36,529 nt of DNA, taken from a virus. Both the position numbers and the translations under genes were made by a program. The notes below the pieces were generated by a model, which did no database searches, had not been told where the DNA came from, and saw only the letters and a program-made list of their open reading frames with translations. Location of the stretch: positions 1 through 36,529 of the IMG/VR virus record IMGVR_UViG_3300043602_000222; one strand, written 5' to 3'. Of the stretch, positions 1 through 36,529 are shown piece by piece. Every line of letters starts with the position of its first letter. The first letter of the stretch is position 1.

Positions 1-2144
1 TGCAGGCGGGCATCGACTGCGAGCGTGTCCGCCGCGGCCGCCGGATTGCGCTTGATCTGAAACAGCACGACGTCGTTTTCGACGGGCGAGCCGCCGATCG
101 TGATCGCCGCCGACTCCGGCGCGGTGTACTGCACGTTGGTCGTTCCGCCGGTATCGGTCGAGGTCTGTTCGGTACCGAACGCCGCGTCGATCGCATCCCC
201 GTCGCTGCGTGCAAGCGCCTGCAGCGCCCACTGCACACCAAAGTTCGTGGTCGTCGCTGCATGGGACCAGATTGGAATGAACGTGAGGGTGCCTTCGTCC
301 CACGACTTCGGCATTGCGATTTCGAACTGCGCGAACTCCTGTGTCGCGCCGTCGTAATCGAGCGTCCGCACCATATTCTTATTGGTCGTCGTCTCCATCG
401 TGCCGGGAGCCGCGCCGTTACTTGCACGCGACACGATCGCCCCAGCCGGCACCCAGATCGTCTGCTTGCCGCCACCGCCGGCCGTCGGTGCGGTCCACGT
501 TGGATCGGCACCGACACCATGCGTGGTGAGAACACCTCCGTCTGTGCCAGCGGGAAGCCGTTGCCAGCCGGTGTTGCCACGAAACAGAATGTCGCCGCGC
601 GCCGCCGAACCGATGAAGTCGAGGATCTCGCTAAGCGTCGCCTCTTCCGTGTCACCCGCGCCGGCGCTCTTGCGCGCAAGTACGCGTCCGCTCGCGCTGA
701 TGTCCTGCAGCTTGGCGTAGGTGACGGCGTTGTTGTCGATCGTCCAGACGGTGCCGCCACCACTGGCAGTGATGTCGCCTTTGTCGCCGTCGTTTACTCC
801 GTCAGCGCCGGGTGGACCGGCTGGACCTGGCGGGCCTTTCGCCTGGAAACCTTGGAAGTAAATGCCGTCATTGCTTCCGGTCGGCACGATGAAGCTCGCG
901 CCGATCGCCTGCCCGTTGATCCACGCCTCGTAGTAATCGGTGCCGCCGGCGTTGTCGTTGCAGACGATATGCGCGAAGCCGTCGGTGGTGTTGCTGGTCG
1001 CGAACTTGAATAGCGTTCCGTTCTTGTAGATCGCAATGAACAGGTTGCTGCCGATCGCCAGCCCAGTGGCGAATGCCGACGCCACAAACGTCGTCTCGCC
1101 GGCTGGCGGCGTCCAGCGACTCGAGCTTGTGTTGAAAAAGTTGCCGTTGTTGTAGCCGGTCGTCGCGAACGCGAGCTTGGTCCAGGTCGCGCTGGTGACG
1201 GTCTGGTCGGCGGATTTGTGAGCGGAGAATCCGGTCGCGGCTCCGGCACCGGTACCTGTCGGCCCCGCCGGACCGATCGGACCCTGCGGGCCGGTGTCGC
1301 CCTGCGGACCCGTAGATCCGGGAACGCCTTGTGGTCCCTGCGGACCCGCCACACCTTGCGGACCTTGCGGACCCTGCGAACCCGGCGGGCCTTGGATCGA
1401 GCCACCCGACACCCACGCGGTGCCGTCCCAGATCCACAGGCTATCGTCCGCCTGCACGATGTAGGCGTCGCCTTGGGTATTGCCGCTCGCCGGCAGATCG
1501 CCCGAGGTGGCGACCGACCCTTGCATCGTGATGCCGGTGCCGGCGACACCCTGCGGTCCCTCGACGCCCTGCGGGCCCTGCGCGCCCTGCGCACCGGTGT
1601 CGCCCTTCGGACCAGTCGGCCCCGCGGGCCCTGGGACGGTCGAGGCCGCGCCGGTGTCACCCTTCGGACCCTGCGCGCCGGTCGCACCAGGAGGCCCCGC
1701 TGGCCCGGGAACGGTGCTTGCAGCGCCGGTGTCGCCTTTCGGACCTTGCGGGCCCATGGGACCAGCTGGCCCCGGCACGCTCGAAGCTGGACCAGCCGGT
1801 CCGGCTGGACCGGTTGCGCCAGGAGGCCCTTGCGGCCCCGTTGGGCCAGCCGGCCCTGGCGGTCCTTGCTCGCCACCACCGCCACCGGTGCCGCCGGTGC
1901 CCAGAGGGCCGACGGTCGTGCCGCTGATGCGGGTGAACATGCCTGCCGGCGTTGTCCAGACGTCACCGTTGATTGGTGCCGGCGGAGGACCCTTGTGCGG
2001 CAGATTCAGATAGCCGTTGTCCCGGCCGACGAACGTGCGCGTTTGAGTGCCGGTGCCGGGATCAAGAACGAGCGAGCCGCCAGCGCCCGGGTTGAGGTGG
2101 ACGTCGTTACCAGGCTCGCCCGATATATTGAAGTCTTCGGACAC
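1..2144 (-). CDS. Collagen-like tail fibre protein, partial (C-terminus beyond the window)
   Basis: The frame is open from a GTG at 2144 through base 1, giving 714 complete codons with no stop, so the C-terminus is missing. Residues about 92-203 and 251-298 are Gly-X-Y repeats ([20 protein letters not shown]), expected to form a collagen-like triple helix. Between them lies a short globular motif, [16 protein letters not shown] then WIWDGTAWV, which is common in phage fibres. Residues about 305-440 (from [18 protein letters not shown]) look like a C1q/TNF-like jelly roll. Further segments follow a third short collagen stretch near 443. The GTG is the only reasonable start: an in-frame TGA lies 21 bases upstream, and the GTG sits 1 base after the stop of the preceding gene. 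The role is inferred to be receptor binding or a fibre shaft. Long ORFs on the opposite strand are shadows of the repeats. Confidence 0.88.
1251..1871 (-). repeat. Gly-X-Y collagen-like coding repeats (two blocks)
   Basis: Two blocks of GNN triplet periodicity on the minus strand, about 1536-1871 and 1251-1394, encode uninterrupted Gly-X-Y triplets. A unit containing [18 protein letters not shown] recurs nearly identically inside the first block, which indicates expansion by slippage or recombination. The blocks are separated by the globular GDLPASGN motif. Confidence 0.85.
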
Positions 2145-2145
2145 A

Positions 2146-2547
2146 TCAGAGCCCGGGTTCGATCATCCCAGCAGGCAGCGGCGGCCGCGGCGGGACCGTC
2201 ATCGGTGGCGACGACTGATCGTTCTCAAGCTGGATGATGCTGCGCAGCGTCGCTCGATACGTGATCCAATCCTGCGTAACCGGCGTCGCCATTTCGTAGA
2301 AATGTGAGATCGCCCGTTCCGACAACGTCAAATCCTGCTTCGCTCTTTGCGCGTTGCGATGGTTCGGATGCGGCGGATCGATCTCGCCCGTTGCCGTCGG
2401 CATCTTGAACAGACTGCCGTTGTAGCCCCAGCCCGGTTTCACGTTGGGCGGAGCGTCGACGATGACCAACCCCGCCGGCAATGGATCCGGCAGCGGCATG
2501 CCGTCAACGATGTCTTTGACGATGCCACGTTCGATGATGACTCGCAT
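2146..2547 (-). CDS. Hypothetical protein in the tail-fibre cluster (133 aa)
   Basis: No family is recognised. The N-terminus ([20 protein letters not shown]) leads into a proline-rich segment, then a charged helix-forming region ([20 protein letters not shown]) and a middle containing [19 protein letters not shown]. The C-terminus is proline-rich. The W-x-x-Y-R-x-x-L-R segment resembles the small tail-fibre-assembly-type proteins often encoded beside fibres, but this is weak. The start is placed at ATG 2547 because AGGTG lies six bases upstream; a GTG nine bases earlier is possible. It sits between the glycine-rich fibre and the collagen-like fibre and almost abuts the latter. Confidence 0.7.
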
Positions 2548-2556
2548 AATTCGCAC

Positions 2557-3756
2557 CTATCCGAAGTACGTGATGATGACCGCGCCGTCGTGGCCATTGC
2601 CGCCCGGTGAGTTGATGCCTGCGGCCGAACCGCCGCCCGATCCGCCGGCGCCGAAGCCGACACCAGGCATCGATGAGCCGGTCGACATACCGCCACCGGC
2701 GCCACCTTCAGGCCCTGGAGACATGCCGCCGAGGCCGCCGTAGCCGGTGTAGCCGCCGGCGAGATTGGTGCCTGACGCGCCCGACGAACCGTACGCACCT
2801 TGCAGATTGATGTCGCCGCCGTAGCCCATGCCCGGAATCGACAGAGAAGGCGTGCCTGGGTACTCAACAGAGCCAGCCATACCTCCACCGCCGCCGGTCG
2901 CCATGATCGTGCTAGCGAAATAGCTTGTGCCGCCGCTGCCGCCGTTGGTCACCGTGCCAGCAGCACCAGAAAGCCCGCCTGCGGCGACGGTGACAGACAG
3001 TGCAGACCCTGGAGTGACTGCGATATACTCTCGCGCGTAGCCAGAGCCGCCACCGCCCGCGCCACCGTTGTAGGTGACCATCGCGGTGCCGCCGGCGCCG
3101 CCACCGCCATAGACTTCACCCAGGATCGAATGGACGCCAGCAGGCACATACCAAGTGTAATTTCCGGGTGTCTCGAAACGAGCCTGCTGCGGGAATCCAA
3201 ACTGTGAGGCGACCGTGCCGGTGATGTACCAGCCTTCCGTGCCGCCGCCACAGAGAACGCCCTTGTACATAATCTGAACTGGAATGTTGGCCAGCAAGTC
3301 GCCGGTCTTCATCGGCTGGCCATCGTTGCGCAGCACCGGACGGGTGCCCAAACCGTCGACGTTCAGATAAACCGCTCCGTTATTGTCGGTGTTCGGAATG
3401 ACCGTCAGCGTCATGAAGTCGTTGTAGCGTGTGGCGGGTGGATCGAGAGCCAGTGCATAAGTCCCAGGACCTCCTGTCATACATCCTCCGCGCGGGAGGC
3501 CTCTCTGGATCAGATAGCGTGCCGATAACTGCACCTGATCAAGCACACTACAATCGTAGGTGACTTCACCTTTGTTAATCAGATTGATCAACTCAGCGAG
3601 CATGGCGTTCGCCGCCGCCGGATCAAACCGCGGCTGACAACGGGAGGTCGAGTACCAGAGTTCATTACAGTTCTGCAGCGACTGCTCGATGTCGCTGGGA
3701 ATGCTGTTCTTGGCGTCGGTCCACGGTACGCCAGAGTCGGGATGCATTGCAGTCAA
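2557..3756 (-). CDS. Tail fibre/adhesin with C-terminal glycine-rich domain
   Basis: This 399-residue protein has three parts. Residues about 25-90 form a Cys-containing helical module (NCNELW, RCQPRFDP, NAMLAELINLINKG, YDCS) that is also found in the protein encoded at 6578-6982. The middle (about 95-190) is beta-rich. From about 195 a glycine-rich adhesin domain begins with FETPGNYTWYVPAGV, then GGGGAGG-type runs to the end. Such domains form polyglycine-helix sandwiches in phage adhesins such as S16 gp38 (known of the family), so receptor recognition is the likely role. The start chosen is TTG at 3756, with GGGAG eight bases upstream; an ATG nine bases later is the alternative but sits far from the ribosome site. 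Confidence 0.82.
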   Translation of the reverse strand: MTAMHPDSGVPWTDAKNSIPSDIEQSLQNCNELWYSTSRCQPRFDPAAANAMLAELINLINKGEVTYDCSVLDQVQLSARYLIQRGLPRGGCMTGGPGTYALALDPPATRYNDFMTLTVIPNTDNNGAVYLNVDGLGTRPVLRNDGQPMKTGDLLANIPVQIMYKGVLCGGGTEGWYITGTVASQFGFPQQARFETPGNYTWYVPAGVHSILGEVYGGGGAGGTAMVTYNGGAGGGGSGYAREYIAVTPGSALSVTVAAGGLSGAAGTVTNGGSGGTSYFASTIMATGGGGGMAGSVEYPGTPSLSIPGMGYGGDINLQGAYGSSGASGTNLAGGYTGYGGLGGMSPGPEGGAGGGMSTGSSMPGVGFGAGGSGGGSAAGINSPGGNGHDGAVIITYFG

Positions 3757-3761
3757 TGGAG

Positions 3762-4088
3762 TTACTCCCGTTCGTCGCTAATCGTGTCTGGCGCTGGAGA
3801 CAGAAAACACCACTGCGTATGATCGTAATCTAACGCTGGGTTTTTTCCGGTAGGCTTCATCGACTTCATCTGTCGCTGTAGCTCAGTCGCTTTTGGGTCC
3901 GGCTTCGGATCGGTCAGCATGCGCTGACACTGCGCACAGAGCATCATCGAATTGATCGATTCGACTTCTGCCGTGCTCGCGTTGCGAAGCGCCGACTCGA
4001 TCTCCTTCGGCCATACCAGCACGGCTCCTCTATGCGTGGACGCGGTGCCGTCGCCCTTGTGCCATGCGCCGATGCAGGGATATGTCAT
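3762..4088 (-). CDS. Hypothetical small Cys-containing protein (108 aa)
   Basis: The protein is not recognised. It carries MMLCAQCQRM (a CxxC pair near residues 51-54), an early Cys (MTYPC) and a late one (QWCF), so it may bind a metal or form disulfides. Its ATG overlaps the stop of the C1q-like fibre gene by four bases (ATGA), which indicates translational coupling to that fibre. It may be a fibre accessory or chaperone, by position only. Confidence 0.68.
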   Translation of the reverse strand: MTYPCIGAWHKGDGTASTHRGAVLVWPKEIESALRNASTAEVESINSMMLCAQCQRMLTDPKPDPKATELQRQMKSMKPTGKNPALDYDHTQWCFLSPAPDTISDERE

Positions 4089-5023
4089 GGGAACAACCTG
4101 TGCCCGTAAAAGACAGCATTGTTGAAGCGTCCGATCGGATGATCGGAAATTCCAACGAGTTCGGTATAATCTGAGGTGCCGTTGAATTTGATAATACCGG
4201 CAACATTCACAGTGACCGTTTGCGTGTTGCTCTGCTGCAATATCTGGTTATAAATCGTCGGGTTGCCGTTCAACCAAATCATGCATCCGACGTAGTTCGC
4301 TCCGATCGTAGGAATGCTAATCATGCCGCCGATCTCGTACCAACCCGGTACGTTCGGTTGAAAGTAGGTGCTGTTAAAGCGATTGTCCGTGTCTAAATCT
4401 TCTGCGAAGTTGGTGATCGCAGTGTACGAATTAACTCCCACGTACATCCCGCTGCTCACCCCACGAAATGCTGGCGTATGAGATTTGGTATGTGTCAGAG
4501 GCGAGATGGCCTTGGTGTCAATTGTGCCAGCACGCGCTTCCGCCGCCGTCGCTAGTTTCACTCCAGAATTGTTGTCGACATACTGTTTGGTCGCCACGCC
4601 AAGCGGCACAACAGGATCAGCTACAACAGTGACTAGCCCGGTCGAGCGATTAATCCGGATTGGCGTGCTCGAGAGAATGCCGCTGTCGTTATAGGCCTCG
4701 ATGACAAAGTCGGAGCCGCTGTTACCGCCTGCTTCCACAGTCCGATCGCCGAGATCGATCTGCCATCGCATTAAACTGTTGGTCTGACCGATGAGCGCGG
4801 CTAGCTCGCCGGACCCATTCTTGTTTACCGTGAATCGCGGATCGCCTTTGTGGATGATCAGGTCGCCGTACATCGTGTCGCCGCTGATCAGCACCCACGT
4901 TTCGCCCGAATCTGCAGCCGCAGGGACGACAACCCAGCCGTAGCCATTCCACGCATACCGGATGCCGGCCGCTATGAACTCTTGGCCGAGTGCCGGGGAG
5001 GCGGGAAAATCAATCGCGACCAT
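4085..5023 (-). CDS. Tail fibre protein with C1q-like C-terminal domain
   Basis: This 312-residue protein begins with MVAIDFPASPALGQEF, a typical phage fibre N-terminus with a YAWNGYGW motif. The segment ISGDTMYGDLIIHKGDPRF (about residues 46-64) is the SGDTMxGDL motif of many tail fibres. VPLGVATKQYVDN is the recurrent xxATKxYVD linker. The C-terminal 130 residues (from FRGVSS through VPGWYEIGGMISI and VNVAGIIKFNGTSDY) look like a C1q/TNF-type trimeric jelly roll. Start ATG 5023 has GAGG upstream and begins seven bases after the previous stop. The role is inferred as receptor-binding fibre. Confidence 0.82.
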   Translation of the reverse strand: MVAIDFPASPALGQEFIAAGIRYAWNGYGWVVVPAAADSGETWVLISGDTMYGDLIIHKGDPRFTVNKNGSGELAALIGQTNSLMRWQIDLGDRTVEAGGNSGSDFVIEAYNDSGILSSTPIRINRSTGLVTVVADPVVPLGVATKQYVDNNSGVKLATAAEARAGTIDTKAISPLTHTKSHTPAFRGVSSGMYVGVNSYTAITNFAEDLDTDNRFNSTYFQPNVPGWYEIGGMISIPTIGANYVGCMIWLNGNPTIYNQILQQSNTQTVTVNVAGIIKFNGTSDYTELVGISDHPIGRFNNAVFYGHRLFP

Positions 5024-5030
5024 TATCGCC

Positions 5031-5354
5031 TCACTTGATCTGTCGCGGCAGCGGAACGCCACCGCCGCTGCTGCCGCCACCGTGCATCAGCGAAAGCATA
5101 TTGTTTCCAGCTTCGGCGAATACGTTGCGGAAGCTCTCGACCGCAGCGCCGGTCTGGCGGCTCTGCTGCGCGCCCTCGATCAGCAGCATCGGCAGGAACT
5201 GCACGGCGCAGCCCCATTGGTCGATGTGCTCCTCCGACTGCGGGTGCTTGCCGCGCACGAGAATGTACCAAGGACACTTGTGACAGACCTTGGAAACGTC
5301 CTGCTTGTGCAGCGGGCAAATCGTGCCCTTATCGGCGATCGGAGGCTTGCTCAT
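5031..5354 (-). CDS. Hypothetical phage protein with Cys/His knuckle (107 aa)
   Basis: The N-terminal third contains ICPLHKQDVSKVCHKCPWY (about residues 12-30), a C-x2-H-x7-C-x2-C arrangement that could hold one zinc ion, followed by HIDQWGCAVQFLPMLLIEGA. I have the impression that this motif recurs in small phage proteins of tail regions; its function is unknown to me. The C-terminus is glycine-rich. The start overlaps the stop of the gene encoded at 5351-5623 (ATGA). The position among fibre genes suggests a fibre-assembly or particle-associated role, but no function can be assigned. Confidence 0.72.
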   Translation of the reverse strand: MSKPPIADKGTICPLHKQDVSKVCHKCPWYILVRGKHPQSEEHIDQWGCAVQFLPMLLIEGAQQSRQTGAAVESFRNVFAEAGNNMLSLMHGGGSSGGGVPLPRQIK

Positions 5355-5623
5355 GGCTTCGGCGTCATCTGTGTTTCTGGCGGGACGTAAGCGTTCCAGG
5401 CGTCGATCAGATACTGATACGGCGTGAAGTCGGAGAAGCGCGTGTTCGGCATCTTCCTGCCTTGTGCATCGGTGGCGTACTCGATCTCACCGTAGGGCGG
5501 CGTGGAGTTGCCGTACCATTGCAGCGCATGGAAGTAGGACGGCAGGCTGGAGCAATCGACCGGGCGAAACTCGGAATTGACGCCAACCATGTTGTCTACG
5601 TTCATGACGGTGTAGTGCGCCAT
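5351..5623 (-). CDS. Hypothetical tail-fibre-region protein (90 aa)
   Basis: The protein starts MAHYTVMNVDNMVGVNSEF and is rich in aromatic residues (SYFHALQWYG, FTPYQYLIDAWNAYV). No family is recognised. ATG 5623 is chosen because AAAGGA lies just upstream; a long in-frame extension to 5833 is rejected because it runs inside the fibre gene. It lies four bases after the collar-like fibre and may be an accessory of that fibre. Confidence 0.72.
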   Translation of the reverse strand: MAHYTVMNVDNMVGVNSEFRPVDCSSLPSYFHALQWYGNSTPPYGEIEYATDAQGRKMPNTRFSDFTPYQYLIDAWNAYVPPETQMTPKP

Positions 5624-5627
5624 TGAC

Positions 5628-6578
5628 TCAGTCCTTTGTTGCGATGATGACGTCGACGTAAGCGACGCGCATATCAATGTTGTGGCTGTGCGCAAGGCCG
5701 GCACCGTTGTTATAGATGTACTTGGTGAAGCTGAATTCATAATCGGTACCGCCGCCCCAGAATGAATCACTGGAAACGGACGATATCGGCGGACTACTTG
5801 AACCAGCCTTGTTAACACCGAGTACACCCGCATAGGTCTGCGGGACCGTTGCAGCCACTAGCGTAGTTGTATCGGTACCGGTCCTGCCAAACAGCGTCGA
5901 GAACGCAACAGAACCGGCCAACGCACCGCCAGTTGTTCCAGTAATGACGCGCAGAGCTTTATTGTTGACGTCGGTGCGTTTCGTCCACCCGACCGGTGCA
6001 GCCGCATTCGCGAATATCATCGCGGTGCCGGCCGCAAACAGGACCGGCACCACGCCGCTGTCCTTGAGCACCTTACCGGTCGCGCCGGCGAATACCGCAA
6101 TATGATCTGCGACAGACGACGCCGGACCGACAACATTGCCGGACGCTGCTGGGCCACCGTCCAGCAGAACTTTACCCGACGTATCAGCGAAGAGCGCGAC
6201 GTTACCAGCAGCCGCCGTGATCGGGCCGACGACGTTTCCGAGTGGGATGCCGCCGCCAGTGACGCTTACGCCGTTGACTTGGACCCACTGCTGAGTATTT
6301 CCATCATCATAATATAGCCAAAGAATTCCGGTGTCAGTCTCGTACCAAAGTGCGCCCTGATTCGGGTTAGACGGTGGCTCTTGCGTAGTAGCCGCAGTTG
6401 CGGCGTGAACCGCAGTGACGTCGAGCAACAGTTTCTTGCCAGAGGGATCAATATCTGTCGGCACGCCAACCCACAGCCGAGTGGGGTTGCGCATCTCGAT
6501 GGAAAGTTCACCTGGATCAAGATTGGTCGGTGGCTTGTTCGGTGCTGCCGTACGATGGATTCGAATTTTCTGTGCCAT
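5628..6578 (-). CDS. Tail fibre with GNVVGP repeats and collar-like C-terminus
   Basis: This 316-residue protein starts with MAQKIRIHRTAAPNKPP and ELSIEMRNPTRLWVGVP, a common N-terminus of phage fibres. An SNPNQGALWYETDTG segment follows. Two tandem repeats of about 30 residues share GNVVGP..(A)..VALFA..SGKVL.DGG, a known fibre-repeat pattern. The C-terminus runs MIFANAAAPVGWTKRTDVN to LAHSHNIDMRVAYVDVIIA, a tail-collar-like domain with the PxGW and HSHN signatures. It overlaps the upstream gene by TGATG. Inferred role: a fibre or collar structural protein at the baseplate. Confidence 0.85.
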   Translation of the reverse strand: MAQKIRIHRTAAPNKPPTNLDPGELSIEMRNPTRLWVGVPTDIDPSGKKLLLDVTAVHAATAATTQEPPSNPNQGALWYETDTGILWLYYDDGNTQQWVQVNGVSVTGGGIPLGNVVGPITAAAGNVALFADTSGKVLLDGGPAASGNVVGPASSVADHIAVFAGATGKVLKDSGVVPVLFAAGTAMIFANAAAPVGWTKRTDVNNKALRVITGTTGGALAGSVAFSTLFGRTGTDTTTLVAATVPQTYAGVLGVNKAGSSSPPISSVSSDSFWGGGTDYEFSFTKYIYNNGAGLAHSHNIDMRVAYVDVIIATKD

Positions 6579-6982
6579 CAGAAGTATTCCCCACCGTCGA
6601 CTTCGACGAGTCTAACTGGGTCCGCCGCGCTACCGTCACCAGCCAGTTCCGGCGGCTGCACGTTTATGTGCTGGCCATTCGCCGCCCACCAAGTGAAGGC
6701 CGTGCACAGGTTCTGTACTGAGGCGCAATTCCACGGACCGTTCGGGTCAAAGCATTCGGCAAGCGCGATCAATTCAGAAACGATGGCGTTGATCTGCCCC
6801 GGCTCGATTCGCGCTTCGCAGGTCGTCGGCAGCGCCGTAAGTTCACACGTCGAGATGAAGGTTGGCGGCGGCGCATAGGCATTGGTGACGTCAACAGGAT
6901 TGAGCGCGACGCCGGCAGCATCGCGATAGACGACTGCACCGCCGGTAACGAGACTAGGGAGAATGCCTGTGCTCGTAGCCAT
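6578..6982 (-). CDS. Putative baseplate/fibre-attachment protein (134 aa)
   Basis: This small protein has six cysteines. Its central module (FISTCELTALPTTCEARIEP, then NAIVSELIALAECF and WNCAS) matches in pattern the N-terminal module of the glycine-rich fibre encoded at 2557-3756. Shared elements are C-x(7-8)-C-x2-R, (E/D)P, NA(I/M), ELI and a later (W/Y)-x-C. The start at ATG 6982 overlaps the upstream stop (TGATG). It probably adapts fibres to the baseplate, an inference from the shared module and the position directly after the gp48-like gene. Confidence 0.72.
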   Translation of the reverse strand: MATSTGILPSLVTGGAVVYRDAAGVALNPVDVTNAYAPPPTFISTCELTALPTTCEARIEPGQINAIVSELIALAECFDPNGPWNCASVQNLCTAFTWWAANGQHINVQPPELAGDGSAADPVRLVEVDGGEYF

Positions 6983-7923
6983 CAGCAGCACCTGAAGATG
7001 TTGTTAGGGCAGTTCGATGGAAGCATCGAGCGAACGATACATTCCGCCGCGAGAACCCCAGGCCAAATCCGCGCCGGTAGTCCAGCAGCGGTATCGCAAG
7101 CTCGATCCCAGTAAGCTTGGATCTTTGGCGGCAGTTCTTGCGTCGTGCAGACGTCGCCGTCATCGCAACCGTAGATCCAATCCTGCGTGTAGCAAATCTC
7201 GAACGCGATCTCGCTCCGGTCGCACGGAGAGTCGCAAGGTTCGAGCGGATTGAGCGGTGGACTCTGATCCGGATGCGGCGGATATTTCGCAGTGAGCTTC
7301 GCCCCGAGCGGCTCGATCACCCAGTTCAGCCCGCACAGGTTCTTGATCACGCCCATCTGCGCCCTAGTCAGCGCGATCGCAATGTTGCGCTTGATCGCAC
7401 AGAGAAGCTCATCGGAAAATCCGGGCGGGCAAAAGACTGGTCCGCACTCAGTGTGGATCTCGTACGGCGTGATGTCACCGAGCAGAACGGCGCGGCAATG
7501 CTGCAGATAGCAGTCTTCCCACTTCAACTGTTCCAAGTGATTGTCGATAGTTGTGATGGCGGTATAGGGATTTGACTCACGCAGCGCGACCCAGAGCGGA
7601 CCGTGGACGTAAGATCGCAGCTTCAACACGGTATAGATCGAATGCAAGATCAGCGACGGGCAGTTTGGATCTTTGACCAGCGGACATTGCGAGACGTCGT
7701 CGCTGACCTGGAAGTACTCGATCGCCTTGCGCTTCCAATGGTCCCACAGTGGCCCGGACGGCAGTAGCTGGAAGAAATTGACGAACGTGCAGCAGAGGTC
7801 ATTTCCGCACAGCGGTGGTGCGCAGCAATAGTACCAATCGTTATGCTTGACGTCCTGGCAACCGTCGGCGGTCAGCACATTCTCGATGCCGAGCCGCTCC
7901 ATATATTCATAGGTGTCGGTCAT
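6982..7923 (-). CDS. Gp48-like distal baseplate protein, extremely Cys-rich
   Basis: The position directly after gp46- and gp47-like genes matches Mu gp48, a baseplate protein at the fibre end; the assignment rests mainly on synteny. The 313-residue product has 24 cysteines by hand count, including YYCCAPPLCGNDLCC near the N-terminus and a terminal FRCC. The segment FVNFFQLLPSGPLWDHW resembles the LLPxGxxW signature of the gp48/YmfQ (DUF2313) group. The long middle is helical, and pairs of Cys flank most predicted loops. ATG 7923 overlaps the baseplate J stop (TGATG). A Cys load this high is not usual for the family. Confidence 0.75.
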   Translation of the reverse strand: MTDTYEYMERLGIENVLTADGCQDVKHNDWYYCCAPPLCGNDLCCTFVNFFQLLPSGPLWDHWKRKAIEYFQVSDDVSQCPLVKDPNCPSLILHSIYTVLKLRSYVHGPLWVALRESNPYTAITTIDNHLEQLKWEDCYLQHCRAVLLGDITPYEIHTECGPVFCPPGFSDELLCAIKRNIAIALTRAQMGVIKNLCGLNWVIEPLGAKLTAKYPPHPDQSPPLNPLEPCDSPCDRSEIAFEICYTQDWIYGCDDGDVCTTQELPPKIQAYWDRACDTAAGLPARIWPGVLAAECIVRSMLPSNCPNNIFRCC

Positions 7924-9152
7924 CAGCAGGGTAGTCCGGTCTGCGGTAAGTTGAAGCTCACCTCGTTGATGCACGGCAGGACGTCGCACTCCGGCTCAAT
8001 GCAGCAACCCTCATTGATGTAGACCAGCTCGCGGGGATACGGCGGCTTCTTGTCCTCGTAGCCTGGTATCTCGAACCGGGCCGCGGCGTTGATCTCGGCG
8101 CCGATCACAGCTGCGATGATCAGCTCGATCTGCTTGGCGCACAGTGGTATCGACGGGCAGATCCGCTGGAATAGCGCGCGGATGTCATTCTCGATCAGCT
8201 GCTTCTGCGCCACGCTCGGACAGCCGGCGATGTCGATGATGACGTTCACCGGTAACGGCTTGGGCATGAACACCTGGCCGCAGACACCGATCTCGACCTG
8301 GCCCTCGCCGTAGCCCTGGTGCTCGCCAAACATCCATTTGGTGATGTCGTCGACAATGTTCTGCGGAGGAATGCCGCAAGGAAACGCGGTGTCGAACATC
8401 ACGTAAAAATTCATGTTGTTTCCGCAATTTTTACAACCACAATCCTGGCTGCACTCACAATCCGGATTGCAGCGGCAGCACGAGCCCTCGCGGATGCACA
8501 CCCTGGTCGCGCATGGAAACTCGAGAAATTTTTCTTTGATCCACGCCATGGTGGCGCGAGGGTGGTAGGCGAGCCGGTTGAGATAGCGCTTGCGGAATGT
8601 TTCGCAGTCTTCCTCTTCCGCTCCACCACAGAATTGCCCGCCGCATATCTGCACTGTTGCATCGATGTTCGGCGCTGCGGTGGTCAGCGTACCTTCGGTG
8701 ACGGTACCGCCTGCGTTCATCTGCGGACCCGGTGTCATCGCCCGGATGCGAACAATGACCTCACCCTGCTCTGACAACTCCAGCGGGATCGAGCCGGTGG
8801 AAACAAAGATGCCGAGCGTAGTGCTGACCTCAAAGTAGGCCGGCACCGGAGTATGCGGCACGCCGGTTAGCTTGGCGTAGCCCTCGGCATGTGCCGGTGG
8901 CCGCGGGAACACCCCGTGCTGCGCTGCCATGATGTAAAGATTTTCGCAGCATGCCGTCTCGGGGTTGCGCTCCCGCCACATCTGATCCGCCACGGCGTAA
9001 AACTGCTCGGCCGCGGCGTAGTCATTGGCGATGACGTACCATTCATTGGACTCAGGGATGACTTTCCCACCACCGAGAACGGTGTTGGAAAACGAATTTC
9101 GCAAGCGGTCGAACAGCACCTGCGGTTCGGGTCGGAGAATGACGCATGCCAT
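7923..9152 (-). CDS. Baseplate J-like protein (Mu gp47 type) with Cys-rich insert
   Basis: The 409-residue length and position (after gp46, before gp48) fit baseplate J/gp47, the wedge protein of contractile tails. The N-terminal half has a typical J-family beta core (HTPVPAYFEVSTTLGIFVST, then AMTPGPQMNAGGTVTEGTL). ETFRKRYLNRLAYHP matches the conserved ExxRxRxLxxL region. Residues about 214-243 then carry a dense cysteine cluster (CIREGSCCRC, NPDCECSQDCGCKNCG) not expected in this family. Total cysteines are about 26. Start ATG 9152 lies just past the gp46 stop; an upstream in-frame extension to 9191 lies inside gp46 and is rejected. Confidence 0.87.
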   Translation of the reverse strand: MACVILRPEPQVLFDRLRNSFSNTVLGGGKVIPESNEWYVIANDYAAAEQFYAVADQMWRERNPETACCENLYIMAAQHGVFPRPPAHAEGYAKLTGVPHTPVPAYFEVSTTLGIFVSTGSIPLELSEQGEVIVRIRAMTPGPQMNAGGTVTEGTLTTAAPNIDATVQICGGQFCGGAEEEDCETFRKRYLNRLAYHPRATMAWIKEKFLEFPCATRVCIREGSCCRCNPDCECSQDCGCKNCGNNMNFYVMFDTAFPCGIPPQNIVDDITKWMFGEHQGYGEGQVEIGVCGQVFMPKPLPVNVIIDIAGCPSVAQKQLIENDIRALFQRICPSIPLCAKQIELIIAAVIGAEINAAARFEIPGYEDKKPPYPRELVYINEGCCIEPECDVLPCINEVSFNLPQTGLPC

Positions 9153-9156
9153 TGGT

Positions 9157-9723
9157 CTAGCGCCATATCCAGGACTCAGAAACGAACGCACCAGATAGAT
9201 CGATGCGGGTTCGGCCGGTCGACGTCACGGTGTCGATCACGACATCAACGTGGCTTTGTCGGTGATAGACCGCGTGCACCACGACCGATTGGATAATGCC
9301 TTGGGCAATCAACTTACCCATGTCAGCGCGGATGGCCGCCTCGATCGCCTTCACCGCATCTTGACAGCGGGCGTATAGCTTCTCCGCGGCGTTCCACAAC
9401 GTCGAGCCGATATAGAACCATTCACCTTCACGAAAGAAGGATTCTGACCAGTGGCCGTACACCGAGGCTGGGCTCGGGCAGGGCCGATCGTTGCGCGCCC
9501 GCGTGTTGAGCACGTTGAGAATCAGGCCGCGCACCCACTCGTCGTTCGAAATGGTCCGACCAATCTCGGCGCGGGTCACCTCATCCTGTATATAAACATA
9601 CTCGAGGCCGGGGATTGCACACTGATAGCCGCACATATCGTGATCACCGCAGGCTTCTGGCCTGGTGGTCCAGAAAATGCGACGACGACCTACGTCTTTA
9701 TCTAAGCAAGAGGCGTCATCCAT
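9157..9723 (-). CDS. Baseplate protein, phage GP46 family (gp25-like)
   Basis: This 188-residue protein lies between gp45- and gp47-like genes as in Mu. Family members are small lysozyme-like-fold proteins that link the tube end to the wedge. Visible here are NDEWVRGLILNVLNTRARND, the family's early conserved block, then AAEKLYARCQDAVKAIEAAI and the C-terminal SHVDVVIDTVTSTGRTRIDL. Six cysteines are present, four of them in the first 35 residues. The start overlaps the gp45-like stop by eight bases. The C-terminus ends in WIWR. Confidence 0.82.
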   Translation of the reverse strand: MDDASCLDKDVGRRRIFWTTRPEACGDHDMCGYQCAIPGLEYVYIQDEVTRAEIGRTISNDEWVRGLILNVLNTRARNDRPCPSPASVYGHWSESFFREGEWFYIGSTLWNAAEKLYARCQDAVKAIEAAIRADMGKLIAQGIIQSVVVHAVYHRQSHVDVVIDTVTSTGRTRIDLSGAFVSESWIWR

Positions 9724-10489
9724 GGGTGGCCTCGCCTATCGCTGTCTGTAGGCTGGTGAACTCCGCGCGCACCTCGGTCGGCAGGTTTTCCGGCAACCAG
9801 GACAGTGCGTTCTTCAGAGCGCGGATGGCCTCGACGACGTCGCCCATCACATCGCGCGGCGCTTCCGCTTCGAACGATGCCGAAGCCACGCTGCTACCAC
9901 CGCCGCCACCGCTGCTGTCATCATCGCTGGCCTCGGCCTGCTCGTTGCCTTGGAAGCCCGGCGGCTTCTCTTTGCCCTGCACAATCTGCGGCGTCTTGAT
10001 CAGTTTGTTGACGATCAACTCGCCATCGATGATGAACTTTTTGTCGCCATCGAGCCGGAAGTAGACGTTCTTGTCCTTGGTGATTTCAAACTCGCCATCC
10101 TTGCCGACGGCAAATTCCTTCTTGGTGATGTGCGCTTTCTCCTTGCCGAAATCGAGCGCCCACTCGTCGTCGAGCGGATTCTGCACGCCGCCGTGCTCCT
10201 CCTTCCATCTGCGCTGCTTGTCGCGCGGGATGGTCAGGATCGCCAACTTGAGTGTGGTGTCTGCTCCGCCGGAGAGTTCGAACACCTCGGCGTTATGATC
10301 CTTCTTCAGATTAAACGAGGTGCCGGAGCCGACCACAGTGACCGCGGTCTCTTCATCCTTGGTATCGGTGCCGCGCACCTTGATGATGGAGCCGGCGCCC
10401 TTGACGTATTTTTGCTCTCCCCAGACGTGGCGCTCGATGTGGTCCTGCTGGTCGCGCTTGGACTCGCGATAATGCGTGTACGTCGTCAT
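9716..10489 (-). CDS. Baseplate assembly/spike protein, Mu gp45-like
   Basis: The 257-residue product is at the gp45 position. An OB-fold-like N-terminal half is followed by repetitive beta segments (GKDGEFEITKDKNVYFRLDG, DKKFIIDGELIVNKLIKTPQ) of the kind that build the central spike of Mu-like tails. The C-terminal part has an acidic/glycine linker (ASDDDSSGGGGGSS) and a short helical tail, which differs from a metal-tipped Mu spike. No cysteine is visible, in contrast to its neighbours. Start ATG 10489 has GAGG nine bases upstream; an in-frame TTG five codons earlier is less likely. Confidence 0.78.
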   Translation of the reverse strand: MTTYTHYRESKRDQQDHIERHVWGEQKYVKGAGSIIKVRGTDTKDEETAVTVVGSGTSFNLKKDHNAEVFELSGGADTTLKLAILTIPRDKQRRWKEEHGGVQNPLDDEWALDFGKEKAHITKKEFAVGKDGEFEITKDKNVYFRLDGDKKFIIDGELIVNKLIKTPQIVQGKEKPPGFQGNEQAEASDDDSSGGGGGSSVASASFEAEAPRDVMGDVVEAIRALKNALSWLPENLPTEVRAEFTSLQTAIGEATHG

Positions 10490-10490
10490 T

Positions 10491-11861
10491 TCATTGATCC
10501 TCAAACCAAGGTGGCAGCATCAGCGGTGCATCGCGCTCGTTCTTGTCATCCTTCTCGTAATCCTCGGTGACGCCTTTGGCTTGGGCCTCGACCAACGTCA
10601 TCTGCGGCAGCTCGCTGAGCATCGGCGGGCACCACGGCTGCGGATATTCGTCTGGCTTCAGCTCGATCCCGGCCTGCGCGCGGCGCGCACGACCGGTATT
10701 AAAATCGATCTTGTCCAACCCGTAGCCGACGCCGCTGCCACCAGGACTACTGCCGCCACCTCCACTGGATGGAGGTGGCGAGAGGATCAGTGTGGTCTTG
10801 AGTTCCTTGTGGGCATCGACGTGATAGGTCAGATCGATGCACTCGAACATGTCGAAGATGCCTTCGGGTGGCACCTCAACATAATGGACATTCCCGATGT
10901 CCCACGGCGCGCCGGATGGCGACTGCACATGAAACACCTCGATCGTGATCTTCTTACTTTCGGAGCTGCGCTTGTTCATTTCGAACCGTGCGCGTCGCTC
11001 CAACTCCATGTCAGTGGCATCGCCGTTATGCTGCACGGTGTGCGGCACGAAGTCCTTGACCCAGGAGTCCTTTACTTCTTTGTAGGTTTTAAGCAGGGCT
11101 TCCTCACCCCATTTTTTCTTCTCGGTGCGTTGGCCCTTGGCTTTGACCTTGCTCTTGGCTTTATCGTCTGACTGTTCAGCAGAAAATCGTAGAATGTTGT
11201 AGCCAAGGATGAGTGCATCACCACCACCTCCAGGACCGACGCCATCCGTGACCCGTAATTTTCCGTCGCGCGTCTCATACATGAAGTAGCAATTTTCGTT
11301 CTGGACCCGGTTGAGTTCGTCAACCACGCGGGCGCCGTCACGAAAACGCACCTTGTCGAGCTTGATCACTTGTCCAAGCCATTCGACCTGAGTCTTGAAC
11401 GGCTCCACCAACTTCTGGACCACATCTTTCGTGGTCGGCTTCATCATGTTTGTGGTCGGATGCTGGTGCGAACTATCGACCAACCGTCTGGTCTTACCGC
11501 GTGCCACGATTTTAACCGTGTATTCGTTTGGGCCGATGTTGACGCTCATCGAGCCGCCACCCTCGCCGCTCGTGCCTTCGGTCTCCTGTCCGCCAGAACT
11601 GTCTGCCGTTCCCTTGTCGCCGGTATGCGCGCCGGTGCCGGTGCGCGCGTCGACGTAGCCAGTGAACGCTAGCTGACCTGCGATGTAGACTTGGATAGGA
11701 GCGCCAGCTTTTGCCGCCACCAGGATTGGCTTGCTCGGCGCGGCTCCGGCAAAGATGGTGACCGATAATTGACCAGTTAGATTCTCTTTCTTGCGATTGA
11801 GCGTCATCTCCGTCCAAGTTTCGATCGGCCCGCCGCCGCAGGTAATAACAACCGGTTTCAT
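10491..11861 (-). CDS. Baseplate hub protein, Mu gpP (gp44)-like
   Basis: The 456-residue protein starts MKPVVITCGGGPIETWTEMT, the usual entry of gpP/T4 gp27-type hubs. An IQVYIAGQLAFTGYVDA strand and then a glycine-rich loop (SSGGQETEGTSGEGGGS) follow. The hub signature GPNEYTVKIVARGKTRRLVD is near residues 110-130, with FKTQVEWLG and QNENCYFMYETRDGKLRVTD later. The C-terminus has a long glycine/serine linker and a charged tail. It shares an ATGA overlap with the N-like gene. The ring it forms should sit between tube and spike (family knowledge). Confidence 0.85.
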   Translation of the reverse strand: MKPVVITCGGGPIETWTEMTLNRKKENLTGQLSVTIFAGAAPSKPILVAAKAGAPIQVYIAGQLAFTGYVDARTGTGAHTGDKGTADSSGGQETEGTSGEGGGSMSVNIGPNEYTVKIVARGKTRRLVDSSHQHPTTNMMKPTTKDVVQKLVEPFKTQVEWLGQVIKLDKVRFRDGARVVDELNRVQNENCYFMYETRDGKLRVTDGVGPGGGGDALILGYNILRFSAEQSDDKAKSKVKAKGQRTEKKKWGEEALLKTYKEVKDSWVKDFVPHTVQHNGDATDMELERRARFEMNKRSSESKKITIEVFHVQSPSGAPWDIGNVHYVEVPPEGIFDMFECIDLTYHVDAHKELKTTLILSPPPSSGGGGSSPGGSGVGYGLDKIDFNTGRARRAQAGIELKPDEYPQPWCPPMLSELPQMTLVEAQAKGVTEDYEKDDKNERDAPLMLPPWFEDQ

Positions 11862-13126
11862 CTCGGGATGTAGGCTGGTTGGATCGGGAAAATGCGGACA
11901 TGTCCGCCGGCGGCAGGACCACCTGGCGTCAACCCGACCACAAGTTGTTGGAAGCGCCCGTTGGCGTCGACGATATTGGTCTGCTCAAGCTCACGATGGC
12001 GCTTGGCGTCCTTGTAGAGGACATACGACGCGATCAGCGGATGCACGCCACCGCTATAATCGACGATGACCCGACCCGGCAGCCGGTAGGTCATATCGTG
12101 CATCATCTTGCTGAATTCGACCGCGTAGCGCTTGATCTCCAGGAAGAGCCCGTTGTTGCATTCGTCGTAGGCGATCCTGGCCTCGTCCTCGAACACCTTG
12201 AGGACTTCCTCCATCGCCGCCAGGCCCTCACCGAGGTGCCGGTACTTCCGGCCCATTGCCGCTTCCGCCATGCCGATGGCGCTGAGAAGGCGATGACGAC
12301 TGAGCACCGCCTCTTCGCTGGTCTGCGCAACGTGCACTGGATGATATGACGTGAACGAGGCGAAGTTCACCAGGCTGCGGAAAATCTTATAGCGGCCGTC
12401 GGCGTCCTGGATCTTGCTGGAGATAAACTTGAAGCCAGTGAACAGCGCCTCCTCGACTTTCTCCGGATCGGAGGCGAGCCCGTCGTCCTCGGCCACATCC
12501 TCCATGGCTAGCGCGGCGCGCCACTCATTAGTCGATGACTGCGCAGTCAGAGTGTGAACTGTCACCTGGGCAACGGCAGCGACCAGGCTCTGGGCGCGAT
12601 TGATAACGTCAACACGCCACGGCTGCGCCACCAACTTGGGTGTGTATTCCGCCAGAAATGCTTCCCGCGAAATATCATTGAGCGGGCTGATGATAATGCC
12701 ATAGAGCGAGGCGAAGCCGGGGCCGGAGGTTGGACCGCTGACGCCGATGCCATTGGCCTCAACGAACTCCATCTCAACAGTGGTTTCGCCGGCCTCTTCG
12801 AGATTGTCCTTAACTTTGACCGAGCGACAAGCGGCCAGAACAGTGCCGCGAGTCGGATGCACCAGCGGACCCGGGCCCGGCGACTGGCAAGCCTGAAACA
12901 GCGAGTGGCTGTCGAAGACGTGATCATCTGCACGAAACACCGCGGTGAGATGATAGACTTGGATCTTACGACCGAGATCGGCGTAGGCGGTGATTTCACC
13001 GAACGGAAATTCACCTTCGGCGCCGCGGCGACCACCTTCGACGTCAACCTCTTTGCATTGAAAGCCGACACCTTTGAATGATGCCGGGACATAGTCTTTG
13101 CCGATGGCGCAGTTATGTTCCGACAT
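11858..13126 (-). CDS. DNA circularisation-N domain tail protein, Mu gpN (gp43)-like
   Basis: The N-terminal 130 residues match the DNA_circ_N domain: YVPASFKGVGFQCKEVDVEG, GRRGAEGEFPFGE and LHVPKG-type elements (here GPGPLVHPTRG), with EFVEANG closing the domain. The rest is mainly helical (AMEEVLKVFEDEARIAYDEC). The C-terminus runs ANGRFQQLVVGLTPGGP, consistent with family members that end in a short beta segment. It immediately follows the tape measure stop (TAAATG), which is the Mu order. In Mu-like tails the protein sits at the distal tube as a hub or baseplate component. Confidence 0.87.
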   Translation of the reverse strand: MSEHNCAIGKDYVPASFKGVGFQCKEVDVEGGRRGAEGEFPFGEITAYADLGRKIQVYHLTAVFRADDHVFDSHSLFQACQSPGPGPLVHPTRGTVLAACRSVKVKDNLEEAGETTVEMEFVEANGIGVSGPTSGPGFASLYGIIISPLNDISREAFLAEYTPKLVAQPWRVDVINRAQSLVAAVAQVTVHTLTAQSSTNEWRAALAMEDVAEDDGLASDPEKVEEALFTGFKFISSKIQDADGRYKIFRSLVNFASFTSYHPVHVAQTSEEAVLSRHRLLSAIGMAEAAMGRKYRHLGEGLAAMEEVLKVFEDEARIAYDECNNGLFLEIKRYAVEFSKMMHDMTYRLPGRVIVDYSGGVHPLIASYVLYKDAKRHRELEQTNIVDANGRFQQLVVGLTPGGPAAGGHVRIFPIQPAYIPR

Positions 13127-16100
13127 TTACTGGGCTTCTTTTGCCGGGCCGGGACTACCACCGGCGCCACCACCGCTACCGGTGTGATTCACGTTGATGT
13201 TCACATTCGCGACCGCTGACGCAATTTTGGCCGCAGCTGCCGCGCCATAAGCGCTGCCTGCAGCCGACGCTCCGGCTTGGATTGTGGAAGCGGCCTGTTG
13301 TCCGCCTGCAGCGAGTGCGGCACCGGCCGCAGTCATCTGTGAACCCACCTCACTAAACGCGCTTTGAAAACTTGCAGCCGCGTTTGCGAGCGGCTCCGTC
13401 ATCCCTGCGCCGATTTGCGGGCCGACAGCAATGATCGGAGCTGCAATCGCGGCACCGATTCCAGGCGCGGCAGCCATCAATTTATCGGCGACATCAATTG
13501 TTGCTTGCTGTTTCTCATCAGGCTTTTCCGCTTCCTCCCGACCCCGCGCCTCCTCATCCCGATCCTGCTGCTCCATCCGCTCGCGCTCTCTCGCGCGCGC
13601 TTCTCGTTCTGCCTGTGCCCGGTCCCTTTCTGCTTGTTCTGCCCGCGCCCGATCCTTTGCGTCTTGCTCCGCTTTTATGAGTCTTGGATCAGTGCTCGGC
13701 TTCGGCTCCGGATACACCTTGTTGGGGTCAGGCTGCTCTTCGCCTCTCTTTTTTGCATCTTCGCGCCGCTTAGCAGCTTGGCGCTCTAACTCGGTCATTC
13801 GGGCTCGCTCGGCGCGGTCCTTCGCCAGCTTTTCCATCTCCGCTTTCTTCTGGTCTTCCTTCACCTGTACGGCTGACCGCTCCGTTAGAGTTTTTTCAGC
13901 GTCCACAATGGCCTGCTTAGCCGCTGCCGCTCGTTGCTCCAGGGTCGCAAGCTCGGTACTGAGAGCGGCCAGTTTTGCTCTCGCAGCCTCGACATCGCCC
14001 GGTTTGATATTCCCACTTGCCAGGTCTTTGGTGATCTGTTCCTTTTCATGCTGGGCCTGTTGCCAGCGTCCCTGAATCTTGCTGAATTCCTCCAAAGAAT
14101 CGTTGAGCTTTTGAAATTCGGGTTGATTGCTCTTGCCGCCCGTCGGCTGGGTCGACATCGCCAAGAATGCTGCCGCGGTGATACCGGTCACGGCCCCTAC
14201 CGCGAGCGCTGCCGGTCGCATCAACCATCGGAGGGCAGTCGAAAATCGTCCTAAGTTGCCGCCAGGTCCGCCTTTTGGTGGTCCGCCTTTTGGTGGTCCT
14301 CCCGGCGGTTCCGGCACTGTTGGTGGTTTTTTCAAATCGGGTCCGCCAGGCTTCTGACCCGGCTTCACACGATCAGGCCCACCAAGCCCATCACCTAAGC
14401 CAGGTAACTTCGTGCCCGCCGCTGCCGCTAGCGCACCGGCAGCAAAAAGCAACGCGCCACCGGCTGTATTCAGCGAGGTGCCAGCCGCACCTAGCGATGA
14501 TGTCGCCGGATCTTCGCTCAAGGTCGCGCGCAAACCCTGCGCCGCGCCGAACGTGGTTAACATCGGAACAGCCGCTACCGCCGCCGCCGCGGCGGCCATC
14601 ATCGTAGGCGCATCCGGTGATTCACCTTTGCTGATGGCTTCGGATGCTTTGCTGAGCTTCTCGGCCATGCCAGAGGCGAGCGGTACGAATGTGGTCTCCA
14701 TCTTGTTGATGGTTTCGCCCAGCGTAGACACAAACTGATTTCTGAGCGCCGTACCGGCAAGTCGGCCAGATCCCTCGGTGTCTCGTTCTCCGCTGTCGAT
14801 GTCGCCGGGACGCTTCAGGGCGCGCTCAATATCCTGCGCCCACTCCGTCGAGCGTTTGATCACATTGAAAAGAATATCGGAGCCTTTACCACTAGTGACC
14901 TTGCCAACGAACTTTCCGATGTCTGCGTCACTTCTTGGGTTTAGGCCCAGCCTTGTCATCGCAGGAAGGATCTTATCCTGCACAAAGCCGTGCACGTTCT
15001 TGCGCAATTCTCCTTCGTCGGTCGCGCCCTTGGTCATGACCTCTCGGAGCTGGTCCAAGGTTGGCACCTTGGTTTTTGCAAAGGGCTTGCCCTTTGAATC
15101 CACCATGCCTTTGTCGACCAGACCAAGCGCCTCAAGATTTGCGAGCTTGCTCTTGTCCAGACGAGCGCCGCTGAACTGCTTGACGATCTCGTTAAAACCG
15201 GTAGCGAATTTAGAGCCCGACTCCTCCATGCCGAGCGCCATCGTCATCATGCCTTTGGGGTCAAGGCCGTATTTTGATTGCTGCGCCGTACCAATGGTCG
15301 TGAGCCATCGTTGGCCAGTGAATTCCTGACCAATTTCTCGGGTCGCCTGACGCATCGTGTCGAAGTATTCCGTCGCCCTGGCGTAATCGAACTTGCCCGC
15401 GGCATCACGGAAGCGCCCCATCTGCTCGCCGGCCTTGATGAAGGCTAGCGCGTTATCGTATGCCTGCTGCCCACTCTGCCCTTGTCCCTGGCCGATCTTG
15501 GCCAAGGATTCCGCTTGCTGCACCAAGAAAGACGCGCCAGCGACATCGCCACCGGCTTGACCCATAGACTCAACAAGCAGATTTTTCTGCTGCGCGCGAT
15601 TCCAGTACACTCCTCCTTGGCCCGTCATTGGATTTCTACGATTGCGAGCATCCTCCTGCAGTTGATCAACGGAGAGATTGATCGCGTCTTGTGTCTCCTT
15701 CGGAAACCGCCGCAATGCCATCTTGGTGTCGGCAGTATCGACCTGGCTGTAGCCCTCCTGTGCTGCGCGTCCTGTGGCGCGTGCCATCGCACTCGCCATC
15801 GCGTCCATGTTCGTAACTGCAACACTGCCGGTGACCGAAATCGGTCCGCGTAGATAACCACCACCACCGCCACCAATACCGCGCCCACCAGTCGGTGCCG
15901 GCGCTGCGCCAGGCGGACGCCTTGCTGGTGGTGCTGGTGGTGCCGCCCTAGGTGGTGGTGCTGCAGTCGCCCTAGGCTGTACCGGCGTTCGTGCCGCTTG
16001 CCTGGCCGCCGTGTTGACAGTGATTGGTCTTGCTGCCGCGGTGCGCAGTTGTTGAACCTGCCGCAGCGCACTGGATAGCCCGGCAGCATTGGCCTTAATG

Positions 16101-16321
16101 TTAACCGTCTGGCTGCTCAAGCCGCGCATGGCGGACTTGAGCCGATTGATGTTAGCAATCGCCTGGGTAATGCCCTTGTCGTTGACCTTGATGTCAACCT
16201 TGACGGACTTGAGCGAGTTCGCGGTCGCAAATAGTTTCTTCAGCGCCGCGTTGATCTTGTTGATCTGCGCGGTCGATTCATCTTTGACGCGAAGCGTTGC
16301 CTGCTCAACAAATGAAGCCAA
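13127..16321 (-). CDS. Tail length tape measure protein (1064 aa)
   Basis: This is the longest gene of the window, placed between chaperone and hub genes as expected. The N-terminus is helical with an amphipathic repeat (INKINAALKKLF, LKSVKVDIKVNDKG). A Pro/Ala/Arg linker follows at about residues 110-145. The centre has hydrophobic helices, including RPAALAVGAVTGITAAAFLA, that may insert in membrane during ejection. Then comes a highly charged coiled coil of about 200 residues (EQAERDRAQAEREARARERE) and an Ala/Gly-rich C-terminus. No cysteine is present. The start is TTG at 16321: the in-frame stop lies only 15 bases upstream and AGG precedes the TTG by seven bases, so no ATG is available. 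Confidence 0.93.
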   Translation of the reverse strand: MASFVEQATLRVKDESTAQINKINAALKKLFATANSLKSVKVDIKVNDKGITQAIANINRLKSAMRGLSSQTVNIKANAAGLSSALRQVQQLRTAAARPITVNTAARQAARTPVQPRATAAPPPRAAPPAPPARRPPGAAPAPTGGRGIGGGGGGYLRGPISVTGSVAVTNMDAMASAMARATGRAAQEGYSQVDTADTKMALRRFPKETQDAINLSVDQLQEDARNRRNPMTGQGGVYWNRAQQKNLLVESMGQAGGDVAGASFLVQQAESLAKIGQGQGQSGQQAYDNALAFIKAGEQMGRFRDAAGKFDYARATEYFDTMRQATREIGQEFTGQRWLTTIGTAQQSKYGLDPKGMMTMALGMEESGSKFATGFNEIVKQFSGARLDKSKLANLEALGLVDKGMVDSKGKPFAKTKVPTLDQLREVMTKGATDEGELRKNVHGFVQDKILPAMTRLGLNPRSDADIGKFVGKVTSGKGSDILFNVIKRSTEWAQDIERALKRPGDIDSGERDTEGSGRLAGTALRNQFVSTLGETINKMETTFVPLASGMAEKLSKASEAISKGESPDAPTMMAAAAAAVAAVPMLTTFGAAQGLRATLSEDPATSSLGAAGTSLNTAGGALLFAAGALAAAAGTKLPGLGDGLGGPDRVKPGQKPGGPDLKKPPTVPEPPGGPPKGGPPKGGPGGNLGRFSTALRWLMRPAALAVGAVTGITAAAFLAMSTQPTGGKSNQPEFQKLNDSLEEFSKIQGRWQQAQHEKEQITKDLASGNIKPGDVEAARAKLAALSTELATLEQRAAAAKQAIVDAEKTLTERSAVQVKEDQKKAEMEKLAKDRAERARMTELERQAAKRREDAKKRGEEQPDPNKVYPEPKPSTDPRLIKAEQDAKDRARAEQAERDRAQAEREARARERERMEQQDRDEEARGREEAEKPDEKQQATIDVADKLMAAAPGIGAAIAAPIIAVGPQIGAGMTEPLANAAASFQSAFSEVGSQMTAAGAALAAGGQQAASTIQAGASAAGSAYGAAAAAKIASAVANVNINVNHTGSGGGAGGSPGPAKEAQ

Positions 16322-16329
16322 GGCTAAGC

Positions 16330-16479
16330 CTATTTAGGTTTGCCACCGGCCAGAATGATGCGGTTGCGCATTTCCTGCCGGTGGACTTTGAGAAACCCGT
16401 TGACCCGCAGGGTCAACAGCGGAATGGACAGAGATCTTGGATCGCCGGCCGAGGCGCAATAATAACGCCACTCGTCCAC
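16330..16479 (-). CDS. Tail chaperone downstream ORF (likely -1 frameshift extension)
   Basis: A 49-codon ORF in the -1 frame relative to the chaperone (GTG 16479: VDEWRYYCASAGDPRSLSIP) ends nine bases before the tape measure start. The same frame stays open upstream to 16575, overlapping the chaperone's last 90 bases. That allows synthesis as a chaperone fusion by -1 slippage, as with G/GT of lambda and E/E' of P2. The run of four T at 16509-16512, read CAT TTT CTC, permits a P-site slip TTT to TTT, though it is not a canonical heptamer. Independent initiation at the GTG, with GGAG eleven bases upstream, is the alternative. Confidence 0.68.
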   Translation of the reverse strand: MDEWRYYCASAGDPRSLSIPLLTLRVNGFLKVHRQEMRNRIILAGGKPK

Positions 16480-16484
16480 TCGAT

Positions 16485-17141
16485 TTACGACTCCGGCGGC
16501 GACCCGAGAAAATGCGGAAGCACGTCGCGAACGATAGTGAAGCCGTCGGCAAACATGATCTGATTCACGGCCCAAGATGGCAGCGCACTGAGGCTACTAC
16601 CGAGCGGCTTGGCCACGCTCTCAATCAGTTGCAGACCTTGCGCAAACGTAGTCGATGCAGCCAGCACATCTTCTACGTCACCATAAGTCTTGGCCAGAAA
16701 CTCAAGCTCGTTAATCGGCGGCTTACCCTGACCCGTTGGAATTGGTGTTCCGAGTTCGTAAATGATCGCCTTGTCGATACCGTCGCCAGCACGCGAGATC
16801 TTGCCGGCCTTGCCCTCGTTCTCGTCGAGCTTGGCTCCGATGTCGCGCGCAGCCTTAATCGGCATACGCAGCACATCCGTCATGGATATCTGAACCGGAG
16901 CGGTCGCCATGAAGTAGGTGACCTGCTTGGTCATTCGCACACGACGGATCTTTCCCTCCCAGGTTTTGGGAGAGGTCAGGTTCTGTGCTTCTGTGATGAA
17001 GCCCATGTACGCAGCAAACGACACGGGCTTCACCACAGCACCATCAATTATCCGATCTCCTAACGGGAAGGAGATCGGAATCATCTCAGGTGGCGGTGAC
17101 TTCGGCGGTTCAAGCTTTGTAACTTGAGCTGCTTCAGCCAT
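16485..17141 (-). CDS. Tail assembly chaperone (Mu gp41-like position)
   Basis: The 218-residue protein between the tube and tape measure genes fits the tail chaperone that coats the tape measure during assembly. The segment MIPISFPLGDRIIDG followed by AVVKPVSFAAYMGFI is the typical N-terminal beta strand plus helix pattern of phage tail chaperones. It is helical in the rest and contains no cysteine that I can see. The C-terminus overlaps a -1 ORF encoded at 16330-16479. It starts at ATG 17141, three bases past the tube gene stop. Not part of the mature particle by family knowledge. Confidence 0.82.
   Translation of the reverse strand: MAEAAQVTKLEPPKSPPPEMIPISFPLGDRIIDGAVVKPVSFAAYMGFITEAQNLTSPKTWEGKIRRVRMTKQVTYFMATAPVQISMTDVLRMPIKAARDIGAKLDENEGKAGKISRAGDGIDKAIIYELGTPIPTGQGKPPINELEFLAKTYGDVEDVLAASTTFAQGLQLIESVAKPLGSSLSALPSWAVNQIMFADGFTIVRDVLPHFLGSPPES
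16506..16512 (-). other. Candidate -1 ribosomal slip site TTTTCTC
   Basis: On the minus strand the chaperone codons read CAT TTT CTC. Moving back one base pairs the P-site tRNA again with TTT and enters the -1 frame that runs to 16330. The A-site codon (CTC to TCT) re-pairs poorly, so this is only the best candidate in the 90-base overlap. No strong downstream pseudoknot was worked out. Confidence 0.3.
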
Positions 17142-17144
17142 GGC

Positions 17145-17609
17145 TTAGGTCACTCCTGGCGGAACGTACGGGACCGGGAAGGTCGCCGAGAGTTCGTCCG
17201 CGTTGGGCTCAAGCGTGCCCTCAGGCAGCATTTCGTCGATGATCCGGAACACGATGGTCATCGCGACTTCGTGGGTGTCCGACTTCTCGTCACCGGTACC
17301 AGTGCCGCGCGCTGCAGAGTAGACGAGACCATTGTAGTACTCGACCTGCAGTGTGACGTCAGAGCAGCCCTGGTACATCGAGAGCGGGATGCGGATGTCG
17401 CGGATCACGTTGATCTCGACCTCCGGATTGGTTGGCACGCGCTTGACGTAGCCCCATGGCAGAGGCTCGTTGTTGTAGTTGCACAACCGCCATGTCGGCA
17501 GTGTGTCGGTCGCGAGGTGATGCGAAATCGGGCCGTACACGGCATCCGTGTCGCAATCTTTAAAAGTGAGCAGGATATTCTTGACGCCCACTTGGTTTGT
17601 GCAGGTCAT
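17145..17609 (-). CDS. Tail tube protein (Mu gpM-like position)
   Basis: The 154-residue protein lies after the sheath (with one inserted gene) and before the chaperone, the Mu order for the tube. Sequence shows MTCTNQVGVKNILLTFKDCD, then YVKRVPTNPEVEINVIRDIR and STRAIGHT beta patterns to DTHEVAMTIVFRIID, compatible with the tube beta-barrel fold. Four cysteines are in the first two-thirds, which is more than is usual for a tube. The ribosome site TAGGAG is nine bases before ATG 17609. The call rests on synteny and size. Confidence 0.78.
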   Translation of the reverse strand: MTCTNQVGVKNILLTFKDCDTDAVYGPISHHLATDTLPTWRLCNYNNEPLPWGYVKRVPTNPEVEINVIRDIRIPLSMYQGCSDVTLQVEYYNGLVYSAARGTGTGDEKSDTHEVAMTIVFRIIDEMLPEGTLEPNADELSATFPVPYVPPGVT

Positions 17610-17639
17610 CGCCGTTATCTCCTAACCCAAATGGAAATT

Positions 17640-17659
17640 GGGGAGCCCGAAGGCTCCCC
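17640..17659 (-). terminator. UUCG tetraloop hairpin between repeat protein and tube gene
   Basis: The minus-strand RNA folds as GGGGAGCC-UUCG-GGCUCCCC, eight perfect pairs closed by the extra-stable C(UUCG)G loop. It lies in the 57-base gap between the repeat protein and the tube gene and is followed by AAUUUCC, a poor U tract. It may act as a partial terminator, an RNA-stability block or a processing site that tunes tube mRNA; strict termination would silence the downstream tail genes. Confidence 0.6.
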
Positions 17660-17666
17660 GTGGTGA

Positions 17667-18395
17667 TCAACGACGCGGTGACGTCGACGCCGGTTTCGGC
17701 TCCGGTGTCTCCGGCAATTCCTGATCCGGCCTATTACCAGAGACGGCAATCGGACTCCTTCCCCGCGCAACCGGGATATACATCCAACCGTATTGGGGCA
17801 CATAGGCGAGCACCCATCCGGCCACCGGCAGGCCTTGATCGGGATGACCGCCGCTACCAGGCAGGCCCTGGTCGGGATGACCGCCGCTGCCGGGAAGACC
17901 TTGATCAGGGCGAGCGCCGCTGGGAGGAAGCCCTTGATCAGGACGAGCCCCACTGGGAGGAAGGCCTTGATTAGGACGATCAGGACGGGCACCGGGAAGA
18001 CCTTGGTCAGGCCGAGCGCCGCTGCCGGGAAGGCCTTGGTCGGGATGGCCATGACCAGGCAGGCCTTGGTCAGGATGGCCATAACCAGGCAGGCCGATAT
18101 CCGGGTGCACCGGGGCCCACGGCAAGCCGTTGCTGGGATAGACCGGCAGCGGCGGCAGACCAATGTCGGGATGACCCGGAGCGATCGGCAGGCTGTTGTC
18201 TGGCCGACCGCCGAAGCCGGGGCGACCATAGCCGGGATCTACCGGCGGCCGACCCTGACCGAAGCCGGGGTCGACCGGAACGCCAGGGAGCGAGTTGTCG
18301 GGACGACCGCTGCCGCCCCAACCGCCACCCCAACCCGGATCAACCGGGCCGGTGCCGCCGATAGGGACGATCATTGCAAGAGTCGGGTTTGCCAT
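17667..18395 (-). CDS. Pro/Gly-rich PDQGLP-repeat protein between sheath and tube
   Basis: The 242-residue protein has a hydrophobic N-terminus (MANPTLAMIVPIGGTGPVDP) and then about 14 imperfect copies of a 10-11 residue unit, (H/R)PD(Q/N/I)(G/S)LP-(G)-S-G, at residues 31-190. One hydrophobic aromatic block follows, WVLAYVPQYGWMYIPVARG (about 194-212). The end is charged and proline-rich (NRPDQELPETPEP). Repeats predict an extended or polyproline-like shape. It has no cysteine. The start ATG 18395 has AAAGGAG upstream. Position between sheath and tube implies a tail protein or a decoration; no function is known to me. Confidence 0.8.
   Translation of the reverse strand: MANPTLAMIVPIGGTGPVDPGWGGGWGGSGRPDNSLPGVPVDPGFGQGRPPVDPGYGRPGFGGRPDNSLPIAPGHPDIGLPPLPVYPSNGLPWAPVHPDIGLPGYGHPDQGLPGHGHPDQGLPGSGARPDQGLPGARPDRPNQGLPPSGARPDQGLPPSGARPDQGLPGSGGHPDQGLPGSGGHPDQGLPVAGWVLAYVPQYGWMYIPVARGRSPIAVSGNRPDQELPETPEPKPASTSPRR
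17826..18305 (-). repeat. In-gene tandem repeats encoding xPDxxLPxxG units
   Basis: About 14 units of 30-33 bases encode (H/R)PDQGLPGSG-type peptides. The last units (17826-17990) are most alike, for example GARPDQGLPPSG occurring twice in succession and GGHPDQGLPGS twice, which points to recent expansion. Copy number is likely to vary between relatives. Confidence 0.8.
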
Positions 18396-18442
18396 TTGAA
18401 GTTCTCCTTTAGCCGATCGATATGACTCGACGGCGGGTTGGG

Positions 18443-19966
18443 TTAGTAGCAGTTGTCCAGCAGTCTCGGCTGGGCGTTGACGTGGATCTTGCGGATGCGG
18501 CACGGTGGCCGATAGATAAAGTTCACCCACAACTTGCCGCAGACACCTTGGCATCGCGGAGCGACTTCGAAATCGGTGCGAAGCTGGATGTCGTTGTCGA
18601 GGTCGTCGAACTCACTGAACAAGACGCCGACGTGAGCTTTCGCCCAAGTGCGGATCATCCCGAGAATGAGCTTGGGGTTGGTGCCTCGGATGCCCGGAGG
18701 AATCGTCGTGTTCTTGGTGAACAGTCCGAGCCCAAGCACCTTGCCGAGTTCGAGCGCCATCTGATCGGCGGTCACCGCGGCGAGACGGCGGGAGCTGACA
18801 TCCCACCAGGTCGAGTTCAACCGCATATCGTCGTCGTAGCGGTTGTTGGTGCTGTCGTTGACGATCATCGGCGAGGTCAGATGACCGGTGCCGCCTTGAT
18901 ATGGCACGGTCACGACGAAACCGGTGGCCTGCAGGATTTGCTGCTCCTCATAGGTGAAGCACTGGAAGCAGCTCTCCGGGATGTGAACACAACGCAGGAT
19001 GCCAAAGTCCGGCCCTTGGATGTTCATTTCCGGATGGTCAACCGCCAAGCAGCAAGACTGCGCAGCATAGGCAGCGACCTTCATCCAACCAATCGCGGGG
19101 TCAGAGCAGCAATGCGCGAGACGGCTGACCTCGGCCGAGTTTGTGTCGCACGACATGATCTCGCCAAGCGTACCAGTATTGTACGTGTATCCGTGGCCGA
19201 AGCATTGTGGCTTGCTACAATCCCAGGCACTGGCGATGTACGCGATCATCGCATCCTGCCAGAGAGTATCGTCGTAGAGCATCCCGATGCAGCAATAGCA
19301 GCACTCGCCGAGCAGGGCGATGTAATCGAGATGCTGCACTGGTTCGTTCAGACCAGCGAAGGTCTGAGCAAACGCAAAGTCGATACCCTTAGGAGCGTAA
19401 TCACGCCGTTCATGCCAGTTGTAGTAAACCTGAAGGCAATTACCAACCGTGCCTGCGTTCTTGGCACGGATGGTGATAACACCGCCGGCGTTCGACATGA
19501 CCTCGAACGGCAGGCCAGGCTCGCGCGCTAACGCATCTCCTACGATCGTGGCGACTTCGTCGGCCGTGGTACCCAACACGACCCGATCCGATGTACGCCA
19601 ACGCCCGTCGCCCAGGTACAAGTCGACGCGACCGTAGGTGGTCGCCGTGCCTGTGAAGGTCAGTGTGTACGTAGCCTTCTGGGTGGCACCGACGGATGCG
19701 TCCTTGCGAGGCAGTGCATAAAAGTCGAGCGCGTTGTTGCCGCAGCAAATGAACGCAGTCTTGAGGCCTTCGGCGATGACCGAGCCCTCACCAAACTGCT
19801 CATTGACGTCGCGCAGCGATGGCATCTTAAGCAAGACGCCGTCCTGTGCGATGCCGGTGTCGAGCATCTGACCTTCGATCAAAATGCGACACTTGTTGGG
19901 ATAGACGTTGAGGCTGGGATCGAAGCAGATCTCGATCGCGCCGCTTCGTAGACTGTCAATCGACAT
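18443..19966 (-). CDS. Contractile tail sheath protein (Mu gpL-like)
   Basis: The 507-residue protein has sheath hallmarks. The middle has a variable beta domain (KATYTLTFTGTATTYGRVDL, then VIGDALAREPGL-type text with RIKAKNAG, here GVITIRAKNAGTVGN). The C-terminal third has GIRGTNPKLILGMIRTWAKA, LFSEFDDLDNDIQLRTDFEV and INHRP-like NFIYRPPCRIRKIHVNAQ, which match Mu-type sheath conserved blocks. It holds 23 cysteines by hand count, among them GECCYCCIG, AHCCSD and QSCCLA; ordinary sheaths have few. ATG 19966 has GAAGGAG upstream. Contraction around the tube drives infection (family knowledge). Confidence 0.9.
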   Translation of the reverse strand: MSIDSLRSGAIEICFDPSLNVYPNKCRILIEGQMLDTGIAQDGVLLKMPSLRDVNEQFGEGSVIAEGLKTAFICCGNNALDFYALPRKDASVGATQKATYTLTFTGTATTYGRVDLYLGDGRWRTSDRVVLGTTADEVATIVGDALAREPGLPFEVMSNAGGVITIRAKNAGTVGNCLQVYYNWHERRDYAPKGIDFAFAQTFAGLNEPVQHLDYIALLGECCYCCIGMLYDDTLWQDAMIAYIASAWDCSKPQCFGHGYTYNTGTLGEIMSCDTNSAEVSRLAHCCSDPAIGWMKVAAYAAQSCCLAVDHPEMNIQGPDFGILRCVHIPESCFQCFTYEEQQILQATGFVVTVPYQGGTGHLTSPMIVNDSTNNRYDDDMRLNSTWWDVSSRRLAAVTADQMALELGKVLGLGLFTKNTTIPPGIRGTNPKLILGMIRTWAKAHVGVLFSEFDDLDNDIQLRTDFEVAPRCQGVCGKLWVNFIYRPPCRIRKIHVNAQPRLLDNCY

Positions 19967-19969
19967 GGT

Positions 19970-19987
19970 CGATCACTCCTTCGGGGT
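19970..19987 (-). repeat. Duplicated junction with ribosome site, copy A (sheath)
   Basis: The minus-strand text ACCCCGAAGGAGTGATCG ends seven bases before the sheath ATG and supplies its Shine-Dalgarno GAAGGAG. Seventeen of 18 bases match copy B at 20020-20037, 50 bases upstream. This suggests a small duplication that placed a second ribosome site at this junction. Confidence 0.6.
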
Positions 19988-20019
19988 GGCGAGTGGATTT
20001 GAGAACGAGCGGCGCGAGC

Positions 20020-20037
20020 CGATCACTCCCTCGGGGT
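20020..20037 (-). repeat. Duplicated junction with ribosome site, copy B
   Basis: ACCCCGAGGGAGTGATCG spans the C-terminal TPRE codons and TGA stop of the DUF2635-like gene. It matches the sheath ribosome-site copy at 19970-19987 except at one base. Confidence 0.55.
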
Positions 20038-20334
20038 AGATGGTTGCCGGTGCTCGGGCGCCAGCGGTGGGTCGTCAGGCCGTGCGCGTCTGCGCCCGGA
20101 TTGCGCCGAACGAGCGCCTCCTTCTGGGAGCGGTAGGGTGTTGTCGAGGATTGGGTCGCCAGGCTTGGGCGCCTCGCCTTCACCACCCTCGACCTCAAGG
20201 TCGTGCCAGTGATGGATCGCCCGCTGGATCAGCGGATCGTTACCGTCGACCGGAACGAACTTGTCTGTTGGAATAACGCGACCCTCGTAGTAGTGCCGAC
20301 GGCCGGGCTTACACTTGACATAGATGTTGGCCAT
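20023..20334 (-). CDS. DUF2635-like small protein upstream of sheath
   Basis: The 103-residue product begins MANIYVKCKPGRRHYYEGRV, then IPTDKFVPVDGNDPLIQRA and HHWHDLEV. This resembles the short DUF2635 proteins encoded immediately before the sheath in Mu-like phages (KP-x-GR ... lP ... V), and the position is the same. The C-terminal half is Pro/Glu-rich and disordered. Start ATG 20334 is set by GAGGAGG six bases upstream, so the in-frame stretch to 20409 is not used. Function of the family is not known. Confidence 0.68.
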   Translation of the reverse strand: MANIYVKCKPGRRHYYEGRVIPTDKFVPVDGNDPLIQRAIHHWHDLEVEGGEGEAPKPGDPILDNTLPLPEGGARSAQSGRRRARPDDPPLAPEHRQPSTPRE

Positions 20335-20390
20335 GTCGGCCCTCCTCTGGTTAGAGTTCTCAGTGTCTTTCTGCTTGGGCGGCTTAAAAT

Positions 20391-20993
20391 TTACGGACAC
20401 GGGTCGCATTTATCGTTCTCCACGATTTCTTCGATGCACGGCGGGCAGCAACTTTTCGGCGGGCACAGATCGAAACTGATGGCGAAGGGTTCGCCTTGTG
20501 CTGGATCGATCGGGCAGAACTGCTTGGTGGCGTCGAAGCCAAATGACAGCGTGACCGCGAGTTCATCGGCGCCAATGGTCAGATACCGAAAGGAAATGTG
20601 CTCGCCATCAGGTGTGTCCCAACGCCCTAGATTGGATAAGAGCTTGGTGCGGATGGCTTCGTAGTCGTAGTAGCTCCAGAACGGTGTCTCGGCGCCGTTA
20701 GCTTTTTTGTAGCGCTCCGGCTGCAGCCAGAACTCAATAACGAATTTATCAATCAGCTCGAACGTCGGATGATAACTACGCGCGGCCTGATCGCCGGCCG
20801 AGCGCGCGAACGCCACCATCACCAGCGGCAACGTTGGTACATTCAATTTGGTTATATGCGCGTTGCTGACAGCAAGCGCACGTCCGCCGAGTTCGGGGAA
20901 CCATTCGGTGATTGCTTCTGCCAGCGCCGGCAGAAAACGAACCTTCTCCACCGCTGGTTTCGGCGGCGGTGGATTTGCGAACTGGACGTTCAT
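20391..20993 (-). CDS. Putative tail terminator/completion protein with Cys-rich tail
   Basis: The 200-residue protein lies between the hydrolase and the DUF2635-like gene, the place of Mu gp37-type tail terminators. It has VRFLPALAEAITEWFPELGG at the N-terminus, YHPTFELIDKFVIEFWLQPE in the middle, and TIGADELAVTLSFGF late, a mixed alpha/beta plan suited to a terminator ring. The last 35 residues hold seven cysteines (FCPID, LCPPKSCCPPC, KCDPCP). ATG 20993 lies three bases past the hydrolase stop. The function is inferred from position. Confidence 0.65.
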   Translation of the reverse strand: MNVQFANPPPPKPAVEKVRFLPALAEAITEWFPELGGRALAVSNAHITKLNVPTLPLVMVAFARSAGDQAARSYHPTFELIDKFVIEFWLQPERYKKANGAETPFWSYYDYEAIRTKLLSNLGRWDTPDGEHISFRYLTIGADELAVTLSFGFDATKQFCPIDPAQGEPFAISFDLCPPKSCCPPCIEEIVENDKCDPCP

Positions 20994-20996
20994 CGG

Positions 20997-22574
20997 TCAT
21001 ACCATCGCCACGAGCGCTTCGATCTTCCTAAACAGATCGCGCGCAGCCGGAGAAAGTGTCACTTCTTTGCGCTGGATCGGGCCCCAATGGGCTTTGCGCT
21101 TGCGCAAACCGATCGCGGTGGTAAAGGCTGCGAAGGCCGGAGAGAACTTCCCGAGCCACTGGAAAGAAGCGCCCTTTCCAGAACCATAGACGTCAAGGTT
21201 GGACGCGGTCGGGTTAATGCCCTCGCGGAAAATGTCCAAGAAGCCCTGAGGATCTTTCCAGTAAACATCGAACAGCTTCTTCATTTCTGGAGAGGCGGAA
21301 TGCATGTTTGCGGACATCTGGAACAGGCCTGCCTCACAGGTATCAGCGGCGACGTTGTCCGCCGACATGTCGCGTCCCTCACAGTAGCGGCCAGATGATT
21401 CACGCATGCCGAGCCCGGTAAGGACTACAAACAGCGCGCGCAAAGTTTCTAGACCGTCGTCGGAGACGTCGAGGTCGAGGTCCTCAAGTTCTTTCTCGTA
21501 CCAGGACAGCGCGTCAGCATCCTCATCACCAGAGGCGGCCTCACCCATCTCCATGGCGGCGGAATTGATTTGCTCTAATTTCACCACGGCGAGCGCGTAA
21601 CAGAGCGCCATGCCAGGGATATAGCCAGGCGGCGCGACCCCGCGATCAGGCCAGGCATACTCCATCAGCGAAGAGGATTCAGCGAGCGTGATCACTTCCT
21701 CGGCGAGCCCTTTTGGCAAACCGCTATCGCCTTGCGCCATGCGACGATCGAGTTCATCAACATGAGCCCAAGTCTTGTCGCCGACGATACCGTCGGCAGC
21801 CAAGTCGGTGGCACGTTGAAATGCGATGACCTGGCTTTCAGTCACGGAGCCAAAATCACCATCAGCAGGCAGGCCAAGTGATTTTTGCAGCGCTATGACA
21901 TCGCTACCGGAATCACCCTTGCCCAAAGTTGGGCGCTCAGCCGATACCGGCGGTGGACGCTGAGGACGCTCGGGACGCTCTGGTCGCCAGGGTGGAATCG
22001 GCTCCGGCGGCCGTACCGCACCCTCGCCGCCGAGCACGGTCGCCAGGGCCTCGATAATGGCGTCGAAATTCTCCCGATATTGATTCGTGTCACAGGAGCT
22101 ATCACAGAAGCAGATCTCGAGAAGCACCGCTGGCATCTCGGTGTTATTGAGAAAATACAGCCCGGTATTTTTCTTCGGACCACGATCGATAAATCCACCA
22201 GCTTGGGCGACAGCGTAGGACAGCTCATCCGCCAGCGCGCCCTGGCTCACATAGAGCATCTCTGTGCCCATGCACTTTGAGCCCTGCGTGTAAGCATTGA
22301 AGTGGCAAGAAATATCGAGCTGCCGGTCTTCCTTGTTGTGGGCCGCAACTATCGTCGAGAGATTCGTGTCCTGGGTAGTGGAAGTGTTGTCGTGGAACAC
22401 AACAACAGTAACACCACGCCCTTCCAGCGCCTCCGCCAGGGCGTCGACCACTGCACGCGCCTCATCGACCTCATCGAGATAGGGATCACTCGGTGAGCCT
22501 GAAGGATCGCCGGCGGCGCCACGGATTTTCAAACCGTGACCGGATGAGATGACGATGGAATTGTACGCGGTCAT
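20997..22574 (-). CDS. Multidomain cell-wall hydrolase: amidase, peptidoglycan binding, lysozyme-like
   Basis: The 525-residue protein has three parts. Residues 5-185 are an N-acetylmuramoyl-L-alanine amidase (Amidase_3) with zinc-site residues H13 (SSGHG), E35 or E38, and H91 (SCHFNA), and catalytic E153 (LLEICF). Residues about 215-272 are a peptidoglycan-binding domain (GDSGSDVIALQKSLGL, DGDFGSVTE, AFQRATDLAADGIVG). Residues about 385-525 look like a lysozyme or transglycosylase domain (RESSGRY, probable E392, then EAGLFQMSANM). It may cleave both peptide and glycan. ATG 22574 overlaps the previous stop (TAATG). No signal peptide is seen. It could be the endolysin or a virion-borne lysin. 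Confidence 0.88.
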   Translation of the reverse strand: MTAYNSIVISSGHGLKIRGAAGDPSGSPSDPYLDEVDEARAVVDALAEALEGRGVTVVVFHDNTSTTQDTNLSTIVAAHNKEDRQLDISCHFNAYTQGSKCMGTEMLYVSQGALADELSYAVAQAGGFIDRGPKKNTGLYFLNNTEMPAVLLEICFCDSSCDTNQYRENFDAIIEALATVLGGEGAVRPPEPIPPWRPERPERPQRPPPVSAERPTLGKGDSGSDVIALQKSLGLPADGDFGSVTESQVIAFQRATDLAADGIVGDKTWAHVDELDRRMAQGDSGLPKGLAEEVITLAESSSLMEYAWPDRGVAPPGYIPGMALCYALAVVKLEQINSAAMEMGEAASGDEDADALSWYEKELEDLDLDVSDDGLETLRALFVVLTGLGMRESSGRYCEGRDMSADNVAADTCEAGLFQMSANMHSASPEMKKLFDVYWKDPQGFLDIFREGINPTASNLDVYGSGKGASFQWLGKFSPAFAAFTTAIGLRKRKAHWGPIQRKEVTLSPAARDLFRKIEALVAMV

Positions 22575-22939
22575 TATCTGCTCCAGTGCACCCAATGGCC
22601 AAGGCGACCAGCGCCGGCCTTCATGCCCTCTTGCAGTGCGTTGTCGGACATTTTCCTGCGCGCCATCCGCGACGTGCCGTGGCGGAGGAAGCCCGAATAG
22701 GCCATCGACGTGCCGATGGTCATTTCGGTGGACGAAGTCTCGTGTGCGATCGAACCGATCAGCCCGCCGCTGCGCGTGTTGGGCCAAGCGCCTGGCGCCG
22801 ACGGTGGCGGATAACTACCCATGCCGCCGCGAAAGGCTGCCTCGGCGGCTTCACCGATCGCGTCCAGCCAGGCCTGAATTGACGAGTTGTCTTTGACCGC
22901 GCGGAAATATCCCCACGGCTGGAAACTGATTTCGATCAT
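22574..22939 (-). CDS. HK97 gp10-like tail completion/head-tail protein
   Basis: The 121-residue protein carries the family pattern: SIQAWLDAIGEAAEAAFRGG, APGAWPNTRSGGLIGSI, then GTSMAYSGFLRHGTSRMARR and MSDNALQEG at the end. The Y-x-x-(F/Y)-x-x-x-GTS-x-M-x-(A/P)-R motif is the hallmark of gp10-like proteins. It sits between the head-tail joining gene and the hydrolase. The family connects the portal side of the head to the tail. Confidence 0.85.
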   Translation of the reverse strand: MIEISFQPWGYFRAVKDNSSIQAWLDAIGEAAEAAFRGGMGSYPPPSAPGAWPNTRSGGLIGSIAHETSSTEMTIGTSMAYSGFLRHGTSRMARRKMSDNALQEGMKAGAGRLGHWVHWSR

Positions 22940-22953
22940 GTTTGGGTAGCCTT

Positions 22954-23002
22954 ACGGCCCGGTCTGGTTTGTCGGGAGGACAGGTTTTGTCAGCCGGGCC
23001 GT
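22954..23002. repeat. Perfect 9-bp inverted repeat in connector gap
   Basis: ACGGCCCGG at 22954-22962 and CCGGGCCGT at 22994-23002 are perfect complements separated by 31 bases. A nested shorter hairpin with GACA/TGTC stems lies in the loop. The element fills most of the 69-base gap between head-tail joining and gp10-like genes and could shape mRNA folding or processing. Confidence 0.5.
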
Positions 23003-23008
23003 CCGACT

Positions 23009-23449
23009 TCAGAGCGCGACGTTGCTCCGAACTGGTGAGAGATCACTTTGTACGGGTTGCGCAGCTTCAGCCCGCTCGTACAAGTGCACGGCGATTTCGG
23101 TCCAGCGATGATCTTCAGTCTCGGTAGAGCCCAGAACTTTGTACCAACGCGGAAGCCCTTTGCGGCGAGCCTCGTACACCCATGCGGTGCTGTTGATATC
23201 GAGGTCGTGCTGAAAGCGAATGCTGATCCAATGGCTCTGATGCAGCTTTGGATCGAGAATGGTGTAGCCCTGCGTGCCGATAAACGATCCTTTGGATCCG
23301 AAGGTGAGGAATGGTCGGATACGCGCCCAGGTCTCAACCACCTCTCTACGTGTCAGCTCCATCGTGCCGTTAGCTTCGACCACGTCCTGCATCGTACACA
23401 ACACGATGCGATGACGCAGATCGGCGATGACAGTTTTTCCGATGGTCAT
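23009..23449 (-). CDS. Phage head-tail joining protein (HK97/SPP1 adaptor type)
   Basis: The 146-residue protein has the head-tail joining pattern: ADLRHRIVLCTMQDVVEANG at the N-terminus, VVETWARIRPF in the centre (E-x-W-A-x-(I/V)-x-P), and later YTILDPKLHQSHWISIRFQH with the R-x-x-x-I-x-x-x-x-R-(F/Y) logic of the family. ATG 23449 overlaps the previous stop (TGATG). It adapts the portal to the tail terminator (family knowledge). Confidence 0.8.
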   Translation of the reverse strand: MTIGKTVIADLRHRIVLCTMQDVVEANGTMELTRREVVETWARIRPFLTFGSKGSFIGTQGYTILDPKLHQSHWISIRFQHDLDINSTAWVYEARRKGLPRWYKVLGSTETEDHRWTEIAVHLYERAEAAQPVQSDLSPVRSNVAL

Positions 23450-24150
23450 CAGAACGCCTCGGGATCGTACTGCCGCCAAGTCTCGATCGCGCCGCTCGCC
23501 AGCGCGATGTTATTGCTACCCATCAATCCCTTGGTCGAGTTGTCTTCCTTGTTACGCACGGTGAGCAAAATGTCGCCAGGGTGCTCAAGAATCCAAGCAA
23601 CGAACTGCAACATGCCAAGCGTAATGCCTTTGGGCACATCGTCTGGGCATTTGTAGCCAGCCTTGTAAGCGGCCATCATATCGATGTTGAGGTGATGCGA
23701 CGCGCACGGATCGCAGCAATTCGTCAGATCGATGAAGCCGGTCCAGATCGGCACATGGATGGTGCGGGTATTGGCCGGTACACGAATGGCGTGATTGGCG
23801 TTAACGTTCTGGCTGCCGTAGAGATGCACGAGCCCATCAGCAACCGGATACTTGAGCTTGTGCTTGTAAGTCAGCTTGCCAAATTTAGGCCGCGCCGGTC
23901 CTTGGATCGGCTCGGTGACAGTCATCTGCGTGGTCAGCAGCGCGCCGGTATAGAGTTCGGCAGCCTCGACCGCGGCCCGGCGATAGAGGTCCAGCATCTC
24001 GTCAGAGACGCCGGCGACATCATCGGTCTTGGTATGCTGTCGGATGAGTTCGATCGATAGCAACGTCGACCAATCCAACGGCTCCTTGTGCCCCACCGGT
24101 AACGGCGAGGCAAAACGATCCTTGGGTGGCTCAACGACAAAAGTCAGCAT
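23449..24150 (-). CDS. Head-tail connector (gp6-like adaptor)
   Basis: The 233-residue protein has a gp6/adaptor-like helical pattern early on: LSIELIRQHTKTDDVAGVSD, then EMLDLYRRAAVEAAELYTGA. A beta region follows (IHVPIWTGFIDLTNCC), then a C-terminal helix (ITLGMLQFVAWILEHPGDI). A CCDPC motif is near residue 160. ATG 24150 overlaps the stop of the Ig-like gene by seven bases; an in-frame stretch to 24204 is rejected because it lies inside that gene. The protein likely forms the first ring under the portal. Confidence 0.78.
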   Translation of the reverse strand: MLTFVVEPPKDRFASPLPVGHKEPLDWSTLLSIELIRQHTKTDDVAGVSDEMLDLYRRAAVEAAELYTGALLTTQMTVTEPIQGPARPKFGKLTYKHKLKYPVADGLVHLYGSQNVNANHAIRVPANTRTIHVPIWTGFIDLTNCCDPCASHHLNIDMMAAYKAGYKCPDDVPKGITLGMLQFVAWILEHPGDILLTVRNKEDNSTKGLMGSNNIALASGAIETWRQYDPEAF

Positions 24151-24848
24151 TGCACGATCCGCACATCGACACAGTCGACGTGGTAGTAGCAGTTGCAGTC
24201 GCAATCGAGCGCGCCTTGACGAACGGTAAGCCGGAAAATCTGGCAGGTTCTCGCCGCCGGCGACACCGTCAGCGGCAAGGTCACCAGGTATAGACGCTGA
24301 TTGACGATGGGCTTGCCCACGGTCAAATCCCAGGTCGAACCCACGTTAGCCGCGGGGATGCCGACGCCGAACAGGACTTCGAACACCACCGGCTGATTGT
24401 GCCCGTCGCTGACCGAGACGAAGCAATTGTCAGGACCGACATAGCCCTGCACCGGCGTGTAGGTGAAGGTGCCGTCCGGCTTGAGGTCGAACTTGCCATG
24501 CTGCGTGCCGTACAGCAGCAGCGGCTTAAAGGTCAGCGCATCGCTTTCAGGATCAACGACGAAGGTCTTGAGATCGTCAGTGAGCGGCGTATTGGGCGTG
24601 ACGTCGAACTCGGTATCAGACGACGCAACCGGAGGAAGATTGCCAGTGGTGATGACATCACAGGTTTTCTTCTCCTCAACCGTGACGGTCGGCTCGCAAT
24701 GCAGTCCGCGCAGCGCGATCGGCGCTGCCCAACCGGCATAGTTGAGATACAGCGGCTGCGTCTCGCCCGGCTTAAGCGAGATTGTTTCACAGCAACAAGT
24801 CACGCAGCCATCGGACTGCATCGGGCTGTCGATCGTCAAAGCCAGCAT
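24144..24848 (-). CDS. Ig/cadherin-like structural protein with terminal Cys clusters
   Basis: The 234-residue protein has a bacterial Ig/cadherin-like domain at about residues 70-150: NLPPVASSDTEFDVTPNTPL, DPESDALTFKPLL, GKFDLKPDGTFTYTPVQGYV and FVSVSDG. These match the P-x-A-x-x-D ... DPDGD-L ... G-x-F-x-YTP ... D-x-F-x-Y-x-V-x-DG pattern. Thirteen cysteines occur, clustered at the ends (GCVTCCCE; CDCNCYY and DCVDVRIVQC). Phage Ig-like domains often decorate virions and bind cell-surface sugars (known of the family). Here the gene lies between the capsid cluster and the connectors, so head or neck decoration is the inference. Confidence 0.8.
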   Translation of the reverse strand: MLALTIDSPMQSDGCVTCCCETISLKPGETQPLYLNYAGWAAPIALRGLHCEPTVTVEEKKTCDVITTGNLPPVASSDTEFDVTPNTPLTDDLKTFVVDPESDALTFKPLLLYGTQHGKFDLKPDGTFTYTPVQGYVGPDNCFVSVSDGHNQPVVFEVLFGVGIPAANVGSTWDLTVGKPIVNQRLYLVTLPLTVSPAARTCQIFRLTVRQGALDCDCNCYYHVDCVDVRIVQC

Positions 24849-24876
24849 GACGGTGGTCCTCGGCTAAGAGAGAAGG

Positions 24877-24898
24877 AGGCGCGGGAGCGACCGCGCCT
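24877..24898. terminator. GC-rich 8-bp hairpin in short gap
   Basis: AGGCGCGG and CCGCGCCT form eight perfect pairs around a six-base loop, in the gap between the 27-aa ORF and the Ig-like gene. On the minus strand it is followed by CCTTCTCTCTT, which is pyrimidine-rich but not a proper U tract. A partial terminator or attenuator is possible. Confidence 0.4.
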
Positions 24899-24911
24899 TA
24901 GCTCAGTAGGT

Positions 24912-24995
24912 TTACGTACACTTGAAGCAGCCGGGCGAAGCGAGCGCTTGAGCCGCCTGCGGGGCACACGGTGGTGTGCATCTGGTCACGATCAT
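24912..24995 (-). CDS. Candidate 27-aa Cys-rich mini-protein
   Basis: ATG 24995 overlaps the stop of the preceding gene as ATGA, and GGAG lies five bases before it. The ORF encodes 27 residues with four cysteines, MIVTRCTPPCAPQ at the start and ASPGCFKCT at the end. The C-x3-C ... C-x2-C pattern suits a metal-binding or disulfide-bonded mini-protein. Coupling and a good ribosome site argue for expression, but the ORF is very short. Confidence 0.45.
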   Translation of the reverse strand: MIVTRCTPPCAPQAAQALASPGCFKCT

Positions 24996-25306
24996 GCAGT
25001 CTCCTTTGGTCTCTCTTCTTTCTCGAGGCTGTTGTTATATGCGCGTGCCTCGGGAACTGTCATCGGACGCGCGTAGCCGCTCTTGATCAACCAGTTCGCA
25101 GTCTCTGTTGGGATGACAACGAACATGGTCTCAATTTCCCACTCGACCCGATATATCGCCGTCGACATATAGTTGGTCTTAAATTCAAACCACTGTATTT
25201 CATCGTCGTGGCCGCCAGAGACCAGCATGATGCATCCCAGTGATGCGCCATCAGCTGTTGCCGGCGATGTACCTTCACGAACGATCAGACGCTCATCGGC
25301 CGCCAT
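24992..25306 (-). CDS. Hypothetical protein of the head region (104 aa)
   Basis: The protein is not recognised. It begins MAADERLIVREGTSPATADG, continues with SLGCIMLVSGGHDDEIQWFE and TAIYRVEWEIETMFVVIPTE, then TANWLIKSGYARPMTVPEAR. The compact beta-rich look plus position fits a small head or neck protein. ATG 25306 is chosen because AAGGAG is six bases upstream, so the start lies inside the end of the preceding gene by 22 bases. Confidence 0.72.
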   Translation of the reverse strand: MAADERLIVREGTSPATADGASLGCIMLVSGGHDDEIQWFEFKTNYMSTAIYRVEWEIETMFVVIPTETANWLIKSGYARPMTVPEARAYNNSLEKEERPKETA

Positions 25307-25680
25307 GGCAAACTCCTTACCAACCAATCACGCCAACCAAGAGACGGACAAATTTTGCGCTGCAGTTTGACCCTGGCTAACGCATCCTTAGCGGTGTCGA
25401 CCTCTTGAAAAATTCTGACGTAACCATCGAAGTCGGCATTGAACTGCAACTCGCGCATCGGCTGCTGTGTGCTCAGCCGCAACATCAGCGGCGTCAGTAT
25501 CGGCGGCTGGCCATTGACCAGAATATCCACCATCGGCGTATAGGGCGAGAACGTTTCGTTCCGGCCCTCTTTAGCAAACACGAAGAGACGACCGAGTGTC
25601 GCCTCTGGACGTAACCTGGCGACGACGTGGACTTCGTCGCCAGGCCCAACACGCAAAGTCTTTCCAACCGGCACCCGCAT
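25285..25680 (-). CDS. Hypothetical protein downstream of head paralogues (131 aa)
   Basis: The protein is not recognised. It starts MRVPVGKTLRVGPGDEVHVV and has a beta-rich N-terminal half (LFVFAKEGRNETFSPYTPMV, DILVNGQPPIL) and a more basic helical C-terminus (DALARVKLQRKICPSLGWRD). Its ATG directly follows the stop of the paralogue at 25681. A head-associated role is inferred from position alone. Confidence 0.72.
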   Translation of the reverse strand: MRVPVGKTLRVGPGDEVHVVARLRPEATLGRLFVFAKEGRNETFSPYTPMVDILVNGQPPILTPLMLRLSTQQPMRELQFNADFDGYVRIFQEVDTAKDALARVKLQRKICPSLGWRDWLVRSLPWRPMSV

Positions 25681-26100
25681 TTATCTGGGGCCGCTCAGAA
25701 TAGCGACAACCTCGATCTTGCCGGTGTCGCCGGAAACCGGCTCAACTTGAATGAAAGCGTCAGGCTTGCACGGCAACGCCGCCGTACATAGCGAACCCGC
25801 TTTCGTTCCCGCCGGAATAGTAAGACTGGCATCTTCCGTCGCAACTGCGCCCCACGAAGCCACGCACGTAAGCGTCTCCTTGACCTTGGTCTGGGGCAAC
25901 AGCGGAGCGCACGGATTCGCAGGATCCGGCGGCGCGGAAGCAAATTCGAACACGGCGTCGGCAACAATGTCGGCGACGACGTGGAAGGTGAAGCTGAAGT
26001 TGACGTGTTGGCGAACATCAATCGGTGGATTGAGGTTCACCGCCGTAATCGCCCGCCACGCCAGCACACCTCGGTTCTGGGAAGCTGTGTTGAGATTCAT
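25681..26100 (-). CDS. Putative head decoration protein, paralogue 2
   Basis: The 139-residue protein is clearly related to the one encoded at 26170-26565. Shared are MN(L/I)N.ASQN(R/Q)GV(L/I)AW at the N-terminus, (P)IDxR(Q/H)HV(N/H)F(S/A)FTF, an (E)ETLTC segment, and a C-terminal CTAALPC(K/R)PDAF. All four cysteines are conserved, so two disulfides are likely. ATG 26100 is preceded by AGGAG at nine bases, so an eight-residue upstream extension is not used. Location just after the capsid gene suggests capsid cement or decoration. Confidence 0.72.
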   Translation of the reverse strand: MNLNTASQNRGVLAWRAITAVNLNPPIDVRQHVNFSFTFHVVADIVADAVFEFASAPPDPANPCAPLLPQTKVKETLTCVASWGAVATEDASLTIPAGTKAGSLCTAALPCKPDAFIQVEPVSGDTGKIEVVAILSGPR

Positions 26101-26169
26101 GTTCTCAGACTCCTGATGAGGCAAAACGTAGCTGCGCTTTCGAACAGCTACGTCAGCCTCTCTGTGGTT

Positions 26170-26565
26170 TCAGCGCGGACCGCCGAGAATGGCGACCCCA
26201 AGCACGGCCGCCGCCCCGGTGCCGACCAACTGGACAAAGGCGTCCGGCCGACACGGCAGCGCTGCCGTACAGATTGCACCCTTCTTGGTCCCGGACGGGA
26301 TGACGAACCCAGTGGTCGGGTCGGGGACTTGCCCCCACCCGGCACAGGTCAGCGTCTCCTCCACGTCATAGAACGTGCCGGGGACACACGGATCGGCATC
26401 GCTGGGCGGTGCCGCCTGCACCTTGAAGGTAGCATCAGCGGCAAGGTTTGCCGTCGCCTCGAAAGTGAAGGCGAAGTGGACGTGATGGCGGATGTCGATA
26501 GGACGAGCTGCCGTGCCGGTCCACGCGATCACTCCCTGGTTCTGACTTGCAACATTGATATTCAC
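26170..26565 (-). CDS. Putative head decoration protein, paralogue 1
   Basis: The 131-residue protein follows the major capsid gene by 39 bases. It begins with GTG 26565, preceded by AAGGA, and reads MNINVASQNQGVIAW. The middle is beta-rich (HHVHFAFTFEATANLAADAT), then ETLTCAGWGQ and SGTKKGAICTAALPCRPDAF. The four cysteines align with those of the paralogue at 25681-26100. The same size class and position as capsid cement proteins support the inference; no family name is recognised. Confidence 0.74.
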   Translation of the reverse strand: MNINVASQNQGVIAWTGTAARPIDIRHHVHFAFTFEATANLAADATFKVQAAPPSDADPCVPGTFYDVEETLTCAGWGQVPDPTTGFVIPSGTKKGAICTAALPCRPDAFVQLVGTGAAAVLGVAILGGPR

Positions 26566-26604
26566 GGTCGTGAATCCTTCTGTGTGAGTGATGGGGTGGA
26601 AGGA

Positions 26605-28047
26605 TTACGGACCAACCGTGATGATGCGCGCGGCCGGGCAGCAGGCGGTGAATCCGCCGTCTTCCGCACCAAAAACATATTTTACGCACCATGCAGTCGA
26701 TTGCCCTTCCCACTGCTCGATCCACAGCGGGCGCTTGCTGACGGCGTAGTAGGCCGAAGCCCATGAACCGATGCCGACGAGGAAGTCGCCGGTGATGAAC
26801 GGCGAAGTCTCCGTACCCTTGGTCAAGTTGTAGGTCGGATCGGGCAGACAATTGCTGATCCGGATGTTCTCACGCACATCGTTTGGTGAGTAAGTCATGA
26901 GACCGTCGCCAAAGATAAAGCGACCGTTGGCGTCCGTCCGCGCGGCAAGATTCGCGAACATGTTTTGATGCATCACCGCGGTAACCGGCCCGTATTCGAT
27001 CGGAGCTGAGCCGTACAGCAACCGAAAATCGATATGGGTGAAATCGGTCGTTGTGGTCTTGAGCTTGGTGAAGCAGTTCGCTGTCAACCAACCAAGCGGC
27101 TCGTTGATGCCAGAGCCGACCATGAGCGCACGGTTGCGTGCGATCGTCTGCGCACGCCGAACTGACGTGTACATGAAGTTCAACAGGTCGTAGTTGGCTT
27201 CGGTGAGCACCTTGCGCTGGAAGCAGAACACGCCGCGGTAGTCCGACACGGCACCGGATTTAAACGTGATGTTGCCCTCGGGTCCGTACTCGGCGTCGCA
27301 CTTGGCATCGCAGTCATACTTGCCGATCTCGCCGTAATCGAGCACCTGCGGATACATGAAGGTGCTCTTCGACACGTTGACCTGACCGTAGAGGTCGGTC
27401 ATGCCGGCGCAGTCGATGAGACAGTTTAACTCAATGCCAAGCATCTCCGGCACAAAGATCGCGCTGTCGAGCGAGGATGCCTCGAACGCCTTGCGCTCGT
27501 ACTCGTTGAGACTGGCGATCACCTTGCGCTTGGGCTCGATGCCGACGAGTCGCACCATCTTGCGCACCGCTGAGCGGTAGGCTTTGACATCGACGAGATT
27601 GTCGAGGTCTTCCTTGAAGTCGTCTTCGCTGCCGCCCTTGAACAAGAACGCGCGCTTCTGACACTCGATTGCGGCCTTGCGGTCGCTCTCTTCCAGCTCC
27701 TTGCCGCCTTTGAGCAGCGGCATGTCGAGCTGCTTCTTGACGAAGTCGAGCGCGGATTCGAGCTTCTGGTTATTCGTGATCAGCTCGCTATAGGTCGTGG
27801 CGTGCTTGAGCACCGTGGCCTTGAGTTCGTCAGTTTCGGCTTTGATGCCGCCGAAGTTGGTGGACAGCTCCTTGTACTGGTCCTCGGCACTCTTCTTGCC
27901 CTTTTCGAGAGCAGAGGAGATTTCGCCGAGTTGCAGCATCACCGGCTCGAGAATTTTCTCGGCCGCTTTGGTGTCAGGAGGCGCCTCCTTGGTGAGGAAC
28001 GTGCCAACCTTTAGCCGCGAATTGAGACTGCGCTGGTGGATATTCAT
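26605..28047 (-). CDS. Major capsid protein, HK97 fold
   Basis: The 480-residue protein lies directly after the protease. Residues about 25-135 are a charged coiled-coil region (EKILEPVMLQLGEISSALEK) expected to act as the internal scaffolding delta domain that the protease removes. From about 150 the HK97 core follows: FVPEMLGIELNCLIDCAGMT, FMYPQVLDYGEIGKY, DLLNFMYTSVRRAQTIARN and INEPLGWL (the typical G-x-G-x-x-x-P-x-G-(L/W) motif). The core carries ten cysteines, while the coil has one at its very end. ATG 28047 is chosen; an in-frame extension to 28209 overlaps the protease gene and is rejected. Confidence 0.92.
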   Translation of the reverse strand: MNIHQRSLNSRLKVGTFLTKEAPPDTKAAEKILEPVMLQLGEISSALEKGKKSAEDQYKELSTNFGGIKAETDELKATVLKHATTYSELITNNQKLESALDFVKKQLDMPLLKGGKELEESDRKAAIECQKRAFLFKGGSEDDFKEDLDNLVDVKAYRSAVRKMVRLVGIEPKRKVIASLNEYERKAFEASSLDSAIFVPEMLGIELNCLIDCAGMTDLYGQVNVSKSTFMYPQVLDYGEIGKYDCDAKCDAEYGPEGNITFKSGAVSDYRGVFCFQRKVLTEANYDLLNFMYTSVRRAQTIARNRALMVGSGINEPLGWLTANCFTKLKTTTTDFTHIDFRLLYGSAPIEYGPVTAVMHQNMFANLAARTDANGRFIFGDGLMTYSPNDVRENIRISNCLPDPTYNLTKGTETSPFITGDFLVGIGSWASAYYAVSKRPLWIEQWEGQSTAWCVKYVFGAEDGGFTACCPAARIITVGP

Positions 28048-28076
28048 GATGGGAATAATCCTTGAGGATGTGCCGG

Positions 28077-28895
28077 CTAGAGTTGTGACAGGACCTGTGC
28101 GATCCGGTCGTGCACCGGCTTCAACATGGAAGCATCCAACAAGGGATGCGGCGGGACTTTGACATCGCCACCAGCATGGGCGGGTTTGTCTTGGAGCAAG
28201 TGCGCGCAACTCTTCATCAGAGCGAAGAACTTGTGCGCCTCGTTCCTGCTGTGGGCGAACCCTTTGGCCGCAAGGGCTCGTTCGAGTTCGACCACAGTAT
28301 CTGCGTCCTTCAGAGAGGTGAGTGCCTGTTGCATTTCGATCAGCCAGGCCTTCACGTTCTCGTCGGAATTCTCTTGCTTAACGACGTGCATGCGGGCGTC
28401 GTCGCAGGCTGGAAAAGCCACGATGCTGACCTCGCGTAAATCACCCTGTTTGATCAGGAAGACTTCTTCGGCCTCGCCATCGGCATTCTTCTGCTCAGTG
28501 AATTCAAAGTCCTCGAGTCGAAAGCCAACTGAGAAACTCAGACCACCGGCAACCTTGGTCTCCTCGTAAAGATCGCGCACGCGCGATGACTTGATCGCAA
28601 GTTCGGCCTCGATTTGCAGGTTTTGGCCGACCGTCTCCAATCTGCGAATGACGCCCATCGGCTGCTTCTCATCGTGATGCGCGAGCAGAAGGATGCCACC
28701 CGTGCCGCCGTTAAAGCCGCGCTTGCGGATAGCGGCATCGAATGCACCCGGCACGACGCAGTGACCGTAGCAGTCGACCTTCGGTGACGAGGCAACGCCG
28801 GAGATGAAGCCGTCAGGCTTCTCGGCAACAACCCGAGTTTCAAAATTCATATCGTGCTGGAGGACGTCGCCAGCTTTCCAATCCTTGCGGGCCAT
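28077..28895 (-). CDS. Prohead protease, HK97 (S78) family
   Basis: The 272-residue protein shows the herpesvirus-like serine protease plan. It has FISGVASSPKVDCYGHCVVP and GAFDAAI (the conserved D-x-x-x-(D/H)-x-(V/I)-x-P-G-A-F block). LLLAHHDEKQPMG holds catalytic His at residue 73 or 74, and LSFSVGF holds the nucleophile Ser (likely S122). The C-terminal part is an extended helical tail that may be self-cleaved. ATG 28895 overlaps the portal stop (TGATG) and has GGGAGG five bases upstream, better than the GTG one codon earlier. It matures the capsid. Confidence 0.92.
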   Translation of the reverse strand: MARKDWKAGDVLQHDMNFETRVVAEKPDGFISGVASSPKVDCYGHCVVPGAFDAAIRKRGFNGGTGGILLLAHHDEKQPMGVIRRLETVGQNLQIEAELAIKSSRVRDLYEETKVAGGLSFSVGFRLEDFEFTEQKNADGEAEEVFLIKQGDLREVSIVAFPACDDARMHVVKQENSDENVKAWLIEMQQALTSLKDADTVVELERALAAKGFAHSRNEAHKFFALMKSCAHLLQDKPAHAGGDVKVPPHPLLDASMLKPVHDRIAQVLSQL

Positions 28896-30223
28896 CACGA
28901 CCTCCCTTGAAAGTCAATCACCTTGGTATCCTCGTCATCCGACTTCGTTGGTCTCGCTGGTGGCAGCGCCGGCGCTGGCGCGGGTACTGGCGGTTTTGCC
29001 GTGTCCAGCTCTTCAGTTGTTGGCTCGAAGTCGAGAACTCCGCGCTTCTCGGTCACAGTCAGGAAGGTGACCTTGCTCAGGGTTTCGCCGAGTTCGGCGC
29101 GGCCCTTCCAGAGCGCGGGGATGGCGTCGAGATCGAAGCTGATGCGCGCGCCCGGCGGACAGATCGCCTGCGTCATGCCGGCGGCGATCGGCGCCAGGTA
29201 GCAGGGCAGGATGGTGTCCTGCCAGAACGCCAACCGCGCCTCGACGTAGTTGCCGGCGTACTTGGCAGCATCGGCCGAGCCCAGGCTAAGGAGCGGCACC
29301 GGTACGCCAAACACGCCGGCAATCTGCCGTGTCATGTCATCAAGTGGAATCTTGGAATGGATGTCGGCGAGCTGGTTGTCGAGTTTGTCCACTTTGATAG
29401 TCGTGTTGAACAAAAACAGCACTTGTCCCGATTCATCCTCGCCTGGCGCCGACGCGGCCATATGCTTTTCCAGCGCCTCTTGCTGTTTCTTGTTCAGCGT
29501 CTTCTCGGCCGAGATCACGTATTTGACGTTGGGATGACCAGAGGCGGTGTCGAGCGCGCGCTGCATCAGCGCGTGGATGATGGCAATCGGCTGGGCGATA
29601 CACTCAATCGCCGCGGGACTGCTCTTGTAGTCGACCTGACCGGTGAGGGAGGGAAAGCTGATTTCGGCGCCGTAGGCGTCCAGACCACCTTTCAGCTCCG
29701 AACCCCGGCGCGTAAGCAATTTCTGCTTGGATAACCCGTTGCCATATTCGTAGTAATCGACGGTGCCACGCGAATTGAGCACGGCGCTCATTTGCTTGGC
29801 GTCGAGTGTATAGATCCCGTTAGGGATACCGGACGAGGACACGCCAACCTTAAAATGCGCTCTGGCGTAGAGCATCAGATTCATCGCGATCCAATACTGC
29901 AACTGCTTGGCGTTGAACGTGTCGTTGGGGTACTTCAGCAGATCGTTGATCGCCTTGATCTTGGCGGGACCAGCCTGCTCCATGGCGACGACGTCAGGGT
30001 CCTTTTCACAGAACCACGGCACCGATTGCACTGCCGAAGCGACGTAGTTGGTGATGCGGTAGAGCTGCGGGCTTTTGCGTTGTGCGATTTCCGCTGTCAT
30101 CGCCGCGGCCGGCGGCAACAAGCGAACCGAGCGCCCGGCCATCACAAAGATGGGGCTCTCGGGCTCATCCGAGACCGGGCGGTCAGGCTTTTTCTTGGTG
30201 AATAGGAGATCGCGCAGCGCCAT
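28895..30223 (-). CDS. Portal protein, HK97 family
   Basis: The 442-residue protein starts MALRDLLFTKKKP and has the HK97 portal pattern. It includes YRITNYVASAVQSVPW early (V-A-(x)-(x)-(V/I)-x-(S/x)-(V/L)-P), FNAKQLQYWIAMNLMLYARA, and the core DDMTRQIAGVFGVPVPLLSL. Then come the stem helices (EARLAFWQDTILPCYLAPIA). The C-terminus is proline-rich and disordered. Only four cysteines occur. The twelve-subunit ring at one vertex passes DNA. It is followed directly by the protease. Confidence 0.92.
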   Translation of the reverse strand: MALRDLLFTKKKPDRPVSDEPESPIFVMAGRSVRLLPPAAAMTAEIAQRKSPQLYRITNYVASAVQSVPWFCEKDPDVVAMEQAGPAKIKAINDLLKYPNDTFNAKQLQYWIAMNLMLYARAHFKVGVSSSGIPNGIYTLDAKQMSAVLNSRGTVDYYEYGNGLSKQKLLTRRGSELKGGLDAYGAEISFPSLTGQVDYKSSPAAIECIAQPIAIIHALMQRALDTASGHPNVKYVISAEKTLNKKQQEALEKHMAASAPGEDESGQVLFLFNTTIKVDKLDNQLADIHSKIPLDDMTRQIAGVFGVPVPLLSLGSADAAKYAGNYVEARLAFWQDTILPCYLAPIAAGMTQAICPPGARISFDLDAIPALWKGRAELGETLSKVTFLTVTEKRGVLDFEPTTEELDTAKPPVPAPAPALPPARPTKSDDEDTKVIDFQGRS

Positions 30224-30418
30224 GGGGGCCGCTTGTCCATCGGTCAGAGCTATGAACGGGATGAGGGCCGTGCCTACCCTGCGACTGGGGTCCTAGGCCG
30301 TGCCCTCTTGCTTTCCCTGGTCGCCCCCACTGTCGCCGCGAGATCGAGGGATCGCGTGATGGGCAGGTTCCGCAACTCGATTAGGTGCCGCACATCTGGT
30401 CGGTAATCTGCGCGAACG
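30224..30418. other. Short intergenic gap before portal
   Basis: No convincing gene is seen in these 195 bases. GGCCGTGCC occurs as a direct repeat about 30 bases apart (near 30265 and 30295), and the portal start lacks a strong ribosome site. A promoter was not identified. One out-of-frame ORF crosses into the previous gene and was not accepted. Confidence 0.4.
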
Positions 30419-30622
30419 TCAAACCGTTCGCCGTGTTTGCGCGCGACGCTGTGCCAACGATGCCGATTGCACGATGTGCTGTGGCGCCGTCTGCGGCGCA
30501 TGCGACATCGGCGCGCCTGGCGCCGGCTTGAAGCTCACCGGCGCTCCCATCGAACGACTCGAACTGCCGCGCGATACTGAGCGCCCAGAAAACGATTTAC
30601 CGCCGCCACAGCCACAACCCAC
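30419..30622 (-). CDS. Small Gly/Cys/Ser-rich phage protein (MGCGCGGGK)
   Basis: The 67-residue protein starts at GTG 30622 with AGGAG six bases upstream. It begins MGCGCGGGKSFSGRS, a hallmark of small uncharacterised phage proteins, and continues with serine-rich and proline-rich stretches. No function is known to me. It lies upstream of portal and downstream of the YPIHDR protein, as in other head clusters. Confidence 0.68.
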   Translation of the reverse strand: MGCGCGGGKSFSGRSVSRGSSSRSMGAPVSFKPAPGAPMSHAPQTAPQHIVQSASLAQRRAQTRRTV

Positions 30623-30631
30623 AGTGCACTC

Positions 30632-30835
30632 CTATTTCTTACAGCTCGGAAGAGAAGGATACCGAGCACATACCTTTCCGCGAACCGTCGCCTTCTGCGA
30701 CGGCGAGCAGTGTTTGCTGCAGCGCGCGAGAGCATTAGCGGCGTGCGACCGGTCATGGATCGGGTAGCGACGCCCAGACAGGGCGAACGACTTGCTCGAC
30801 AGCTTGTTGCGAGAGCGCGCGGACAGCTTAGCCAT
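30632..30835 (-). CDS. Small YPIHDR-motif protein (67 aa)
   Basis: The protein contains LSSKSFALSGRRYPIHDRSH followed by AANALARCSKHCSP. This (F)-A-x-(x)-G-x-x-(x)-YP(I/L)-x-D-x-x-HA-x-x-A(L/I) motif is found across phage and prophage proteins, often as a terminal domain of larger ones. Here it stands alone. The end is basic and Cys-containing (GKVCARYPSLPSCKK). Its role is unknown. It starts two bases after the preceding stop. Confidence 0.75.
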   Translation of the reverse strand: MAKLSARSRNKLSSKSFALSGRRYPIHDRSHAANALARCSKHCSPSQKATVRGKVCARYPSLPSCKK

Positions 30836-30837
30836 GG

Positions 30838-31020
30838 CTAAAGCTCCTCGATCTCCCCGGTCCCATCACATTGCGAACAACGCACATGCGTCAACACGGT
30901 TCGGCTGGTCGCATCATCGTGGTGAATTCGGTTGACGTGACGTTTACCCTTGCAACACGGACACGTCAGCATCAGCCGCTCACGGACTTGCTTAGGCGTG
31001 CCCCAGCCCTGCCACCACAT
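30838..31020 (-). CDS. DnaJ-like zinc-knuckle mini-protein
   Basis: The 60-residue protein has two CxxC elements, CPCCKGKRHVN and RCSQCDGTGEI, separated by about 25 residues. They match half of the DnaJ cysteine-rich domain (CxxCxGxG), so one zinc ion is expected. It could bind nucleic acid or protein. ATG 31020 overlaps the preceding gene by 29 bases; a start at ATG 30972 (MLTCPCC), after that gene ends, is also possible. Confidence 0.7.
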   Translation of the reverse strand: MWWQGWGTPKQVRERLMLTCPCCKGKRHVNRIHHDDATSRTVLTHVRCSQCDGTGEIEEL

Positions 31021-31174
31021 CGTCTAGCCCTTCACTCGGTTCTGCTGCTGCCGGCGGCGCCACCGCTGCACGCTCTTGCGCCGCCGCTTCCGCTTGCGCG
31101 ATTTTATCAAAGTGGAGGCAGACTGGACATAGGGCGGGCTCGCTGAACCCATGGTCACAGCGATCGCGTCTCAT
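30992..31174 (-). CDS. Small Cys/His protein with Ala-rich helix (60 aa)
   Basis: ATG 31174 overlaps the preceding stop by ATGA. The protein starts MRRDRCDHGFSEPALCPVCL, with a C-D-H then C-x2-C arrangement that can bind zinc, then continues into an Ala/Glu-rich helix. A longer frame up to 31237 has no supporting overlap or ribosome site. The function is unknown. Confidence 0.65.
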   Translation of the reverse strand: MRRDRCDHGFSEPALCPVCLHFDKIAQAEAAAQERAAVAPPAAAEPSEGLDDVVAGLGHA

Positions 31175-31344
31175 TGCATGTAGAAATGCGAGAAGCCGGG
31201 CGGCGGCTCCGGCCGCTGGGCACCCGACAGACACCAATTGGTGATCTCGATTAGATCCGGTGACGGCCGTCGCAGCCCGTCGACCTCGTTCTTCCAGCGC
31301 AGCTGCACCGGATACGGCAAGCTGTCGAATTGCGCCTGGGTCAT
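31171..31344 (-). CDS. Small coupled protein (57 aa), hypothetical
   Basis: This ORF is linked at both ends: its ATG overlaps the upstream stop as ATGA, and its TGA overlaps the next ATG in the same way. It reads MTQAQFDSLPYPVQLRWKNE, then VDGLRRPSPDLIEITNWCLS, and ends in a proline-rich PEPPPGFSHFYMQ. Precise double coupling is good evidence for translation. It is not recognised as a family. Confidence 0.68.
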   Translation of the reverse strand: MTQAQFDSLPYPVQLRWKNEVDGLRRPSPDLIEITNWCLSGAQRPEPPPGFSHFYMQ

Positions 31345-31550
31345 GACCTTGCTCCTACCGACTTGGGCGGCCCGTAAAACTGTCGCCAGGCACCCTCCTC
31401 ATAGTTGGCCACCCACATGTCGAAGCGAAAGCTGTCGGCGGCGGTCAACGGCCGGCGAATCTGACGCTCATAGCGAAAGCGCTCGTCCTCGACCACCTCG
31501 TCAATCTTGGCCTGGTAAGCCAGCTCTTCTGCCGTCCACCGTTTGTTCAT
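31341..31550 (-). CDS. Small helical protein (69 aa), first of the small-ORF chain
   Basis: It begins at ATG 31550 with GGAGG five bases upstream; an ATG four codons earlier is inside the ribosome site. The sequence MNKRWTAEELAYQAKIDEVV, then EDERFRYERQIRRPLTAADS and FDMWVANYEEGAWRQFYG, is helical and charged. It is the first gene of the minus-strand chain that leads on to portal. No family is recognised. Confidence 0.68.
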   Translation of the reverse strand: MNKRWTAEELAYQAKIDEVVEDERFRYERQIRRPLTAADSFRFDMWVANYEEGAWRQFYGPPKSVGARS

Positions 31551-31562
31551 GGCGGCCTCCAT

Positions 31563-31668
31563 ACAGCACTAGCAAATAAACGAAAAAATAACAGTTGCAA
31601 TTCTCTTTGAACCCGTATATCAACTAATCATACCGGCTGATGAAGCAGCCATAACCAGGAGAACAACG
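31563..31668. promoter_or_regulatory. AT-rich divergent intergenic promoter region
   Basis: The stretch is much richer in A/T than its surroundings and separates a minus-strand operon start (31550) from a plus-strand cassette (31669). On the plus strand TTGCAA at 31595 and TATCAA at 31618 are 17 bases apart, a fair -35/-10 pair. The plus-strand gene has AGGAG upstream. A minus-strand promoter is likely too but was not resolved. Confidence 0.5.
31595..31613 (+). promoter_or_regulatory. Shared promoter-like motif, copy 1
   Basis: TTGCAATTCTCTTTGAACC lies 74 bases before the start of the plus-strand cassette. Sixteen of 19 positions match copy 2 at 35612-35630, upstream of the other plus-strand unit. 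It may be a promoter or activator element used by plus-strand phage genes. Confidence 0.5.
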
Positions 31669-31911
31669 ATGAAAATGCTTGGCCCTTTCCGTACGTCCGT
31701 TCCAACCACACAGGTCCGTGATCAAGTCGACGTTCCTTCTAGGCGCCAACCGCGGCTGCCACGCGACTCGTATATCGCCTTCAGCAGCAATCCGACCGAG
31801 CTGCACATCTCGATGACCATCCGCAAGATCGAACATCTCGATGCGCTGATGGAAACCCTGCAGATGTACGCGCCGCAGATCGAAGCCGGCCGCCGGCGCG
31901 AGGAGGACTGA
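31669..31911 (+). CDS. Plus-strand hypothetical protein (80 aa), moron-like
   Basis: The start ATG has a good AGGAGA site upstream. The sequence MKMLGPFRTSVPTTQVRDQV leads into a polar region and then a helical end (IEHLDALMETLQMYAPQIEA). No family is recognised. It is followed two bases after its stop by a GTG-started membrane protein, so the two form a small operon opposite in strand to the surrounding structural genes. Confidence 0.7.
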   Translation: MKMLGPFRTSVPTTQVRDQVDVPSRRQPRLPRDSYIAFSSNPTELHISMTIRKIEHLDALMETLQMYAPQIEAGRRREED

Positions 31912-31913
31912 CC

Positions 31914-32222
31914 GTGCGCCAATTCTTCAGAGCTTATAGAAATGCGTGGAGCCGGCGGCCGCTTTCAAAATCCGAGATGTTCTCCTTGGTCTGGATGGCT
32001 GTCGTCGTGCTTTTCATTCTCACCGCACCGCGCGGCCAAGCCAGCTTTGGCGAAGGGATGGCCTGGATCATCGCGGGGACAACCGTCTTCTCCCTAGTCG
32101 TTCTCAGCCTCCGGTGGCCGATGCTCGGCATCTGCATCATTGGCTTCATCCAAGGCCTGTGCGGATGGCGCAGCTACTACTATCCCTACTACCGCGGCTA
32201 CCGAAGGTGGCGGCGATGGTGA
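31914..32222 (+). CDS. Plus-strand small membrane protein (102 aa), moron or holin-like
   Basis: GTG 31914 has GAGGAGG seven bases upstream. Three hydrophobic segments are visible: VWMAVVVLFILTA (about residues 26-38), WIIAGTTVFSLVVLSL (51-66) and MLGICIIGFIQGLCGW (70-85). The end is strongly basic and aromatic (RSYYYPYYRGYRRWRRW). A three-segment small protein with a basic tail could be a holin-like or superinfection-exclusion protein; no family match is claimed. No other holin is seen in the window. Confidence 0.72.
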   Translation: MRQFFRAYRNAWSRRPLSKSEMFSLVWMAVVVLFILTAPRGQASFGEGMAWIIAGTTVFSLVVLSLRWPMLGICIIGFIQGLCGWRSYYYPYYRGYRRWRRW

Positions 32223-32469
32223 CCTGAAGTCGCCCGCATGGCCGTCTGGGGCGCGGTACCGGCTCGGCCACTCCCGTGCTGATATCCCCGCCCAGTGGCG
32301 CCGGCTGGTGTAGAAGTTACGGCCTGCTAAGCGGTGATCGAACATTAATTAATTAACTACCTCGCGAGGGCATTTTCCTTCGGGTAGCGCGCGGCTCGGA
32401 GCACGAAAGGCGACCTGCGGTTCTCTCGCGAGGATGGTATCCCACGTTCAAGGTCGTCGACGCGCGCAT
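32223..32469. other. Convergent intergenic gap with palindromes
   Basis: No gene is seen between the ends of the plus-strand cassette and the terminase. The AT-rich palindrome TTAATTAATTAA is at 32345-32356. CCTCGCGAGG occurs at 32360-32369, and its core CTCGCGAG recurs at 32425-32432. A clear terminator hairpin with a U tract was not found. These may mark a boundary of an insertion. Confidence 0.4.
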
Positions 32470-33690
32470 TCACCAAATCTTCAGCGAGAGCACGCCGCCG
32501 CTGTTATCGCCCTCCATGGCGCTCTCGACCTGGGCGGATTCAGTGGCGTAACGCACGGCATCCCAACCGTGATTGTAGGCGTCGACTGGGGCGGAGAGGA
32601 CCCGCCCAGTGAGCTTGTCGGTCATCCAACTGTAAAGGCGGGCTTCCTCGCGCATCGCCTCGCAATTCGGGTCGATGATGATCTCGTAGCCCTGCAGAAA
32701 GTTGATTCCTGATTTGACCGAGCCTGGCCCTTTCTGGGCGGCGTGGATATTGAAGCCGCGTGCCTGCAGAAACTCGATGGTGCCGGGCTGCGAGGCGTCG
32801 GCCTTCACCAGGTCGCCATCGTCGGCGATCACGGTGCGCAACATCGCCGGCAGCATATCGAGCGCGACCCGCCCGGTCGCTTCCGCGGCGATGAAAATCT
32901 GTTTGGTCTTCTCCAGGTGATAGCACTTGACCACGAAGCTCGGGTCCTTGCCGAAACCGAAGTCCATGCCGTAGAGCGGCGGGACCGCGTAGGGCACGTC
33001 GATGCGTCCGACGCGAATATTGGAAAATACCTTGGAATCGTACGAAAGATCGTATTCTCCCAGCCAAACGTGGCGATATCTGTTGAAATTTCCGCGTTTT
33101 AGAACCTCCATTTCGTGCGGCAATGTCGTGTGCTTGAAGTACGGATTGTCGTGATAATCGACGAACGTGATCACCGAGTTGGGCGGCGGCTTGCCGGCGC
33201 GGAAGTAGGCGTCGACCGGGTCCAAAGGATCCTCAGGATTCCAGGACCAGATCAGCTGCGAGCCCGGCGCGCGCACGGTGGGCAGTAGAATTTCCATCGA
33301 GCGGTTGGAGATGGTGCGGGCCTCGTCGATCCAGACGATATCGGCGCCCTCAAGGGATCTGATGGATTCAATATTTCTCTCGAGCCCGATGAACAGAAAC
33401 TCCGATCCGGTTTTGCGATGGGTGATGGCCCGATCGGTGACGCTGAACTCCCGGTCCAGCTCGAAGTCGCGAATGCGGCGCTCGATCAGATCCTTGGAGC
33501 TGTCCCGGATCGAGTTCTGAAACTGGCGAGCGCAGATGATGCGCTTCCTTTCGGTGTTGGCGGTGTAGACCAGGTACGAGCCGATCGACCAGGTCTTGCC
33601 GGAGCCGCGGCCGCCGTACATGGCCTTGTGCCGCACGTTCTTGGCGAACAGCGTGCGGGTGAAGTTCTCTCCCATCACCAGTGCGACCAT
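32470..33690 (-). CDS. Terminase large subunit (packaging ATPase/nuclease)
   Basis: The 406-residue protein has an ATPase half with Walker A GGRGSGKT (residues 26-33), Walker B ADIVWIDEA (116-124, catalytic Glu 123) and coupling motif WSWNPE (about 148-153). The nuclease half has GMDFGFG (Asp 243), VKADAS (Asp 298) and NHGWDAVRYA (Asp 377), the expected metal ligands of an RNase H-like fold. It looks like the XtmB/Terminase_3 group. ATG 33690 overlaps the preceding stop (TAATG); a 52-residue extension to 33846 lies inside that gene and is rejected. Confidence 0.94.
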   Translation of the reverse strand: MVALVMGENFTRTLFAKNVRHKAMYGGRGSGKTWSIGSYLVYTANTERKRIICARQFQNSIRDSSKDLIERRIRDFELDREFSVTDRAITHRKTGSEFLFIGLERNIESIRSLEGADIVWIDEARTISNRSMEILLPTVRAPGSQLIWSWNPEDPLDPVDAYFRAGKPPPNSVITFVDYHDNPYFKHTTLPHEMEVLKRGNFNRYRHVWLGEYDLSYDSKVFSNIRVGRIDVPYAVPPLYGMDFGFGKDPSFVVKCYHLEKTKQIFIAAEATGRVALDMLPAMLRTVIADDGDLVKADASQPGTIEFLQARGFNIHAAQKGPGSVKSGINFLQGYEIIIDPNCEAMREEARLYSWMTDKLTGRVLSAPVDAYNHGWDAVRYATESAQVESAMEGDNSGGVLSLKIW

Positions 33691-34001
33691 TAGAAAATCA
33701 CCACCATAGCCACCGTTGTGACGATCACTCCGACGGTACCGCCGACCACATAACCAAAGGTCAATCCGCGCCAAAACAGGCAGCAGGGACAGTCGGTGAA
33801 CAGGTACTGCGTGAAGCGCGAAGTGAAATGCTCCGGGGTCTGGCACCAGTCCGGGACCAACCGGTAGCTTGCCCAGGCGAAGGTGTTGGAGAGAGGATTA
33901 TCCTCCCATTCCACCGGCGTCCCGGGCTCAGTCTTGTCGGTCGTGACCCCAGGAATGTCATCGACGGTGTTGCGTGGGTCGTCCGCCGGCCGGAACCGCA
34001 T
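33690..34001 (-). CDS. Small protein with C-terminal membrane segment (103 aa)
   Basis: ATG 34001 overlaps the upstream stop (TAATG) and the stop overlaps the terminase ATG likewise. The N-terminus is polar (MRFRPADDPRNTVDDIPGVT). The middle is aromatic (FAWASYRLVPDWCQTPEHF), and FTDCPCCLFWRG gives a Cys cluster. The last 24 residues (GYVVGGTVGVIVTTVAMVVIF) are a membrane helix ending at the C-terminus. The topology suits a tail-anchored small membrane protein. Function unknown. Confidence 0.7.
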   Translation of the reverse strand: MRFRPADDPRNTVDDIPGVTTDKTEPGTPVEWEDNPLSNTFAWASYRLVPDWCQTPEHFTSRFTQYLFTDCPCCLFWRGLTFGYVVGGTVGVIVTTVAMVVIF

Positions 34002-34219
34002 TACACGTTCAGCCGGCGGCCGCCACACCACGGGGCGTTTGGGTCGTTAACCGCCTCGTAGGCTTCCATGGCTTGTTCCATGCCCAGGGCAAATTGCGGT
34101 AACGCGGCCGTGAGATCGTCGGAGGTGGCGAGCGCCTCGAACAGCCGGATCACCCGCGTGGCCAAGGCCTCGTTCAGTGCGGTCGAGATCAGAGCCCGCT
34201 TCTCCGCGTTTGAAGGCAT
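34001..34219 (-). CDS. Hypothetical helical protein (72 aa)
   Basis: The protein is mainly helical: MPSNAEKRALISTALNEALA, then TRVIRLFEALATSDDLTAAL and FALGMEQAMEAYEAVND. The end is CGGRRLNV. An AGGA site precedes the ATG. It is coupled to the next gene. No family is recognised. Confidence 0.68.
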   Translation of the reverse strand: MPSNAEKRALISTALNEALATRVIRLFEALATSDDLTAALPQFALGMEQAMEAYEAVNDPNAPWCGGRRLNV

Positions 34220-34258
34220 TGCGTTCCTGGAGGCGACGGGAAGCCCGTACGCGCGTTT

Positions 34259-34540
34259 CTACTCTTGGACGATCAATCTTGCCGGCCGGCGCTTTGGACG
34301 CACCGGCGGGTCCACCGCCAGGCCCAGGCGCACCATTGCCGTGCGATCGAAGGGCCGGTAGGGCGCGTGGCGAGGACCATTCGGGGTCTCGACCACGGTG
34401 CGGGTGGCGAAGGCGCGGGCGGTGCCGTGTACGCAAACGACGTCATTGCGTACGAACTCGATATGCTCGTTCGGGTCTAAGCCGTGCGCGATCAGCTCGC
34501 GGGCCACACGGCCGCAGTCGTCGGGTATCGGCAGGCGCAT
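34259..34540 (-). CDS. Hypothetical protein (93 aa)
   Basis: It begins MRLPIPDDCGRVARELIAHG and has an IEFVRNDVVCVHGTARAFAT strand-rich middle, then NGPRHAPYRPFDRTAMVRLG. The C-terminus is basic (RPKRRPARLIVQE). The start has AGGA nine bases upstream behind a strongly A/T-rich leader. No family is recognised. It opens the gene chain that leads to the large terminase. Confidence 0.68.
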   Translation of the reverse strand: MRLPIPDDCGRVARELIAHGLDPNEHIEFVRNDVVCVHGTARAFATRTVVETPNGPRHAPYRPFDRTAMVRLGLAVDPPVRPKRRPARLIVQE

Positions 34541-34628
34541 TGATTTTATTCCTAGCGGAAAAAAAAATTAAAAAATCTCGTGAAAAATCTAAGGCTTGAA
34601 AACCATAGAGAGGGCGTGCCGCCAATGA

Positions 34629-34675
34629 TACAACCGCAGATTAGCTAACGGGTTTTTTATATCGCTCCGGTTGTA
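34629..34675. repeat. 8-bp inverted repeat in terminase intergenic region
   Basis: TACAACCG and CGGTTGTA are perfect complements 31 bases apart. The spacer contains a T-run (GGGTTTTTTAT). It could be a protein-binding site or a hairpin. There is no direct evidence of function. Confidence 0.45.
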
Positions 34676-34766
34676 CGATCGGCCCAATAGCTCTATTGAG
34701 GCAATTATAGGTGTTGTTATTGTTAGGCTTTCCGCGCTGGTGTCCCTGCTAGTGTCCCGCGTAGCG

Positions 34767-34814
34767 CGACCGGCGCCCGGTCGAGCGGCGCCGCGGTGCG
34801 GATAGGCTATCCGC
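34767..34814. promoter_or_regulatory. Two adjacent palindromes, operator-like
   Basis: CGACCGG-CGC-CCGGTCG (34767-34783) and GCGGATAG-G-CTATCCGC (34798-34814) are perfect palindromes 14 bases apart. Compact palindromes of this type can be binding sites for dimeric regulators or terminase. They lie downstream of the small-terminase-like gene. Confidence 0.4.
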
Positions 34815-34881
34815 GTCGCCCCATTGATATCATTACGCTATTAGGCGCTCGAGTCTTCCTGCCCATATTGGCGCCCATATG

Positions 34882-35442
34882 TCACGCGCTCGAGTCGCTG
34901 GTGTCGCTGGTGTCGCGCCGGTCGAGCGCATCAAAGACTCGTTGCACCATGGCGCCGGGCTCGCCCGGTCGCTTGAGTCGTGTAACGTTGCTAGTGTCGA
35001 CACCATGAACGGGCAAGGGACCCTTGGGCGGTTGCGTGCCCTGATTCGTGTTGCTCTGATCCGCGAGCGCTGGCGTACCTTCGAACGGTTCAAGCGCTGC
35101 TAGGTCCGTGGTCGCAATGCCTTCGACTTCGACCGTTCCATCTTTCAAATTGAGCGCGGCGCCGCGCGGCACCGCAAAGATGTTAACCGTGTTATTCGTG
35201 GTGTTTGTTGTGCTTCCTTTCACCTCGCCGCTAACCGACACCGCGGCGAGTCTCGAGTGCAGATAGGGCGCCGCAATTTCCGCCATACGGTCGCGGCGTA
35301 ACGGCTCGGTTAGCGGGTCGCGCATAACCGCTAGCATCCATTCGATAGGCATTAGCCCGTCGGGATTCTCGACCACGACCCGATGGCCTTTACCGGCGCC
35401 CTTGGGGCGCCCGGACCCCGCGCGCCTTCCGCCTTTTGGCAT
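34882..35442 (-). CDS. Small terminase-like DNA-binding protein
   Basis: The 186-residue protein starts MPKGGRRAGSGRPKGAGKGH, the AT-hook-like N-terminus often seen in phage small-terminase-type proteins, then MPIEWMLAVMRDPLTEPLRR and DRMAEIAAPYLHSRLAAV. This P-x-(D/E)-x-(M)-L-x-V-M-x-D ... R-x-x-x-A-x-x-(A)-(A)-PY-x-H-x-(R/K)-L block recurs in terminase-adjacent genes. The C-terminus is disordered with repeats of Asp-Thr-Ser. Start ATG 35442 is preferred to the TTG 11 codons earlier. The role in DNA recognition for packaging is inferred. Confidence 0.75.
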   Translation of the reverse strand: MPKGGRRAGSGRPKGAGKGHRVVVENPDGLMPIEWMLAVMRDPLTEPLRRDRMAEIAAPYLHSRLAAVSVSGEVKGSTTNTTNNTVNIFAVPRGAALNLKDGTVEVEGIATTDLAALEPFEGTPALADQSNTNQGTQPPKGPLPVHGVDTSNVTRLKRPGEPGAMVQRVFDALDRRDTSDTSDSSA

Positions 35443-35490
35443 TATTAGCCTGCTAATTTTGGTTTGTTCGGGCAATTCGGCCCGTCATTT

Positions 35491-35506
35491 GGTACCGTGG
35501 TACCGT
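35491..35506. repeat. Tandem GGTACCGT repeat
   Basis: Two adjacent copies of the 8-mer GGTACCGT, each containing the palindrome GGTACC, lie about 50 bases upstream of the small-terminase-like start. They may be a repressor or terminase binding site. Confidence 0.45.
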
Positions 35507-35611
35507 TTAAGCCCTAGTTTTCCGGGCCCTTGCCCTGAACCGGGCTCGGTTCCGGCCCTTTAGCTCTGGTTTGCCTAGTCTATTTTATTGGATTCCCAGT
35601 GTCGAATTTTC

Positions 35612-35630
35612 TTGCATTTCCTTTTGAACC
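35612..35630 (+). promoter_or_regulatory. Shared promoter-like motif, copy 2
   Basis: TTGCATTTCCTTTTGAACC matches copy 1 at 31595-31613 at 16 of 19 positions and lies 89 bases before the plus-strand gene at 35701. No good -10 box at the standard spacing was identified here, so it may be an activator site or a non-standard promoter. Confidence 0.48.
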
Positions 35631-35700
35631 TAGGCATACGTATTAGCGACTAACGATCAGAAGGGCGGTTGAAGCCGCTCGCGACACCAGGAGACGGAAA

Positions 35701-36486
35701 ATGGAACTTAATTCAGGATCACGCGGCTTTCGCCTTTTGACTCCGGGCAACCCGAAGACCGAAAAGGGCCGCGGCGCCGGTTATTGGACATTTATCCTGC
35801 ATTTGGCGCCCGCGTCGCTAAGCGGCTTCAACGTTTGCCCGATGTCAACGGGCCCTTGCCGCGAAGCTTGCTTGAACACCGCGGGGCGCGGCGGAATCGC
35901 GGCGGGCGGGCTTTTGACCTATGCCGCGGTTGCGGCAGGCAAGCGAAACGAGATTCAATCCGCGCGGATTATGCGCACGCGCGCTTTTTTCGAACACCGC
36001 GCGGCGTTCATGTCGGTTCTCGTTAAAGAGATAGGCAAGGCAATTCGGATGGCTGAACGCGACGGTTTTACACCAGTATTCCGGTTGAACGGTACCTCCG
36101 ACATTAGATGGGAAACGATTCCGGTCGAAGGATTCCCGAACGTGTTCGCGATGTTTTCTAATGTGCGGTTTTATGACTACACGAAGATTCAAAACCGCAA
36201 AAACATTCCGGCGAATTATCACTTGACGTTCAGCCTTGCCGACGGAAACGACGCGGCCGCGCGCGCGGCATACGATAACGGAATGAACATTGCCGCGGTG
36301 TTTCGCGACAAGGCGACCGTTGCCCGTTACACCGCGTCGGGCTTTGCCCTGAACGGCGGGAACCTAGTCGCGGTTGAAAATGGCGACGAAACCGACTTGC
36401 GCTTTCTAGACGTTCAAGGCGCCGTGATTGCGCTCTATGCCAAGGGAAACGCAAAGCGCGATCGGTCCGGATTCGTCCGTGACTGA
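35701..36486 (+). CDS. GP88-family phage protein (261 aa)
   Basis: The protein matches the phage gene-product-88 domain. It has FRLLTPGNPKTEKGRGAGYW at the start, then LSGFNVCPMSTGPCREACL with the three spaced cysteines typical of the family, and later VFRLNGTSDIRWE and YDYTKIQNR. The C-terminus reads DGNDAAARAAYDNGMNIAAV and ends in a short charged tail. The biochemical function of the family is not known to me. Start ATG 35701 has AGGAG upstream. It is transcribed away from the packaging genes with the next partial gene. Confidence 0.82.
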   Translation: MELNSGSRGFRLLTPGNPKTEKGRGAGYWTFILHLAPASLSGFNVCPMSTGPCREACLNTAGRGGIAAGGLLTYAAVAAGKRNEIQSARIMRTRAFFEHRAAFMSVLVKEIGKAIRMAERDGFTPVFRLNGTSDIRWETIPVEGFPNVFAMFSNVRFYDYTKIQNRKNIPANYHLTFSLADGNDAAARAAYDNGMNIAAVFRDKATVARYTASGFALNGGNLVAVENGDETDLRFLDVQGAVIALYAKGNAKRDRSGFVRD

Positions 36487-36514
36487 TCAGCAACACCAGA
36501 AAGGAGTCACGATC

Positions 36515-36529
36515 ATGAAACGGATTCGG
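36515..36529 (+). CDS. Start of another plus-strand gene (5 codons)
   Basis: ATG 36515 is preceded by AAGGAG at 36501-36506 and follows the GP88 stop by 28 bases. It reads MKRIR before the window ends. It is likely co-transcribed with the GP88 gene, and its product cannot be identified. Confidence 0.6.

Follow-up and report, generated by a model that had tools for sequence, protein, structure and literature searches.

The IMG/VR virus contig analysed here, a stretch of 36,529 nucleotides referred to below as the window, encodes a baseplate protein of the J/gp47 type in which ten cysteines are crowded into a single loop. What are these cysteines for? The first-pass annotation of the locus regarded the cluster as a metallothionein-like insert that might bind several metal ions or cross-link wedge subunits. 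We consider it likely that the cluster is an enlarged form of the fibre-anchoring loop of baseplate wedge 2 (BW2), and that it forms part of a disulfide network in a tail of the Milano/7-7-1 type.

A cysteine-rich loop in a baseplate wedge protein

The BW2 gene product (Table 1) belongs to Pfam family Baseplate_J (PF04865; E = 8.6e-14, better than the curated cut-off) and to PHROG 6 (baseplate wedge), and Foldseek matches to J-type chains support a J-type fold. The GTG start listed for this gene, at position 9191, probably lies upstream of the true one; we prefer the ATG at 9152 because it aligns with residue 1 of BW2 from both Milano and 7-7-1. This ATG lies a few bases past the stop codon of the gene for baseplate wedge 1 (BW1), an arrangement that is also found in Milano. 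The protein contains 26 cysteines among its 409 residues (6.4%), and exactly ten of these, at positions 214, 219, 225, 226, 228, 232, 234, 238, 240 and 243, fall in residues 214–243 (CATRVCIREGSCCRCNPDCECSQDCGCKNC), in agreement with the original count of ten or more. When the protein was shuffled with its 26 cysteines kept, ten cysteines in any 30 residues arose in 19 of 100,000 shuffles.

In a structure model of BW2 with a mean pLDDT of 85, the loop is located past the helix formed by residues 202–209 and between strands 217–220 and 247–252, which bears out the proposed placement after the J-family helix. Confidence is low at residues 230–242, with pLDDT below 50 in the loop, and a second prediction built with 44 sequences did not improve it (pLDDT again below 50). 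A frame error, which the first-pass annotation had named as a possible source of the cluster, is ruled out by the pattern of codon substitution and by recurrence of the loop in relatives. Relative to a 94%-identical sequence, the loop carries four synonymous and no non-synonymous codon changes, and relative to an 89%-identical sequence it carries 14 synonymous and two non-synonymous changes. These substitutions indicate a coding loop that is subject to purifying selection.

Table 1. Tail genes and cysteine codons in the window. Residue numbers are those of the window proteins unless stated otherwise.
Feature	Position	Strand	Basis or remark
BW2 gene (J/gp47-type), 409 aa	7923..9152, stop included (7926-9152 without stop)	minus	ATG at 9152
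Cys-rich loop of BW2, residues 214-243	8424..8513	minus	alignments; counterpart of Milano gp29 212-234
C219 (loop), candidate disulfide partner of C332	8496..8498	minus	perfect co-distribution
C226, equivalent to Milano Cys224 (bonded to short-tail-fibre Cys38)	8475..8477	minus	alignment
C243, equivalent to Milano Cys234 (bonded to BW2 Cys395/Cys282)	8424..8426	minus	alignment
C259, candidate disulfide partner of C394	8376..8378	minus	perfect co-distribution
C332, candidate partner of C219	8157..8159	minus	perfect co-distribution
C394, candidate partner of C259	7971..7973	minus	perfect co-distribution
BW3 (baseplate wedge 3), orthologue of Milano gp30	6982..7923	minus	phmmer 9.6e-41; overlaps BW2 stop codon
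BW3 co-occurring Cys pairs	7399-7401/7165-7167 and 7192-7194/6988-6990	minus	column-pair analysis
Fibre anchor, 137 residues; N-terminal module of Milano short tail fibre gp31	6578..6991	minus	profile match
C58 of fibre anchor, equivalent to Milano short-tail-fibre Cys38	6818-6820
Tail fibre protein with second anchor-module copy at N-terminus	2557..3756	minus	profile match 2.8e-6; PHROG 863
BW1 (GP46 family; Milano gp28)	9157..9723	minus	PHROG; Milano homology
Spike	9716-10504		gene order as in Milano
Hub	10491-11861		gene order as in Milano
Baseplate centrepiece, BCP (Milano gp25; DNA_circ_N)	11858..13126	minus	Pfam; Cys 5 and 318 conserved
Tail tube (Milano gp21)	17145..17609	minus	Milano homology
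Tail sheath (Milano gp20), 23 Cys	18443..19966	minus	phmmer 2.2e-143

Orthology with a disulfide-linked tail

A phmmer search of the PDB with BW2 recovered 9rku (E = 1.1e-94) and 8fqc, which contains Milano gp29 (E = 4.1e-94), and BW2 of these same two entries gave the best structural matches to the model. The window protein is an orthologue of BW2 (gp29) of the Agrobacterium phages Milano and 7-7-1. It shares 40% identity over the whole chain with Milano gp29 (PDB 8FQC) and 7-7-1 gp110 (PDB 9RKU), with gene order and loop position alike. An orthologous tail gene block of the Milano type (Schmittlotzvirus-like) is present in the window, where the order tube, tape, BCP, hub, spike, BW1, BW2, BW3, fibre is that of Milano. 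The fold and the Baseplate_J family are also shared with ordinary J/gp47 proteins (Mu gp47, phiCD508, pyocin PA0618 and T4 gp6; Mu 9ki1, E = 2e-20).

Disulfides crosslink the tail subunits of Milano; the evidence comes from cryo-EM, supplemented by mass spectrometry for some of the sheath bonds (Sonani et al., 2024; PMC10811340). This tail does not contract in guanidine unless DTT is added (PMC10811340). For 7-7-1, nearly identical folds have been reported, together with a disulfide network of the capsid (PMC12796354). In the cryo-EM table for Milano, gp29 Cys224 is bonded to Cys38 of the short tail fibre (STF), and Cys234 to Cys395 or Cys282 of a neighbouring BW2 copy (PMC10811340). Both Cys224 and Cys234 lie within the counterpart of the window loop. 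The bonded cysteines of Milano gp29 at positions 3, 68, 224, 234, 282, 302 and 395 are all present in window BW2, whereas Milano Cys367 aligns with a Gly next to window C383/C384. The window loop is longer than that of Milano and carries ten cysteines rather than four.

Distribution of the loop

Scans of viral contigs yielded 45 and then 67 loci. A scan of genome contigs with a single sequence found no relative, and a scan with an alignment found one, in Bradyrhizobium lablabi; none was found in a search of 195 other Bradyrhizobium genomes. In B. lablabi, the related tail operon is located at about 70–87 kb of a 303 kb bacterial contig (NZ_LLYB01000081.1). This position suggests that the locus is a prophage and that part of the clade has a rhizobial host range. 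Two Synechococcus phages, Ssp-JY38 and Yong-L2-223, also belong to the clade, and Ssp-JY38 retains the cysteine network; a literature search on Yong-L2-223 found nothing relevant. BW2 of these phages is 47% identical to the window protein and is encoded in the same operon. The C219–C332 pair of the window is present in Ssp-JY38, but the loops of both phages are shorter and do not have the CxxC...CxxC knuckle pattern.

Among 50 distinct full-length relatives, the loop carries 4–10 cysteines: four in the Agrobacterium phages, six in Ssp-JY38 and eight to ten in most others, with single-step shifts (8, 9, 10) in places. The number and spacing of these residues vary among relatives; C219, C228 and C240 are each present in 37–41 of the 50 sequences, and C232, C234 and C238 are variable. 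By comparison, five generic J proteins (from Pannonibacter, Roos, Yersinia, Mesorhizobium and Citrobacter) have no loop and only 0–2 cysteines in the whole protein. Recurrence in relatives rules out a loop peculiar to the window protein, and its absence from the five outgroup proteins rules out a loop general to J proteins. The initial view of an insert foreign to baseplate J proteins, and the opposing case that it raised of a cluster general to the family, each hold in part: the cluster is missing from the ordinary J proteins compared and general in the Milano-like clade. On the aligned sequences, the cysteine loop is a feature of this clade that has been expanded in the branch to which the window belongs.

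Counterparts of bonded cysteines elsewhere in the tail

Outside BW2, the cysteines that form inter-chain bonds in the Milano tube, centrepiece, wedges and fibre are mostly kept. For BCP and BW1–3, the bonded positions that the window keeps are also conserved in nearly all of the roughly 40–48 relatives covered for each protein. BW1 retains Cys 3, 22, 32 and 74 and not 29 and 41. BW3, whose open frame contains 24 cysteines (7%), retains the partner positions 22, 23, 75, 130, 147 and 206 and not Milano Cys69. All four disulfide cysteines of the tube (3, 19, 43 and 82) are kept in the window and in Ssp-JY38, the two phages compared for this protein. In the alignment of the anchor module, STF Cys29 is kept in 39 of 39 rows and Cys38 and Cys67 in 41 of 41; STF Cys 84, 102, 127 and 144 are not seen in the module. 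This module begins many different fibre proteins of the clade, and the open frames that it heads in relatives range from approximately 90 to 820 residues, a pattern that swapping of fibres onto a constant anchor would give.

Two of the positions that are not kept, BW1 Cys41 and BW3 Cys69, bond the tailspike in Milano (PMC10811340). They are mostly gone across the clade as well. With Milano, 7-7-1 and the Synechococcus phage set aside, a search for the N-terminal module of the Milano tailspike found it in only one of 17 records, and it was not detected in the Synechococcus phage either. Between the capsid and sheath genes of the window, a 234-residue frame (24144–24848) contains 13 cysteines (5.6%); its product may belong to this disulfide network too, as a neck protein or one that joins head and tail.

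The sheath differs from that of Milano at one bond. In Milano, C47–C182 must break on contraction (PMC10811340), and the cysteines of this lock are conserved in 7-7-1 and OLIVR4 (PMC10811340). Both ends are absent from 25 of 25 non-Milano sheaths compared (the window, Ssp-JY38 and uncultured relatives), and the window sheath has K and R at the two positions. The remaining sheath cysteines listed as disulfide-bonded do not vary: Cys 14, 216, 244, 327, 467 and 501 are kept in 25 of 25. From this comparison, the C47–C182 lock appears to be particular to the Agrobacterium phages.

Co-occurrence of cysteines

Gain and loss of cysteines was traced by parsimony on one quick tree, built without the loop columns and without four Cys columns, and each column was coded by whether a sequence has the residue found in the window protein; the BW2 tree was also applied to BW3. 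This procedure is informative only for cysteines that vary, and invariant partners lie outside its reach. Tree-based sign tests on independent pairs gave no significance, as too few supported pairs were available, and a control over column pairs was used instead. Of 28,164 BW2 column pairs in which both columns change four or more times on the tree, a single one matches perfectly, and this pair is C219–C332. Lowering the threshold to three changes (39,506 pairs) adds one further perfect match, C259–C394. In BW3, where the strongest cysteine co-occurrence was seen, one of 24,228 column pairs is perfect, a Cys–Cys pair with 12 changes, and a second Cys–Cys pair with 12 changes has a single mismatch. 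C228 and C240 of the BW2 loop also co-occur, with one mismatch and few changes. In addition to C219–C332, window BW2 differs from Milano gp29 in a co-occurring pair, C234–C384, that is restricted to the window lineage.

Because cysteines have been gained and lost in twos over many lineages, these patterns favour disulfides. Together with the bonds in the loop of Milano gp29 and the conservation of their positions and partners, they lend support to the early suggestion that the cluster cross-links wedge subunits.

Metal binding and drift as alternatives

Co-occurrence by itself would equally fit two ligands of one metal. A partial Cys4 zinc site can be proposed in which zinc-ribbon-like knuckles, C225xxC228 and C240xxC243-G, stabilize the loop in the reducing cytoplasm while the other cysteines still form disulfides. 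A CxxC...CxxC pattern occurs in 40 of the 50 distinct sequences (it is absent from the Milano group, Ssp-JY38 and others), C228 and C240 are the pair that co-occurs with one mismatch, Gly usually follows C243, and the loop connects two strands. We nevertheless regard such a site as the less likely reading, given that the Milano counterpart of C243 sits in a disulfide (PMC10811340). The stretch between the knuckles is also highly variable, with pLDDT below 50 in two models, the loop has no Pfam match at E ≤ 10, and in a PDB sequence search a consensus-like loop of the clade matched only BW2 of Milano and 7-7-1. A related scheme, to which we give little credence, would make the fibre joint a redox switch: C225, C228, C240 and C243 would hold zinc during assembly and then form inter-chain disulfides in the oxidized virion, and reduction on the host side would free the fibre and baseplate and trigger the lock-less sheath.

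The metallothionein comparison fares worse. By eye, the spacing CC.C...C.C...C.C..C is similar, and a flexible number of cysteines is also a property of metallothioneins; but no metallothionein family was matched in the Pfam search at E ≤ 10, the PDB matches lead to Milano-type BW2 and nothing else, and cysteine spacing varies among relatives. Moreover, C226 and C243, which are conserved, align with residues that form disulfides in the solved homologue, and C219 co-occurs with a residue outside the loop (C332). A literature search on metallothionein-like tail proteins of phages found nothing relevant, and we judge a multi-metal store or sensor on the virion to be highly improbable. Equally hard to credit is the view that the extra cysteines reflect drift in a Cys-rich lineage, with no function outside the four positions that Milano also has. 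The abundance of cysteine in BW2, BW3 and the sheath (26, 24 and 23) and the variability of C232, C234 and C238 are what drift would produce, but the cluster exceeds what the protein's own composition yields on shuffling, and C219, C228 and C240 are both widely kept and co-occur with specific other cysteines.

A proposed disulfide staple at the fibre joint

Under the favoured explanation, the loop cysteines of BW2 would form disulfides after assembly, once the surroundings become oxidizing. C226 would bond C58 of the fibre anchor, C243 would bond a neighbouring BW2 copy, and C219 would bond C332 in the body of BW2. The remaining residues C228, C232, C234, C238 and C240 may form bonds within the loop or to neighbouring chains; strict pairing within the loop would not give the single-step changes in cysteine number (8, 9, 10), a point against this explanation. 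In this manner, the loop would staple the fibre and the inner and outer copies of BW2 into one covalent cage, and we infer that the baseplate could open only after at least partial reduction of this cage. No phage-encoded thioredoxin or glutaredoxin, as candidates for forming or cleaving such bonds, was found in 20 records, with controls working.

Implications

The disulfide-linked tail is an already known system; what is new are variations on it, namely the enlarged loop, the pairing of its cysteines and the absence of the sheath lock. Contractile tails held by disulfides have been described from a few Agrobacterium phages and interpreted as an adaptation to the rotation of flagella. This cysteine network now extends to about fifty mostly uncultured phages, to a Bradyrhizobium genome and to Synechococcus phages. 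To our knowledge, Synechococcus sp. PCC 7002 has no flagella, so the explanation from flagellar shear offered for Milano may be too narrow. The joint appearance and disappearance of cysteines yields predictions of particular bonds that are open to test. As the sheath does not have the C47–C182 lock, redox control in the wider clade would be expected mainly at the baseplate and fibre joints, where the BW2 loop sits.
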